From the NCBI GenBank assembly GCA_021324545.1, contig JAJPIX010000030.1, forward strand, positions 1-59,036: 59,036 nucleotides of DNA. The letters run 5' to 3'. Below, one piece after another: positions 1 to 59,036 of the stretch (positions are counted from its first letter, which is position 1; every line of letters begins with the position of its first letter). Origin of the DNA: Alphaproteobacteria bacterium. GTDB taxonomy: Bacteria; Pseudomonadota; Alphaproteobacteria; Micropepsales; Micropepsaceae. The translations under genes were made by a program, and so were the position numbers. The notes beneath the pieces are model-generated. The model searched no databases. It saw only the letters and a list, made by a program, of their open reading frames with translations, and had not been told where the DNA came from.

Positions 1-1
1 C

Positions 2-760
2 AAGTACACGATCGGCCAGCCTTTCGTGTATCCTTTGAACAATCTCGGATACACGGACAATTTCCTGCGCATGACGTTTTCGGTGCCGGCCGAGGATTAC
101 AAGATCAATCCGATCCTCTCCAAGGCGCTCGATACGATCTTCATCCTGCATGCCGATCACGAGCAGAATGCATCGACATCCACGGTGCGTCTTGCGGGAT
201 CCTCCGGCGCAAATCCCTTCGCCTGCATCGCGGCCGGCATCGCCTGCCTTTGGGGGCCGGCGCATGGCGGCGCCAATGAGGCGGCGCTCAAGATGCTGGA
301 AGAGATCGGAACCGTTGATCGCATTCCGGAATTCATCCGGCGCGCCAAGGACCCCAATGACAGCTTCCGCCTCATGGGTTTCGGCCATCGCGTTTACAAG
401 AACTACGATCCCCGCGCCAAGGCGATGCAGAAACAGGCGCATGCCGTCCTGGAAGAAACCGGTCACAAGAACGACGCCTTGCTGAAGGTGGCAATGGAGC
501 TGGAGCGGATCGCGTTGCAGGACGATTATTTCGTCCAGAAGAAGCTCTATCCGAATATCGATTTCTATTCGGGCATCACGCTTCGCGCGCTCGGCTTCCC
601 GACGTCCATGTTCACGGCGCTCTTCGCACTGGCGCGCACCGTGGGCTGGATTGCGCAATGGAAGGAAATGATCGAAGACCCGGACCAGAAGATCGGCCGC
701 CCGCGCCAGCTCTACACCGGGCCGAAACATCGCGATTACGTGCCCATCAACCGCCGCTAG
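2..760 (+). CDS. gltA: Citrate synthase, 3' part (start lies outside the window)
   Basis: C-terminal 252 residues of type II citrate synthase, the TCA enzyme condensing acetyl-CoA and oxaloacetate. The frame is already open at base 2 ([17 protein letters not shown]), so the GTG at 26 is not the start. Active-site landmarks are visible: the HGGANEAA loop with its catalytic His, [14 protein letters not shown], and the aspartate/arginine-containing end [12 protein letters not shown] ... [10 protein letters not shown]. The C-terminus is complete. It converges on lpxB: the palindrome CTAG at 757-760 supplies the TAG stop on both strands, leaving no intergenic space and no room for a separate terminator. 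Confidence 0.97.
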
Positions 761-1941
761 GGTCGCCGGCCGGCAAAGTCCAGAAGAGCCCGTGCGGCCC
801 TGCGGCTTGGCGCCTCCGCACCCTGCCCCAGCCGGTGCACCGCCTCGGCGAGATCGGCTGTCTGCCGTTCGCGAATGTTTGAATCCGTCAACAGCGCGAT
901 GACCGCGTCGGCAAGCGGCTTTGGCGCGCAGCGGCCCTGGATCAGTTCCGGCACCGCTTCGCGCCCGAGCAGAAGATTGACCAGCGTGACATATGGCACG
1001 CGCACGAAAGGCCGTATCAGGGCATAGGTCAGCCAGCCCAGCTTGTATCCCACAACCATCGGCGTGCGGGCGAGCGCCAGTTCCGTCGTCACCGTGCCGG
1101 ACGCGGCCAGGGCGGCATCGGCCGCGTCGAACGCAGCAAATTTGTCCGGCTCGGATTCCACGATATGCAGCGGCGTGGGCCATCCGGCTGTCTGTGCGCG
1201 CACGCGCGCGGCCATGTGCGGCACTACCGGCATGAGGGTGACAAGGCCCGGAATCCGCAGCGCGATCTGCGCCACCGCGGCGCGGAATTCCGGAAGGATG
1301 AAGCGGATTTCGCTCGCCCGGCTGCCCGGCAGAACCGCAAGCAGCGGCGCGTCTGCCGCAATGCCGAGCCGCGTGCGCAACGCGTCGCCGCCCTTCATGA
1401 GGGCGGCGCGTTCGATTACCGGATGTCCCACAAAAACGGAATGAAGACCATGTTTCTCGAAAAACGGCGCCTCGAACGGCAAAAGCGCCAGAACCAGATC
1501 GAAATAGCCCGCCATCTTGCGCGCCCGATAGGCGCGCGTGGCCCACACCTGCGGCGCGACGTAGTTCACCGTGCGGATGGAAGGGGCCAGGCGCTTGATC
1601 CGCCGCGCGATGCGATGCGTGAAATCGGGGCTGTCAATCAGCACGACCGCATCCGGCCGCACGTTCAGGGCATAGTCCGCCGCCTGGCGCACGCGCGCCA
1701 GAATCGCCGGGATTCGCGGCACGACCTCGCGCAATCCCATGACGGCCGTCGCGTCCAGCGGGAAAAGGCTCTGCAACCCCTGCGCGGCCATCGCCGTGCC
1801 GCCGACGCCCACGATGTGAATCCGGCTGCCGCCAAGCGTTCTCAGCGCCGACATGAGTTGCGCGCCCAGCTGGTCGCCGGACGGCTCGCCGCACACCAGC
1901 ATGAAGGTCAGTGGCCGATCGGTCTCAGCGCCGGCGGTCAT
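757..1941 (-). CDS. lpxB: Lipid-A-disaccharide synthase
   Basis: LpxB (394 aa) joins UDP-2,3-diacylglucosamine to lipid X to make the tetra-acylated disaccharide of lipid A; it is a peripheral inner-membrane GT-B glycosyltransferase. The N-terminal GEPSGD motif (residues 18-23) is diagnostic, and the C-terminal half carries the nucleotide-sugar part ([26 protein letters not shown]). Length is usual for the family. It is last in the lpxD-fabZ-lpxA-lpxI-lpxB run, starting immediately after the lpxI stop, so it should be translated from the same message. Its stop overlaps that of gltA on the other strand. Confidence 0.97.
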
Positions 1942-2784
1942 CTATTTCAGATCGTCCGAAGAGAAGCCGAACACGAACATTCCGGCCCTGTCGGCTGCGT
2001 CAATGACGCCTGGCCGGTTGATCACAAGCGTCCTGCCGGCCTCAACCGCAATGCCCGCAAGCCCGACCGCGGCCGCGTTGCTCACGGTCTTGACGCCGAT
2101 CACCGGCAGATCGGTCTTGCCGTCCTGCACGGGCTTCGGCGCCTTCAGCAGAACGCCGCGCCTTTTTGCGGGCGTACCGCGAATGTTTTCCGGCAGCGTG
2201 CCGATGCGCGCAATCATGGCATCGGTTCCTTCCGCGGCTTCCACCGCGAGCGTGAGATTGTCGCAAACGGCGGCCGCCTGCCCGATATCGAGCGCCCCGG
2301 CCCGCTCCACGACCCTGGCGGCGGCCCGGATATCCGACATCTGGTCCGCATTGGGCGCAACCCGGCCGAGGGGCCCGCGGGGCGCAAGCAATCCCGGCGC
2401 GGCTTCCGCAACGCCCACAACGCGAAAGCCGCCCGACGACACAAGATCCACCAGGGTGCGCAACAGCGCATCGTCTCCCTTGCGGGCGGCCGCGATTACT
2501 TTCGGCAGCGCCATGGCGCCCCTGGCGTCCACCTTCAGGTCGGCAAAGCGCGGACGTGCCACCTGTCCGGCGAGCAAAATCTCTTCGCAGCCGTGTTCCC
2601 GGAACGCGGCAAAAATCCGGCCCACTTCGCCGGGCGAAACCCAGACATGCGGGAATCGTTCAACCCCGCGATCTGCCGAGCCCGCAAGGGCGGCAACAAA
2701 CACCGCACGGCCGCCCGCAGCCGCATCTTCGGCCACGGCCAGCGGAAGCTCGCCGCCGCCCGCAATGATGCCGAGCGCGGTCAT
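1942..2784 (-). CDS. lpxI: UDP-2,3-diacylglucosamine pyrophosphatase LpxI
   Basis: LpxI (280 aa, formerly DUF1009) hydrolyses UDP-2,3-diacylglucosamine to lipid X and UMP. It replaces LpxH in most alphaproteobacteria and is unrelated to it in sequence. Visible family signatures are the N-terminal GIIAGGGELPL, ILLAGQVARPRF (about 69-80), the AVEAAEGTDAMI segment, and the C-terminal KTDLPVIG metal/catalytic segment. Its start overlaps the lpxA stop by 4 nt and its stop abuts lpxB, so substrate producer and consumer flank it. No LpxH-like calcineurin phosphoesterase is present in the window. Confidence 0.96.
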   Translation of the reverse strand: MTALGIIAGGGELPLAVAEDAAAGGRAVFVAALAGSADRGVERFPHVWVSPGEVGRIFAAFREHGCEEILLAGQVARPRFADLKVDARGAMALPKVIAAARKGDDALLRTLVDLVSSGGFRVVGVAEAAPGLLAPRGPLGRVAPNADQMSDIRAAARVVERAGALDIGQAAAVCDNLTLAVEAAEGTDAMIARIGTLPENIRGTPAKRRGVLLKAPKPVQDGKTDLPVIGVKTVSNAAAVGLAGIAVEAGRTLVINRPGVIDAADRAGMFVFGFSSDDLK

Positions 2785-3590
2785 TCCTCGTCCAGTTCCA
2801 CGCCGTGCCTGCGCGCAGGGCAGATGGGCCGGTTGGGCTTGGCCCGTATGAAGGCCACTACCTCCTGCACCTCGGGCGCGTCAGGCCATTTCACGGCCGC
2901 CCGTTCGGCGTTGTCATGAATGGAGCCGCCATGAAGAAAAATCTCGCGAAACGCGGCGCGCAGGGCATGAATGCGCTCGCGCGGAATCTTGCGCCGGCGC
3001 AGGCCGATCAGGTTCAGGCCGCCCAGCCGCACATGAAGCCCGATTGCCATGCCGTAAGGAATGACATCGGTGCTGATGCCCGACAATCCGCTGATGAAGG
3101 CATATTGGCCCACGCGCGAAAACTGCTGTCCCGCCGCGAGCCCGCCCATGATCACGCCGTCGCCGATCTCCATATGGCCGGCCAGCTGCACGCCGTTGGC
3201 CAGCGTCACATTGTTGCCGATCCGGCAATCGTGGCCCATGTGGCTGTAGGCCATGAAATAGCAGTTGTTTCCGATGGCGGTGAGGCCTCCGCCCTTGCGG
3301 CTTCCGCAACTGATCGTCACCGCCTCGCGGATCACGTTGTCGGTTCCGATCGTCAGGCGGCCGTCGGGAAAATCATTTCCGCGGATCTGTCCTTCGCCGC
3401 CCAGCACCGCTTGAGGGTGAACGATGCTGCGCGCACCGATTTCGGTGTGGCCGGCGATCACGACGTGCGAAATCAGCCTGACCCCATCGCCCAGTCTGAC
3501 ATGCCTTCCGACAACGCAGAACGGCCCGACTTCGACATCGGCGCCAAGTTGGGCGCCGTCATCCACGATGGCTGTGGGATGGATGGCCAT
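2781..3590 (-). CDS. lpxA: Acyl-ACP--UDP-N-acetylglucosamine O-acyltransferase
   Basis: LpxA (269 aa) adds the first acyl chain to the 3-OH of UDP-GlcNAc, the first step of lipid A synthesis. The protein is mostly left-handed beta-helix hexapeptide repeats (for example IGDGVIMGG) followed by a helical C-terminus. The catalytic histidine lies in AYSHMGHDCRIG, around residue 120. The ATG immediately follows the fabZ stop and the gene overlaps lpxI by 4 nt. The CGSRKGGG segment, where the family usually has RGT..GGG, is slightly unusual but sits in a tolerant loop. Confidence 0.97.
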   Translation of the reverse strand: MAIHPTAIVDDGAQLGADVEVGPFCVVGRHVRLGDGVRLISHVVIAGHTEIGARSIVHPQAVLGGEGQIRGNDFPDGRLTIGTDNVIREAVTISCGSRKGGGLTAIGNNCYFMAYSHMGHDCRIGNNVTLANGVQLAGHMEIGDGVIMGGLAAGQQFSRVGQYAFISGLSGISTDVIPYGMAIGLHVRLGGLNLIGLRRRKIPRERIHALRAAFREIFLHGGSIHDNAERAAVKWPDAPEVQEVVAFIRAKPNRPICPARRHGVELDEE

Positions 3591-4064
3591 TTAGCTCTGC
3601 GGCTGGTCGCTGATCATCGCGCTGTATTCCGCCTCAGCGCACAACGTGTCGCCCACGAAGGCTTGTCCGGCGAAGCGCCAGACCGGCCCGCGCTGGCGGA
3701 TGGCCTTCACCGGCATGCGAAGCAGATCGCCGGGACGGACCGGTTTGCGGAATTTGGCGCTGTCGATGGTCATGAAATAGACGATGCGGTTTGCGCCGGT
3801 CAGCCCGAGCGAATGAACCACAAGCGCGCCCGCCGCCTGCGCCATCGCTTCGACGATCAGAACGCCAGGCATCACGGCATAGTCGGGAAAGTGTCCCTGA
3901 AAATGCGGCTCGTTGATCGAGACGGCCTTGTAGGCCGTCGCGCTCTCGCGCGGCACGATGTCCGTCAAGCGTTCGATCATCAGGAACGGCGCGCGATGGG
4001 GGAGCAGTTTCTTGATCTGCTCCACGTCCAGAACGAGGGATTCCGATGCTTCAGTCATTCCCAT
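3591..4064 (-). CDS. fabZ: 3-hydroxyacyl-ACP dehydratase FabZ
   Basis: FabZ (157 aa) dehydrates beta-hydroxyacyl-ACP in fatty acid elongation and competes with LpxA/LpxD for hydroxyacyl-ACP. The hot-dog fold signature [23 protein letters not shown] carries the catalytic His and Glu. The frame stays open far upstream inside lpxD, but homology begins only at MGMTEASES, so I start at 4064; the ATG at 4058 is an equally likely start. Either choice overlaps the lpxD stop by 8-14 nt. The family length of about 150 aa supports the short form. Confidence 0.95.
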
Positions 4065-5082
4065 CCCGTTTGCGCCTTCTTGCCAGCATCGCGATCGCCG
4101 CCAGCTCGCGCGCCCATTCCCGGATTGGTCTGGCCGGCGCGCCACCGTAGTCCTGGCCGCCGGGAAGACTGTTGCCCGGCGCAACGCCGGCCCGGGCGGC
4201 GAGCCGTGCACGGTCCCCGATTCGCACGTGATCGGCCAGCCCCACCTGGCCGCCCAGAACAACGAAATCGCCGAGCTGGCAGCTTCCCGAGATACCAACT
4301 TGCGCAACGATGATGCAATGGCGGCCGATATGGGTGTTGTGTCCGATCTGAACGAGGTTGTCGATCTTGGTGCCCTCCCCGATCACGGTGTCGCCCAGAG
4401 CTCCCCGATCGATCGTGGTGCAAGCCCCGATTTCGACCCGATCCTGAATGATGACGCGCCCGATTTGCGGAATTTTCCGATGCCCGCCGGGTCCCGACGA
4501 AAAGCCGAAACCCGGCTGGCCGATTTGTGCGCCCGGCAGCACAACCACGCCGTCCCCAAGATAGGCGCGTGAAATCGACACATTGCTCCCGATCTCGCAA
4601 TCTCGGCCAATGACGACGCCTTTTCCGATCGCCGCATTCGGGCCGATCCGCGTTCCTTCGCCGATTTCGGCTCCGGGACCGATCACGGCGCCCGGCGCAA
4701 CCTTTGCTGTGCCTGCAATCTTTGCGGTCCGGTGGATTGCCTCATCCTGCTCCCAGGAATCCAGTTCGCCGGACGGATAGAATTTTCGCGCCGCGGCCGA
4801 GAATGAATCGACCGGAGAACGGCATGGCAGAAGCCGCGCGCGGGACACGGCGCCCTGTTGGCCGGGATTCACGAAACAGAACCCGGCCGCCGTTTGCGCC
4901 AATTCCTTTCCCGCTGCGGCGGAGCAGAACGTCAGATGAAAAGCCGATGCGCTATCCAATGCGGCCACGTCATGAACGGGCGCAGAGCCGTCGGCATCTG
5001 CGGGCAATTCGACGCCGGCAGAGGCGCACACGTCTGCTAGCGAAAATGGGCCCCGGTTTTCGTAAAAGCGCGGATCGGCCAT
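4051..5082 (-). CDS. lpxD: UDP-3-O-acylglucosamine N-acyltransferase
   Basis: LpxD (343 aa) transfers the second hydroxyacyl chain to the 2-amino group of UDP-3-O-acyl-glucosamine. An N-terminal uridine-binding domain (about 1-110) precedes a long run of hexapeptide repeats ([20 protein letters not shown] and onward). The catalytic His region is [14 protein letters not shown], near residue 250. A short helical C-terminal tail follows. It lies between skp and fabZ, the usual alphaproteobacterial order. The stop overlaps the start of fabZ, which suggests coupling. Confidence 0.97.
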
Positions 5083-5129
5083 TTTGCAGAAAAGCGGGGC
5101 CGCCTGCCTGCACAGGCGGCCCTGCGCAA

Positions 5130-5771
5130 CTATTGCCCGACGCCGGCGCCGGCGGGCGGCGCCACCAACTGTACCTTCACCGTTGGCAGCTTCTTGTTCA
5201 GGCGATCGATCGCGACGTTGGTGATGTCGACATCTACCGTCCCGAGGACCACGGCCTGCCGGTCCAGCAACAGGTTTGCCCCGCGCTCGGCCATGATGCC
5301 CTGAAGAATGGGTCCAAGAGCCTGTTCAACCTGCTGACGCGCCTTGATGACGCCGCCCTGGATCTGCAGCTGGCGCTGATTGACCTTCTGCTGAAATGCC
5401 GCCTGCTTGGCCTGAAACGCCTTGATTTTTTGTGTGCGGACATTGGGAGCAAGAATGGCGAGCTGCTGCTGCAGCGCCTGTTCCTCGTTGCGGAGCGAGG
5501 TGCTCTGTCCCTTGAACTCGTTCTCGGCCTGCTGCGTTATCGCGTTGACCTGCTGAACGATGCTCTTGCCGACCGCGGAATTGCGCAGGATCGCCGAACG
5601 GTCAATCACAAGGATTTTCGGCGCCGGAACACCGGATGGCTTTGCAGGCGCGTTGGCTTGCGCCGGCGGATTGGCCGGAGGTGCCGCCTGCGAGGCAGTA
5701 ATGCCTGCAGCCGTCACGAAAAGCACGGCGGCGACCGCTGCCGTGCGGGTTAGGCTTTGAATTTTGCTCAT
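5130..5771 (-). CDS. skp: OmpH/Skp-family periplasmic chaperone
   Basis: Periplasmic chaperone (213 aa) expected to hold unfolded outer-membrane proteins for delivery to BamA. It has a signal peptide ending near residue 29 (ITASQA), a Pro/Ala-rich linker, then [18 protein letters not shown], the conserved Skp strand, and a long Gln-rich coiled coil (about 75-155). A second beta segment ([11 protein letters not shown]) follows, as in the family, with a Pro/Gly-rich tail. It starts 4 nt after the bamA stop, with an AGGA ribosome site lying in the end of bamA, so it is translated with its partner. Confidence 0.9.
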
Positions 5772-5775
5772 GTAT

Positions 5776-8169
5776 TTAGAGTCCTGTCCCAGCGCTGAAG
5801 TGAATGACTTGGGTCTTGTCGTAGCTCTCTTTGACGATAGGAACCGCCAGATCGATCTGAACCGGGCCGAAAGGCGATTTCCATGAAAGGCTGATACCCG
5901 CCGATGCGCGGAAGGCCATGTTGTCCTTCACGCAACTGACCAAGAAATTGCATGGCGGCGGGCTGGCGTCCAGATGGCCGAGGGTACCAAAATCGGTAAA
6001 TAGCGAGGTTCCGATGCCATAATCTTCCGGAAGGAGGCTTGGAAGCCGCAGCGCGAAGGTGCCAATGGCATAGGCGTCGCCGCCCACCGCACCGCCCTTG
6101 CCCTTCACGACGAGGTCGCGCGGCCCAATTCCGGCAATATCGAAGCCTCTGAAGCTGTCTCCGCCCTTGAAGAAGCGGACATTGATCGGAACGTGCTGGC
6201 CGCCCCAGCCGCTGATGAATCCGGCGCTTCCGGACAGGCTTGCCACGAACTGATCCCACAAGACCGGGTGGTAAAACGAAAACGATCCTTCCGTGCGCAG
6301 ATACTTGAGCGTTCCGCCGAAGCCCGCAAATTCCTGGGAAACGCCGAAGGTGAATCCCTTCGTCGGTTTGATGGGGTCATCGAGGGTGTTGTAGCCGTAG
6401 CCATATCCGAAGGCAGATGTCTGGGTCTGGCCTTGGGCCAGAAGGATTTCCAGCGGCGCCGATCCGAACGGAGTCAAATAGTCGATGCTATACAGGTAAT
6501 GCAGGCTGACCGTGCCGAATTCCGAAGTCGGAAAGCCGAGTCTCAGCTGGATTGCATTGACGTCGGATTGGTAATCCGCCTGATCGTAGGTGGTGAGAAC
6601 CTTGTAAATGTCGAAACCGGCGGCCAGCGGCCTGTCCAGAAAGTACGGTTCGGTGAAGCTGAGCTGGAATTCCTTGCTGATGCTGGATGCTGACGCGCTT
6701 GCGCGCAGATATTGTCCGCGGCCGAACAGATTTGTTTCCGTATAGCTGGCTTCGCCCACAAACGAGCTTGTTGACGAATAGCCGACGCCCAGCTGCACCG
6801 CGCCGGTTGACTGTTCCTGCACCGCCACGGTCAAAATTGTCCTGTCCGGCTGCGAGCCCGGTTCGCTCTTGATGTCCACGCTCTTGAAAAAGCCCAGCGC
6901 GCGGATGCGCTGGCGTGACCGGTCAACGAGCACGCGGTTGAACGCGTCACCTTCCGCAAGGCGCATTTCACGCCGCACGACCCTGTCCAGCGTGCGCTGG
7001 TTGCCGACGATGTTGATCTTCTCGACATAGACGCGCGGCCCCTGATCGATATTGAAGATCACATCGATCGTTCGGGAATCGCGATTGCGCGATATGCGCG
7101 GATGAATCTGGGCGAACGCATAACCGCGCGTTCCGGCCGCATTGGTCAGGGCGTCGATGGATTTGTCGATCAGCTCCGCGTTGTAGGTATCGCCGGGCTG
7201 AATGGGCACAAGCGGACGCAGCGTGACCGGATCGAGTTCCCTGATGCTGGAATTGATCACGACCTTGCCGAATTTGTATTTGGGGCCCTCGTCCAGCGTG
7301 AACGTTATGTAAAATTCGCTCCGATCCGGCGTCAGCTCGGCGACCGCGGATACCACGCGAAAATCGGCATACCCGTTCTTCAGGTAAAAGCGGCGAAGCT
7401 GTTCGCGGTCGAAGGTCAGCCTGTCCGGGTCGTAGTTGTCGTTCGTCGACAGGAATTTCCACCAGGCGCTTTCCTCGGTGGCGATCTGTTCCTTCAGGGT
7501 GTCGTCGTCGAACGCCTTGTTTCCGATGAAATTGATGCGGGCAACTTCGGTCGTTTCGCCTTCGTTGATGGAAAAGATGAGGTCGACGCGATTTTGCGGC
7601 CGTTGGATGATCTGCGGCGTCACCGTCGCGGCGAATTTGCCGTTGCGGCGATAGAGCTCGATGATGCGCTGGACATCCGCCTGGACCTTTGCGCGCGTGA
7701 AGACCATTCGCGGCTTTAATTGGACTTCCTTGGTCAGATCCTTCTCGGAGACCTTGCTCTCTCCCTCGAAAGCCACCTGATTGATGATCGGATTTTCGAC
7801 CACGTTCACCGTCAGCGTCGAACCGTTCCAGTTCATCTTCACGTCGGAGAAAAGACCGGTGGCGAAGAGGGTCTTGAGCGATCTGTCCACTTCCTGCGGG
7901 CTGTAGGCGTCGCCCGGATGGATGGACATGTATGACAGCACGGTGCCCGGCTCGACGCGCTGGGTTCCGCGCACGTTGATTTCCTGAACAACAGGTCCGG
8001 CCGGCAGCGCCGGGGCCGCCGCGGCGGCCGGCGCGGCCGCCGGCGGCGTGCCGGTGGACGTCGGGCCGGCCTGCTCCTGTGCGAGGGCCGGCGTAACGAA
8101 TGTGATGAGCGAAAAGCCAATGGCGGCGACGCGCAGCATCCGCACCAGTTCAAAGGCGATGTGGCTCAT
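5776..8169 (-). CDS. bamA: Outer membrane assembly factor BamA (Omp85)
   Basis: Central component (797 aa) of the BAM machine that folds beta-barrels into the outer membrane. A signal peptide ends near VTPALAQ (residue 30), followed by an Ala/Pro linker, five POTRA domains (about 58-420; repeats such as INVRGTQRVEP, VAFEGESKVSE, INFIGNKAFDDD) and an Omp85 barrel from about 445. The lid-loop motif VRFFKGGDSFRGF is present. The C-terminus reads VIHFSAGTGL and ends in Leu, whereas the barrel signal normally ends in an aromatic residue. It lies between rseP and skp, as is usual in this class. Confidence 0.97.
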   Translation of the reverse strand: MSHIAFELVRMLRVAAIGFSLITFVTPALAQEQAGPTSTGTPPAAAPAAAAAPALPAGPVVQEINVRGTQRVEPGTVLSYMSIHPGDAYSPQEVDRSLKTLFATGLFSDVKMNWNGSTLTVNVVENPIINQVAFEGESKVSEKDLTKEVQLKPRMVFTRAKVQADVQRIIELYRRNGKFAATVTPQIIQRPQNRVDLIFSINEGETTEVARINFIGNKAFDDDTLKEQIATEESAWWKFLSTNDNYDPDRLTFDREQLRRFYLKNGYADFRVVSAVAELTPDRSEFYITFTLDEGPKYKFGKVVINSSIRELDPVTLRPLVPIQPGDTYNAELIDKSIDALTNAAGTRGYAFAQIHPRISRNRDSRTIDVIFNIDQGPRVYVEKINIVGNQRTLDRVVRREMRLAEGDAFNRVLVDRSRQRIRALGFFKSVDIKSEPGSQPDRTILTVAVQEQSTGAVQLGVGYSSTSSFVGEASYTETNLFGRGQYLRASASASSISKEFQLSFTEPYFLDRPLAAGFDIYKVLTTYDQADYQSDVNAIQLRLGFPTSEFGTVSLHYLYSIDYLTPFGSAPLEILLAQGQTQTSAFGYGYGYNTLDDPIKPTKGFTFGVSQEFAGFGGTLKYLRTEGSFSFYHPVLWDQFVASLSGSAGFISGWGGQHVPINVRFFKGGDSFRGFDIAGIGPRDLVVKGKGGAVGGDAYAIGTFALRLPSLLPEDYGIGTSLFTDFGTLGHLDASPPPCNFLVSCVKDNMAFRASAGISLSWKSPFGPVQIDLAVPIVKESYDKTQVIHFSAGTGL

Positions 8170-8225
8170 CCGGTCGTCTCAGTTTTCGTGCCGCCGGCCA
8201 AGACAAGACCGGAATGCGCCCAAGC

Positions 8226-9362
8226 TCAAAAATCCAGTCGGATCAGATCATTCCAGGTCGCAAGGAGCATGAGACCAAGCACAACGGCAAGCCCCAGCCG
8301 AAATCCTACGTCCTGAGCCCGCTCGCCGAGCGGGCGACCCAACACCGCCTCGCATCCATAATACAGAAGGTGGCCGCCGTCGAGTACGGGAATGGGAAAA
8401 AGGTTTACCAGTCCGATGCTTACAGAAATGAGAGCTGCAAGATTGATAAGGGGAAGAAAGCCCAATTCGGCAACCTTGCCGGAGATACGGGCGATGCTGA
8501 CGGGGCCGCTCAGCTCGCTTGTGTCCTGGTGGCCGGACACAACCTGGCCCAGGTAGCTGAACGTCATGGACACGATGTCCCAGGTCTCGCTGCCGGCTGC
8601 ATCGAGCGCGCCCAGGGGACCGTATCGAACTAGAGTCACTTCGCCCTTGCCGAGGCGGTTGAATATGCCGAGCACGCCCTCCTTGCGCTTGTCGCCCAGC
8701 CGGTCGGTTACCTCGGACAGACGCGGCGTCGCCCGAAGGTCCAACGTGACACCCTTCCGTTTCACGGTCAGAGTCAGCGTTTGGCCGGCCCTCAGGGACA
8801 CAATTCGCTGAAGATCGGCGAAGCCTTCAATGTGCGATCCGTCGATGGCCTCGATCACGTCGCCCGGCCTGAGGCCCGCGGCCGCAGCGGCGCTTCCCGG
8901 TTGTACCCCGTCCACCACGGGCGAAATGATTTCGCGGCCGACAAACATGAACGTCAGCGTGAAAATCACAATCGTGAGGACAAAATTGGCAACCGGACCG
9001 GCGAGCACGATCAAGGCGCGTTGATACAGCGGCTTGAAAGGAAAGGTGTGCAGGCGCTCGGATGCCGAAAGGCCCGCAAGCCGTTTCCGGTCAGGCGTGC
9101 TTGCGGCGTCCTGATCGCCGAAAAACTTGACGTAGCCGCCCAGCGGAATCCATGACACCTTCCAGCGGGTGCCCTTCCGGTCTGTCCAGCCGAAAATGGC
9201 CGGACCAAAGCCAATCGAAAATGACTCGACCTTCACGCCAAACAAGCGGGCAACCGTGAAATGGCCAAGTTCGTGGAAGAACACGACGAGCGTCACCACG
9301 AAAAGAAACGCGGGCAATCCCAGGGGCACCCAGCTCGCCAAACCCTGAAACACATCCGGCAT
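8226..9362 (-). CDS. rseP: Site-2 intramembrane zinc metalloprotease RseP
   Basis: RseP (378 aa) cleaves transmembrane anti-sigma factors and remnant signal peptides inside the inner membrane. The zinc motif HELGH is at residues 30-34 in the first membrane helix, and the second ligand motif LDGGH is in a C-terminal helix (FPIPVLDGGHLLY). Only one PDZ domain is evident (about 130-200, VQPGSAAAAAGLRPGDVIEAIDG). Four membrane segments are predicted. It lies between dxr and bamA, 11 nt after dxr. Confidence 0.95.
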   Translation of the reverse strand: MPDVFQGLASWVPLGLPAFLFVVTLVVFFHELGHFTVARLFGVKVESFSIGFGPAIFGWTDRKGTRWKVSWIPLGGYVKFFGDQDAASTPDRKRLAGLSASERLHTFPFKPLYQRALIVLAGPVANFVLTIVIFTLTFMFVGREIISPVVDGVQPGSAAAAAGLRPGDVIEAIDGSHIEGFADLQRIVSLRAGQTLTLTVKRKGVTLDLRATPRLSEVTDRLGDKRKEGVLGIFNRLGKGEVTLVRYGPLGALDAAGSETWDIVSMTFSYLGQVVSGHQDTSELSGPVSIARISGKVAELGFLPLINLAALISVSIGLVNLFPIPVLDGGHLLYYGCEAVLGRPLGERAQDVGFRLGLAVVLGLMLLATWNDLIRLDF

Positions 9363-9373
9363 TGCTTGTCCTG

Positions 9374-10633
9374 TCAGGCCACGGCTTTGCGCGCTTCAAA
9401 GCGCGCGCGGACCTGCTTTGCAATTTCGCGCGCCGCCCGGTCGACTTCAAGGACTGTCTCGAGATCGGTTGCCTCGCTGCCATTCAATTCTGCGCTACAG
9501 ATTTCCAGCGAATCCTGAACGATCCGGGAAATATCGAGAAAGCCCACATGGCCGTCCAGGAACGCGCCCACGGCGATCTCGTTGGCGGCGTTGAGCACAT
9601 TGGGCATGTTTCCGCCCGCTCGCAGGCAGTCCATGGCGGTCTGCAGGCAGGGAAATCGCTCAGGATCCGGCGGAAAGAACGTAAGCTGCGCGGCCGCCGG
9701 AAGGTCAAGGCGCCGCGCCGGTGACGATATGCGCCGGGGCCAGGCCATCGCGTGTGAAATGGGCGTCCGCATGTCGGGCGCAGACAGATGCGCGAGCGTG
9801 GATCCGTCGGAAAACGAGACGAGGCAGTGCACGATGGATTGCGGGTGCACAAGCACGGACAGTTTTTCCGGAGGCAGCGAAAACAGATAGTGCGCCTCGA
9901 TGACTTCCAGCCCCTTGTTCATGAGCGTGGCGCTGTCCACTGAAATCTTGGCACCCATGGACCAGTTCGGATGCGCAACCGCCTGTTGGGGCGTGACATC
10001 GGCCATGCGTTCGCGCGGCCATTCGCGGAACGGGCCGCCAGAGGCTGTAATCGTCAGCTTCTCGATCTCGTCCGGATTGGAAAAATCCACGATCTGGAAT
10101 GCAGCGTTGTGTTCGGAATCCACGGGAATGACTGTCGCATTGCCCTTTCGCACTTCATTCCGGAAGACCGAGCCTGCCGATACGATGCATTCCTTGTTGG
10201 CCAGCGCGACAACAGCCTTGCGTTTTACGGCGGCCAGCGCGGGTTCGAGGCCGGCAGCCCCGACAATGGCAACCATCACCAGGTCGGAAGGCCGCGTGGC
10301 CGCGGCAGCGATCGCTTCCCTGCCCGCGGCAACCTCAATCGGAGTACCTTCGAGAGCCGTTTTCAGATCCCGGTAGAGGGCTTGGTCCCCGATCACCGCA
10401 AGTTTCGGACCGAATTCGCGCGCCTGCCGCGCCAATTCCTCCACATTCGACTGCGCCGTGAGCGCGACAACCGGAAAGGCTTCAGGCCCATAGACCTGCC
10501 TCGCATGCGAAACGACCGACAACGTGCTCTTGCCGATGGAGCCGGTGCTGCCCAGTACCGTGATCGAGCGCCCGACCACCAACCCGAGCTCCGGCAAATC
10601 CGTCTTCTGATTGCTCTTGCCGAACACGGTCAC
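9374..10633 (-). CDS. dxr: 1-deoxy-D-xylulose 5-phosphate reductoisomerase
   Basis: DXR (419 aa) is the committed NADPH-dependent step of the MEP isoprenoid pathway; undecaprenyl phosphate made by UppS depends on it. The NADPH-binding motif GSTGSIGKST is near residues 29-38, and the central metal/substrate region PVDSEHNAAFQ and the SASGGPFRE-type loop (ASGGPFREWP) are present. The start is GTG at 10633, overlapping the cdsA stop as GTGA; homology supports this although the N-terminus is about 20 residues longer than usual. Confidence 0.96.
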   Translation of the reverse strand: MTVFGKSNQKTDLPELGLVVGRSITVLGSTGSIGKSTLSVVSHARQVYGPEAFPVVALTAQSNVEELARQAREFGPKLAVIGDQALYRDLKTALEGTPIEVAAGREAIAAAATRPSDLVMVAIVGAAGLEPALAAVKRKAVVALANKECIVSAGSVFRNEVRKGNATVIPVDSEHNAAFQIVDFSNPDEIEKLTITASGGPFREWPRERMADVTPQQAVAHPNWSMGAKISVDSATLMNKGLEVIEAHYLFSLPPEKLSVLVHPQSIVHCLVSFSDGSTLAHLSAPDMRTPISHAMAWPRRISSPARRLDLPAAAQLTFFPPDPERFPCLQTAMDCLRAGGNMPNVLNAANEIAVGAFLDGHVGFLDISRIVQDSLEICSAELNGSEATDLETVLEVDRAAREIAKQVRARFEARKAVA

Positions 10634-11508
10634 GGGTGCGCCCCAAAAAGGGTATCGATGCCAATCAACAGCAGTATTGCCCCGACCGGCGCCACAAACA
10701 ACGTGCTATCGATGCGATCCAAGACGCCTCCATGACCCGGAATGAGGCTTCCGCTGTTCTTGCGCCGGAATATGCGCTTTATCCAGGATTCGAACAGGTC
10801 TCCACCGCTTGCCACCAGTCCCAGGCACACACCAAACAATCCGCCCAGCCAATAGTTTCCGTCGAAGACTGCGATATAAACGGCTTCGCCGATGGCCGCG
10901 AGGAGAACGCCTCCGAAAAATCCCGACCATGTCTTGTTCGGCGACAATAGCGGCACGAGCTTCGGCCCCCCGATCAGCCGGCCCGCGAGCAACGCTCCGC
11001 TGTCCGCGGCCCAGATTACAACGAACAGACCGAAAACGATCCATTCCCCATCAAAGACGCCAACGCGGATCGTGACCAGGGATACCGCGGCAACCCCGAT
11101 ATAGAGCGAACCGAAGGCCTGCCAGAACTGGCGCGTCCCGCGCAGCCCGGCAAGCAATGCGCTCGTCAAAGCACCGACAAGGAGCAGAAGCCATGACCAG
11201 AGTTCATGCGGCTGATAGGCGGCGGCGGCAATCGCCATCACGATTGCCGCTGCAGTAATGAACAGCTCCAGCCCGAACCTCGAAGGCTCGATCATGCGAT
11301 GCCATTCTCGAACGGCGGACACGGATGCAGCGGCGACCAGGCCCGCGAAAATCCATCCTCCCGCGATATTTGCCGCGACGGCCACGGCCGCAAGCAGAAG
11401 CCCGAAAAACGAACGTGCCGCAAACTCCAGGACCTTATGTGAAATTCCGGACTCTCCGCTGTGAGTGTTGCGCCCGGCCAAGTCCGCGTTCTGTCCCTGC
11501 TCCGTCAT
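10630..11508 (-). CDS. cdsA: Phosphatidate cytidylyltransferase
   Basis: CdsA (292 aa) makes CDP-diacylglycerol for phospholipid synthesis at the inner membrane. It has about eight hydrophobic helices and the family C-terminal signature, here SWIKRIFRRKNSGSLIPGHGG then VLDRID. The signature normally has Lys-Asp where this sequence has Lys-Asn (codon AAC at about 10763), a change at a strongly conserved position. Other landmarks (SPNKTWSGFFGG, SGGDLFESW) are intact, so I call it functional with that reservation. It lies 14 nt after uppS and overlaps dxr by 4 nt. Confidence 0.95.
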   Translation of the reverse strand: MTEQGQNADLAGRNTHSGESGISHKVLEFAARSFFGLLLAAVAVAANIAGGWIFAGLVAAASVSAVREWHRMIEPSRFGLELFITAAAIVMAIAAAAYQPHELWSWLLLLVGALTSALLAGLRGTRQFWQAFGSLYIGVAAVSLVTIRVGVFDGEWIVFGLFVVIWAADSGALLAGRLIGGPKLVPLLSPNKTWSGFFGGVLLAAIGEAVYIAVFDGNYWLGGLFGVCLGLVASGGDLFESWIKRIFRRKNSGSLIPGHGGVLDRIDSTLFVAPVGAILLLIGIDTLFGAHP

Positions 11509-11522
11509 GATGTGGCGACCGC

Positions 11523-12263
11523 TCAGGCGACCGCTTCCGGCACAACACCGCCAAACCGGCGATTGCGTTCGCCGAATTTGCGGAGCGCGTCCAGAAATTC
11601 ATTGCGCGAAAAATCCGGCCATAGAGTCTCCACAAACATCAGCTCCGCATAGGCCGATTGCCAGAGCAAAAAATTGCTCATGCGTCTTTCGCCGCTTGTG
11701 CGGATGATCAGATCTGGTTCGGGCAGGCCGTGCGTAAACAGGCGCGTCGCAAACAGCTCCGGCGTGATGGTTTCCGGATCAAGACGCCCCTCGGCGGCGG
11801 CGCGGGCCAGCTCGCGGGCCGCAGCGGCAATTTCCTCCTGGCCGCCATAGTCGAAGGCAAATGTCAGATTGAGGCCGGCATTGGCGACGGTGCGGTGTTC
11901 CGCCTCTTCGATCATCGCGCGAATGTCGTCTTCCACCCGCTTCCGGTTTCCAATGATGCGAACGCGCACGCCGCGCTCTTCCAGCTCGTCCAGATCGCCG
12001 CGGAAATATGCGCGGAACAGACCCATGAGATGGCTGATTTCGCTCGCCGGCCGCTTCCAGTTTTCCGATGAAAACGCGTAGAGCGTAAGGTTTGCCAGAC
12101 CGATGTCGCTTGCCGCGCGCACGATCTCTCGCACGGTGCTTACGCCTGCGACATGGCCGGCCGCGCGGGGCAGATGTCGCTTGCGCGCCCAACGGCCATT
12201 CCCATCCATGATGATGGCAACGTGCCGGGGAAGATTTGGCTCAATTTGCGCGCCGCCAGCCAC
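11523..12263 (-). CDS. uppS: Undecaprenyl diphosphate synthase (cis-prenyltransferase)
   Basis: UppS (246 aa) extends farnesyl diphosphate with cis-isoprene units to the C55 carrier used for peptidoglycan and O-antigen. The family motifs are clear: HVAIIMDGNGRWAR with the catalytic Asp near residue 20, TLYAFSSENWKRP, FAFDYGGQEEI, and DLIIRTSGERRMSNFLLWQ. The start is GTG at 12263, about 35 nt after the frr stop. It sits in the usual frr-uppS-cdsA-dxr order. Confidence 0.96.
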   Translation of the reverse strand: MAGGAQIEPNLPRHVAIIMDGNGRWARKRHLPRAAGHVAGVSTVREIVRAASDIGLANLTLYAFSSENWKRPASEISHLMGLFRAYFRGDLDELEERGVRVRIIGNRKRVEDDIRAMIEEAEHRTVANAGLNLTFAFDYGGQEEIAAAARELARAAAEGRLDPETITPELFATRLFTHGLPEPDLIIRTSGERRMSNFLLWQSAYAELMFVETLWPDFSRNEFLDALRKFGERNRRFGGVVPEAVA

Positions 12264-12298
12264 TATTTCGCCGTTTCCTGCCCAATGCCGCCCTGATC

Positions 12299-12865
12299 TC
12301 AGACCTGCATGATTTCCTGTTCTTTGGCGTGCAGCATCTGATCGATATCGTGAATATGCGCGTCCGTCAGCTTCTGCAATTCCTCGCTGAGCTTATGGTG
12401 TTCATCCTGTCCGATCTTATGGTCTTTTTCGGCCTTTTTCAGGATTTCCATGCCGTCGCGGCGAACATTGCGCACGGCTACGCGCGCCTGTTCGGCATAT
12501 TTATGGGCCAGTTTTGCCAGCTCGCGGCGGCGTTCTTCGCTCAATTCGGGAATTGGAATACGGATGAGTTGTCCGTCCAGCTGCGGGTTGAGGCCAAGGC
12601 CCGCATCGCGGATCGCCTTGTCAACGGCCTTGGCAAGATTCTTGTCCCAGACCTGAACGGTCAGGAGGCGGGGTTCGGGCGCGCCGACCGTGCCGACCTG
12701 GCTGATGGGCATCGGGCTGCCATATGCCTCAACCGTAACGGGGTCGAGCAAGGCCGTGCTGGCGCGTCCGGTCCGCAGACCGGCAAATTCGGTCTTGAGA
12801 GTCGCGACCGCTCCGTTCATCCGGCGATTGAGTTCGTCCTTGCTGTATGGATTGCCGGCTACCAT
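12299..12865 (-). CDS. frr: Ribosome recycling factor
   Basis: RRF (188 aa) splits the post-termination ribosome together with EF-G. The sequence is typical: [15 protein letters not shown], the GLRTGRAS loop, [21 protein letters not shown], and the C-terminal coiled coil with the REER-like [10 protein letters not shown]. An ATG at 12877 directly follows the pyrH stop, but a GGAGAG Shine-Dalgarno lies six bases before the ATG at 12865, so I prefer the inner start ([12 protein letters not shown]). Confidence 0.96.
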
Positions 12866-12877
12866 GGCTCTCTCCAT

Positions 12878-13603
12878 TTACGTCCGGTCGGTGATGATCG
12901 TGGCCCGGCCCTCGCCGCGCAATACGGCGGGAAGCGCACCGCGATCATGAATCGAAAAAACGATGATGGGGATCTGATTCTCGCGCGACAGGCTGACAGC
13001 CGACGCATCCATGACGCCAAGATCGCGCGACAGAACCTCGTAATAACTGAGGGATTCATAACGCGTGGCTGAGCGATCCTTCTTGGGGTCGGCGCTATAA
13101 ACGCCGTCCACCTGCGTGCCTTTGAGCATCGCCTGGCAGTTCATCTCTGCGGCACGAAGCGCGGCCGCCGTGTCGGTCGTAAAAAAGGGGTTGCCGGTGC
13201 CCGCCGCGAAAATCACGACCCGGCCCTTTTCCATGTGGCGGATGGCGCGCCGGCGAATATAGGGTTCGCAGACCGTGCTCATCGGGATGGCCGATTGTAC
13301 GCGGCTGGGAACGCCCGCGCGCTCCAGAGCCGCCTGCATTGCAAGGGCGTTCATCACGGTCGCAAGCATGCCCATGTAATCGGCGGTGGCGCGATCGATG
13401 CCCTTGGCCGCGCCCGCCAGCCCCCGGAAAATGTTGCCTCCGCCAATGACAAGACAGAGCTGCGTTCCGGAGGAAGCCGCTTCCTTGATATCGGCGGCGA
13501 TCCGTTCGACGGTGGCAGTATCGATGCCATAGGGCTCGGCGCCCATCAGCGCTTCGCCGGACACCTTCAGGAGCACCCGCGGATATTTGGGCCTGGCCCC
13601 CAT
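12878..13603 (-). CDS. pyrH: UMP kinase
   Basis: Bacterial UMP kinase (241 aa), an amino-acid-kinase-fold hexamer that phosphorylates UMP to UDP and is regulated by GTP and UTP. Visible motifs: [39 protein letters not shown], and [22 protein letters not shown] lies just upstream of the ATG. It is between tsf and frr as in most bacteria and probably belongs to the rpsB transcript. Confidence 0.97.
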
Positions 13604-13623
13604 TGCTCCTCCCAGCGCGGCCG

Positions 13624-14556
13624 TCAGTGGCCCGCCATCGCTTTCACTTCATCGGCAAAATCGCCGTCGGTCTTCTCAATGCCTTCGCCAACCTGATAGC
13701 GCACAAAGGCCTCTATCTCGACGGGCGCGCCCAGATCCTTCGATGCCTTTTCCAGCATCTTGGCAATGGTGGTTTCGCCGTCATTGCCCGGTCCCATGTA
13801 GGTTTGCGCTAGCAGCACCGTCTCCTGGTAGAACTTGCGCATGCGGCCTTCGATCATTTTCTCGATCACATTTTCGGGCTTGCCGGACTGGCGCGCCTGA
13901 TCCGCATAAATCGCCCGCTCGCGCGCGACGACATCGGCCGGCAGATGCTCCGGCTTCAATGCCAATGGGGCGGCGAACGAAATGTGCATGGCGAGCTGTT
14001 TGCCGAGCGCCAGCAGCTTGTCTTCCGGCGCGACCGATTTGAGCGCCACCAGCACACCGATTTTCCCCAACTCGGGCGACGAAGCATTGTGCACATAGGA
14101 TGCAACGACGCCCGGGGAAACGGTCATCGCCGTTACCCGGCGGACGCTCATGTTTTCGCCGATCTTCGCAACCAGGCTCTTGATCGTTTCATCAACGGTG
14201 GCACCGCTTGATGTCTTCTTCGCAAGCAGCTTCTCAAGGTCGCCCTCGGCCTTCAGGCCAAGGCGTGCGGCCTCCGTCACGAATGTCTTGAACTGATCGT
14301 TGCGCGCAACGAAATCGGTTTCGGAATTGACTTCCACCAGCGCCCCGGCATGCCTGTCCAGCGCCAGCCCGATAAGGCCTTCGGCGGCGACCCGGCCGGC
14401 CTTCTTGGCGGCCTTGGCCAGACCTTTCTTGCGCAACCAATCGACCGCCGCTTCCATGTCGCCATTGGTTTCTGCAAGCGCGGCCTTGCAATCCATCATG
14501 CCCGCGCCCGTCTTGTCGCGCAGGTCCTTGACCATGCTGGCGGAGACATTCGCCAT
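13624..14556 (-). CDS. tsf: Translation elongation factor Ts
   Basis: EF-Ts (310 aa) is the nucleotide exchange factor for EF-Tu. The N-terminal UBA-like domain ([19 protein letters not shown]) and the TDFVARN motif that contacts EF-Tu are present, followed by the two-part core domain with its duplicated halves and the C-terminal module [12 protein letters not shown]. It follows rpsB after 24 nt and shares its transcript, the universal pairing. Confidence 0.98.
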
Positions 14557-14580
14557 TTGTGGAAACTCCGTAACCTGGAA

Positions 14581-15366
14581 TTACGCCGTTGCTTCGGCTG
14601 GTTGTGCGACCGACTCTGCAGGCGCCACGTCGGGCAGGGTTTCGGCTTCGCCGATATCCACGCCGGCGGCCACCTGACTTTCCGACAGGCCGTCTATGAC
14701 AGCGCGCGCGACAAGATCGCAATAAAGCGAAATGGCGCGCGCGGCATCGTCATTGCCGGGAATAGGATAGGCGATGCCGTCCGGGTCGCTGTTCGAATCC
14801 AGAATGGCGGCGACAGGGATGCCGAGCTTCTTGGCTTCGGCAACGGCAATCTGCTCCTTGTTCGTGTCGATCACGAACAGCATGTTCGGAAGCCCGCCCA
14901 TTTCCTTGATGCCGCCGAGCGAACGCTCCAGCTTGTCGCCCTCGCGAATAAGGCCGAGCAGCTCCTTCTTCGTGAGACCCGAGCTGGATGCCGAGTTGAG
15001 CGTCTCTTCGATCGAGCGCAGGCGCTTGATGGAATGGGAAATCGTCTGCCAGTTGGTGAGCGTTCCGCCCAGCCAACGGTGATTGACGTGATACTGGGCG
15101 CAGCGCTTTGCGGCGGCAGCGACCGGCTCCGACGCCTGGCGCTTGGTGCCCACAAACAGGATTCGCCCGCCGCCGGCCGCGACGTCGCGCAGCGCCACAA
15201 GTGCCTGGTGAAGGAGCGGCACGGTCTGCGTGAGGTCGATGATATGAATGTCGTTGCGCGCCCCATAGATGTAGGGTGCCATTTTGGGATTCCACCGCTG
15301 CGTGCGGTGGCCAAAGTGCGCGCCTGCCTCCAGAAGCTGGCGCATGCTAAAGTCCGGCAATGCCAT
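14581..15366 (-). CDS. rpsB: 30S ribosomal protein S2
   Basis: S2 (261 aa) binds the 30S back and is needed for S1 recruitment. [22 protein letters not shown] is unmistakable, followed by the coiled-coil insertion and the [18 protein letters not shown] core. The frame is open further upstream to 15459, but AAGGAGA precedes the ATG at 15366 and homology begins there (MALPDFS). The C-terminus carries an Ala/Glu-rich tail common in alphaproteobacterial S2. A promoter is visible at 15483-15511, implying a structured leader of about 110 nt. Confidence 0.98.
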
Positions 15367-15433
15367 TCTGACAGTCTCCTTTTCCGGTTCAGCCTGACGC
15401 GAGGGGATCACCCTTTCGGGCACCGGACGGGGA

Positions 15434-15450
15434 CGGGGCAACACACCCCG
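15434..15450 (-). ncRNA. Hairpin in the rpsB mRNA leader
   Basis: Within the predicted leader, 15434-15450 folds as a CGGGG/CCCCG stem with a 7-nt loop, and 15411-15420 forms a CCC-GAAA-GGG mini-hairpin closer to the start codon. Autogenous control of rpsB by S2 acting on its leader is known in gammaproteobacteria. Whether this leader serves that role here is an inference from position and structure only. Confidence 0.35.
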
Positions 15451-15482
15451 AGAACCCACCCTGCGCGTGCGGAATGGCAGGG

Positions 15483-15511
15483 GTTATAGGGATATGGCTT
15501 GACGGGCGCAA
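15483..15511 (-). promoter_or_regulatory. Probable promoter of the rpsB-tsf operon
   Basis: On the minus strand TTGCGC is separated by 17 bases from TATAAC, a good housekeeping-sigma promoter for an alphaproteobacterium. It points at rpsB and predicts initiation near 15476. It lies in the 155-bp divergent gap shared with the aminotransferase gene. Confidence 0.6.
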
Positions 15512-15520
15512 GCCAAAGAG

Positions 15521-16741
15521 ATGGATACAAAAAGCATGCAGCGACCGGCCCCCAAAAGCCCCATCAGACCAGCGATTGCCGACCTTCAGGCCAATGGAAT
15601 CGGCCTGGTGTCGTCCCTGGCCCTGGGCGAGCCCGACGTGATCGCGCTGTGGTTCGGGGAAAGCGACCTTGTGACTCCGGCCTTCATTCGCGATGCGGCC
15701 AAGAAGGCGCTCGATGACGGCAAGACGTTCTACACGAACGCGCGCGGCACCTTTCACCTGCGCGAGGCGATAAAGCAGTTCCACAAGCGGACGGTCGAGA
15801 CCGATCTGGACCTGGAGCGCATCACCGTTCCCGGCGCCGCGATGCTGGCGGTGATCGTGGCGCTGCAGTGTGTGGTGGAGACGGGCGACAACATCGTGGT
15901 GGTGTCGCCCGTATGGCCGAATATTTTCCAGGCAGCGGAAATCTGCGGCGCCGAGGTCCGTTTCGCGCGGCTGGAGGACGACTGGAAGGCAGCCACGCCG
16001 CATTGGCGGCTTGATCTTGATAAACTGTTTGCGCAGTGCGACGCGCGGACAAAAGCCATTTTCGTCTGTTCGCCGGGCAATCCCACCGGCTGGATCATGC
16101 CGCGCAATCAGCAGCAGGACCTGCTGAATTTCGCGCGAAAGAAGAACATCGCCATTATCAGCGACGAAGTTTACGGCACGCTGGTCTATGACGGCCGCAA
16201 GCATGCGCCGTCGTTCCTCGAGATCGCCGAAGAGAACGACGACGTCTTCGTGATCAACAGCTTTTCCAAGCCGTGGGCCATGACCGGATGGCGCATCGGC
16301 TGGCTCGTGCATCCCAAGCGCCTGGACACCCAGATGTGGATGCTGGCGGCGGCCAACAACACGGGCGCGACCACATTCGCGCAATGGGGCGCCATCGCGG
16401 CCCTTTCCGCGCAGGGCGATGCCTTCCGCGCCGAAATGCTGGCGCGCTGCCGCGTGGGCCGCGAGACCGTGCAGAAATTCCTCGATGCTCAAAACCGCAT
16501 CCGCTGGATACGGCCGGACGGCGCTTTCTATGGGTTCCTCCATATCGATGGAATGAAAGACAGTTTGAATTTTGCGAAAGACCTCGTCCGCAACGCGCGC
16601 GTGGGCGTTGCACCGGGGTCGGCCTTCGGGCCGGCGGGCGATCCGAATACCGACCAGTTCATCCGGATCTGCTTTGCGCAGGATTCCAGGCGCATCAAGA
16701 CCGGCCTTGAGCGGCTCGGCAAAGCCGTCAGCGCCCTTTAA
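15521..16741 (+). CDS. Class I/II PLP-dependent aminotransferase
   Basis: Fold-type I aminotransferase (406 aa) of the aspartate-aminotransferase-like group. The PLP-binding lysine is in NSFSKPWAMTGWRIGW, near residue 250; the Asn/Pro substrate motif is SPGNPTGWIM and the cofactor Asp/Tyr region is IISDEVYGTLVYDG. The substrate cannot be named from sequence; aspartate or another common amino acid is likely. It is the only plus-strand gene in this stretch, divergent from rpsB. Its last bases, TTAA at 16738-16741, are shared with the dnaE stop. An alternative start is the ATG at 15536. Confidence 0.9.
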   Translation: MDTKSMQRPAPKSPIRPAIADLQANGIGLVSSLALGEPDVIALWFGESDLVTPAFIRDAAKKALDDGKTFYTNARGTFHLREAIKQFHKRTVETDLDLERITVPGAAMLAVIVALQCVVETGDNIVVVSPVWPNIFQAAEICGAEVRFARLEDDWKAATPHWRLDLDKLFAQCDARTKAIFVCSPGNPTGWIMPRNQQQDLLNFARKKNIAIISDEVYGTLVYDGRKHAPSFLEIAEENDDVFVINSFSKPWAMTGWRIGWLVHPKRLDTQMWMLAAANNTGATTFAQWGAIAALSAQGDAFRAEMLARCRVGRETVQKFLDAQNRIRWIRPDGAFYGFLHIDGMKDSLNFAKDLVRNARVGVAPGSAFGPAGDPNTDQFIRICFAQDSRRIKTGLERLGKAVSAL

Positions 16742-19700
16742 ACCGACTCCACGGCCGCCACGCCGGGAAGCGATTTGATGGCATTGCGCATGGCGGCGGA
16801 AACCTGCTGCTTCTGCGGCAGACGGATTTCCACTTCCTGACCGGCCTCGTCCGGCACGACCAGACTGACGATGCCTTTTCCAGGCACGCGCAGCTGCGCG
16901 GAAATCGCGGCCAGCGGATCGGTGTTCTCAAGATAGATACGCAGGCCCTCGCCGGCCTGGGCCGCGGCCTGCTCGAGATCGGAAATGGAAATGGCGCGCA
17001 ATTTGAGATCATCCCCGTCCCAATCCGCCGAAACCGAAATCAGGACGGACTTTCCGGGTTCGAGCAGCGGACGCGAAGCGGTGAGGGTTTCCGCAAACAC
17101 CATCACCTCGAACATTCCGGTCGGATCGGAAAGCGAGACAAAGGCATACGGCTGATCGCTGCGCCCGCGGCGTTCCTGCTTGCGGATCACGGTGCCGCCG
17201 AGCGTCACGCGCATGCCCGAGCGGCGGCGGTCTTCCAGCAGCGCGGCATGGGTCGTTGCGCCGAGCCGGTTGAGTGCCGCCTGGTAGCCGTCCAACGGGT
17301 GTCCCGAAAGATAAAAGCCGATCGCCTGGAATTCCTCGCTCAGCCTTTCGTGCGGCAACCAGTCGGCCACGCTTGCGAGTCTGAGCGCGGGCGCGGCATC
17401 GGCAACGTCTCCGAACAGGGTGGATTGGCCGGTCTCGCGCTCACGCGTGTTGCGCGCCGCATCGTTCAGCACGGCGTCAGACGATTCCACAATCTGCCGC
17501 CGGTTTGGATTGAGCGCATCGAAGGCGCCCGCTCGTGCCAGATTTTCAAAGGCGCGCTTGTTGACCTGCCTGGGGTCGATGCGGGCCGCAAAATCCTCAA
17601 GACTGTCGAACGGGCCGCCGGCGTTGCGCACAGCCACCACATGTTCCATGGCCTGCCGGCCCACGCCCTTCACGGCGGCCAGCGCGTAATAAATGACGCC
17701 CTTTTCTCCGTCGCAGGCGAAGAAGGCCTCGGAGCGGTTGATGTCGGGCGGCAGAATCCGAATTCCAAGCCGTTGTGCCTCCTGCCGGAAGATGTTGAGG
17801 CGGTCGGTGTTGCCGATATCGAGCGTCATCGACGCGGCGAGGAATTCGACCGGATAGTTCGCCTTCAGATAGGCCGTCTGATAGGCGACTTGCGCATAAG
17901 CCGCCGCATGGCCCTTGTTGAAGCCGTAGCCCGCAAATTTCGCCGCCTGTTCGAAAATCTGCTCGGCGACGGACGGAAGAACGCCTTTTTCGCCCGCGCC
18001 CTTGATGAACAATTCCCGATGCTTGGCCATCTCGGACGGGATTTTCTTGCCCATGGCGCGGCGCAGCAGGTCGGCCTGGCCCATGCTGTAGCCGGCCAGC
18101 TCGCGCGCGATGCGCATGACATCTTCCTGGTACGTCATCACGCCGAACGTTTCATTCAGGATCGGCTCGAGCGCGGGATGCAGATAGTCCGGCGCTTCCT
18201 TGCCGCGCTTGCAGGCGATGTATTTCGGAATCGAATCCATCGGACCGGGGCGATAGAGCGCGACCAGAGCGACCAGATCGTTGATATGGTCGGGCTTCAT
18301 CTTGCGCAGAAGGTCGCGCATGCCCGCGCCTTCCAGCTGAAACACGCCCACGCTTTCGCCGCGGGACAGCATGTCGAAGGTTGCCGCATCGTTGAAATCG
18401 ATATTCTGGGTGTCAACTTCAATTCCGCGGCGCTTCAGCAGCTCTTCCGCCTTTGAAATGACCGTCAGCGTCTTCAGGCCGAGAAAATCGAATTTCACGA
18501 GGCCGGCTTTTTCCGCATCCTCATAGTCGAACTGCGTGACCGGCATTTCGGAGCGCGGATCGCGATAGAGCGGCAGGATCTCATCCAGCGGCCGGTCGCC
18601 GATGACAACGCCGGCGGGATGCGTGGACGCGTGGCGATAAAGCCCTTCGATCTTTTCCACGATCGAGAAAAGATGGCGTGCCGCCGGCTCCTGCTCGGCA
18701 ATCTGCTGCAGGCGCGGCTCGGACTCGATTGCATCCCGCAGCGAGATGGGTTTGCCCGGCGGATTGGGCACGAGCTTGGCAATGCGATCCACAAGGCCGA
18801 GCGGCATCTGCAGAACGCGGCCGACATCGCGGACAGCGGCGCGGGCCTGCAACGACCCCAGCGCGATGATATGCGCCACCCGGTCTTCGCCGTATTTCTG
18901 GCGCACATAGCGCACCACTTCGTCCCGCCGTTCCTGGCAGAAGTCGATGTCGAAATCCGGCATCGAAATCCGCTCGGGATTGAGGAAGCGTTCGAACAGA
19001 AGGCCGAAGCGCAGGGGATCGAGATTGGTGATGTCGAGCGACCAGGCCACGAGCGAGGTCGCGCCCGAGCCGCGCACGCCCACGGGGATTCCGTGATCGC
19101 GAGTCCAGCGCATGAAATCCGAGACGATCAGGAAATAGCCGGCAAAATCCATGCGGATGATGACGTCAAGCTCATAGGCGAGCCTGTCCCAATACGTCTT
19201 CTCATCGGCATACATGCCGTGCTGCTTGAGGCGCCGGGCAAGGCCGGATTCGGCCTGGGCCTTCAATTCCTCCGCCGGAGACAGGCCGGATTCCGGCACA
19301 AACTGCGGCAAGATCGGATTCCGCTTCTTGGGCCGGAACGCGCAGCGCTGCGCAATCTCAATGGTGTTTTCGATCGCTTCGGGCAGATCGGCAAACTGCA
19401 CCGCCATCTCTTCCGCCGATTTGAAGCGGTGCTCGCGCGTGAGCCTGCGCCGGTCGGCTTGCGAGACGAATGTGCCATCCGCAATGCAGAGCAGCGCGTC
19501 ATGGGCTTCGTACATGTCCTCGGCGCCGAAATGCACGTCGTTGGTGGCGACGAGCGGAAGCTGCAGATCATAGGCAAGATCGATGAGGCCGCTCTCCGCC
19601 GCGCGTTCTTCGGGCAAGCCGTGGCGTTGCAACTCCACATAAAGCCGGTCGCCAAAAATGGCGTGCAGCTTTTCAAGCATCGCGCGCGCCGCCTCAGGCT

Positions 19701-20169
19701 GGCCGTCCGCAACTAGCCGGTTGAGGGGACCGCCCGGACCGCCCGTGAGCGCGATCAGGCCTTCTGCGTGTTGCGCCAGAAGCGGAATCCTGACATGCGG
19801 CCAGTCGCCGGGCTCGGCCTTCAGATAGGCGGCACTCAGAAGCCGCGCGAGGTTGCGATAGCCGGTGTCGTTCTGCGCGAGCAGCGCGATGGAAGGCGGC
19901 TTGGGCCGCGTGCCAAGCGGGATCTGCGTTTCGCCCAGCTCAACCGAAAGCAGACAGCCCGTGATGGGCTGGATGCCGTTTTTTGCCAGGGTCTCGCTGA
20001 TTTCATACGCACCGAAGAGATTGTTGAGATCGGTTACCGCGACGGCGGGCATGGCGGCGTCGCGCGCGAGCCTGGCGAGCTCGGCGGGCCGGATCGCGCC
20101 TTCGAGCAGGGAATAGGCGCTCTTCACCCGCAGGTGAACGAACTCCGCCCTTTTCCGAACCTCTGCCAT
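16738..20169 (-). CDS. dnaE: DNA polymerase III alpha subunit
   Basis: Replicative polymerase subunit of the DnaE1 type (about 1143 aa). Domains in order: PHP (1-270), palm with the catalytic PDFDIDF near residue 405, fingers, helix-hairpin-helix and an OB fold near the C-terminus (GMRVTLGGTVIRKQE). The PHP metal motif is degraded: HLRVKSAYS has Lys where active PHP domains have His, so proofreading should come from a separate epsilon subunit. The frame is open to 20250, but homology starts at MAEVRKRAEFVHL (20169). It follows the LexA-controlled small gene by 96 nt with no clear terminator between them. Confidence 0.97.
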   Translation of the reverse strand: MAEVRKRAEFVHLRVKSAYSLLEGAIRPAELARLARDAAMPAVAVTDLNNLFGAYEISETLAKNGIQPITGCLLSVELGETQIPLGTRPKPPSIALLAQNDTGYRNLARLLSAAYLKAEPGDWPHVRIPLLAQHAEGLIALTGGPGGPLNRLVADGQPEAARAMLEKLHAIFGDRLYVELQRHGLPEERAAESGLIDLAYDLQLPLVATNDVHFGAEDMYEAHDALLCIADGTFVSQADRRRLTREHRFKSAEEMAVQFADLPEAIENTIEIAQRCAFRPKKRNPILPQFVPESGLSPAEELKAQAESGLARRLKQHGMYADEKTYWDRLAYELDVIIRMDFAGYFLIVSDFMRWTRDHGIPVGVRGSGATSLVAWSLDITNLDPLRFGLLFERFLNPERISMPDFDIDFCQERRDEVVRYVRQKYGEDRVAHIIALGSLQARAAVRDVGRVLQMPLGLVDRIAKLVPNPPGKPISLRDAIESEPRLQQIAEQEPAARHLFSIVEKIEGLYRHASTHPAGVVIGDRPLDEILPLYRDPRSEMPVTQFDYEDAEKAGLVKFDFLGLKTLTVISKAEELLKRRGIEVDTQNIDFNDAATFDMLSRGESVGVFQLEGAGMRDLLRKMKPDHINDLVALVALYRPGPMDSIPKYIACKRGKEAPDYLHPALEPILNETFGVMTYQEDVMRIARELAGYSMGQADLLRRAMGKKIPSEMAKHRELFIKGAGEKGVLPSVAEQIFEQAAKFAGYGFNKGHAAAYAQVAYQTAYLKANYPVEFLAASMTLDIGNTDRLNIFRQEAQRLGIRILPPDINRSEAFFACDGEKGVIYYALAAVKGVGRQAMEHVVAVRNAGGPFDSLEDFAARIDPRQVNKRAFENLARAGAFDALNPNRRQIVESSDAVLNDAARNTRERETGQSTLFGDVADAAPALRLASVADWLPHERLSEEFQAIGFYLSGHPLDGYQAALNRLGATTHAALLEDRRRSGMRVTLGGTVIRKQERRGRSDQPYAFVSLSDPTGMFEVMVFAETLTASRPLLEPGKSVLISVSADWDGDDLKLRAISISDLEQAAAQAGEGLRIYLENTDPLAAISAQLRVPGKGIVSLVVPDEAGQEVEIRLPQKQQVSAAMRNAIKSLPGVAAVESV

Positions 20170-20265
20170 AACCCAACCAACCCATTTCCGAATCAACCAA
20201 GTATCGCCCGCTCCGGCCACGCGCCGAGGCGGCAAAAAATCCGTCCACAAAAGCCTTTGGCCGGC

Positions 20266-20373
20266 TCATGCGTGCTGGACCATCGCCTGCACGACTGTGG
20301 CCAGCAGAAACGATGCGCCTGCAAACAGCAGCAGGCTCAGCCCCGCCATTGCATCCTTTATCCAGATCATCAT
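20266..20373 (-). CDS. 35-residue membrane peptide under LexA control (SidA-like candidate)
   Basis: A 35-codon frame begins MMIWIKDAMAG, continues as one hydrophobic helix (about residues 10-32, LSLLLFAGASFLLATVV) and ends MVQHA-stop. GGAGAA lies seven bases before the first ATG. A strong promoter with an internal LexA box sits 29-57 bases upstream. Such an arrangement recalls Caulobacter SidA, a 29-residue SOS-induced inner-membrane inhibitor of cell division acting on FtsW; I do not claim sequence homology. The predicted topology is a single-pass inner-membrane peptide. It might also be a leader upstream of dnaE. The reading frame, ribosome site and promoter together make it credible. Confidence 0.75.
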   Translation of the reverse strand: MMIWIKDAMAGLSLLLFAGASFLLATVVQAMVQHA

Positions 20374-20401
20374 TCGCCAATTCTCCAGTTTAGGGCCCGA
20401 T

Positions 20402-20430
20402 AGTATATTTGTTCCGTATTCGTTCGTCAA
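20402..20430 (-). promoter_or_regulatory. Strong promoter of the 35-residue gene
   Basis: Minus strand TTGACG, 17-base spacer, TATACT: close to the sigma-70 consensus and the best promoter match I found in this window. The -10 is at 20402-20407 and the -35 at 20425-20430, predicting initiation near 20395 and a leader of about 22 nt before the ATG at 20373. The spacer is occupied by a LexA box, so repression should be by blocking polymerase binding. Confidence 0.8.
20411..20425. promoter_or_regulatory. LexA (SOS) box, GTTC-N7-GTTC
   Basis: GTTCCGTATTCGTTC matches the alphaproteobacterial LexA operator GTTC-N7-GTTC exactly. It lies between the -35 and -10 of the promoter above, the classic repressing position. 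A second, imperfect copy (one mismatch, GAAC-N7-AAAC on the plus strand) lies immediately upstream at 20431-20445. Confidence 0.8.
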
Positions 20431-20470
20431 GAACAAAAACGAAACAACTTGTAAGTGGCTGATTTATAAC

Positions 20471-21532
20471 CTAAATATCGAAAAGGCCGCGGCCGAGGGG
20501 CACGCCCCGCGGCGTAAGCGGGCACGCGCGATAGCTCCATTCGACCACGCGCTCCAGGTCAGCCCCGAGCTGCCGCCGGACATCCTCCGCCTCGGCTCGC
20601 CGCTGCGAGGCGTCGTAGGCCAGCGAGGGCCGCTTGGCGTGGCGTTTTAAGGCCGGCCCGGCAACGACACGCGCCCAATGATCCGTTCCCTGGCCAAAGC
20701 CGAAAAAGCTGTCGAGCCTCAGGAGAGTCTCCAGCGGTTTGTCGAGGAACGCTCCGCAATTGAGCGAGACCGCCCGCTCGCCAAGCGCGGACAGGGCGTC
20801 GCGGAATTCGAGAATCTGCAAATGCCAGGCGAGCGCGGCAATCTCCAGGTCCGACATCTGGAAGATTTCCGTTTGCGACCAGGGAAGACGGTCGCGCTGA
20901 TGCCCCACCAGATCGGTGAAAAGCTTGCGGACATATTTTCGCAAGGCGAGGCCCGTCTTCGTTATTGAGACGAGGAAACCTGCGAGATCGGAATAGAGAA
21001 AGAGCGACCGGCCTGCCGTCAGGCGCGCCGCGTCGGGAAGCAGAATATTTGCAAAATTGCTCGGCTTGATCAGCACTGCTGCACCATCGCATTCCGGCCG
21101 GGCGAGAAGATGGAAGACCGCCTCGGCCAGTCCCGACAGATGCCAACCCTGCTCGAGCGACGCAGCCCGCTTGGCATCGGCAATCGAAACCAGAATCATG
21201 GGCTCGGAGAGCGCCAGGCATCTTCCGGGTGTGTCGAGGGCCTTCGCCAGAAGCGTCGAACAGCAGAAGGATGTATGCCAGATGAAGTTCGTTACCGGCT
21301 TGCCGCGGGGCGAAACGGCTTTGGCGATGTCATCAAGCGTGGCCTGCCGCTGGGGAAGGGACTGGGTATTCCACCGGTGATCGAGAAAGGGCTGGCCCGA
21401 AAGAACCGCGCGATCCGCAAAAACAAACGACATGGTCTGCCGGGGCGCCCGGAAATCCTCCGGAAACCAGCGATAGTCCTGGACAATATCCTCAACCGGC
21501 TCGTGCCGAGCCGAAGTACGCAAGACCTGCAT
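20471..21532 (-). CDS. Sulfotransferase-like P-loop protein, function unknown
   Basis: A 353-residue protein starting MQVLRTSARHEP. The segment NFIWHTSFCCSTLLAKALD (about 82-100) resembles the PAPS-binding loop of sulfotransferase-fold proteins (small residue, Ser/Cys, Ser-Thr-Leu-Leu) followed by a conserved-looking SEPMIL, and later SLFLYSDLAGFLVSI and KPSNFANILLP. I infer a sulfotransferase-like nucleotide fold; the usual Arg-Ser-Gly-Thr is Phe-Cys-Cys-Ser, so catalysis as a sulfotransferase is uncertain. The frame is open another 118 codons upstream into lolD, but that part is Arg/Cys-rich and overlaps lolD, so I start at 21532 after GGGGAAG. It separates lolD from the small SOS gene and dnaE. 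Confidence 0.7.
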   Translation of the reverse strand: MQVLRTSARHEPVEDIVQDYRWFPEDFRAPRQTMSFVFADRAVLSGQPFLDHRWNTQSLPQRQATLDDIAKAVSPRGKPVTNFIWHTSFCCSTLLAKALDTPGRCLALSEPMILVSIADAKRAASLEQGWHLSGLAEAVFHLLARPECDGAAVLIKPSNFANILLPDAARLTAGRSLFLYSDLAGFLVSITKTGLALRKYVRKLFTDLVGHQRDRLPWSQTEIFQMSDLEIAALAWHLQILEFRDALSALGERAVSLNCGAFLDKPLETLLRLDSFFGFGQGTDHWARVVAGPALKRHAKRPSLAYDASQRRAEAEDVRRQLGADLERVVEWSYRACPLTPRGVPLGRGLFDI

Positions 21533-21779
21533 CCCGTTGCTTCCCCAAGCGGCACCGCTCAGGCACCCGGACCTATGTGGGACGCAAACCGCTGACGACA
21601 AGCCCAGCCTGCTGTGGCCTACCCTCCCTGATTTGCATTGCTCGCAAACTAGTTCATATCCATGCGTACCGCGCGCGAGGCGCCCGGCCGTACATGTGTT
21701 TTTGATGCGACGCGCATTCGCCGGCCAACGCCGAACGAAAGGCGCGCGGGCCTTGCCCATGTCATCACGAAAAATTGCG

Positions 21780-22529
21780 TCAGCCCGGTTCCGGCAGGAG
21801 CTTGCCGCCTTCAACCAGCTTGCCCGCATGCAGGACGAGCGCGCGATCCATCTTCGCCGCAAGTTCCAGGTTATGCGTTGCGACAAGGGCGGCGACGCGC
21901 TCTCCCCGGACCAGCGAAAGCAACATTTCGATGACGGCGTTGGCTGTCCGCGGATCGAGATTGCCCGTGGGTTCGTCTGCCAGGAGCACGCGCGGATGGT
22001 TTACGAGCGCGCGCGCAATGGCCACGCGCTGCTGCTCTCCGCCGGACAGCTGCGCAGGACGATGATCGAGGCGCTGGCCGAGACCGACAAGCTCCAGAAG
22101 GCGCCGCGCTTCCACCTCGGCCCGCTTGCGCGGAACGCCGGCAATCAACTGCGGAATCACGAGATTCTCGAGCGCCGAAAATTCCGGCAGGAGATGATGG
22201 AACTGATAGACAAAGCCGATCTGTTCGCGCCGGAGCCGCGTTCGTTCGCCATCCGGCAACTGCGAACCGGCGGCGCCCGCCAGATAGATTTCACCGGCGG
22301 TCGGCGTTTCCAGAAGGCCGGCCATGTGAAGCAGGGATGACTTGCCCTCGCCCGAGGGCCCGACGAGCGCCACCAGCTCGCCCGGCGAGATGGCGAGGCT
22401 GACATCGCGGAATACTTCGAGCGTGCCTTCGCCCTGCGGATAGGTGCGCGTGACCGACGCCAGGCGGAGCGCGGGCTGATTGCCGGCCGGGCCGGCGGGC
22501 GATTTGCGCCTGCCGAACGGCTCACTCAT
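21780..22529 (-). CDS. lolD: Lipoprotein-releasing ABC transporter ATPase LolD
   Basis: ATPase (249 aa) of the LolCDE complex that releases outer-membrane lipoproteins from the inner membrane. Walker A is GPSGEGKSS, the signature [15 protein letters not shown], and Walker [13 protein letters not shown] with the H-loop VATHN. The start at 22529 (MSEPFGRRK) overlaps the lolC stop as ATGAGTGA, so the two are coupled; an in-frame ATG at 22589 inside lolC is rejected. A 20-residue Pro/Ala-rich lead precedes the domain. Confidence 0.95.
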
Positions 22530-23835
22530 AGCGCAACGCTTCCACAGGATCGAGCCGCGCGGCCCGCCACGACGGGTAAAGCGTGGCAAGGAACGACAGC
22601 GCCAACGCCATGATGACGACCGCGATCACCTCGCCGGCGTCCATCTCGGCCGGCATTGTGGACAGGAAATAGATCTCGGGATTGAACAGATTCGTTCCGG
22701 TCAGCGAGGAAAGAAACCGGCGGATGTTTTCGATGTTCGCGCAGAACAGCACGCCGATGAGGAACCCAAACAGCGTTCCGGTGACGCCGATGCTTGCGCC
22801 GGCGATGAAGAAAATGCGCATGACTGCGCCCCTGGTGGCGCCCATCGTGCGCAGGATAGCGATGTCGCCCGACTTGTCCTTCACCAGCATGATGAGGCCG
22901 GAGACGATGTTGAGCGCCGCCACCAGGATGATGAGCGACAGGATGAGGAACATGACGTTCTTTTCGACCATCAGGGCGCTGAAGAAGCTGGAATTCAGAT
23001 CCTGCCAGGTCACAATCCTTGCATAAGGGCCGGACGCACGCGCGATGGGCCCGACCATCGCGTTGGCCTGATCGGGATCGCCGATCATGACCTCGATTCC
23101 ACTGACCGAACGGTCCATGTTGAAATAGAGCTGGGCCTCTTCCAGCGGCATGAAGATGTAGGTCTGGTCATATTCGCTCATGCCGACCGTAAACGTGCCG
23201 GCGACCGTGTAGCTTTTCACGCGGGGCGTGGTGCCGAACGGGGTGATATTGCCGCGCGGGGCGATCAGCGTGATCTGCATGCCGGGCACGAGCCCCATCT
23301 TCTGCGCAAGGCGCGAGCCGATGATGACGCTATCGCCGCCTTCGAACCGGGCAAGCGCCTGCGCCGGGATGGATTTCGAGACGACGGCCAGAGTCTCCAA
23401 ATCCTTCTTGCGCATGCCGCGCACCAGGACGCCGGCGTTGAGCCCGCCGGCTGTCGCCATCACCTGCCCGTCCACGATCGGCGCAGCGCGGGTGACGCCG
23501 GGCACCGCGCGGATTCGCGCGGCAATGGCGTCATAACCCGGCAGCGCGCCCAGCTGGCCCTGCACGACGATGTGGCCGTTGAGCCCCAGGATGCGGGAGA
23601 GCAGCTCGTGCCTGAAGCCATTCATCACGGCCATCACGATGATGAGCGTTGCCACCCCGAGGGCGATGCCCACCAGCGAGAATCCGGAGATGACCGAAAC
23701 GAATCCCTCGCGCCGCCGGGAACGCAGATAGCGCAGCGCGATCATCCATTCGAAGTTCGCGAAGGGCCCGGCGACCGTGCGGCGGCTGGCCGCAGAATCG
23801 CCTGTGCGTGCGTCGGGGGCTAGGGAATTGTTCAA
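22522..23835 (-). CDS. lolC: Lipoprotein-releasing permease LolC/E
   Basis: Inner-membrane permease (about 437 aa) with the FtsX/MacB topology: one N-terminal helix (SGFSLVGIALGVATLIIVMAVMNGF), a large periplasmic domain, then three helices near the C-terminus. The family-typical start of homology is FANFEWMIALRYLRSRRREGFVSVI. The ATG at 23946 would overlap proS, so I propose the TTG at 23835 with GAGAG upstream; the exact start is uncertain. Only one LolC/E-type permease is present, so it probably forms a homodimer (LolF-like), as known where lolE is missing. Confidence 0.88.
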   Translation of the reverse strand: MNNSLAPDARTGDSAASRRTVAGPFANFEWMIALRYLRSRRREGFVSVISGFSLVGIALGVATLIIVMAVMNGFRHELLSRILGLNGHIVVQGQLGALPGYDAIAARIRAVPGVTRAAPIVDGQVMATAGGLNAGVLVRGMRKKDLETLAVVSKSIPAQALARFEGGDSVIIGSRLAQKMGLVPGMQITLIAPRGNITPFGTTPRVKSYTVAGTFTVGMSEYDQTYIFMPLEEAQLYFNMDRSVSGIEVMIGDPDQANAMVGPIARASGPYARIVTWQDLNSSFFSALMVEKNVMFLILSLIILVAALNIVSGLIMLVKDKSGDIAILRTMGATRGAVMRIFFIAGASIGVTGTLFGFLIGVLFCANIENIRRFLSSLTGTNLFNPEIYFLSTMPAEMDAGEVIAVVIMALALSFLATLYPSWRAARLDPVEALRYE

Positions 23836-23908
23836 CGGGCTCTCGCGGGGCTTTCGGCGGCAATTCGCTTCGGCTACTTCTACGAAACCGGCAATGTAAG
23901 AGCAATTT

Positions 23909-25459
23909 ATGGCGGGCCAGCGAGCACTCAGCGTTTCCCGGGGCAATTTCCCGGAATGGTATCAGGCGGTCGTCCGGGAGGCGGACATGGCCGAGCCCTC
24001 GCCCGTGCGCGGCTGCATGATCATCAAGCCGTGGGGATGGGGCATCTGGGAGCGCATCCAGGCCGTGCTCGACCGGCGGATCAAGGAGACCGGGCACGAG
24101 AATGCCTATTTTCCCCTGCTCATCCCCCTCTCCTTCATCGCCAAGGAGGCCGAGCATGTGGAGGGCTTTGCGAAGGAAATGGCGGTGGTCACCCATCACC
24201 GGCTGAAAAAGGGCTCCGATGGCAAGCTGGCGCCCGATCCGGAGGCCAGGCTGGAGGAGCCCTATATCATCCGGCCCACGTCGGAGACGATCATCGGCGA
24301 TTCCTTTTCGCGCTGGATCAAGAGCCATCGCGACCTGCCGTTGCTCATCAATCAGTGGGCCAACGTCATGCGCTGGGAAATGCGCACGCGCCTGTTCCTG
24401 CGCACCACGGAGTTTCTCTGGCAGGAAGGCCACACGGCCCACGCCACCGAAGCCGAGGCATTGAAGGAAACGATGCTGGCGCTCGAAATCTATCGCAGCA
24501 CGGCGGAAGACGATCTGGCCATGCCGGTGATCGCGGGCGAGAAACCGGCCAACGAACGCTTCCCCGGCGCGGTGAGCACCTTCTCGATCGAAGCCATGAT
24601 GCAGGATGGCAAGGCGCTGCAGGCCGGCACATCGCATTATCTGGGCGACCATTTCGCGCGCGCCCAGAATATCCGCTACCAGAATGAGGCGGGCGAATTG
24701 GTTTACTGTCACACGACCAGCTGGGGCGTCTCAACCCGGATGATCGGCGGCCTCGTCATGACCCATGGCGACGATGATGGCCTGCGGCTGCCGCCCGTCG
24801 TTGCGCCGCAGCAGGTCGCGATCGTGCCGATGCTGCGCGACAAGCCGGAGGATGCCGCGCTGCTGGAATATGGCGAACAGCTGGTCAAACAGCTTCGCGC
24901 GAAGACCGCGTTCGGCGAGCCGGTGCGGGCGCTTCTGGATACGAAAAACATCCGTTCGGCGGAGAAGCGGTGGAACTGGGTGCGCCGCGGAGCGCCGCTC
25001 ATTGTGGAAATCGGGCCGCGCGACATGGCGAACGGCCAGGTCACCTTCATGCAGCGCGATACCCTTCGCGACGGCGACAAGGTGAAATCGCTCAGCATGG
25101 CGCGCGACGTGTTTGTCGATGGCGTGCCGGCCCTGCTGGCCGAAATCCAGGCCAATCTTTTCGCCGAGGCCAGGCAAAGGCTGAACTCGAATATCCGCAC
25201 GGACATCAAGACGTTCGATGCGCTGGCGGATTACTTTGGAGCCGGCGGCGGCGAAGACGAAGCCACCGAGTTCAAGGGCTGGGTGCGCGCGGCCTGGAGC
25301 CGGCCCGAAGGAGCTGAGCTGGAGGCGATCGACGAGCGCCTGAAGAAACTGAAGCTCACCTTGCGCAATGTGCCGCTGGGCCAGAGCAAGAGCCAGGGCA
25401 CGTGCATCTTCACCGGCAAGAAGGCGGTCGAGGACGTGTTGATCGCGCGCGCCTATTAG
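23909..25459 (+). CDS. proS: Prolyl-tRNA synthetase, archaeal/eukaryotic type
   Basis: ProRS (516 aa) charging tRNA-Pro. It is not the usual alphaproteobacterial form: the motifs FPEWYQAVVREADM, SPVRGCMIIKPWGWGIWERIQ, NAYFPLLIPLSFI, RPTSETIIG and FLRTTEFLWQEGHTAHAT are those of the archaeal/eukaryotic group (ProRS type 3), and the protein ends in the characteristic extra C-terminal domain with a terminal Tyr (VLIARAY). That domain has lost most of its zinc cysteines (a single Cys in QGTCIFTGKKA). The gene is at the ancestral proS position next to lolC but in the opposite orientation, 73 bp from the lolC start. Confidence 0.95.
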   Translation: MAGQRALSVSRGNFPEWYQAVVREADMAEPSPVRGCMIIKPWGWGIWERIQAVLDRRIKETGHENAYFPLLIPLSFIAKEAEHVEGFAKEMAVVTHHRLKKGSDGKLAPDPEARLEEPYIIRPTSETIIGDSFSRWIKSHRDLPLLINQWANVMRWEMRTRLFLRTTEFLWQEGHTAHATEAEALKETMLALEIYRSTAEDDLAMPVIAGEKPANERFPGAVSTFSIEAMMQDGKALQAGTSHYLGDHFARAQNIRYQNEAGELVYCHTTSWGVSTRMIGGLVMTHGDDDGLRLPPVVAPQQVAIVPMLRDKPEDAALLEYGEQLVKQLRAKTAFGEPVRALLDTKNIRSAEKRWNWVRRGAPLIVEIGPRDMANGQVTFMQRDTLRDGDKVKSLSMARDVFVDGVPALLAEIQANLFAEARQRLNSNIRTDIKTFDALADYFGAGGGEDEATEFKGWVRAAWSRPEGAELEAIDERLKKLKLTLRNVPLGQSKSQGTCIFTGKKAVEDVLIARAY

Positions 25460-25462
25460 CGG

Positions 25463-27109
25463 CTAGTGGCCCACCGCGGCCATGCCGGTAAACGGCACAC
25501 GCTCGCCCATATTGTCGATCAGCGCTTTGACGTCTATCGGCGGGTGGCTGTCCACGCCGCTGCCTTTGGCGTGATGCTCCAGATCGGCAAGGTCGAAGGC
25601 CATGGTGGCGCCATAGGTGCGGTCGATCTGGTTGCGCAGGCGCTGCTCGGCTTCATACCAGCGGCGCTTGTTCGAATCATCCGTGCAGGAGTCCGCTTCG
25701 TCGCCGGTCGCGCCCCAGCGGTATTCGACGCAGTCGTAGGGATCGAACGACATGGCGAACAGCCTGTGCATCATGTCGTCGAACGTCAAGGTCACCGGAC
25801 GCTTGTCGGAGGAGAGATAGGTGATGGTGCAGGCGTCGGATGCCTTCCGGTATTCGGCCTGCAGATCCTGCTTGAGGAACTGGCCGTCATAGACGATACG
25901 CGGATCGCGATCGATCCACAGCTGGATCATCTGCTGCATGTCCTTGTAGAACTGCACCGCAGCCGCGCGCAGGCGCGCATCGCGCGACGGCGTGGAATAG
26001 GTTTCCCAATCCTGATTGGCCGACGCGTAGATATTTTCCGGCAACCGCCCGGGATGCGGCTTGTTCTGGAAGCCTTCGGCAATGGCCTGCTGCACGAACT
26101 GATCGCGGTCGTGCAGGTCGTTGCACATGGTCTGGATGGTTTCCTTCAATTCGTAAATCGGGTTGAAATCCATGCGCCCGCCCGACACGGCGACCCGGAC
26201 ATATTCGTAAAAACCGAGCTCGATTCCGTTGTATGAAAAGCGCGCCTTAAGCGGGTCTTTCGCTCTTCCGTCGGTGCCTTGGTACTGCACGAGCGAGAAA
26301 TCCGGAATCTGGCTGTTTTCGGCGAAGGCCATGTGACCGCCGACCAGAAAACCTTCCTGATTGCGATGCGCGCCGACAAGGCGGAACGGCCGCCAGTTCT
26401 TGAACCCACCGCCGAGCTGCATGGGGCTCTGGCCGAATTGCGCGCCATAGACGCTTCGGCTGATGGAGAAATCGGGGTGCGCGTCCATGTAATAGGCGCG
26501 GCCATCGGCATCCACCTTGTAGATGATGCCGACGTGGCCGTTAATGTCGTAGACGACCGTTCCGGGGCGGATCGATCCGGGCTGGATCGCCGGCGAATAG
26601 AAATCCGACAGCACGCCGCGTGTTTCGCCGGCATCTATGCGATAGGTGCCGGAGAACACCGAAGCCATGAGTTCCCGCAACGCCTGCGGGCCGTCGATGC
26701 CGTTGCCGTAATCGATCACGTCGTGGCGGGAGACGGCACGGTTGGACGATTTGGTGAAGCGAAGATCGCCACCCTCGCCGCTCACGGCGCTGACGAAGGA
26801 GAACGGCAGGCCGTTGTGCCACGCGTAATAGGCGCGCAGGAGATACGGCCATTTCGCGCAATCGGTATCGATGTCCATGCCTTCCGGATCGAGACGGCGA
26901 TAGGGATTGGCGGGATTGCGCAGGCAGCTTTCGGACGAGCTGCAATCGGTGTTGCCAAGTGCCTGAACGAACTGGCCGAAGCCCTTTTCGTCGGCGGCAG
27001 ACCAGTGATCCTTGGTAATCCGCCAGACGAAACTGCGCGCCTCGGCGCCGCCGGCCGAAAGGCCGGCCGCCATCAGCACTAACGCAAACGCAAACGCAAC
27101 CCGACGCAT
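25463..27109 (-). CDS. Exported protein with possible papain-like cysteine hydrolase core
   Basis: A 548-residue protein with a clear signal peptide (MRRVAFAFALVLMAAGLSAG, cleavage near AEA-RS) and a GAGGGGGTGG-type ribosome site. I do not recognise the family with certainty. Cys84 in TDCAKWPYLLRAYYAW begins a helix, and His192 in VVYDINGHVGIIYKVDADG sits on a strand, followed by YMDAHPD (Asp209). That Cys-His-Asp spacing matches NlpC/P60, CHAP or amidase-type papain folds, so a secreted or periplasmic peptidase/amidase is inferred. Other paired cysteines (Cys56/Cys62, and C-terminal YDCVEY and DSCTDD) suggest disulfides. It converges on proS with a 3-bp gap and is absent from the usual conserved order. 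Confidence 0.65.
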   Translation of the reverse strand: MRRVAFAFALVLMAAGLSAGGAEARSFVWRITKDHWSAADEKGFGQFVQALGNTDCSSSESCLRNPANPYRRLDPEGMDIDTDCAKWPYLLRAYYAWHNGLPFSFVSAVSGEGGDLRFTKSSNRAVSRHDVIDYGNGIDGPQALRELMASVFSGTYRIDAGETRGVLSDFYSPAIQPGSIRPGTVVYDINGHVGIIYKVDADGRAYYMDAHPDFSISRSVYGAQFGQSPMQLGGGFKNWRPFRLVGAHRNQEGFLVGGHMAFAENSQIPDFSLVQYQGTDGRAKDPLKARFSYNGIELGFYEYVRVAVSGGRMDFNPIYELKETIQTMCNDLHDRDQFVQQAIAEGFQNKPHPGRLPENIYASANQDWETYSTPSRDARLRAAAVQFYKDMQQMIQLWIDRDPRIVYDGQFLKQDLQAEYRKASDACTITYLSSDKRPVTLTFDDMMHRLFAMSFDPYDCVEYRWGATGDEADSCTDDSNKRRWYEAEQRLRNQIDRTYGATMAFDLADLEHHAKGSGVDSHPPIDVKALIDNMGERVPFTGMAAVGH

Positions 27110-27184
27110 GCCACCCCCTCGCCCCAAGGCTCCCGGCGGAAAACGGCCAAGTCAAGGCCCGCGTTCCCGTTATATGAATGGCGG

Positions 27185-27412
27185 TCAGAGATTAAGCGCG
27201 CCCGTCAGGATCAGGACGTAAAATATCATCCACAAAACCGACGCAATTCCCGTGGCGATGAGCGCTTTGAGGGCCAGCCGGGGCCGCAATGGCGCGCCCG
27301 TCTGCGGATCGACGTCGCCCAGACCGATCGGGAACAGGCAGAACAGCGCAAGAAACCAGAGGATCAGAAACGCCCCGATCAGAACCGCGCCGTGGACGGC
27401 TTGCGGGATCAC
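27185..27412 (-). CDS. DUF1467 family small membrane protein
   Basis: A 75-residue protein with two hydrophobic helices (LIGAFLILWFLALFCLFPIG and ALIATGIASVLWMIFYVLIL) separated by a short loop with GAPLRPRLALKAL, the signature of DUF1467. The family has no known function; in alphaproteobacteria it typically follows the methylmalonyl-CoA epimerase gene, as here. The start is GTG at 27412, overlapping the mce stop as GTGA. Confidence 0.88.
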   Translation of the reverse strand: MIPQAVHGAVLIGAFLILWFLALFCLFPIGLGDVDPQTGAPLRPRLALKALIATGIASVLWMIFYVLILTGALNL

Positions 27413-27813
27413 GCCTGCTCAAGCTCGATCAGCGTGCCCACGAAATCCTTCGGGTGCAGGAAAATGACGGGCTTGCCATGCGCGCCAATTCTGGGCTCGC
27501 CGCTTCCAGTGATGGTGGCGCCCTTTGCCTTCATCCGGTCGCGCGCTTCGTAAATGTCGCCCACTTCGAAACAGAGATGGTGCACCCCGCCGTTCGGGTT
27601 CTTCTCGAGGAATTTGGCGATGGGGGAGTTGTCGCCCAGGGGTTCCAGCAGCTCGATCTTCGTGTTCGGCAATTCCACAAAAACGGTTGTGACGCCATGG
27701 TCGGGCTGCGGCACAGGCGCCGAGACCTTTGCGCCCAGCGTGTCCCGGTAGATCTTCGATGCCGCGATTGCGTCTTTTGTGGCGATAGCGACGTGGTTCA
27801 GGCGGCCGATCAT
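27409..27813 (-). CDS. mce: Methylmalonyl-CoA epimerase
   Basis: Glyoxalase-fold epimerase (134 aa) that interconverts the methylmalonyl-CoA stereoisomers during propionate and branched-chain catabolism. The start MIGRLNHVAIATKD carries the first metal His; GVHHLCFEVGDI and the C-terminal GTLIELEQ carry the others. It is coupled to the DUF1467 gene. In related genomes it follows rnj directly; here about 2 kb of accessory genes has been inserted between them. Confidence 0.95.
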   Translation of the reverse strand: MIGRLNHVAIATKDAIAASKIYRDTLGAKVSAPVPQPDHGVTTVFVELPNTKIELLEPLGDNSPIAKFLEKNPNGGVHHLCFEVGDIYEARDRMKAKGATITGSGEPRIGAHGKPVIFLHPKDFVGTLIELEQA

Positions 27814-27873
27814 GATGGGTTCCGTGCGCGGGTGGTAGCGTGACCGAAATCTGGCATTCCAAAGGCTACACAG

Positions 27874-28245
27874 CTAGGCGTAGCGCTTCCAGACCCATTC
27901 CGGCACGAACGATAGCAGCGTCAGAACCAGGAATATCCCGACGGCATTGTCAAACGCCCGAAGGCCGGGCTCGAGCACGCCCGCAGCGACAAGGGCGGTG
28001 AAGACCGCGGCCAGAAGAAGCAGGGGACCGGCGATATAGCAGTGCACGCGGTGACACCGCCGTGCGTTGAGCAGGCAACCGGCCGACATCCAGAAAAACA
28101 GAATGCTGCAAATTCCCGCTTCCACCCGCAGAGGCGGATGCATCAGCATGTCCGCCGCCCCGATGGCGAGGGGCAAACCCCACCAGAAACAGGCGCTCAG
28201 CGGATCGCGGGCCCAGTCGAGTTTGCCCGATGCTTTGGCGCTCAT
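27874..28245 (-). CDS. Four-helix membrane protein with RCHRVHCY motif, function unknown
   Basis: A 123-residue membrane protein with four predicted helices (LPLAIGAADML, AGICSILFFWMSAGCL, YIAGPLLLLAAVFTALVAAG, AVGIFLVLTLLSFVPEW). Between helices 2 and 3 is NARRCHRVHCYIAGP, where two Cys and two His could bind a metal. ATGA overlap joins it to the cysteine-rich gene before it, so they are made together. I recall similar pairs in other proteobacteria without known function, but cannot check this. A role in metal handling or redox is possible but unproven. The longer open frame up to 28551 is rejected because it overlaps the cysteine-rich gene. Confidence 0.7.
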   Translation of the reverse strand: MSAKASGKLDWARDPLSACFWWGLPLAIGAADMLMHPPLRVEAGICSILFFWMSAGCLLNARRCHRVHCYIAGPLLLLAAVFTALVAAGVLEPGLRAFDNAVGIFLVLTLLSFVPEWVWKRYA

Positions 28246-28466
28246 GCGCAGCAATTCGGGCCGGCGGCGGCCGCCTGGACGGGCGGACATTTGGTGTCGC
28301 CATAGGAGCAGAATACGCAGCAGTCGCCGGGCTTCGGCCTGAGCAGAGCGCCGCAATGCCGACAGTCGTAAAAATACACGCAAGCATCGGCCGGCATCGC
28401 TTCCCGGCTGCTGCGACCGCAATGCGGACAGGTAATTGTTGAATGCACGTTCGCCGTTCCAATCAT
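28242..28466 (-). CDS. Small cysteine-rich zinc-ribbon-like protein (GDCCVFCSYGD family)
   Basis: A 74-residue protein with a CPHCGRSS knuckle, FYDCRHCGALLR and the striking block PKPGDCCVFCSYGDTKCPP, ending GPNCCA. Ten cysteines in 74 residues and the paired CxxC knuckles indicate a zinc ribbon followed by a second metal or redox site. The function is unknown. I chose the ATG at 28466 because homologous-looking sequence begins just before TCPHCG; the open frame continues upstream to 28571. It is followed by the four-helix membrane gene with a 4-nt overlap. Confidence 0.72.
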   Translation of the reverse strand: MIGTANVHSTITCPHCGRSSREAMPADACVYFYDCRHCGALLRPKPGDCCVFCSYGDTKCPPVQAAAAGPNCCA

Positions 28467-28553
28467 CTCTTGGTCTGCTGGGCTCTGCGGCGTTCTGGCG
28501 ACCCATTTTAGCCGCTGCCGGCCCCTCGCCCTGATTTCTTCGTCGCGCCAAAC

Positions 28554-28576
28554 ATTAAACAATTGCAACATTTAAT
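28554..28576. repeat. AT-rich inverted repeat before the cysteine-rich gene
   Basis: ATTAAA ... TTTAAT arms six bases long flank an 11-base centre containing CAATTG. It is an AT island in a GC-rich neighbourhood, 88 bases upstream of the ATG at 28466 and 23 bases past the stop of the agmatine-deiminase-like gene. It could be an operator or promoter element for the cysteine-rich pair; I cannot identify a regulator. Confidence 0.35.
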
Positions 28577-28598
28577 TTCCGGCACAGGCATCAGCGAC

Positions 28599-29855
28599 CT
28601 ACGGCAAAGCAGGCATCTGTTGTGTGGCACAGTGCATCCCGCCGCCGCTATAGTGGATCGCTTCGTCATGGATTTGAACGATGCGGCGATCCGGAAAGAG
28701 GCTTTGCAAAATCCGCCTTGCCGCCTCGTCCTTGCGCCGGGTGCTCTCCGGGCGGCCGGGCCGCCAATAAGCGGACACAAGCACAACGCCATTCGATATC
28801 ACAAAATTCATGTAGCTGGCGGGAAGGATCACCCGGATCGGCTGTCCCGGCTTCGAACCGCGAAAGAAAGCAAGGCCGTCGTCCCCGGCCTTGAACGTGT
28901 ACGCCAGATAGATGGGATCGGCGGCCGGCATGCGGACAATGCGAAATGGCCGGCCGTCCTGATCGGTCGCCGATGTCAGAATGCGATAATTCTCCCCCAG
29001 CCGCTTATAGGAGGCGCGCAGGACCGGATCTGAATCGCGCTCCTGTGCCGTCACCTGTTCCAGCAGAATTGTATGCGGATCGGTGAAGCGCGCCATCTCA
29101 TCGATGTGGCCGCCCGCGCCGGCCGCGTAGATGTTGCCCGATACCGGCCCTTGCTGCTGCGCGTCGTCGTCCTCGGCCACGCCGCGCTTCAGCCAGATCA
29201 TTTTTTTCTGGCCAAGAACACGCAGCAGCTCATGTTCGATTTGCGCGCGCGTGAGATGCGGATTGCGCTGCATTTCGACCGACTCCACGGCCATGAGCGT
29301 GCCTTGGCCATTCACATCCCTGTCACCGCCTTCGCTCGCCAGCCTGGTGTGCAGAACGGGAAGACGAAGCATGGCTGCGATCTGACGGTCGATGCCTTCC
29401 TTTTTCATGGCCTCGGCGCTTCCGTTTGCGCAGTCGCCGTAACAGTTGAAGCTGAAATCCACGACCTTGAGATGGCCGCGATTGCCCTTGAGAAAAACGG
29501 GGCCAATGTCGCGATACCATCTGGTCGGGCTCGAACGGACGATTACGTACCGGATCCGGCGTTCATCCAGCCCGGCCTTGCGAAGCGCGCTCTTCAACTG
29601 CTGTTGCTGGGCAAAATCCGGCGAAACGAGATACAGGGCGACATTGGGCGCAAGCGCACGCACCATAGCCATGAGAACTGGCAGGTCGTTCTGGCCATTC
29701 TGCCTAAGCGCCGCCCCGAGCCAGACGGCCGATTGCGGCTCGAATTCGGCAGGATAGGTGAAAATTTCCGGTTGCGAGGCCGCGCCGGAGGGCGCCGCCG
29801 CGCCGCCCAAGAATGTCAGCAAGATCAATGCAGACGCAACTTGCGTGAGCTTCAT
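28599..29855 (-). CDS. Exported agmatine deiminase / peptidylarginine deiminase family protein
   Basis: A 418-residue guanidino-modifying enzyme with a signal peptide ending near GAAAPSGAASQ. Family landmarks in order: TRWYRDIGPVF, LASEGGDRDVNGQG, AGGHIDEMARF (catalytic His/Asp) and the nucleophile Cys in SGGGMHCATQQMP near the C-terminus. It probably hydrolyses agmatine or a similar guanidino compound in the periplasm; most agmatine deiminases are cytosolic, so the signal peptide is notable. It begins 35 nt after the rnj stop and could be read from the same transcript. Confidence 0.87.
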   Translation of the reverse strand: MKLTQVASALILLTFLGGAAAPSGAASQPEIFTYPAEFEPQSAVWLGAALRQNGQNDLPVLMAMVRALAPNVALYLVSPDFAQQQQLKSALRKAGLDERRIRYVIVRSSPTRWYRDIGPVFLKGNRGHLKVVDFSFNCYGDCANGSAEAMKKEGIDRQIAAMLRLPVLHTRLASEGGDRDVNGQGTLMAVESVEMQRNPHLTRAQIEHELLRVLGQKKMIWLKRGVAEDDDAQQQGPVSGNIYAAGAGGHIDEMARFTDPHTILLEQVTAQERDSDPVLRASYKRLGENYRILTSATDQDGRPFRIVRMPAADPIYLAYTFKAGDDGLAFFRGSKPGQPIRVILPASYMNFVISNGVVLVSAYWRPGRPESTRRKDEAARRILQSLFPDRRIVQIHDEAIHYSGGGMHCATQQMPALP

Positions 29856-29890
29856 GCGCGGTTTCCCCGGCGAGAAAATAGCGGCAGCAC

Positions 29891-31546
29891 CTACACCCGG
29901 ACAATCGTCACCCGCGTCACCGGCTTCTTGCCCCAGGCATCGGCCGCGGCGCGGCGAACGGCACGGCGGACACTTTCCCGCAGCGTCTCTTCATCGTCGT
30001 GCTTCGGATTGTAGCGGCGAAGCGCGCCATCCAGCGCTTCGCGCACCGGCGCCTCGATCGCTTCGGGGATGCCTTCCAGCAACAACGCCGGCTCGGCGGC
30101 GACACGGCCCTTGGGATCCAGAGGGATCATTACGGCAATGAGACCGCCAAAGCCCATCGCGCGGCGAGCCCGGGCAAGGCCAAGACCCTCCTCCACCATC
30201 ACACGGCCATCCATGTGGATGCGTCCTGAAGGCACTTCATCCACCAGCGCGGCGCGGCCGGGCGCAAGGCGCAGCATCTGGCCATTCTGAACGACAACCG
30301 CCTGGGGCACCTGCAGAGATTTGGCGAGGCGGGCGTGTTCGCTCATGTGGCGCAACTCGCCATGCACGGGTACGGCGATCTGCGGGCGCACCCAGCGGTA
30401 CATTTCGGACAGTTCCTCCCGCGCCGGGTGGCCGGAAACATGGACGAAATGATCTTCGACGGTCAGCACCTCCACGCCGAGCGCCGAAAGCTGGTTGTGC
30501 AGCTCGAAGATGGCAAGTTCGTTGCCGGGGATGATGCGCGAAGAAAAAATCACGGCGTCGCCGGGCCCCAGCGTCACCGCCGGATGATCGTTGCGCGCGA
30601 TACGCGCGAGCGCCGCACGCGGCTCACCCTGGCTTCCCGTGATGAGGTAAAGCACGCGGTTCGGCGGCAGGCGTTCGGCTTCCTCTTCGGCAAGGATCGG
30701 CGGGAAATCCTTCAGATAGCCGGTGTCTTTCGCAGCCGCGACGATGCGGTGCATGGAGCGGCCGACCAGCGCCAGCTGGCGACCGTGCACACGCGCCGCC
30801 TTGGCGATCGTATCCAGACGCGCCACATTGGAAGCGAATGAGGTGACCGCCACGCGGCCCCTGAGCGTGCCGATGAGATCGGTCAACGCCTTCCTGACAT
30901 CGGCTTCGGAGCCGGAATGACCCTGAACCAGCGCGTTGGTGGAATCGCAAACCATGGCGAGCACGCCCGCATCGCCGATTTTGCGAAAGGCATTCTCATC
31001 GGTCGTCTCGCCGATCAGGGGATCGGGATCGATCTTCCAGTCGCCAGTATGAACGACCACGCCGAGCGGTGTGCGGATGGAAAGCGCATTCGGTTCCGGA
31101 ATGGAGTGGGTGATGGAGAGGAATTCGACGGCAAACGGCCCCAGCGACAGCTTGCCGTGCAACGGCACGACATTCACCCGAACGCGATCCTGGAGCTCAG
31201 CTTCCTCCAGCTTGTCCTGAATCAGACGCGCGGTGAACGGCGTGGCGTAAAGGGGGCAGCGCAGCTGCGGCCACAAATAGCCGACCGCGCCGATGTGATC
31301 TTCATGCGCGTGTGTCAGCACGACCGCGACGACATCCTCGCGGCGTTCGGCCAGAAACCGGATGTCGGGCATGATCACATCCACGCCCGGCGTATCGGTC
31401 TCGCGGCCGAACAGCACGCCGCAATCCACCACCAGCCACTTGCGGGCATCGGGCGGGCCGAAGCCATAGGCATTGAAATTCATGCCGATCTCGCCCGCGC
31501 CGCCAAGCGGGAGAAGCACAAGCTCGTCTTCGCCGGAAAACGCCAT
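29891..31546 (-). CDS. rnj: Ribonuclease J
   Basis: RNase J (551 aa), a metallo-beta-lactamase/beta-CASP nuclease with 5'-exo and endonuclease activity in mRNA decay and rRNA maturation. The zinc motif HAHEDHIGAVG, the later THSIPEPNA, GDWKIDPDP, and beta-CASP motifs SGHPAREEL and PVHGELRHM are present. It starts immediately after the coaX stop. The position after nuoN-birA-coaX is standard in alphaproteobacteria. Confidence 0.97.
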   Translation of the reverse strand: MAFSGEDELVLLPLGGAGEIGMNFNAYGFGPPDARKWLVVDCGVLFGRETDTPGVDVIMPDIRFLAERREDVVAVVLTHAHEDHIGAVGYLWPQLRCPLYATPFTARLIQDKLEEAELQDRVRVNVVPLHGKLSLGPFAVEFLSITHSIPEPNALSIRTPLGVVVHTGDWKIDPDPLIGETTDENAFRKIGDAGVLAMVCDSTNALVQGHSGSEADVRKALTDLIGTLRGRVAVTSFASNVARLDTIAKAARVHGRQLALVGRSMHRIVAAAKDTGYLKDFPPILAEEEAERLPPNRVLYLITGSQGEPRAALARIARNDHPAVTLGPGDAVIFSSRIIPGNELAIFELHNQLSALGVEVLTVEDHFVHVSGHPAREELSEMYRWVRPQIAVPVHGELRHMSEHARLAKSLQVPQAVVVQNGQMLRLAPGRAALVDEVPSGRIHMDGRVMVEEGLGLARARRAMGFGGLIAVMIPLDPKGRVAAEPALLLEGIPEAIEAPVREALDGALRRYNPKHDDEETLRESVRRAVRRAAADAWGKKPVTRVTIVRV

Positions 31547-32332
31547 TCAGGCTTTCTGCCGCCGGGAGGCGTTGCGCGCGTGGATCATGACAAGCCCCCT
31601 TATGGTCAAATCGGGATCGAGGTGATCGATCACGCTGGTCTGACGGTGAAACGGATTGGCAAGGCCTCCCGTTCCGATCACGGTCATCGGCCTGCCATAC
31701 TCTTCCTTGATGCGCGCAATCAGGCCTTCGATGAGCCCGATATAGCCCCAGAACAGGCCGGACTGCATGGCGGGCACGGTATCCTTGCCGATGACATTCT
31801 GCGTGCGCTGCACGGCCACGCGCGGCAGCATGGCGGCGGCCTGATGCAGCGCCTCTGCCGACACATTCACGCCCGGCGCGATGACACCGCCTTCGTAATC
31901 GCCGTTTTCGCTGACGATGTCGAAGGTGGTGGCCGTGCCGAAATCCACCACGATCAGTGCGCCCTTGTAACGCTCATGCGCGGCAACGGCATTGACCAGA
32001 CGGTCTGCGCCCACGGCTGCAGGCCGGTCGGTCAGCACCCTGATGCCGAGATCCACGTCGGGGTCGCCCACGACGACCGCCTCGCACTTCAGATAGCGGC
32101 GGCAGAAAAGCCTGAGATCGAACAGCGCGGCCGGAACGACGGTCGAAATGACGGCGCTGTGGATGTCGCCGAATTCAAGGCCCTGCAACTGCAGCAACGG
32201 ATCCAGCAGGACCGCGTACTCATCGGCCGTGCGCGTGGCCACCGTGGCGGAGCGCCATTCGGCGCGGATCGCCTTGCCGTCATGCACGGCGAAAACGATG
32301 TTGGTGTTGCCGGCGTCAATGGCAAGCAGCAT
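31547..32332 (-). CDS. coaX: Type III pantothenate kinase
   Basis: CoaX (261 aa) phosphorylates pantothenate in the first step of CoA synthesis; unlike CoaA it needs a monovalent cation and is not feedback-inhibited. The ASKHA-fold ATP motif [15 protein letters not shown] is at the start, with [29 protein letters not shown] and [15 protein letters not shown] in the centre. TGATG joins it to birA, whose own reaction needs the same acyl-carrier metabolism. Confidence 0.97.
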
Positions 32333-33075
32333 CAGAAGAACACCTCACCGGCCGCGATCGTGCGAACGCGGTCCTGCGCGCCGCGCAAAATGAGCGCGCC
32401 CGTTTCATCGATGCCTTCAAACACGCCAGCCGTCTCCTCATTCTGCAGCCGCGCGCGGATGCGCTTGCCCAGATGCGACGCGCGCGAAAGCCAAGCGTCC
32501 CGGATCGGCGCGAAGCCCTGCGCGCGCCAAATGTCATACCATTTCGCGAAGGCGGCGGCGAGAACGGCCAGGGCTTCATGGTTCGACGGCACCGCCGCCC
32601 CGACGGCCGCGAGCGAAACAGCCGGGAATTCGGTGTGGGGCGGAAAATGCGCGAGATTCATGCCGATGCCGATGGCGAGCCACGCCGGCGGCTCGTTGCC
32701 CGTGGACGCCGATTCCAGAAGGATGCCGGAAATCTTCCGGCCGTTGGCCAAAACATCGTTTGGCCATTTCACGCGCACTTCGGCATGGCGCGCGTAATGC
32801 GAAACCGCATCGGAAGCGGCCAGCGCCGCAACAAACGAGATCTGTGCACATTCGCGCGCCGGCCTGCCCGGATCGATCAGCAGCGTCGCGCTGAGGTTGC
32901 CCTTTGGCGAAATCCATGCATGCCCTCGGCGCCCCCTGCCCGCCGTCTGCATGTCGGCATAAATCCAGACCGGCTCTCGCGGCTGCGTGGCGGCGAGGCG
33001 CCGCGCCTCATCGTTTGTGGAACCAACGCTTTCGAAGTGCAGACGGCCGTAGCCGGCCGGCCAGCCGGTGCTCAC
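32332..33075 (-). CDS. birA: Biotin--[acetyl-CoA-carboxylase] ligase, no DNA-binding domain
   Basis: BirA of the monofunctional class (247 aa) attaches biotin to carboxylase BCCP domains. It lacks the N-terminal helix-turn-helix, so it is not a repressor. Catalytic motifs: [25 protein letters not shown] (the GRGRRG biotinoyl-AMP loop), and [23 protein letters not shown]. It overlaps nuoN by 4 nt and coaX by 1 nt. Confidence 0.96.
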
Positions 33076-34508
33076 TTGAACAGCGCCTGCGCGGCGGTTC
33101 CCGCGGCGGCGACGATCGGGGCGGCGAACACGACGAAGAACAGCGTGAAGGCGCCGGCGCCTGCCATGACCGTGCCGATGCGGCCGCCGAAATCGCGCTC
33201 AAAGGCGGGCGCAGGAGCGTCCATGTACATGATCTTCACGATGCGCAGATAATAGAAGGCGCCGACGACGCTCGCGATCACGCCGAGCAACGCCAACGCA
33301 TAGAGATGCGCGTTGATGGCGGCCATGAAGACATAGAATTTGGCGAGAAATCCGGCGAGCGGCGGAATGCCGGCCAGGCTGAACATGAAAGCCGCCATGG
33401 CGAAGGCGAATTTCGGCTGCGTGCGTGCCAGGCCCGCAAGATCGGAGATCGTCTCCACATATTCGCCTTCGCGCTTCATCGCGAGAATGCAGGCGAAGAC
33501 ACCCGCGTTGGTGACGAGATAGATAGTCATGTAAACGAGCACGCTCGCAATGCCCTGCGGCGTGCCGGCCGCCAGCCCCAGCAGGGCGTAGCCCATGTGG
33601 CCGATGGAACTGTAGGCCATCAGCCGCTTGATGTTGGCCTGTCCGATGGCGGCAACTGCGCCCAGCGCCATCGAGAGCGCGGCGATGACCTGAACGACCT
33701 GTTGCCACTGATGCAGGGCATCGGGAAACGGCACGATGATGGCGCGCAGGATCAGCGCCATCGCCGCCACCTTCGGCGCGGTTATGAAGAATGCCGTCAC
33801 GGGCGTGGGCGAGCCTTCGTAAACATCGGGTGTCCACATGTGGAACGGCACCGCGGCGATCTTGAAGACAAGACCGGCGATCAGGAACACCAGCCCGAAG
33901 ATCAGACCGATATTCACGCCGGTCTTGCCGACGACCGCCGCGACGCCGGCGAAGCTGACAGTCCCGGTGAATCCATAGACCAGCGAAATGCCGTAAAGCA
34001 GCATACCTGACGAAAGCGCGCCGAGGACGAAATATTTGAGGCCGGCCTCGGTGGAGCGGATCGAATCGCGCTTGAAGGCGGCAAGCACATACAGCGCAAG
34101 GCTGTGCAGCTCCAGCCCCATGTAAAGCGCGATGAAGCTGTTGGCGGAGACCATCAGCATCATGCCCAGTGTGGCCAGCACGATCAGAACCGGATATTCG
34201 AACCGCATGAGCCGTTCGGTTTCGAGATAGGCCTGCGCCATCAGGAGCGTGGCCGCGGCGCCAAGAAGCGCCAGCACATTCACGAAGCGCGAAAAACCGT
34301 CGGCAATAAAGGCGCCATTGAAAGCGGTGCCGTCGGCGCCGACAACGACAAAATAGGCGGCAATCACAAAAAGGAGGATCGAGAGATTCGATACGACGCT
34401 CTGGCTCCTGTCGCCGCGAAACACGCCGAACAGAAGGAGCAGAATGCCGCCGCCCGCCACAACGAATTCGGGGAGCAGCACGGCATAACTTTGTTCAAGA
34501 CCGCTCAT
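33072..34508 (-). CDS. nuoN: NADH-quinone oxidoreductase subunit N
   Basis: Antiporter-like proton-pumping subunit (478 aa) of complex I with about 14 membrane helices. The conserved Lys/Glu helices are visible ([36 protein letters not shown]). It is the last nuo gene, overlapping nuoM and birA by 4 nt each. Confidence 0.97.
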
Positions 34509-36046
34509 GGGTGCGCTCCCGCTTTTTCGCGGGCGGCCAGCGTTTGCGCCCTGTCAAATGCCAGCGCCACCTGATGCTCGCGCACAAGATGCGCGACCGA
34601 AACAGACGTCACATCGAAAACGAATTTCGGATAGACGCCCATGATGATCGTGATCACGACTAGCGGCGCAAGAATTGCCACTTCGCGCGGCGACAGATCC
34701 TTGATGGCCTGAAGGCCGGGCTTCACCAGGCGGCCAAAAACGACCCGCCAGTAGAGATAAAGCATATAGGCCGCTGCCCAGATGACGCCGGTTGCCGCCA
34801 GGATAACGACCCAGGTATCCACCCGGAACGTGCCGAGCATGGTGAGGAATTCGCCTACAAATCCGCTTGTGCCCGGCAACCCCACATTGGCGAGCGTGAA
34901 CACCATGAAACAGGCCGCGTAAACCGGCATCCGGTTCACGAGCCCGCCGTAGGCGGCGATTTCGCGCGTATGCATGCGGTCGTAGATCACGCCCACGCAA
35001 AGGAACAGCGCGCCCGAAACGACGCCGTGGCTGAGCATCTGGAATATGCCGCCGTCGATGCCCTGCTGTGTGAGCGCAAACGTGCCCATGGTGACAAAGC
35101 CCATATGCGCGACAGAGGAATAGGCGATGAGCTTTTTCATGTCCTCCTGCGCCAGCGCCACGAACGACGTGTAAATGATCGCCATGACGGACAGCGCCCA
35201 GATCAGCGGCGTGAACGTGACGGAGGCGCTGGCAAACATCGGCACGGAAAACCGCAGAAAACCATATCCGCCCATCTTCAGCAGCACGCCGGCAAGGATG
35301 ACGGACCCGGCCGTCGGCGCCTCCACATGCGCATCCGGAAGCCATGTGTGCACCGGCCACATCGGCATCTTGACGGCGAACGAGGCAAAAAAAGCGAGCC
35401 ACAGCCAGAACTGCATCGCGACCGGGAAGTGCGCGCTCGAGAGAAGGGTCTCGATGTCGGTGGTTCCCGTGTAGAAATACATCGCGAGAATTGCCAGCAG
35501 CATCAGCACCGAGCCGAGCAGCGTGTAGAGAAAGAACTTGAAGCTGGCGTACACACGCCGCTTTCCGCCCCACACGCCGATGATGAGGAACATCGGGATC
35601 AGGCCGCCCTCGAAGAAGAAATAGAACAGCACCATGTCGAGCGCGCAGAACACGCCGATCATGAGCGTCTGCATGGCCAGGAACGCGATCATGTATTCCG
35701 GCACGCGATCGGTGATCGAGGTCCAGCTCGCCAATATGCAGAACGGCATCAGGCCGGCGGTGAGCACGATGAACAGCATCGAAATGCCGTCGATGCCCAT
35801 GTGATAGGTGATGTTACCGCCCAGCCAGGTTGCGCGCTCCTCGAACTGGAACGCCGCGGTGTGACCGTCGAAATTTGCCCAGATATAGATCGCAACGGCG
35901 AGGTCCGCGATCGTGGCGATCAGCGCGACCCAGCGCGCATTCCGCGCAACAGTCTCCGGGCTTCCGCGCGTCACGAGAATGAAAAGCACACCAACCAGCG
36001 GAAGGAAGGTGACGACCGAAAGCGCGTGGGCGGCAAACCAGCTCAT
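34505..36046 (-). CDS. nuoM: NADH-quinone oxidoreductase subunit M
   Basis: Antiporter-like subunit (513 aa) of the membrane arm. Landmarks include the N-terminal [18 protein letters not shown] helix with the pump Lys, the His-bearing [21 protein letters not shown] and [18 protein letters not shown]. It overlaps nuoL and nuoN by 4 nt each. The C-terminus is rich in charged residues ([15 protein letters not shown]), as is common. Confidence 0.97.
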
Positions 36047-38064
36047 GGCACGGCCCCCGCGAACATGAACCAGGTGATGATGGCGACAAGGCCGATCAGC
36101 ATCGCGAAAGCATAATGATAGACGTAGCCGGACTGCAGGCGCACGGCGCCGCGCGTGGCATCCAGAACGCGCGCGGCTATGCCGTCTGGTCCAAGACCAT
36201 CAATGATCTTGCCGTCGCCAACTTTCCACAGCTTGCGCGCGATCCAGAAAGCAGGCTGCACCAACAAAAAGTCATAAATCTCGTCGAAATACCACTTGTT
36301 GTACAGAAATCGGTAGAGCAACCCGCCCCGTGCGGCCAACTGCGGCGGAAGCTCCGGATGCAGCACGTAATAATAGTAGGCGACGCCAAAACCGATAATG
36401 GTGAGAACGAGCGGCGCAAATTCCACCCAAAGCGGTACCTCGGCGCCGGCGTGATGACCTGCGGCCACAGCCACCGTACTGTTCCAGAAGGCATGAGAGA
36501 GGTCGCCAACGAACACCGCCTGGAAGATTGCGCCTGCAACCAACGCGCCGATGGCAAGAACACCCAGCGGAATAAGCATGCTGAGGGGAGATTCATGCAC
36601 TTTGGAAAGATCCAGCGGCTCGCCATGAGCATGATCGCCCGGCTCGTCATGCGCATGTGCATCCGCATCGGCATGCGCCAGATGCTGCTTTTGCGTACCG
36701 CGATAGGGGCCGTGAAATGTCATCAGAAACTGGCGCCAAGAATAGAATGACGTGAAACCGGCGGAAATCAGCGTAAGGACGAAGGCGTAAGTCCCGATTC
36801 CCGTGGCGGACAGATAAGTGGCGTTGATGATGCCGTCCTTGGAATAGAAGCCGGCGGTGCCCACGCCGAGCAACGGAATTCCCACGCCCGTAAGCGCCAG
36901 ATTGCCGATCAGCATCATCGCCCAGGTATAGGGAATGTACCTGGCAAGCCCGCCCATCTTGCGCATGTCCTGCTCGTGATGCATCGCGGTGATTACCGAA
37001 CCGGCGCTGAGGAACAGAAGCGCCTTGAAGAAGGCGTGCGTGAAGAGGTGGAACATTGCCGCGCCGTAGGCAGACACGCCGGCGGCGGCGAACATGTAGC
37101 CAAGTTGCGAACAGGTCGAATAGGCGATGACCCGCTTGATATCGTTCTGGAAGAGACCAACGGTGGCCGCGAAAAACGCGGTCGTGGCGCCGATAAATGC
37201 GACGAAAGCAAGCGCATCGGGCGCGAGTTCGAACATGGGAGAGCAGCGGCAGACCAGAAACACGCCGGCCGTCACCATCGTGGCCGCATGGATCAGCGCT
37301 GAGACCGGCGTGGGGCCTTCCATTGCATCCGGCAACCATGTGTGGAGCAGGAATTGCGCCGACTTTCCCATCGCGCCCACGAACAGGAGCAGACAGAGTG
37401 TCGTGAGGATATCGACATTCCAGCTTCCGAAAACAAATGTCTTCCCGACATATTTATGCGCGTCCGCAAACACCGTGTTGAAATCGAGCGAATGAAAAAC
37501 CAGAAAGACGCCAAAAATGCCCAGCGCAAATCCGAAATCGCCCACGCGGTTCACAACGAACGCCTTGATCGCCGCGGCATTGGCCGATGGCCGCTGATAC
37601 CAGAACCCGATCAGCAGGTAAGACGCGAGGCCAACGCCTTCCCAGCCGAAGAACATCTGCACAAAGTTGTTCGCCGTCACCAGCATCAGCATGGCGAAGG
37701 TGAAAAGCGACAGATAAGAGAAGAAGCGCGGCCGGCCGGGATCCTCTTGCATGTAGCCGATGGAATAGAGGTGAACAAGCGAGGAAACCCCCGTGACGAC
37801 GACCAGCATGACGGCGGTGAGCGAATCGATGCGCAGCGCCCATTCCGCGTCGAAATCACCGGTACCTATCCATTGCGCGATGTGAATGAAGTAGGGGCCG
37901 TTTCCCATCAGCGCGATATCGTAAAAGACGATGCACGAGAGCACGGTGGAAACGAACAGCAGCGCGGTGGTGATGATCTCGGACGCGCGCGCTCCGATCA
38001 GCCAGCCAAACAATCCCGCAATGGCGCAACCCAGAAGGGGAAGGAAAACGATGGCCTGATACAT
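36043..38064 (-). CDS. nuoL: NADH-quinone oxidoreductase subunit L
   Basis: Distal antiporter-like subunit (673 aa) with the long lateral helix at the C-terminus. [29 protein letters not shown] is diagnostic. A His/Asp/Ala-rich loop ([20 protein letters not shown]) sits near residue 468, between helices, and is not part of the conserved core. It begins 4 nt after nuoK. Confidence 0.97.
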
Positions 38065-38068
38065 CCCC

Positions 38069-38377
38069 CTAACCCTTCATCACATTGACGTCTTCGACTT
38101 CAATCGAGCCGCGGTTGCGGAAATAGACGACGAGGATGGCAAGCCCGATTGCTGCTTCCGCCGCCGCCACGGTCAACACGAACAGCGCAAAAATCTGGCC
38201 AACCAGATCGTGAAGATAGGCGGAGAAGGCCACAAAGTTGATGTTCACCGAAAGCAGGATGAGCTCGATGGACATCAGGATGATGATCACATTTTTGCGG
38301 TTCAGGAAAATACCGAACACGCCGATGGTGAAAAGCAGCGCGCCCACTGTGAGATACTGGCCAAGCCCTATCGTCAT
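38069..38377 (-). CDS. nuoK: NADH-quinone oxidoreductase subunit K
   Basis: Small membrane subunit (102 aa) with three helices and the conserved glutamates that line the proton path ([35 protein letters not shown]). Length and sequence are canonical. It overlaps the nuoJ stop by 4 nt. Confidence 0.97.
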
Positions 38378-38991
38378 GGCGCGGCCCCCTGCCCCGGCTT
38401 TACGTCAACCAGCTGTACTGCGAGCGCCGGATCGCGAGCGACCTGCTGGCGGATGGACTGGCGTCGCACGCCGGTCCTGTGACGCAGCGTAAGCACAATG
38501 GCCCCGATCATCGCGATCAGCAGAACCAACCCCGCAAGCTGAAAATAATAGACGTAATTCGTATAGAGAATGCGGCCCAGCGCTTCGGTGTTTGTCACAT
38601 GGGCTGGCATTGTGGCTTCCGCGACACCCGGCGCAACAGGCGCGATGTGCCAATTGATCGCCACCAGCAGCACAAGCTCCAGAGCCAGAAGCACGCCAAC
38701 GCCCGCGCCGGGAAGAACATAAGCCTGCGCGCCCTTTTTCAGTTCTTCGAAATCGATATCCAGCATCATTACGACGAACAGAAAAAGCACCGCGACCGCG
38801 CCGACATAGACCACGACCAGGATCATTGCGAGAAACTCCGCGCCCAGGAGCACGAACAGCGCCGCCGCGTTGAAGAACGCCAAGATCAGGAACAGCACGG
38901 AATGGACCGGATTGCGCGCGCCCACAACCGCCAGCGCGGACGCCAGAAGCACTGCCGAGAACAGATAGAATGCGATGGATGCCAGGATCAT
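38374..38991 (-). CDS. nuoJ: NADH-quinone oxidoreductase subunit J
   Basis: Membrane subunit (205 aa) with five helices. The pi-bulge helix region is [28 protein letters not shown], conserved in ND6/NuoJ. A long hydrophilic C-terminal tail of about 40 residues ends the protein. It overlaps nuoI and nuoK by 4 nt each. Confidence 0.97.
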
Positions 38992-39476
38992 CTGTAGGGT
39001 GCGTCCAGTTCGATGTTGCGCGCGATCTCACGCTCCCAGCGGTCGCCGTTGGCCAGCAGCCGCGCCTTGTCGTAATAAAGCTCCTCGCGCGTCTCAGTGG
39101 AAAATTCGAAGTTCGGGCCCTCGACGATGGCGTCCACGGGGCAGGCTTCCTGGCACAGGCCGCAATAGATGCACTTCACCATGTCGATGTCGTAGCGCGT
39201 GGTGCGGCGCGAACCGTCGGCACGCGGCTCCGCCTCGATGGTGATGGCGAGCGCCGGGCAGACGGCCTCGCACAGCTTGCAGGCGATGCAGCGTTCCTCG
39301 CCGTTGGGATAGCGCCGGAGGGCGTGCTCGCCGCGAAAGCGGGGCGAAAGCGCGCCCTTTTCGAAGGGGTAGTTCAGCGTGGCCTTGGGCGAGAAGAAAT
39401 AGCGAATCGAGACGAGAAACGCCTTGACGAAATCCCACAGGAAGATGGTGCGCGCGGTGCGGTCAAGGAATGCCAT
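38988..39476 (-). CDS. nuoI: NADH-quinone oxidoreductase subunit I
   Basis: Iron-sulfur subunit (162 aa) carrying clusters N6a and N6b: two CxxCxxCxxxCP motifs, [12 protein letters not shown] and [12 protein letters not shown], are intact. The N-terminal amphipathic helices anchor it to NuoH and NuoA. It overlaps the end of nuoH by 14 nt. Confidence 0.97.
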
Positions 39477-40502
39477 GCGGGCCTCCGATGAACGTCACCC
39501 ATGCGGCGGTGAGCGCCACCCAGACAAGCGACAGGGGAAGAAACACTTTCCAGCCCAGCCGCATGAGTTGATCGTAGCGATAACGCGGCACGAACGCCTT
39601 CACCATCGAGTTCATGAAGAAAACGAGGATCAGCTTGAGCAGGAACCAGATCACGCCCGGAACGGCGGTGAACGGCCAGATGTAGAGCGGCGGCAGCCAG
39701 CCCCCGAGGAAAAGAACCGCGAACAGGCCCGAAAGCATGATCACGTTCATGTATTCGCCGAGGAAGAACAGCAGAAACGGCGTGGACGAATATTCCACCA
39801 TGAAGCCGGCCACGAGTTCCGATTCCGCTTCCAGAAGATCGAAGGGCGGGCGTTGCGTTTCGGCCAGCGTCGAGACAAAGAACACGACGCCCATCGGCAG
39901 CAGGATCGAAAACAGGAACCAGCCGTGGCGCTGCGCCTCCACGATCGCCGAAAGATTGAGCGACCCGGCGAAAAGCAGGACGGTGATCAGCACAAGCCGA
40001 TGGAAACTTCATACGACACCATCTGCGCCGCGGCGCGCAGCGCCGACAGGAACGCGTATTTGGAATTCGACGCCCAGCCCGAAACGATCACGCCGTAAAC
40101 GCCGAGCGAGGAGATGGCAAATAGATACAGAATGCCGACATTGATGTTGGAGACGACCCATCCCGCACTTACCGGAATCACGGCCCAGGCCGCAAATGCC
40201 AGAGTCGCGGTGATCAGGGGACCCAGCACAAACAGCACCTTGTTTGCGCCGGACGGAATGATGACCTCCTTGAAGAAGAATTTGAGCGCATCGGCGATGG
40301 TTTGCAGAAGGCCAAACGCGCCCACCACATTGGGGCCGCGGCGCATCTGCACGGCCGCCCAGATCTTGCGGTCAGCCAGAATGAAGGCGGCGACAGATAG
40401 CGCCAGGACGAGCTGGAACACGAATATGATAACGACCTGGCTGATCGTCCACGACCAGGCGAACGGCAGGCCCTGATGCTGGAAGAAGTTGGTCAGGAAC
40501 AT
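39463..40502 (-). pseudogene. nuoH: NADH-quinone oxidoreductase subunit H, frame broken by a one-base deletion
   Basis: NuoH links the peripheral and membrane arms and forms the quinone pocket. The N-terminal half (start ATG 40502, [36 protein letters not shown]) runs to a TGA at 39987; the C-terminal half ([24 protein letters not shown]-type [21 protein letters not shown]) continues in the next frame to 39463. The junction reads YEVSIGL then C-stop; inserting one G after TTG near 39993 restores [12 protein letters not shown] and a single frame of about 346 residues, the family length. All flanking nuo genes are intact and complex I would fail without it, so a sequencing or assembly error is more likely than real decay. 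Confidence 0.9.
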
Positions 40503-42622
40503 TATTCCGCCGCCATTCTGGATTGGCCGCCTACGAAGATGCGGCTGCATTCGGCCATCGTCGCGCTCGCGCGCGCGATGGGGTTTGTGAGATAGAAATC
40601 CGCGATCGGCGACGCAAGCGGAAGACGCGCATCGATCGGCCCCGCCTTGCCGATGTTCGTCCAGACGGAAAGATCGGCGCCCTGATGCGCGGGCACTTCC
40701 CCCAGCTTCGCGAAATGCGGCGCATCTGCGATGATCGCGCGGCGCAATGCATCGCGATCGTCATAGGGCAGCTTCCTGCCAAGCACTTCCGACAATGCGC
40801 GCAGGATGGCCCAGTCTTCCTTGCCCTCGCCGGGCGGAAAGGTGGCGCGCTCGGCCGCCTGAACGCGGCCTTCAAAATTGGCGTAAAGCCCATCCTTCTC
40901 GGTATAAGCGGCGCCCGGCAGGATCACGTCGGCCCGGTGCGCACCGGCATCGCCATGCGTTCCCTGATAGACGACGAACGCCTTGCCGAGCTTGTTCATG
41001 TCGAACTCATCGGCGCCGAGCAGATAGACGAAATCGATCTCGCCCCTCTGCGCGCCGTCCAGAATGCCCGCCATGTCGCGGCCATGAATGAACCCGAGAT
41101 CGAGCGCGGCCACGCGCGAAGCGGCTGTGTGCAAAACGTTAAAGCCGATCCAGCCGCCCTCGGCGGCGGTGCCGGCCGGGCCGATCATGCCGGTATCGCC
41201 GGCGATTTTCGCAGCAACGTTGAGAATGGCCGCGCCATCGGGCCGGGCGAGCGCGCCCGGCCCCAGGATGAGCATGGGGCGCTTTGCATTTTTCAGCACA
41301 TTCGCAAAGGGGTGGGTTCCACCGGCAATTGCGGAAAGCGCGTCGGCGCCGCCCAGCTGCTCAACCGGATAGGTGAGATCGTAGGGCGTGCCGATATTTG
41401 CGACCCTAAGCGATGAGTTGAGCCAGGCCTTGCGGATTCGGGCGTTCAGCACCGGCGCTTCCCAGCGGGGATTGCTGCCGATGAGAAGCAGCACATCCGC
41501 CGAATCGAGCCCTCGAATGGTGGTGTTGAGCAGATAGCCCTGCCGCGGGGCGCCGCCGATCCTGGCGCCGTCCTGCCGGCATTCCAGATTTGCCGCGCCC
41601 AGCGATAACATCAGATCCTTCAGCGCCTTGATTTCCTCGGCGGCTGCAAGATCGCCCACGATGGCGGCCATCCCTTCCGGCTTCGTCGCCTTCACCCGGG
41701 CGGCGATTGCGGCGAAGGCTTCCGCCCATGACGCCGGCCGAAGCTTGCCGTTCTTGCGGACATACGGCTTGTCGAGCCGCTGGCGCACCAGCCCGTCACA
41801 GGCGTGACGCGTTTTGTCAGAGATCCATTCTTCATTCACGTCGTCATTGGTTCGCGGCAGAATGCGCAGCACCTGCGGCCCGCGCGTATCCACGCGGATG
41901 TTGCAGCCCTGCGCATCCATCACGTCAATGGAAAGCGTCTTGCGCAGCTCCCACGGCCGCGCATTGAAGGCATAAGGTTTCGACGTCAGTGCGCCGACCG
42001 GGCACAGATCGACCACGTTGCCCGAAAGTTCGGAGGCGAACGCCTTTTCCAGATAGGTCGTGATTTCCATGTCTTCGCCGCGGCCGGTAGCGCCGAGATC
42101 GGGCACGCCCGCCACCTCCGTGGCGAAGCGTACGCAACGCGTGCACTGGATGCAGCGGGTCATGATCGTCTTGATCAGCGGCCCCATGTATTTGTCTTCG
42201 ACGGCCCGCTTGTTTTCGACGAAACGGTGGAAATTCGCGCGTCCGTAATAGAGCGCCTGGTCCTGCAGATCGCACTCGCCGCCCTGATCGCAGATCGGGC
42301 AATCCAGCGGATGGTTGATGAGCAGGAATTCCATCACGCCCTCGCGCGCCTTCCGCGCGACCGGGGAATTGGTGTTGATCTTTGCCGGCGTGCCGTCCTT
42401 GTTCGGGAAGATGTCCTTCACCTGCAACGCGCAGCTTGGCTGCGGCTTTGGCGCGCCAACCCACTCCACAAGGCACATGCGGCAGTTGCCGGCAACCGAC
42501 AGGCGCTCATGATAGCAGAAGCGCGGAATCTCCGCGCCCGCCTGCTCGCAGGCCTGAAGCAGCGTGATGGACTCGTCCGCTTCGACTTCCTTGCCGTTGA
42601 TGATGAGCTTACGCGTGGCCAT
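40502..42622 (-). CDS. nuoG: NADH-quinone oxidoreductase subunit G
   Basis: Largest peripheral subunit (706 aa), with the electron-relay clusters N1b, N4 and N5. The N-terminal ferredoxin-like domain has [19 protein letters not shown]; next come the [14 protein letters not shown] and HxxxC-type N5 ligands, [16 protein letters not shown], and a molybdopterin-oxidoreductase-like body. The start at 42622 ([10 protein letters not shown]) fits homology better than the ATG at 42667, which overlaps nuoF. TAATG couples it to nuoH. Confidence 0.97.
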
Positions 42623-42626
42623 CGCC

Positions 42627-43925
42627 CTACTCCGCCGCTTCCTGCATCGGCATGGCGTCCCGGCCATGGTGCGCAGCGATGCGCCGTTCGATTTCCGGCC
42701 TGAAATGGCGAATGAACCCCTGGACCGGCCACGACGCGCCTTCGCCGAAGGCGCAAATCGTGTGGCCTTCGATCTGTTTGGTCACCTCATAGAGCAGATC
42801 GATCTCTTCCACCTTTGCGTTGCCCTTCTGCATCCGCGTAAGCACGCGCCACATCCAGCCGCAGCCTTCCCGGCACGGCGTGCACTGGCCGCAGCTCTCA
42901 TGCTTGTAGAAGTATGCGAGCCTGGCGAACGCCTTGATGATGTCGGTCGATTTGTCCATCACGATCACGGCAGCCGTGCCGAGGCCCGACTTCACGGCCG
43001 CCAGCGAATCGAAATCCATCAGCATCGTGTCGGCCTGTTCCTTCGACAGGACGGGCATGGATGAGCCGCCGGGAATGACGGCCATCAGATTGTCCCATCC
43101 GCCCCGCACGCCGCCGGCGTGTCGCTCGATCAGCTCCTTCAGGGGGATGCTCATCTCCTCTTCCACATTGCACGGCTTGTTCACATGGCCGGAAATGCAG
43201 AAAACCTTTGTGCCCGTGTTGTTCGGGCGGCCGAAGCTCGCGAACCAGCTTGCGCCGCGCCGCAGGATCGTCGGCACCATCGCGATCGTCTCGACGTTGT
43301 TCACGGTCGTGGGGCAGCCCCACACGCCGGCGTTCGCCGGGAACGGCGGTTTGAGCCGCGGCTGCCCCTTCTTGCCTTCCAGGCTTTCGAGCAGCGCCGT
43401 TTCCTCGCCACAGATGTAGGCGCCCGCGCCATGATGGACGTAACAATCGAAGTCCCAGCCGTGGATGTTGTTCCGGCCGATCAGCTTCGCCTCGTAGGCC
43501 TGATCGATGGCGGCCTGCAGGCGCTCGCGCTCGCGGATGAATTCGCCGCGGATATAGATGTAGCAGGTGTGTGCGCGCATCGCGAAGCTGGCGATCAGGC
43601 AACCTTCCACGAGCGTGTGCGGATCGTTGCGCATGATGTCCCGGTCCTTGCAGGTGCCGGGTTCGGATTCATCGGCGTTGACGACAAGATAATGCGGCCG
43701 GTCTTTCACCTCTTTCGGCATGAATGACCATTTGAGGCCGGTGGCGAAGCCCGCGCCGCCGCGGCCGCGGAGGCCAGATTTCTTGATCTCGTCGATGATC
43801 GCGTCGTGACCGCGCGCGATGATGTCTTTCGTGCCGTCCCAGTTGCCGCGCTTCTTTGCGCCTTCGAGCGTCCAGTCCTCGAAGCCGTAAAGATTGGTGA
43901 AGATGCGATCCTTGTCCTGCAGCAT
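42627..43925 (-). CDS. nuoF: NADH-quinone oxidoreductase subunit F
   Basis: FMN- and NADH-binding subunit (432 aa) where electrons enter. [16 protein letters not shown] is the FMN loop, [28 protein letters not shown] the NADH site, and [18 protein letters not shown] plus [13 protein letters not shown] hold cluster N3. The start overlaps the nuoE stop by one base. Confidence 0.98.
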
Positions 43926-44563
43926 CAGGTGCCTGTCTTGCGGCTATAGCCGCCCTTGTAGAGCTGCGGGTCCTTGAGCGTAAGCGCGCCGCCCTCGGGC
44001 TCCGAGGATTTGCGGCCGGGCTTCTGCGGACCCGGCGCAGGGGGCTTGCCGGCGCGAAACGCCTCAAGAAGCTTTTCGGTCGTCGGACCATCGAGGTCTT
44101 CGTAGAAGTCCTTGCCGATCTGAAGCATCGGCGCGTTGACACAGGCGCCGAGACATTCGACTTCCTCCCACGAGAACAGCCCATCGGCCGAAACCGTCTT
44201 CGGCGTGGGGGCGATGTGCTTCTTGCAGGCAGCGACAACGTCATCGGAGCCGCGAAGCCAGCAGGGCGTGGTGGTGCAGACCTGCAGATGATGGCGGCCC
44301 ACGGGCGCCAGATGGAACATCGTGTAGAACGTCGCCACTTCGAGTACGCGGATGTAGGGCATCGAAAGCCGCCGCGCGATGTCTTCGATCATCGGGCGGG
44401 TCACCCAGCCTTCCTGTTCCTGCCCGAACCAGAGAAGCGCGATCACCGCGCTCTGCTGCCGGCCGGGCGGGTATTTCGCGATCTCACGCGCAATCTTCGG
44501 CTCGTATTCCGGCCTGAAGGCGAAGGCCGCAGGTTGCTGCTCAGCCAGGCGGCGGTAGCTCAT
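43925..44563 (-). CDS. nuoE: NADH-quinone oxidoreductase subunit E
   Basis: Thioredoxin-fold subunit (212 aa) holding the off-pathway [2Fe-2S] cluster N1a: [10 protein letters not shown] and [11 protein letters not shown] provide the four cysteines. A Pro/Lys-rich C-terminal extension of about 50 residues follows the core, as in other alphaproteobacteria. Its ATG overlaps the stop of the tiny frame before it. Confidence 0.97.
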
Positions 44564-44661
44564 GAGAGCGCCTCCTCATCCCGCCAGGTCTGCCAGATGA
44601 CGAATGTCGCACGGGTCTCATGCTTCGGCTGGCCCGGCATGGCATTTTCGTTTGTGCTCAC
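44560..44661 (-). CDS. 33-residue frame between nuoD and nuoE
   Basis: GTG at 44661 overlaps the nuoD stop (GTGA) and its own TGA overlaps the nuoE start (ATGA), so this frame exactly bridges the two genes. The product begins [15 protein letters not shown] and ends [16 protein letters not shown]; it has no membrane helix. In this operon almost every gene is coupled by 4-nt overlaps, so the same signature at both ends argues that it is translated. Extra small open frames are known in some alphaproteobacterial nuo operons. It could be an accessory peptide or only a coupling device. Confidence 0.6.
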
Positions 44662-45851
44662 CGGTCCACCTCTCCGAACACGATATCGATGGAGCCGAGA
44701 ATGGCGGAGACGTCTGCCAGCATGTGGCCGCGGCACATGTAATCCATCGCCTGCAGATGCATGAAGCTCGGTGCCCGGATCTTGCAGCGGTAGGGTTTGT
44801 TGGAGCCGTCCGACACGAGATAGACGCCAAACTCGCCCTTGGGCGCCTCGACCGCGGCATAGGTTTCGCCGGCCGGCACATGATAGCCCTCGGTATAGAG
44901 TTTGAAATGATGGATCAGGGCTTCCATCGAACGCTTCATCTCGCCCCGGCGCGGCGGCACGATCTTGTTGTTGGTGGAGACCGACGGGCCCGAAGGCATC
45001 TTCTCGATACACTGCCGCATGATCTTGTTGGCCTGCCGCATCTCCTCCATGCGGATGAGATAACGGTCATAATTGTCGCCGTTTTTGCCGACGGGAATCT
45101 GGAACTCGAGATCGCTGTAACATTCATAGGGCTGCGCCCGGCGCAAGTCCCACGCCACGCCGACTGAACGAAGCATGACGCCGGAAAAGCCATAGGCTTC
45201 GGCATCCGCCCGCGTGACCTTGCCGATATCCACGTTCCGTTGCTTGAAAATGCGGTTTTCAAGAAGCAGGTCATCGATATCGTCGAGCACCTTGGGGAAG
45301 TGATCGGTGAATTTGTAGATGTCTTCCAGAAGCCCTGGCGGCAGGTCCTGATGAACGCCCCCGGCCCGGAAATAATTGGCGTGCATGCGCGCGCCGGATG
45401 CGCGTTCGTAGAAGCCCATCAGCTTCTCGCGCTCTTCGAATCCCCAAAGCGGCGGCGTGAGCGCGCCCACGTCCATGGCCTGCGTGGTCACCTGAAGCAG
45501 ATGGTTGAGCAGACGGCCGATCTCGCAGTACAGCACGCGGATGTACTGCCCGCGCGGCGGAACATCGAGCCCAAGCAGCTTCTCGATGGCGAGACAGAAG
45601 GCATGCTCCTGGTTCATGGGAGCGACATAATCAAGCCGGTCGAAATAGCCGTTTGCCTGCATGTAGGTTTTGTGTTCGATCAGCTTTTCGGTGCCGCGAT
45701 GAAGAAGCCCGATATGGGGGTCGACGCGCGCGACGACCTCGCCGTCAAGATCAAGCACAAGCCGCAGAACGCCGTGGGCCGCAGGATGCTGGGGGCCAAA
45801 GTTGATCTTCGTCAGATTGCCTTCGTCGGGCTGGAGAGCCGCGTCGCTCAT
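44658..45851 (-). CDS. nuoD: NADH-quinone oxidoreductase subunit D
   Basis: 49-kDa-type subunit (397 aa) forming the quinone site with NuoB and Nuo[22 protein letters not shown] holds the quinone-head His, and [23 protein letters not shown] closes the protein. The frame is open to 46148 inside nuoC, but homology begins at [15 protein letters not shown], whose ATG overlaps the nuoC stop (ATGA). Confidence 0.98.
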
Positions 45852-46456
45852 TTCGACGGCTCCTTCGTTGCCTTTTCGTCGCCGGGAATGATGTATGGCG
45901 CGCCCTCCCACGGACTCATGAAGTCGAAATCGCGGAACTCCTGTACCAGCTCCACCGGCTGATAGACCACGCGCTTCAGCTCGTCGTCGTAGCGCAATTC
46001 GACGTAGCCGGTGAGCGGAAAATCCTTGCGGAAGGGATGACCGGAAAAGCCGTAATCCGTCAGGATGCGCCGGAGGTCTGGATGATCGGAAAACACGATT
46101 CCGAACATGTCGAAGGCCTCGCGCTCGAGCCAGTTGGCGGCGGGCCACACGCCGGTGATGGAGGGAACCGGCGTATTTTCATCGGTCTGAAGTTTGACGC
46201 GGACGCGCGCATTCCGGTTCAGGGACAAGAGATGATAGACGACATCGAAGCGCTTTTCGCGCTTCGGCCAGTCGACACCCGCAATATCGGTCAGAATCTG
46301 GAACTGGAGCTGCTCGCGCAGCGATTTCATCACGCGCACGACCTCGTCTGCTTCGATATCGACGGTCAGCTCGCCGCGCAGAACGGACGTGCCGCGAACC
46401 GCGCCGGGCAGCGCGGCCCTGATCTCTTCGGCCAGTTGGTTGAGGTCCTGAGCCAT
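45848..46456 (-). CDS. nuoC: NADH-quinone oxidoreductase subunit C
   Basis: 30-kDa-type subunit (202 aa) of the connecting module. The signature [45 protein letters not shown] is complete. It follows nuoB by 7 nt and is a separate gene, not fused to nuoD as in enterics. Confidence 0.97.
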
Positions 46457-46463
46457 TGGCGCC

Positions 46464-47024
46464 TCAACGGTCTATCGTTCCGGTGCGGCGGATCTTCCGC
46501 TGCAACAGCATAACGCCATAAACCAGGGCCTCGGCCGTGGGCGGGCAACCAGGCACGTAAATGTCAACCGGCACGATGCGGTCGCAGCCCCGCACGACGG
46601 AATATGAATAATGATAGTAGCCGCCGCCGTTGGCGCAGCTCCCCATGCTGATCACATAGCGCGGCTCGGGCATCTGGTCGTAAACCTTGCGCAGGGCCGG
46701 GGCCATCTTGTTGCATAGCGTGCCCGCCACGATCATCACGTCGGACTGGCGCGGCGAAGCGCGCGGCGCAAAGCCAAACCGTTCCAGGTCATAGCGCGGC
46801 ATGGACGCCTGCATCATCTCGACCGCGCAGCAGGCAAGCCCGAACGTCATCCACATCAGCGAGCCGGTGCGCGCCCAGTTGATCAACGCATCGGCGCTGG
46901 CCAGCAGATAACCGCGATTGCTGATTTCCGCTTTCATCTGGCCGAAATAGGGATCGTTGTCGGCGATGGCGCGCGCGCCTTCCACCGCCGCCCGTCCTGC
47001 CTGTCCGGCCGCGACTATTCCCAT
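46464..47024 (-). CDS. nuoB: NADH-quinone oxidoreductase subunit B
   Basis: PSST-type subunit (186 aa) carrying cluster N2, which reduces quinone. The four ligands are visible in [20 protein letters not shown] and [12 protein letters not shown] charged N-terminal extension of about 25 residues precedes the core. It overlaps nuoA by 10 nt. Confidence 0.98.
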
Positions 47025-47383
47025 TCAAGCGCGCCTTTCTTCCACTCGTAGATGAATCCGACGGTCAGCACGCCCAGAAACACCATCATCGACCAGAAGC
47101 CATAGACGCCGATCTTCCCGAGGGAGACCGCCCAGGGAAACAGGAATGCGACTTCCAGATCGAAGATTATGAAAAGAATGGACACCAGATAGTAACGCAC
47201 ATCGAAGCGCATGCGTGCATCGCCAAACGCGTTGAATCCGCATTCGTAGGCCGAGAGCTTCTCGGGATCGGGCTTTTGCGGAGCGATCACGAAGGGAACA
47301 ATGGTGAAGGCCAGCGCCAGCGCGCCCGCGATAGCGATGAAAATCAGGATCGGCAGATATTCGAAAAGGAGTCCACCATCCAT
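47015..47383 (-). CDS. nuoA: NADH-quinone oxidoreductase subunit A
   Basis: Membrane subunit (122 aa), first gene of the operon. Three helices and the conserved [41 protein letters not shown] segment with the loop Cys are present. A candidate promoter lies 75 bp upstream. Confidence 0.97.
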
Positions 47384-47457
47384 GGCCGTGTCCTAGGATC
47401 CCCGGTCTGCCTTTCGGGCGGGCCGTTCGCGCAGGGCCGGGGCAATTTTGCGGCGCG

Positions 47458-47485
47458 AGTATAGGCGGCAAGCCTGCCCGCGCAA
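47458..47485 (-). promoter_or_regulatory. Probable nuo operon promoter
   Basis: TTGCGC, 16-base spacer, TATACT on the minus strand, pointing at nuoA and predicting initiation about 70 nt before its ATG. The -35 is identical to that proposed for rpsB. The spacer contains a GGCAGGCTTGCC dyad, which could be an operator or chance. Confidence 0.55.
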
Positions 47486-47623
47486 CGCGGCTTTAATGCA
47501 CGATTCGCCGCAGGAAAACAGGAATTTTGCTCTCAAAAATCCCATCCCGGCGGAACGGATATGGCTGCAGGCAGACGGTATCCAAAATTTTGAACGCGGG
47601 CCTTGCCGCAGAGCGGCGGAGGC

Positions 47624-47700
47624 TGGCGGGAGCGACGGGGCTCGAACCCGCGACCTTCGGCGTGACAGGCCGACACTCTAACCAACTGAGCTACGCCCCC
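47624..47700 (-). tRNA. tRNA-Asp (anticodon GTC)
   Basis: Full cloverleaf: acceptor GGGGGCG/CGCTCCC with one G-U pair, D-arm GCTC-AGTTGGTTA-GAGT, anticodon arm TCGGC-CTGTCAC-GCCGA, T-arm GCGGG-TTCGAGC-CCCGT (T-loop motif TTCGA), discriminator G and encoded CCA. The loop anticodon GTC reads Asp codons. Confidence 0.97.
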
Positions 47701-47770
47701 GCGGGCGTTTCGCGAGCCTTATTATAACGCGCGCGAAGGGCGCAGGGTGTAGGGGGGGTCTTCAACCCTG

Positions 47771-48253
47771 TCAAGGATAGCCGCCCGAATCCGGCGGCGG
47801 CTGCCTGCCGGACCGATCGGGCGGCTGCAAATGCGGCGTCTGGGGCGCCAGCTCGCCGGGCGCGAGCTTGCCGTCGCTGTTTGCGTCCAGCTGGTCGAAC
47901 AGCGACCGTGGCGTGGTTGCAAATTCGTTGAAGTCAATAAATCCATCCTGGTTCCAGTCCACGAGGGGCGAGGCGGTGGATTGATCGTCGTTCAGACGCT
48001 CTTCGTTCACGGCGCGGGCTTCGTCGGCATCGAGATGCCCGTCATGGTTGATGTCTGCTGCCGCAAAGTCCCGCTTCAGCCCTGCTTCCAGTTCCGCGCG
48101 CGTTACGATGCCGTCGTGATTGGCATCGTATTTCAGAAGCATGCCCGACGCCGGGTGCCAGTTGAGATCCGGATTGGGCGGTGGCGGCTTCTGGCCGCCG
48201 CAAGCCGCCAGCGCCAGCGCGAGGCTGCAAACGACATAGACCCCTGCCCTCAT
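47771..48253 (-). CDS. EF-hand lipoprotein
   Basis: A protein of 160 residues with a lipoprotein signal (MRAGVYVVCSLALALAAC; lipobox LAAC) followed by a Pro-rich linker and four EF-hand-like calcium loops: YDANHDGIVTRAEL, ADINHDGHLDADEA, DWNQDGFIDFNEF and LDANSDGKLAPGEL. Each has the DxDxDG or NxDG-type pattern. The C-terminus is Pro/Gln/Gly-rich. It is probably membrane-anchored in the periplasm, binding calcium. The ATG six codons upstream (48271) is an alternative start. It lies next to tRNA-Asp in an accessory pocket. Confidence 0.85.
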   Translation of the reverse strand: MRAGVYVVCSLALALAACGGQKPPPPNPDLNWHPASGMLLKYDANHDGIVTRAELEAGLKRDFAAADINHDGHLDADEARAVNEERLNDDQSTASPLVDWNQDGFIDFNEFATTPRSLFDQLDANSDGKLAPGELAPQTPHLQPPDRSGRQPPPDSGGYP

Positions 48254-48302
48254 GGGACAGGACTTGGCCATTGAAAGCCGTTTGGCGTCAATGTGCCGGG
48301 CG

Positions 48303-49763
48303 TTAATAAAGGCCGACCTGGCCCTTCATGGCCGCAAATATCCTGGCCGTGTCGTAGCCGACGCCCTTTTTGAAGACGAGCGGCATGTGCTCGACCGCCG
48401 CGGGATTTTTCACCGGATCGCCGGCAACAACGGCAATGTCCGCGCGCTTGCCGGCGGCGAGGGAGCCAACCTCTCCGGCGCGGCCAAGATAGACAGCGCC
48501 ATTCAGCGTCGCGATTTTCAGCGCCTGCGGAAACGGCAATCCCGCTTCGACAAGAAGCTCGACCTCGCGCTTGCCGGCAAAGCCCGGCACGACACCGCCG
48601 TAACCGGTGGGATCGGTCCCCGCCAGCAACGTTCCGCCCATGTCCGCGTACATCTTTTCCATCTTCATCAGCTTCGGAAAAATCACGGCCCAAGGCTTGA
48701 AGCGATCGGTCCCGGGGACCGCCGCCCATTGCTTTTCGTAGGCTTCCCGCAGTTCAGGGACAAGCATTTCGCGCGCGGCGAGCGGCGCTTCCGGCCGTCC
48801 GGGTGTGAACGTCTCGAACACCGTGAGCGTGGACGTGATCGCGACATGGTGTGCAATCAGGAACCGCATCAGCGATGTGAGTCTGGGGTCGTCGAGCCTG
48901 AGGTCAATCAGCGATTGCCGGTTGCCGTCTTTCGGGCAGATATCAGGCTGCTTGCCCACGACAAAATCTGTCATCACCGCGAAACCATGCTCCAGATCGT
49001 CAATGCCCCGTTCGGCCGCTTCGCGATAGGTCACGGAACAAAGATGGCCGGTGACCTTCAGTCCGCGCGCATGCGCAGCCCCGATCGCGGCGGCGAGTTC
49101 ATCGCGCGTGATGTCCACATAAGCCTTGTAGGAGGTAAAGCCTTCGTCGGCCCAGTAATTCACGCTGCGCTTTGCGTCTTGCGGCCCGGCCAGCCGCTGC
49201 ATCTGAAGGATCGGGATGCCCGTGCCGTTCAAATAGGGCGCGGTAGCGTCCAGATCGGGGCCGATTCCTTTGCCTGAATCAATGTCGCGCTTCACATTGA
49301 TGTCGCCATAGGGAACGAGCGACCCTGCCGTGCGCGCGGTCGTGGTTCCCCCGGCGAGGTAGAGCCGCGGAAAGCTGAAAAGCATCGAGCCATAGAGCGG
49401 CATGCCGTCATAGCGGCCCGTCGGATAGAACAGGTGCTCGTGCACCATGACAAAGCCCGGCAGCAGCGTCTTGCCGTGCGCATCGATGACGGCAGCACCG
49501 GCCGGCACTTTGGTTCGCGCGGCGGGACCGATGGCGAAGATGCGGCCGTTCCTTACAATCAGCGTCTGATCGTATTTCGGCGCCGCGCCTGTTCCGTCCA
49601 CGATCTCTGCATGCGTAAAGGCTATGACGGGCTGGCTGTAGGAAATGAACGTGGAGTCGACCGATTTCTTCGGGGCAGGCGGCGCGGGCGCGTCGTCATC
49701 CTGTGCAAGCGCACATGTTGCGGTCAGAACAAGTGCGGCGAGAACAGCCCAAACCGGACGCAT
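48303..49763 (-). CDS. Exported amidohydrolase family protein
   Basis: A 486-residue metal-dependent hydrolase of the amidohydrolase superfamily with a signal peptide (MRPVWAVLAALVLTATCALAQ). The N-terminal beta domain (IVDGTGAAPKYDQTLIVRNGRIFAIGPA), metal motif GFVMVHEHLFYP (HxH), a second-shell Lys/His region (KVTGHLC, EHGFA), the catalytic LLAGTDPTGYGG Asp, and the closing GSLAAGKRADIAVVAGDP are all present. Substrate unknown; related proteins act on cyclic amides or dipeptides. GAGGGGG precedes the ATG. The frame is open into tRNA-Val, which I exclude. Confidence 0.9.
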   Translation of the reverse strand: MRPVWAVLAALVLTATCALAQDDDAPAPPAPKKSVDSTFISYSQPVIAFTHAEIVDGTGAAPKYDQTLIVRNGRIFAIGPAARTKVPAGAAVIDAHGKTLLPGFVMVHEHLFYPTGRYDGMPLYGSMLFSFPRLYLAGGTTTARTAGSLVPYGDINVKRDIDSGKGIGPDLDATAPYLNGTGIPILQMQRLAGPQDAKRSVNYWADEGFTSYKAYVDITRDELAAAIGAAHARGLKVTGHLCSVTYREAAERGIDDLEHGFAVMTDFVVGKQPDICPKDGNRQSLIDLRLDDPRLTSLMRFLIAHHVAITSTLTVFETFTPGRPEAPLAAREMLVPELREAYEKQWAAVPGTDRFKPWAVIFPKLMKMEKMYADMGGTLLAGTDPTGYGGVVPGFAGKREVELLVEAGLPFPQALKIATLNGAVYLGRAGEVGSLAAGKRADIAVVAGDPVKNPAAVEHMPLVFKKGVGYDTARIFAAMKGQVGLY

Positions 49764-49790
49764 GATTGTCCCCCTCGTGCGGCGCAGATG

Positions 49791-49866
49791 TGGTGGGCGG
49801 TGACGGATTCGAACCGCCGACCCCATCGGTGTAAACGATGTGCTCTACCGGCTGAGCTAACCGCCC
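49791..49866 (-). tRNA. tRNA-Val (anticodon TAC)
   Basis: Perfect acceptor stem GGGCGGT/ACCGCCC, D-arm GCTCAGCCGGTAGAGC, anticodon arm CATCG-TTTACAC-CGATG, T-arm with GGTTCGAATCC, discriminator A and encoded CCA. The anticodon TAC reads GTA/GTG Val codons. Confidence 0.97.
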
Positions 49867-49970
49867 ACGATCATCTCTATATCAGGCGGCTGCGCAATTT
49901 GGACAAGCTTTGGCGCAAGGGATGCCCGCCCGGCGATAGTTTGCCCTGCGCGGCTGCGGCAGGCGCCCTG

Positions 49971-50246
49971 CTAGACGTTCATCATGTCCTTGAGCTGCTT
50001 GCCGGCGCGGAAGCGGGGCTGCTTGGACGGCTTGATGGTGATTTCCTCGCCCGTCTGCGGGTTGCGGCCCTTGCCGCCGGCGCGGGTGGCCACCACAAAC
50101 ACGCCAAAGCCGGTAAGCCGCACTTCATCGCCGGACTTGAGGGTATCGGCGATGATGTCGAATACGCCTTCCACGGCCTTTGCCGCATCATGCTTTTGCA
50201 GGCCGGTACGCTCCGAAAGCTTGTGAATGAGATCGTTCTTGTTCAC
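49971..50246 (-). CDS. hup: DNA-binding protein HU (beta type)
   Basis: HU/IHF-family nucleoid protein (91 aa): MNKNDLIHKLSERTGL dimerisation helices, then VRLTGFGVFVVATRAGGKGRNPQTGEEITI with the DNA-bending arm (RNPQTGE) and KPSKQPRFRAGKQLKDMM. The start is GTG at 50246 after AAGGAG. It lies directly downstream of lon behind a terminator, as in many proteobacteria. Confidence 0.95.
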   Translation of the reverse strand: MNKNDLIHKLSERTGLQKHDAAKAVEGVFDIIADTLKSGDEVRLTGFGVFVVATRAGGKGRNPQTGEEITIKPSKQPRFRAGKQLKDMMNV

Positions 50247-50371
50247 GAGGGGCTCCTTTCCGGGCGAGTCGCCGCGTTAGGCAAGAGATTAGGGCGGGCT
50301 TGGTTTCCCCGCCAAGCGCAAAAAGTCAGGGAATCAGCGGAATTTTTGAACGCCTCCCCCCTTGAAACGCA

Positions 50372-50399
50372 AAAGGCCGCCCCAAGCGGAGCGGCCTTT
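50372..50399 (-). terminator. Rho-independent terminator after lon
   Basis: AAAGGCCGC ... GCGGCCTTT forms a 9-bp perfect stem around a 10-base loop, 20 bp past the lon stop; on the minus strand it is followed by TGCGTTT. The U-tract is short, but the stem is strong. The plus strand also has a T-run (TGCCTGTTTTTT) beyond it, so it may act in both directions. Confidence 0.75.
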
Positions 50400-50418
50400 G
50401 CCTGTTTTTTCTGTGCTT

Positions 50419-52854
50419 CTAGTGCGTTACGACCGCGTCCGCGTCGCTATCGGGCAGCGCCGCGGGAGCAGCGGCCGGGATTTCCGGCTCGGTCCATTCG
50501 ATCGGCTCCGGCTGACGGACAAGCGCGACCTTCAAGACCTCCGTTACCTTCTTCACCGGAACGATTGTCATTCCCGATTTCACATTGTCGGGGATTTCGG
50601 CGAGGTCCTTCTCGTTCTCCTCCGGAATCACGACCGTCTTGATGCCGGCGCGAAGCGCTGCAAGCAGCTTTTCCTTCAGGCCGCCAATCGGCAAGACGCG
50701 GCCGCGCAGCGTGACCTCGCCCGTCATCGCCACATCGCGGCGCACCGGAATGCCCGTGAGCACAGAGATGATGGAGGTGGCCATCGCCACGCCGGCGGAC
50801 GGTCCGTCTTTCGGCGTGGCACCCTCCGGCACATGGACGTGGATGTCGATCGTGTCGAATTTGGGAGGTTTGATACCGAAAGGCGTCGCTTTCGAGCGCA
50901 CATAGGACCGCGCCGCGTCGATCGATTCTTTCATCACATCGCCGAGCTTGCCGGTGGTCTGCATCCGGCCCTTGCCCGGCAACATGACGGATTCGATCTG
51001 CAGCGTGTCGCCGCCAGTTTCCGTCCAGGCAAGCCCGGTGACCACGCCAACCTGGTCTTCGCCTTCCACTTCGCCATAGCGGAATTTGCGAACCCCCGCA
51101 TAGTCGCCAAGGTTGTCCGGTGTGACCGTGATCGACTGCGCCTTGCCGGAGACGATCTCCTTGACCGCCTTGCGCGCGAGATTGGCGATTTCGCGCTCCA
51201 GGTTGCGCACGCCCGCCTCGCGCGTGTGATAGCGGATAAGATCGCGCAGCCCGTCGTCGGTGATCTTCCACTCGTCATCCTTGAGGCCGTGCGCCTTGAT
51301 CTCTTTCGGGATCAGGTGGCGCTTGGCAATTTCGACCTTCTCGTCTTCGGTGTAACCGGGGATGCGAATGATCTCCATGCGATCCATCAGCGGCTGCGGC
51401 ATGCGCAGCGTGTTGGCCGTGGTGATGAACATCACATCCGAAAGATCGAAATCGACCTCAAGATAGTGGTCGTTGAAGGTGTGGTTTTGCTCCGGGTCGA
51501 GCACTTCGAGCAGCGCGCTCGAAGGATCGCCGCGCCAATCTGCGCCCAGCTTGTCGATTTCATCCAGCAGGAAGAGCGGATTGGACGTCTTTGCCTTCTT
51601 CATGGACTGGATGATCTTGCCGGGCATGGAGCCGATATACGTGCGCCGGTGGCCGCGGATCTCCGCCTCGTCGCGCACGCCACCAAGGGACATGCGTACG
51701 AACTCGCGGCCCGTGGCCCGCGCGATGGACTTGCCGAGCGAGGTTTTTCCCACACCGGGCGGGCCAACGAGACAGAGGATCGGCCCCTTCATCTTGCCGG
51801 CGCGTTGCTGCACGGCCAGATATTCCAGGATGCGCTCCTTCACCTTTTCGAGCCCGTAGTGATCCTCGTTGAGGATGTCCTCGGCCAGCTTGATGTCCTT
51901 CTTGACCTTGGATTTCTTGCCCCAGGGGAGCGAAAGCAGCCAGTCGAGATAATTGCGCACAACGGTGGCTTCCGCGCTCATGGGTGACATGGAGCGGAGC
52001 TTCTTCACTTCGGCCTGCGCCTTCTCGCGCGCTTCCTTCGAGAGCTTCGTCTTGCGAATGCGCTCTTCAAGCTCGTTCAGTTCGTCGCGGCCTTCCTCGC
52101 CTTCGCCCAATTCCTTCTGGATCGCCTTGAGCTGTTCGTTGAGATAGTATTCGCGCTGGGTTTTCTCCATCTGGCGTTTCACGCGCGAGCGGATCTTGCG
52201 CTCCACCTGGAGCACTCCGACTTCGCCCTCGATCAGCGCCAGCACCTTCTCCAGCCGCTCGGTCGTGTTGAGCGTCTCGAGCAGCGCCTGGCGGTCGGAA
52301 ATTTTCACGGACAGGTGCGAGGCCACCGTATCGGCAAGTTTCGCGGGCTCCTCGATCTGGGCGACCGATGCCAGGGTTTCCGCCGGAACCTTCTTGTTCA
52401 GCTTGATGTATTGCTCGAAGTTGGCCTTCACCGTGCGCATCAGCGCTTCGGTTTCCTTCGCGTCGCCGCCTTCATCGGAGATCTTCTCGATGTGGGCCTG
52501 GAAGAAATCGGTACGCTGGACAAAACCGGTGACACGGGCGCGCGCCTTGCCCTCGACCAGCACGCGAACGGTCTGGTCGGGCAGCTTCAGCAGCTGAAGA
52601 ACCGTCGCCAGCGTGCCGACGGTGTGAAGCGCGTCCGGCGACGGATCGTCGTCCCCGGCGTTCTTCTGGGTCAGCAGCAGAATCTGCTTTTCGTCGTTCA
52701 TCACCTCTTCGAGCGCGCGGACGGACTTTTCGCGGCCTACGAAGAGGGGAACGATCATATGAGGGAAGACGACAATATCGCGCAAAGGCAGAACGGGCGC
52801 CAGCTGGCCGCCTTCTTCGCCTTTGGGAGGAATGATGACTGGTTGATCCGACAC
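50419..52854 (-). CDS. lon: ATP-dependent protease Lon
   Basis: Lon (811 aa) degrades misfolded and regulatory proteins. An N-terminal LonN substrate domain (about 1-210) and coiled coil lead to the AAA+ module, Walker [12 protein letters not shown] near 360, Walker [11 protein letters not shown], and the peptidase domain with catalytic Ser in [14 protein letters not shown] near 680 and Lys in [15 protein letters not shown] Glu/Pro/Ala-rich tail ends the protein. In alphaproteobacteria it is heat-shock inducible; a weak sigma-32-like site lies upstream. Confidence 0.98.
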
Positions 52855-52960
52855 CGTGTTATCTCCTTGCCGCGGAGCTTATCCGCGGGTGTTGCTGGAA
52901 CCGTACCCCACGTGGGCTTACGGAACTTTTAGCCGCCCGAAATGGCCGACTCTGCCTGAG

Positions 52961-52991
52961 TAAGGTGGCCCCGGCCTGAGGCCGTTTCAAG
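52961..52991 (-). promoter_or_regulatory. Possible sigma-32 promoter of lon
   Basis: CTTGAA, 17-base spacer, CCACCTTA on the minus strand; the -35 matches RpoH sites well, the -10 (expected near CCCCATAT) poorly. It lies about 100 bp before the lon ATG. Confidence 0.25.
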
Positions 52992-53051
52992 GCGTTAAGG
53001 TTTGGCACGCGCGGGTTGTTGCAAACCCGTTGCGGCGCGATGAACAGCCGT

Positions 53052-54323
53052 TCAGGAAGCTGTTTTTTCGCGCGCCTCGCCCTTGTCGGAATAAGTGTAG
53101 AGCGGCCGGGAACGGCCTTCCACGACATCCGACGTGATCACCACCTCCTGGACGCCATTGAGCGTGGGCAGCTCGAACATGGTCTCCAACAGGATGCCTT
53201 CCATGATCGACCGAAGGCCGCGCGCCCCGGTCTTGCGGGCGATGGCCTTGCGCGCAATTCCGTGCAGCGCCTCTTCCTGAAATCTCAGTTTCACGCCTTC
53301 CATCTCGAACATGCGCTGATATTGCTTGGCCAGCGCGTTCTTGGGCCGGGTGAGAATTTCGATCAGCGCCTGCTCGGACAGATCGCCCAAGGTGGCGACG
53401 ACCGGAAGGCGGCCGATGAACTCCGGGATGAGGCCGAATTTGAGCAGGTCTTCCGGCTCGACTTCGCGCAGCACCTCGCCCGTGCCGCGTTCGTCGGGCG
53501 CGCGCACATTGGCGCCAAATCCCATCGAGGAGCCGTGCGTGCGCTGGGAGATGATTTTCTCAAGGCCGGCAAAAGCACCGCCACAGATGAACAGGATGTT
53601 TGTGGTATCAACCTGCAGGAACTCCTGCTGCGGATGCTTGCGGCCGCCCTGCGGCGGCACCGAGGCGATCGTGCCTTCCATGATCTTGAGCAAGGCCTGC
53701 TGGACGCCCTCGCCCGATACGTCGCGGGTGATGGACGGGTTGTCGGACTTGCGGCTGATCTTGTCCACCTCGTCGATATAGACGATGCCGCGCTGGGCGC
53801 GCTCGACGTTGTAATCGGCATTCTGGAGCAGCTTGAGGATGATGTTTTCGACGTCCTCGCCCACATAGCCCGCTTCGGTGAGCGTCGTGGCATCGGCCAT
53901 CGTGAAGGGCACGTCCAGGATGCGGGCCAGAGTCTGCGCGAGCAGGGTTTTCCCGCAGCCGGTGGGCCCCACCAGCAGTATGTTGGACTTCGCAAGCTCC
54001 ACATCGGCGTTTTTGCCGGTGTTGTTGATGCGCTTGTAATGGTTGTGGACGGCGACCGAGAGCACCTTCTTGGCATGCTGCTGGCCGACCACGTAATCGT
54101 CCAGGACCTTGAAAATCTCCTGCGGCGAAGGAACGCCCTCCTTGGATTTCATGAAGGAGGTCTTGTTCTCCTCCCGGATGATCTCCATGCAGAGTTCGAC
54201 GCATTCATCGCAGATGAAGACGGTCGGGCCCGCAATCAGCTTGCGGACCTCATGCTGGCTCTTGCCGCAAAAGGAGCAATAAAGCGTGTTCTTGTTCTCG
54301 CTACCGCCGCCAGCCTTACTCAT
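53052..54323 (-). CDS. clpX: ATP-dependent Clp protease ATPase ClpX
   Basis: AAA+ unfoldase (423 aa) that feeds ClpP. The N-terminal C4 zinc finger ([12 protein letters not shown] ... [10 protein letters not shown]), Walker [13 protein letters not shown], pore loop and [10 protein letters not shown], Walker [11 protein letters not shown], and the ClpP-docking IGF-type loop ([10 protein letters not shown] region; [10 protein letters not shown]) are present. It lies 190 bp after clpP, the conserved order. Confidence 0.98.
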
Positions 54324-54513
54324 GCGCTCTCCCGGGAAAACTCACCCGACCTGTAACTCAACCCCTCACCTGTGGTCCGTGTTGCACGAACCGCGCCAAC
54401 AGAAGTGATTTGCCCCTCCCGGCCATTCGACCACGTTAGCCAAGGGCCGATCAAGAATTGTTTAATTGGCGCGGAAAAGCAGGATTTTTGGGGCAACAGC
54501 ATTAACAACTGGC

Positions 54514-55143
54514 TCACGTTCCCTCGGCCGGGTCGGGCCTGCGGGTCAAGACTTCATCAACCAGGCCAAAGCTTCTGGCTTCTTCCGCGGTCATATACGT
54601 ATCCCGGTCCAGCGCCTTTTCAATTGCCTCCACCGGTTGTCCGGTGTGCCGGGCATAGATTTCGTTCAACCGCTTCTTGAGTTTGACGATCTCCTGTGCA
54701 TGCCGGGCGATATCCGCTGCCTGCCCATAATAGGACGCCGACGGCTGGTGCACGAGAATCCGCGAATTCGGCAGGCAGAACCGGGCGCCTTTCTGGCCGG
54801 CGCATAACAAAAGCGAAGCGGCGCTTGCGGCCTGCCCGACGCAGAGCGTCTGAACGGCGGGGCGGATGTACTGCATGGTGTCGTAAATGGCGAGGCCGGA
54901 CGACACCACGCCGCCGGGCGAATTGATATACATGTGAATCTCTTTCTTCGGATTTTCCGCTTCCAGAAAGAGAAGCTGGGCCGTGATCAGGCTGGCGCCG
55001 TAGTCCTCGATGCCGCCGGTCACAAAGACGATGCGTTCCTTGAGCAGGCGCGAATAGATGTCAAATGCTCGTTCCCCCCGGGCGGTTTGCTCAACCACCA
55101 TGGGGACAAGCGTGTTCATGTAGACGTCGCGCGGGTCCTTCAT
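54514..55143 (-). CDS. clpP: ATP-dependent Clp protease proteolytic subunit
   Basis: ClpP (209 aa) forms the degradation chamber used by ClpX. Oxyanion loop [16 protein letters not shown], catalytic Ser in [14 protein letters not shown], catalytic His in RILVHQPS and Asp region LDRDTYM are all present. Two normally conserved spots differ: Met-Gly after the active Ser is Ala-Ala, and the Gly-Gly after HQP is Ala-Ser-Tyr ([10 protein letters not shown]). Alternative start: ATG at 55119. AGGAGG lies upstream of the chosen ATG. Confidence 0.95.
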
Positions 55144-55176
55144 TGGTCCCGTTGGCCTCCTGATTCGCTTCGGCTG

Positions 55177-55204
55177 AGCGTAGGGGCGGTCATCGCCCTG
55201 TCAA
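55177..55204 (-). promoter_or_regulatory. Possible promoter of clpP
   Basis: TTGACA, 16-base spacer, TACGCT on the minus strand; perfect -35, weaker -10. Initiation would be about 28 nt before the clpP ATG. It is in the divergent gap with the cation exporter gene. Confidence 0.4.
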
Positions 55205-55310
55205 TCCGGCACGATATAGGAGGCGGCGCAGGCTTTGCTACCCCGAAGCCGTAAGGGTTATTGCGGACCCCCTGAGCTTCTTTCAGCCAATCGTCCTAAA
55301 ATCGGGGGCC

Positions 55311-56219
55311 ATGACCGCACACGCGCACGATCACCAGGCGGCCGCGTCCGGCTTCGGGACAGCCTTTGCCGCCGGCATCGCCCTGAATGCCGCCTTCGTC
55401 GCGGTGGGCGTGGCATTCGGCATCATTGGTCATTCCATGGCGCTGATCGCCGACGCGGGACACAATCTGGGCGACGTGCTTGGCCTTGTGGTGGCCTGGA
55501 GCGCGGCTGTGGCTTCGCGGCGTGCGCCGACGGCGCGCTACACCTATGGCCTTCGCAGCACCTCCATTCTGGCGGCTCTGTTCAACGCGGTGTTTCTGCT
55601 CATGGCGACCGGGGCCATCGCGGTGGAGGCGACCCGGCGCCTGTTTGCGCCGCAACCGGTCGCCGGCAATGTTGTGATGCTCGTGGCGGGCATCGGAATT
55701 CTGGTCAACGCGCTCACGGCGGCGCTGTTCGCGCGCGGCCGCAAAGGCGATCTGAACATTCGCGGCGCCTTTCTCCACATGGCGGGCGATGCGGCGGTTT
55801 CGGTGGGCGTGGTCGTTGCGGGCGGCCTCATACTTCTCACCGGCGCTGCGTGGATTGACCCCGTGGTAAGCCTTGCCATTGCGGCGGTCATTGTGGCGGG
55901 CAGCTGGCGCCTGTTGCGGGACTCCCTCAACATGACGCTGCAGGCCGTTCCCTCGGGCGTGGATGCCGTTGCCGTGCGTGCCTATCTGGTCGGCCTGCCG
56001 GGCGTATGCGCCCTTCACGATCTGCACATATGGCCCATGAGCACCACCGAAACGGCCCTCACCTGCCATCTGGTGATACCGGCCGGTCATCCGGGCGATG
56101 CGGCCCTGCACCGCGTGGCCGATCAGCTTCGCAGCCGCTTCGGCATTCCGCATGTGACGATCCAGGTGGAAACCAGCGCCGAAGAAGATTGCGCGCTGGC
56201 AAGCGACCACACCGTGTGA
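55311..56219 (+). CDS. Cation diffusion facilitator family transporter
   Basis: CDF exporter (302 aa), probably for Zn2+ or another divalent cation, six membrane helices. The metal site residues occur in MALIADAGHNLGDVLGL (helix 2) and AFLHMAGDAAVSVG (helix 5), the HxxxD pair typical of the zinc-exporting CDF group (ZitB/CzcD-like). The N-terminus starts MTAHAHDHQAAA with a small His cluster. A C-terminal cytoplasmic ferredoxin-like domain (LHDLHIWPMSTTETALTCH) follows. It is divergent from clpP and converges on tig. Confidence 0.92.
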   Translation: MTAHAHDHQAAASGFGTAFAAGIALNAAFVAVGVAFGIIGHSMALIADAGHNLGDVLGLVVAWSAAVASRRAPTARYTYGLRSTSILAALFNAVFLLMATGAIAVEATRRLFAPQPVAGNVVMLVAGIGILVNALTAALFARGRKGDLNIRGAFLHMAGDAAVSVGVVVAGGLILLTGAAWIDPVVSLAIAAVIVAGSWRLLRDSLNMTLQAVPSGVDAVAVRAYLVGLPGVCALHDLHIWPMSTTETALTCHLVIPAGHPGDAALHRVADQLRSRFGIPHVTIQVETSAEEDCALASDHTV

Positions 56220-56237
56220 TGAAGGCGACGGGCCGCG

Positions 56238-57641
56238 CTATTCCTTTTTCTTCTTCCCCGTTTTCTTCTTTTCCGGCTCGTCGGCCTTTTTCAGCTTCGC
56301 TGCGGCTTCGTCCGGATCAAGTAACAGTGTTTCCCTGTCCACCGGGCGATCGGTCACGGTCGCAAGTTCGGCGATGAAGTCCACCACCTTGTCCTCGAAG
56401 ATCGGCGCGCGGATTTCGGCGGCGGCCTGCGGATTGCTGGCGTAGAACTGAAACACCTGCTGTTCCTGCCCCGGAAACTGGCGCGCACGGGCGGCAATCG
56501 CGCGGTTTACTTCGTCCTGCGAAACGGTGATGCCGTTCTGCTCGCCCAATTTCGCCAGCACCAAACCCAGGCGGACGCGCCGTTCGGCAATCTCGCGATA
56601 TTCCTTTCTGAGCTCGTCTTCGCTCTTTCCTTCGTCCTCTGGCTTCTTTCCTTCGCGCTGAAGCTCCGCCTCCACCGCGCGCCAGATGCCGTCAAATTCC
56701 GTCTGGACCATGGCCGGCGGCAGATCGAAATGATGCGTTTCATCGAGGGCATCCAGAATCCGGCGCTTCATGTGCAGCCGGCTGGCGCGCGCAAAATCGC
56801 CCTTCAGCTGTTCGCGCACGCGCTCCTTCAGCGTGCCGAGCGAATCCAGGCCGAGCTTCTTCGCCAATTCGTCATCGATGTTCAGTTCGTCCGGCTTGCG
56901 GATTTCCTTTACGCGCACGGTGAATTCGGCGTCCTTGTCGGCGAGTTTCGCCTCGGGATAATCGGCCGGGAACTTCACCTTCACCACGCGCTCGTCGCCG
57001 GCTTTCGCGCCCTCGAGCTGATCTTCGAAGCCTGGCACAAACTGGCCGGAACCGAGCACAAGGTTGAAGTCCTCGGCCTTGCCGCCTGCAAATTCCTCGC
57101 CGTCGACGCGCCCGACAAAATCGATGATGACGGAATCGCTCTTGTGCGCCTTCTCGCCCTCGCCGCGCGGCGTGTAGGTTTGTGTCTGTTTTGCAAGCCG
57201 TTCCACTGCTTCGTCCACGGCGGCGTCCGTCACCTCCGAAACAAGCCGCTCGACCTTGATCTTGGCCGGATCGGCCAGCTCGAAATCCGGCATCAGATCA
57301 ATCTTGACCGTGAATTCGAGGTCGGATTTGCCGTTGACCACCGTGTCGAGTTCGCTGACCAGATCGACGCGCGGCGGGGTGGCCGGTTTGAGCGACCGTT
57401 CGGTGACCGCCTTCTGACTCGATTCGGAGACCGCCTGTTCCACGATCTCGCCCATGATCTGCTTGCCGAAGGTCTTCTTCAGGAACGAAATGGGCGCCTT
57501 GCCCGGACGGAAGCCCTTCAACGACACCTGCGGCTTGATCTCCTCGACACGCGTGGTCAGGCGCCGGTCGAGATCGCTCTGGGGGATCACGATCTTGAAT
57601 TCGCGGTGCAGGCCTTCGTTGACAGTCTCGGTGATTTGCAT
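56238..57641 (-). CDS. tig: Trigger factor
   Basis: Ribosome-bound chaperone (467 aa). N-terminal ribosome-binding signature in KGFRPGKAPISFLKK (GFRxGKxP), a PPIase FKBP-like middle domain (DSVIIDFVGRVDGEEFAGGKAEDFNLVLGSGQFVPGFED), and a long helical C-terminal cradle ending in a Lys-rich tail (KKKTGKKKKE). Homology starts at MQITETVNEG (57641), after AAGGAA; the open frame before it runs into tRNA-Leu. In most genomes tig precedes clpP-clpX, as it does here with the transporter gene inserted between them. Confidence 0.97.
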   Translation of the reverse strand: MQITETVNEGLHREFKIVIPQSDLDRRLTTRVEEIKPQVSLKGFRPGKAPISFLKKTFGKQIMGEIVEQAVSESSQKAVTERSLKPATPPRVDLVSELDTVVNGKSDLEFTVKIDLMPDFELADPAKIKVERLVSEVTDAAVDEAVERLAKQTQTYTPRGEGEKAHKSDSVIIDFVGRVDGEEFAGGKAEDFNLVLGSGQFVPGFEDQLEGAKAGDERVVKVKFPADYPEAKLADKDAEFTVRVKEIRKPDELNIDDELAKKLGLDSLGTLKERVREQLKGDFARASRLHMKRRILDALDETHHFDLPPAMVQTEFDGIWRAVEAELQREGKKPEDEGKSEDELRKEYREIAERRVRLGLVLAKLGEQNGITVSQDEVNRAIAARARQFPGQEQQVFQFYASNPQAAAEIRAPIFEDKVVDFIAELATVTDRPVDRETLLLDPDEAAAKLKKADEPEKKKTGKKKKE

Positions 57642-57686
57642 GGAAGAACAGTTCCTTGAAACGCGAAGCTCATCCGTTGCGCGAGG

Positions 57687-57771
57687 TGGTGCGGGCGGAG
57701 GGACTTGAACCCCCACGACTTTCATCACTGGAACCTAAATCCAGCGCGTCTACCAGTTCCGCCACGCCCGC
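57687..57771 (-). tRNA. tRNA-Leu (anticodon TAG)
   Basis: Class II tRNA with long variable arm: acceptor GCGGGCG/CGCCCGC, anticodon arm CTGGA-TTTAGGT-TCCAG, variable arm TGATGAAAGTCGT, T-arm GGGGGTTCAAGTCCCTC, discriminator A, encoded CCA. The TAG anticodon reads CTA/CTG-type Leu codons. It is the trigger factor gene's upstream neighbour. Confidence 0.97.
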
Positions 57772-57912
57772 CAAACGGGCCCCGGCGGCTCCCTACAGTT
57801 GGCTCCGGCCGGAAGCCGGGCCGTATAGCAGGGGATTCCGCCCGGGGAAAGCGCCACAGGCGATCAAGGCCGGTATCCAGAGCCAGTCCCGCCCGGGCGG
57901 TTCCGCGCACGG

Positions 57913-58638
57913 TCAGGCCAATTCAGCCGAAGGGCCCACGCTGTTGCGATAACGCGCGACCAGTGCAGCGCGGTTTGCACAGCCGGATCGGCGGTACAGG
58001 CGTTCGAGAACGGTCTTGACTGTCGCCGCCGAGATATCGAGGTCCCTGGCAATCCGCTTGTTGGTCCAGCCCAAGGCGACACGCGAAAGAATTTCGTGTT
58101 GTCGCCGCGACAGCGAAAGTGCCCAACGGCCCTGCGCCAGAAGGGCCGCAACCCGCATCGGCCCGACGATCTGTTCGCACAGCGCGCCCAACTGCGCACG
58201 CTCCCGATCGTTGAACGGTTGCCTGCTGTCAACAAACAGGCCGGCCCACGCGATCATCCGCCCGCCGGCACAAATCATGGCGCGGCCATAGTCTGGCCGG
58301 CCGTGAAGGGCCCGCGACGCCGGGTGGTCGTCCTGAAAATAGGCGGGCCCATGGATTCCGGCATGCATGGGCTCAATCCACCGGTTCTGTTGCCACAAGG
58401 GGACGCGCTCGATGTTGACGATCCAGCGGGGGCGAAAGCCGCTGCCCGGTTGGCGCGCGACGCCGCCCTGCGCGGCGGCCATATCGGACGGGAGGCCCGA
58501 CGGGAGAAATACAAATGCAAGGCCCCGCCCGCACGCCGTGGAGATGGCCTCTGCCGCGACCTGCAACACCGCCCCGGTGTTGCTGAGGGTATCAGCCGCG
58601 CGGCGCATGAATTGGATGCGATCATCGATCCGGGTCAT
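57913..58638 (-). CDS. LuxR-type transcriptional regulator
   Basis: A 241-residue regulator: N-terminal sensory part (1-165, MTRIDDRIQFMRRAAD ... AWAGLFVDSRQPFNDRERAQL), perhaps GAF- or autoinducer-binding-like, then a C-terminal LuxR helix-turn-helix (LSRRQHEILSRVALGWTNKRIARDLDISAATVKTVLERLYRR). I see no LuxI-type synthase nearby. It is divergent from the hydroxylase gene across an 84-bp gap and may control it. The open frame extends beyond 58638 but overlaps that gene, so I start at 58638. Confidence 0.85.
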   Translation of the reverse strand: MTRIDDRIQFMRRAADTLSNTGAVLQVAAEAISTACGRGLAFVFLPSGLPSDMAAAQGGVARQPGSGFRPRWIVNIERVPLWQQNRWIEPMHAGIHGPAYFQDDHPASRALHGRPDYGRAMICAGGRMIAWAGLFVDSRQPFNDRERAQLGALCEQIVGPMRVAALLAQGRWALSLSRRQHEILSRVALGWTNKRIARDLDISAATVKTVLERLYRRSGCANRAALVARYRNSVGPSAELA

Positions 58639-58722
58639 GACAGCGCCTGTCGGCCATCCGGCCGACTCCTGCGCACGGTGTCGCGCGCATAAATTCGCGC
58701 AACTCCGCGACCGGGCCAAGCA

Positions 58723-59036
58723 ATGATTGCGGCGCTTTCGCAGCTGCCTCCATTTGTCATCATAGGTGCCTATGCCCTTTTCTGGAGCTGGGAAGCTGTT
58801 TCCGCAGCCCGTCTGCCAGCCGGGCCCCGTTTCCGCCGCGCGCGCAACATTGCCCTGACGGCACTGACCATCGGAATCTCCACGGCAATTGGCGCCGGTC
58901 TCCTGCTCCTTTCCGGATTCGCAGAACACAGGCACCTGGGGCTTCTGGCGCAGATGTCGATGCCCTACTGGAGCGCCGTCATCCTTGGCCTTGCCGCTCT
59001 CGACCTGGCCGATTACTGGCGCCATCGCCTCAGCCA
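58723..59036 (+). CDS. Fatty acid hydroxylase/sterol desaturase superfamily protein, N-terminal part
   Basis: Starts ATG 58723 and runs off the window end (104 codons seen). Helices: LPPFVIIGAYALFWSW, IALTALTIGISTAIGAGLLLLSG, and AVILGLAALDLADYWRHRL. The last segment begins the D..xYWxHR histidine box of the superfamily (ALDLADYWRHR). This suggests a di-iron lipid hydroxylase in the inner membrane. Substrate unknown; the truncated end prevents further assignment. Confidence 0.75.
   Translation, partial: MIAALSQLPPFVIIGAYALFWSWEAVSAARLPAGPRFRRARNIALTALTIGISTAIGAGLLLLSGFAEHRHLGLLAQMSMPYWSAVILGLAALDLADYWRHRLS

Follow-up and report, generated by a model that had tools for sequence, protein, structure and literature searches.

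A probable SidA-type SOS division inhibitor gene heads dnaE1 in a Micropepsaceae genome and in other Alphaproteobacteria

In a 59,036-nt stretch of a Micropepsaceae genome (hereafter, the window), the gene for the replicative polymerase subunit DnaE1 is headed by a small frame that we consider likely to be a divergent SidA-type SOS division inhibitor gene, predicted to be switched on when LexA is cleaved. Judged on sequence comparison, the gene is real and conserved, and the conservation of its frame, LexA box and position strongly supports the initial, sequence-only reading of this DNA, which had assigned it to the class of SOS-controlled one-helix peptides of the SidA kind. The frame, its promoter and boxes, their conservation, the purifying selection acting on the frame and its synteny with Caulobacter sidA were all computed in this work.

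The 35-aa peptide ORF (MMIWIKDAMAGLSLLLFAGASFLLATVVQAMVQHA; 20266–20373, minus strand) runs from an ATG at 20373 through 35 codons to a TGA ending at 20266, with a GGAG ribosome-binding site (20383–20386, minus strand) 9 nt before the start codon. Related genes have starts that align better with a second in-frame ATG, at 20370, than with that at 20373, and a longer frame opening with a TTG at 20436 was rejected because this start falls inside the promoter and boxes. Using 41 family rows, AlphaFold2 predicts a single helix spanning residues 2–34 (mean pLDDT of 95.9). The frame is thus as first described, with 35 codons, a good ribosome site and one predicted membrane helix, and by sequence and predicted structure its product has the broad SidA-type build of a short protein consisting of little more than one membrane helix. 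When run against its own genome, the family profile, of which the window peptide is itself a row, returns that peptide at an E-value of 1.8e-8 as the sole match at E 0.05. Across 51 family peptides, lysine and arginine residues number 75 before the helix core and 5 after it, and this placement of basic residues suggests an N-in topology. Two minus-strand frames of the window located directly upstream of the promoter (20471–21886 and 20559–21221) have no NCBIfam match at E 0.001 and no Pfam match at E 1; in some clade relatives, an ABC-transporter ATPase (LolD-like, by eye) appears to lie directly upstream of the promoter.

The near-consensus promoter, the perfect GTTC-N7-GTTC motif in its spacer and the imperfect upstream box that had been read from the sequence alone were all located where they had been placed. 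The predicted sigma-70-type promoter TTGACG-N17-TATACT (20402–20430, minus strand; 10 of 12 matches) comprises a −35 element at 20430–20425 and a −10 element at 20407–20402 separated by a 17-nt spacer, and it is the one promoter-like site in 20050–20560, against a shuffle mean of 0.2. Within the spacer lies GTTCCGTATTCGTTC (20411–20425), the sole perfect GTTC-N7-GTTC in the 59-kb window. By chance, a window would hold 1.7 perfect boxes, and at least one turned up in 84 of 100 shuffles, so that this box by itself proves nothing and the window alone cannot establish it as a LexA box. The case for a LexA box is instead made by its conservation in relatives, the box alone being no better than chance. 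A second putative box, GAACAAAAACGAAAC (20431–20445, plus strand), has one mismatch (GTTT-N7-GTTC on the minus strand) and abuts the −35 element on its upstream side. Of 32 clade loci (30 distinct), 6 have a perfect box on either side of the −35 element, which suggests that the imperfect box of the window is what is left of a double site. Furthermore, the lexA gene of this genome is preceded by a perfect box, GAACTAAACTAGAAC, which ends 69 nt before its start and indicates that the host LexA very probably recognises the alphaproteobacterial GTTC-N7-GTTC site. By sequence, the small gene hence has the LexA box in its promoter that characterizes SidA-type genes in the broad sense, and a box placed within the spacer is consistent with LexA repressing the promoter by occlusion. 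Perfect LexA boxes of the same genome at L001:1501–1515 and L273:1535–1549 precede lexA (TIGR00498) and a ribonucleotide-reductase-like frame with an intein-like insert, recognised by eye.

Frame and box, on whose conservation in relatives the sequence-only reading depended, are both kept in all 25 same-genus dnaE loci examined; these derive from 27 same-genus genomes searched, two of which (G018 and G019) lack a usable dnaE start. The same-genus frames encode one helix in 30–35 aa, mostly with a W-h-[KST]-D motif near the start. In 30 clade frames picked by this motif, mismatch by codon position amounts to 0.34/0.26/0.58, compared with a flat 0.70–0.71 after the stop codon, pN/pS is 0.53 over 435 pairs, and median dN/dS is 0.37 in 314 unsaturated pairs. 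The codon-position mismatch and the pN/pS ratio indicate that the frame evolves as a protein: it is protein-coding and under purifying selection. In a genome from another genus of the same family (G361), a genome-wide search with the family profile yielded no match at E 0.05. In two clade loci (L041 and L046), the peptide gene is separated from dnaE by an additional open frame of about 140 aa, yet the box, the peptide and the −35 element (TTGACA, by eye) are retained.

The gene downstream (16738–20169, minus strand) encodes the alpha subunit of DNA polymerase III. Its product scores 1402.7 bits against NF004226 (cut-off 1002), identifying it as DnaE1 and leading to the rejection of an imuAB-dnaE2 cassette, which had first been thought of to account for the LexA box. 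A second DnaE elsewhere in the genome (contig C63, 19732–22920) has a lower score, of 526.7 bits; a perfect LexA box (G000:C63:17497) lies about 2.2 kb before it, as expected of an imuAB-dnaE2 cassette. The small ORF lies directly upstream of dnaE1, as in Caulobacter, with the dnaE ATG (20169) on the same strand 96 nt past the small-ORF stop codon. The gap thus has the length first read from the sequence, and, in keeping with the further claim that it holds no clear terminator, no intrinsic terminator was found between the two genes, a weakly informative result given that shuffles average only 0.8. An attenuator in this gap was also considered and rejected, since the intergenic RNA folds no better than shuffles (z −0.28). 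In the clade, the distance from stop codon to dnaE anchor is 58–134 nt in 28 of 30 loci and reaches 515 and 520 nt in the remaining two; in 28 class-wide loci with dnaE next downstream (described below), it ranges from 17 to 256 nt.

Small frames upstream of dnaE, for which the sequence-only reading had suggested searching other Alphaproteobacteria, were indeed found there. We examined 201 dnaE loci (197 distinct, with four pairs representing the same sequence from two sources), which are not a random sample, as 32 belong to the clade of the window and seven Caulobacteraceae loci were fetched on purpose; loci with less than 450 nt upstream (L148, L198, L209 and L225) were dropped before the count. 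An automatic test that required a perfect box and, after it, a small hydrophobic ORF upstream of dnaE was positive in 73 of these 201 loci (70 distinct), compared with 1/201 in antisense, 0/140 downstream and 0/137 further upstream controls. A profile re-scan of the 128 negatives recovered five members (L191, L144, L241, L088 and L218; 38.4 to 12.2 bits), two of which (L241 and L218) have no box better than one mismatch, and no member was found within the 700 nt searched in the other 123, the next profile score being 5.5 bits. The families of L092, L105 and L107 were not counted, as they passed the test in genomes without a profile match at E 0.05. In a scan of contigs with a DnaE alignment, the best 80 loci were kept; 77 of them have 450 nt or more of upstream sequence, and a member is present in 31 of these, detected by the automatic test in 28 and by profile in three. 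Of these three, those of Asticcacaulis (12.2 bits) and of one Caulobacterales MAG have boxes with one mismatch only. Carriers among these best 80 loci include the clade of the window, Phenylobacterium, Maricaulis, Hellea, Robiginitomaculum, Parvibaculum and Tepidicaulis, together with a Sneathiellales MAG, Bradyrhizobium, Pseudolabrys, Phreatobacter and Bauldia. At loci of this set with enough upstream sequence, no member was found in Rhodobacteraceae, Roseovarius, Bartonella, Rhizobium Q54 and Pelagibius, nor at most Rhodospirillales loci.

A position-blind search yields the same neighborhood. A profile of 41 peptides matched 48 of 387 class genomes at E 0.05, and in the 30 matched loci that were opened dnaE lies next downstream on the same strand in 28 and a perfect box is present in 29, the exceptions being a locus at a contig end (L267) and a false match (L271). 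Of these 30 loci, twelve have peptides that are identical in sequence to a row of the profile; in the remaining 18, dnaE adjacency holds in 16 and the perfect box in 17. Weaker matches outside the opened loci, long frames among them, are probably in part due to chance. Profile, box and dnaE adjacency concur in 11 families of the draw (f1, f4, f9, f18, f36, f55, f61, f70, f106, f111 and f150), while the curated SidA model, NF033228, passes its cut-off in one of the 387 genomes, that of a Caulobacteraceae member. On the best reading, the sidA-dnaE1 unit is widespread in the Alphaproteobacteria and probably ancient. One locus, L162, presents a second SidA-like stretch (L162:1035–1101; 22.5 bits) about 1.2 kb upstream of its own SidA-type gene, with no perfect LexA box in the preceding 160 nt, and this stretch is possibly a decayed duplicate.

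The LpxI protein of genome G486 is 100% identical to PDB 4ggm over 274 of 274 residues, an entry found via the LpxI of the window; we take 4ggm to be the Caulobacter LpxI and, on this basis, G486 to be Caulobacter vibrioides. In G486, a 29-aa peptide is encoded directly upstream of dnaE, 35 nt away and behind a perfect LexA box; it matches NF033228.1 (div_inhib_SidA) with an E-value of 2e-20 and 72.4 bits (cut-off 35). The proximity of sidA and dnaE in Caulobacter, which the sequence-only reading had brought up, is thereby confirmed, and it also fits the locus numbering given in the literature, where sidA is CCNA_02004 (PMC10769358) and dnaE, under an older scheme, CC1926 (PMC1839093). According to PMC4211646, SidA has 29 aa, resides in the inner membrane and acts on FtsW.

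The window peptide lies outside NF033228 as drawn, with no match at E 1 (NCBIfam cut-off of 35 bits) and none at E 0.05 in its own genome. Direct profile tests between the window clade and SidA were not significant: the window-clade profile scores SidA at 2.1 bits, with 76 of 500 shuffles as good, and the Caulobacteraceae profile scores the window peptide at −6.1 bits, with 489 of 500 shuffles as good. A profile of 27 intermediate peptides, from which both the window clade and the Caulobacteraceae were left out, does link the two, scoring SidA at 20.8 bits and the window peptide at 19.2 bits, values that none of 2040 shuffled peptides reach (best 14.1). With the same profile, several clade members fall within the shuffle range of up to 14.1 bits (for instance, L041 at 8.0, L046 at 7.3 and L048 at 1.0), as does the Caulobacteraceae member L144 (7.9). 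The decoy set consisted of 79 sequences, adopted after a first set of 151 proved contaminated by unlisted family members, and it still included the window peptide via L061 (19.2 bits); the next best decoy, at 11.4 bits, probably corresponds to the additional SidA-like stretch in L162. Given the insignificance of the direct comparison, the putative homology with SidA rests on the intermediates (Parvibaculum, Maricaulis, Bradyrhizobium and Sneathiellales) plus the shared position and LexA control.

The insignificant direct similarity is what would be expected if the gene encoded an SOS-induced one-helix membrane peptide of other function that shared only its locus with SidA, such as a depolarising toxin of the DinQ/TisB type, TisB being a small SOS-regulated membrane toxin. 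DinQ is likewise described as a small SOS-regulated membrane toxin (PMC3567139), but the occupation of the same slot, the same LexA control and the intermediates linking the peptide to SidA render this reading unlikely. Alternatively, the LexA box might serve dnaE1, and the small ORF might be a mere leader peptide tuning dnaE1 translation or transcription in cis. In the opened profile loci, the ORF does sit close upstream of dnaE on its strand, and a translated frame, sORF25, is described in the dnaE1 5′-UTR of Sinorhizobium meliloti (PMC10117765). However, the variable spacing between the ORF and dnaE, the frame intervening in the two clade loci with the longest distances and the shuffle-like folding of the gap speak against a leader acting in cis. 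Moreover, the conserved sequence is a membrane helix, and Caulobacter SidA is described as working as a protein (PMC4211646), making a leader peptide quite improbable. A chance hydrophobic frame next to a chance GTTC repeat would account for the box alone, at its expected frequency per window; conservation refutes this reading, through the excess of positive loci over controls, the position-blind search, the opened loci, purifying selection and codon-position mismatch, and we assign it a negligible probability.

In the favored reading, that of a SidA-type division inhibitor, LexA bound to the spacer box would keep the gene off in undamaged cells, probably also through the weaker box beside the −35 element. 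RecA would then trigger LexA self-cleavage, the promoter would fire and the 35-aa peptide would be made, entering the inner membrane as a single helix with its N-terminus inside. There, it would hold the septal synthase complex FtsW/FtsI/FtsN inactive, so that division waits for repair. In Caulobacter, SidA is described as contacting FtsW and FtsN, and suppressors map to ftsW and ftsI (PMC4211646); by analogy, inactivation of the septal synthase is most likely also the role of the window peptide, its function outside Caulobacter being an extrapolation. The genome encodes an FtsW/RodA-type protein, with two matches to TIGR02614 that both fall below a cut-off passed by only three of 14 control genomes. 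As the small gene comes first in the unit and dnaE1 next, the same promoter would probably add replicative polymerase by read-through, which is plausible given the shared strand, the short distances observed across the class and the lack of a terminator-like site between the two genes in the window.

The novel aspect of these results lies in the breadth of the family across the class and in its repeated linkage to dnaE1. In the literature searched, portions of which were available, we found no prior statement of either, no statement on SidA relatives outside the Caulobacteraceae, on which Modell 2011, outside the scope of the search, may say more, and no named SOS division inhibitor used by Alphaproteobacteria outside Caulobacter. 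A conserved small gene beside dnaE1 provides a directly testable candidate for such an inhibitor in the Caulobacterales, Parvibaculum and Tepidicaulis, a Sneathiellales MAG, the relatives of Bradyrhizobium and the lineage of the window, and a deep alignment of the family could reveal the FtsW surface contacted by the helix. It also raises the question of whether the replicative polymerase is itself damage-inducible in the bacteria that carry it. Tentatively, and with rather less confidence than in the gene assignment, the unit may represent an ancestral alphaproteobacterial damage-checkpoint operon, whose single LexA-controlled promoter would simultaneously halt septation, via a one-helix inhibitor of FtsW, and boost the replicative polymerase through transcription running on into dnaE1. 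SidA, restricted to the Caulobacteraceae under the curated model, would then be one fast-evolving tip of a family whose peptide diverged clade by clade alongside its divisome target.

Among known systems, the closest counterpart is SidA of Caulobacter crescentus (NF033228.1), with which the window gene shares a single short membrane helix, N-terminal charges followed by a hydrophobic core, a LexA-box promoter and a position directly upstream of dnaE1 on the same strand. The window peptide differs in its length (35 vs. 29 aa), in its start (MMIWIKDAMAG), which is unlike that of SidA, in missing the FVWMM stretch of SidA and in its longer gap to dnaE (96 vs. 35 nt), and it is a peptide of predicted function without a match to NF033228. 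YneA, SosA and ChiZ are SOS-induced small membrane division inhibitors that resemble the predicted product in being damage-induced, but they belong to other phyla, and the available portion of PMC13396833 does not mention linkage to dnaE; YneA, described there as acting on FtsW and as having one membrane helix, differs further by its LysM domain. DidA of Caulobacter is also described as a small, DNA-damage-induced membrane inhibitor of the divisome, but it is SOS-independent, induced by DriD and binds FtsN (PMC4211646), and the LexA box at the window gene hence argues against membership in the DidA class.
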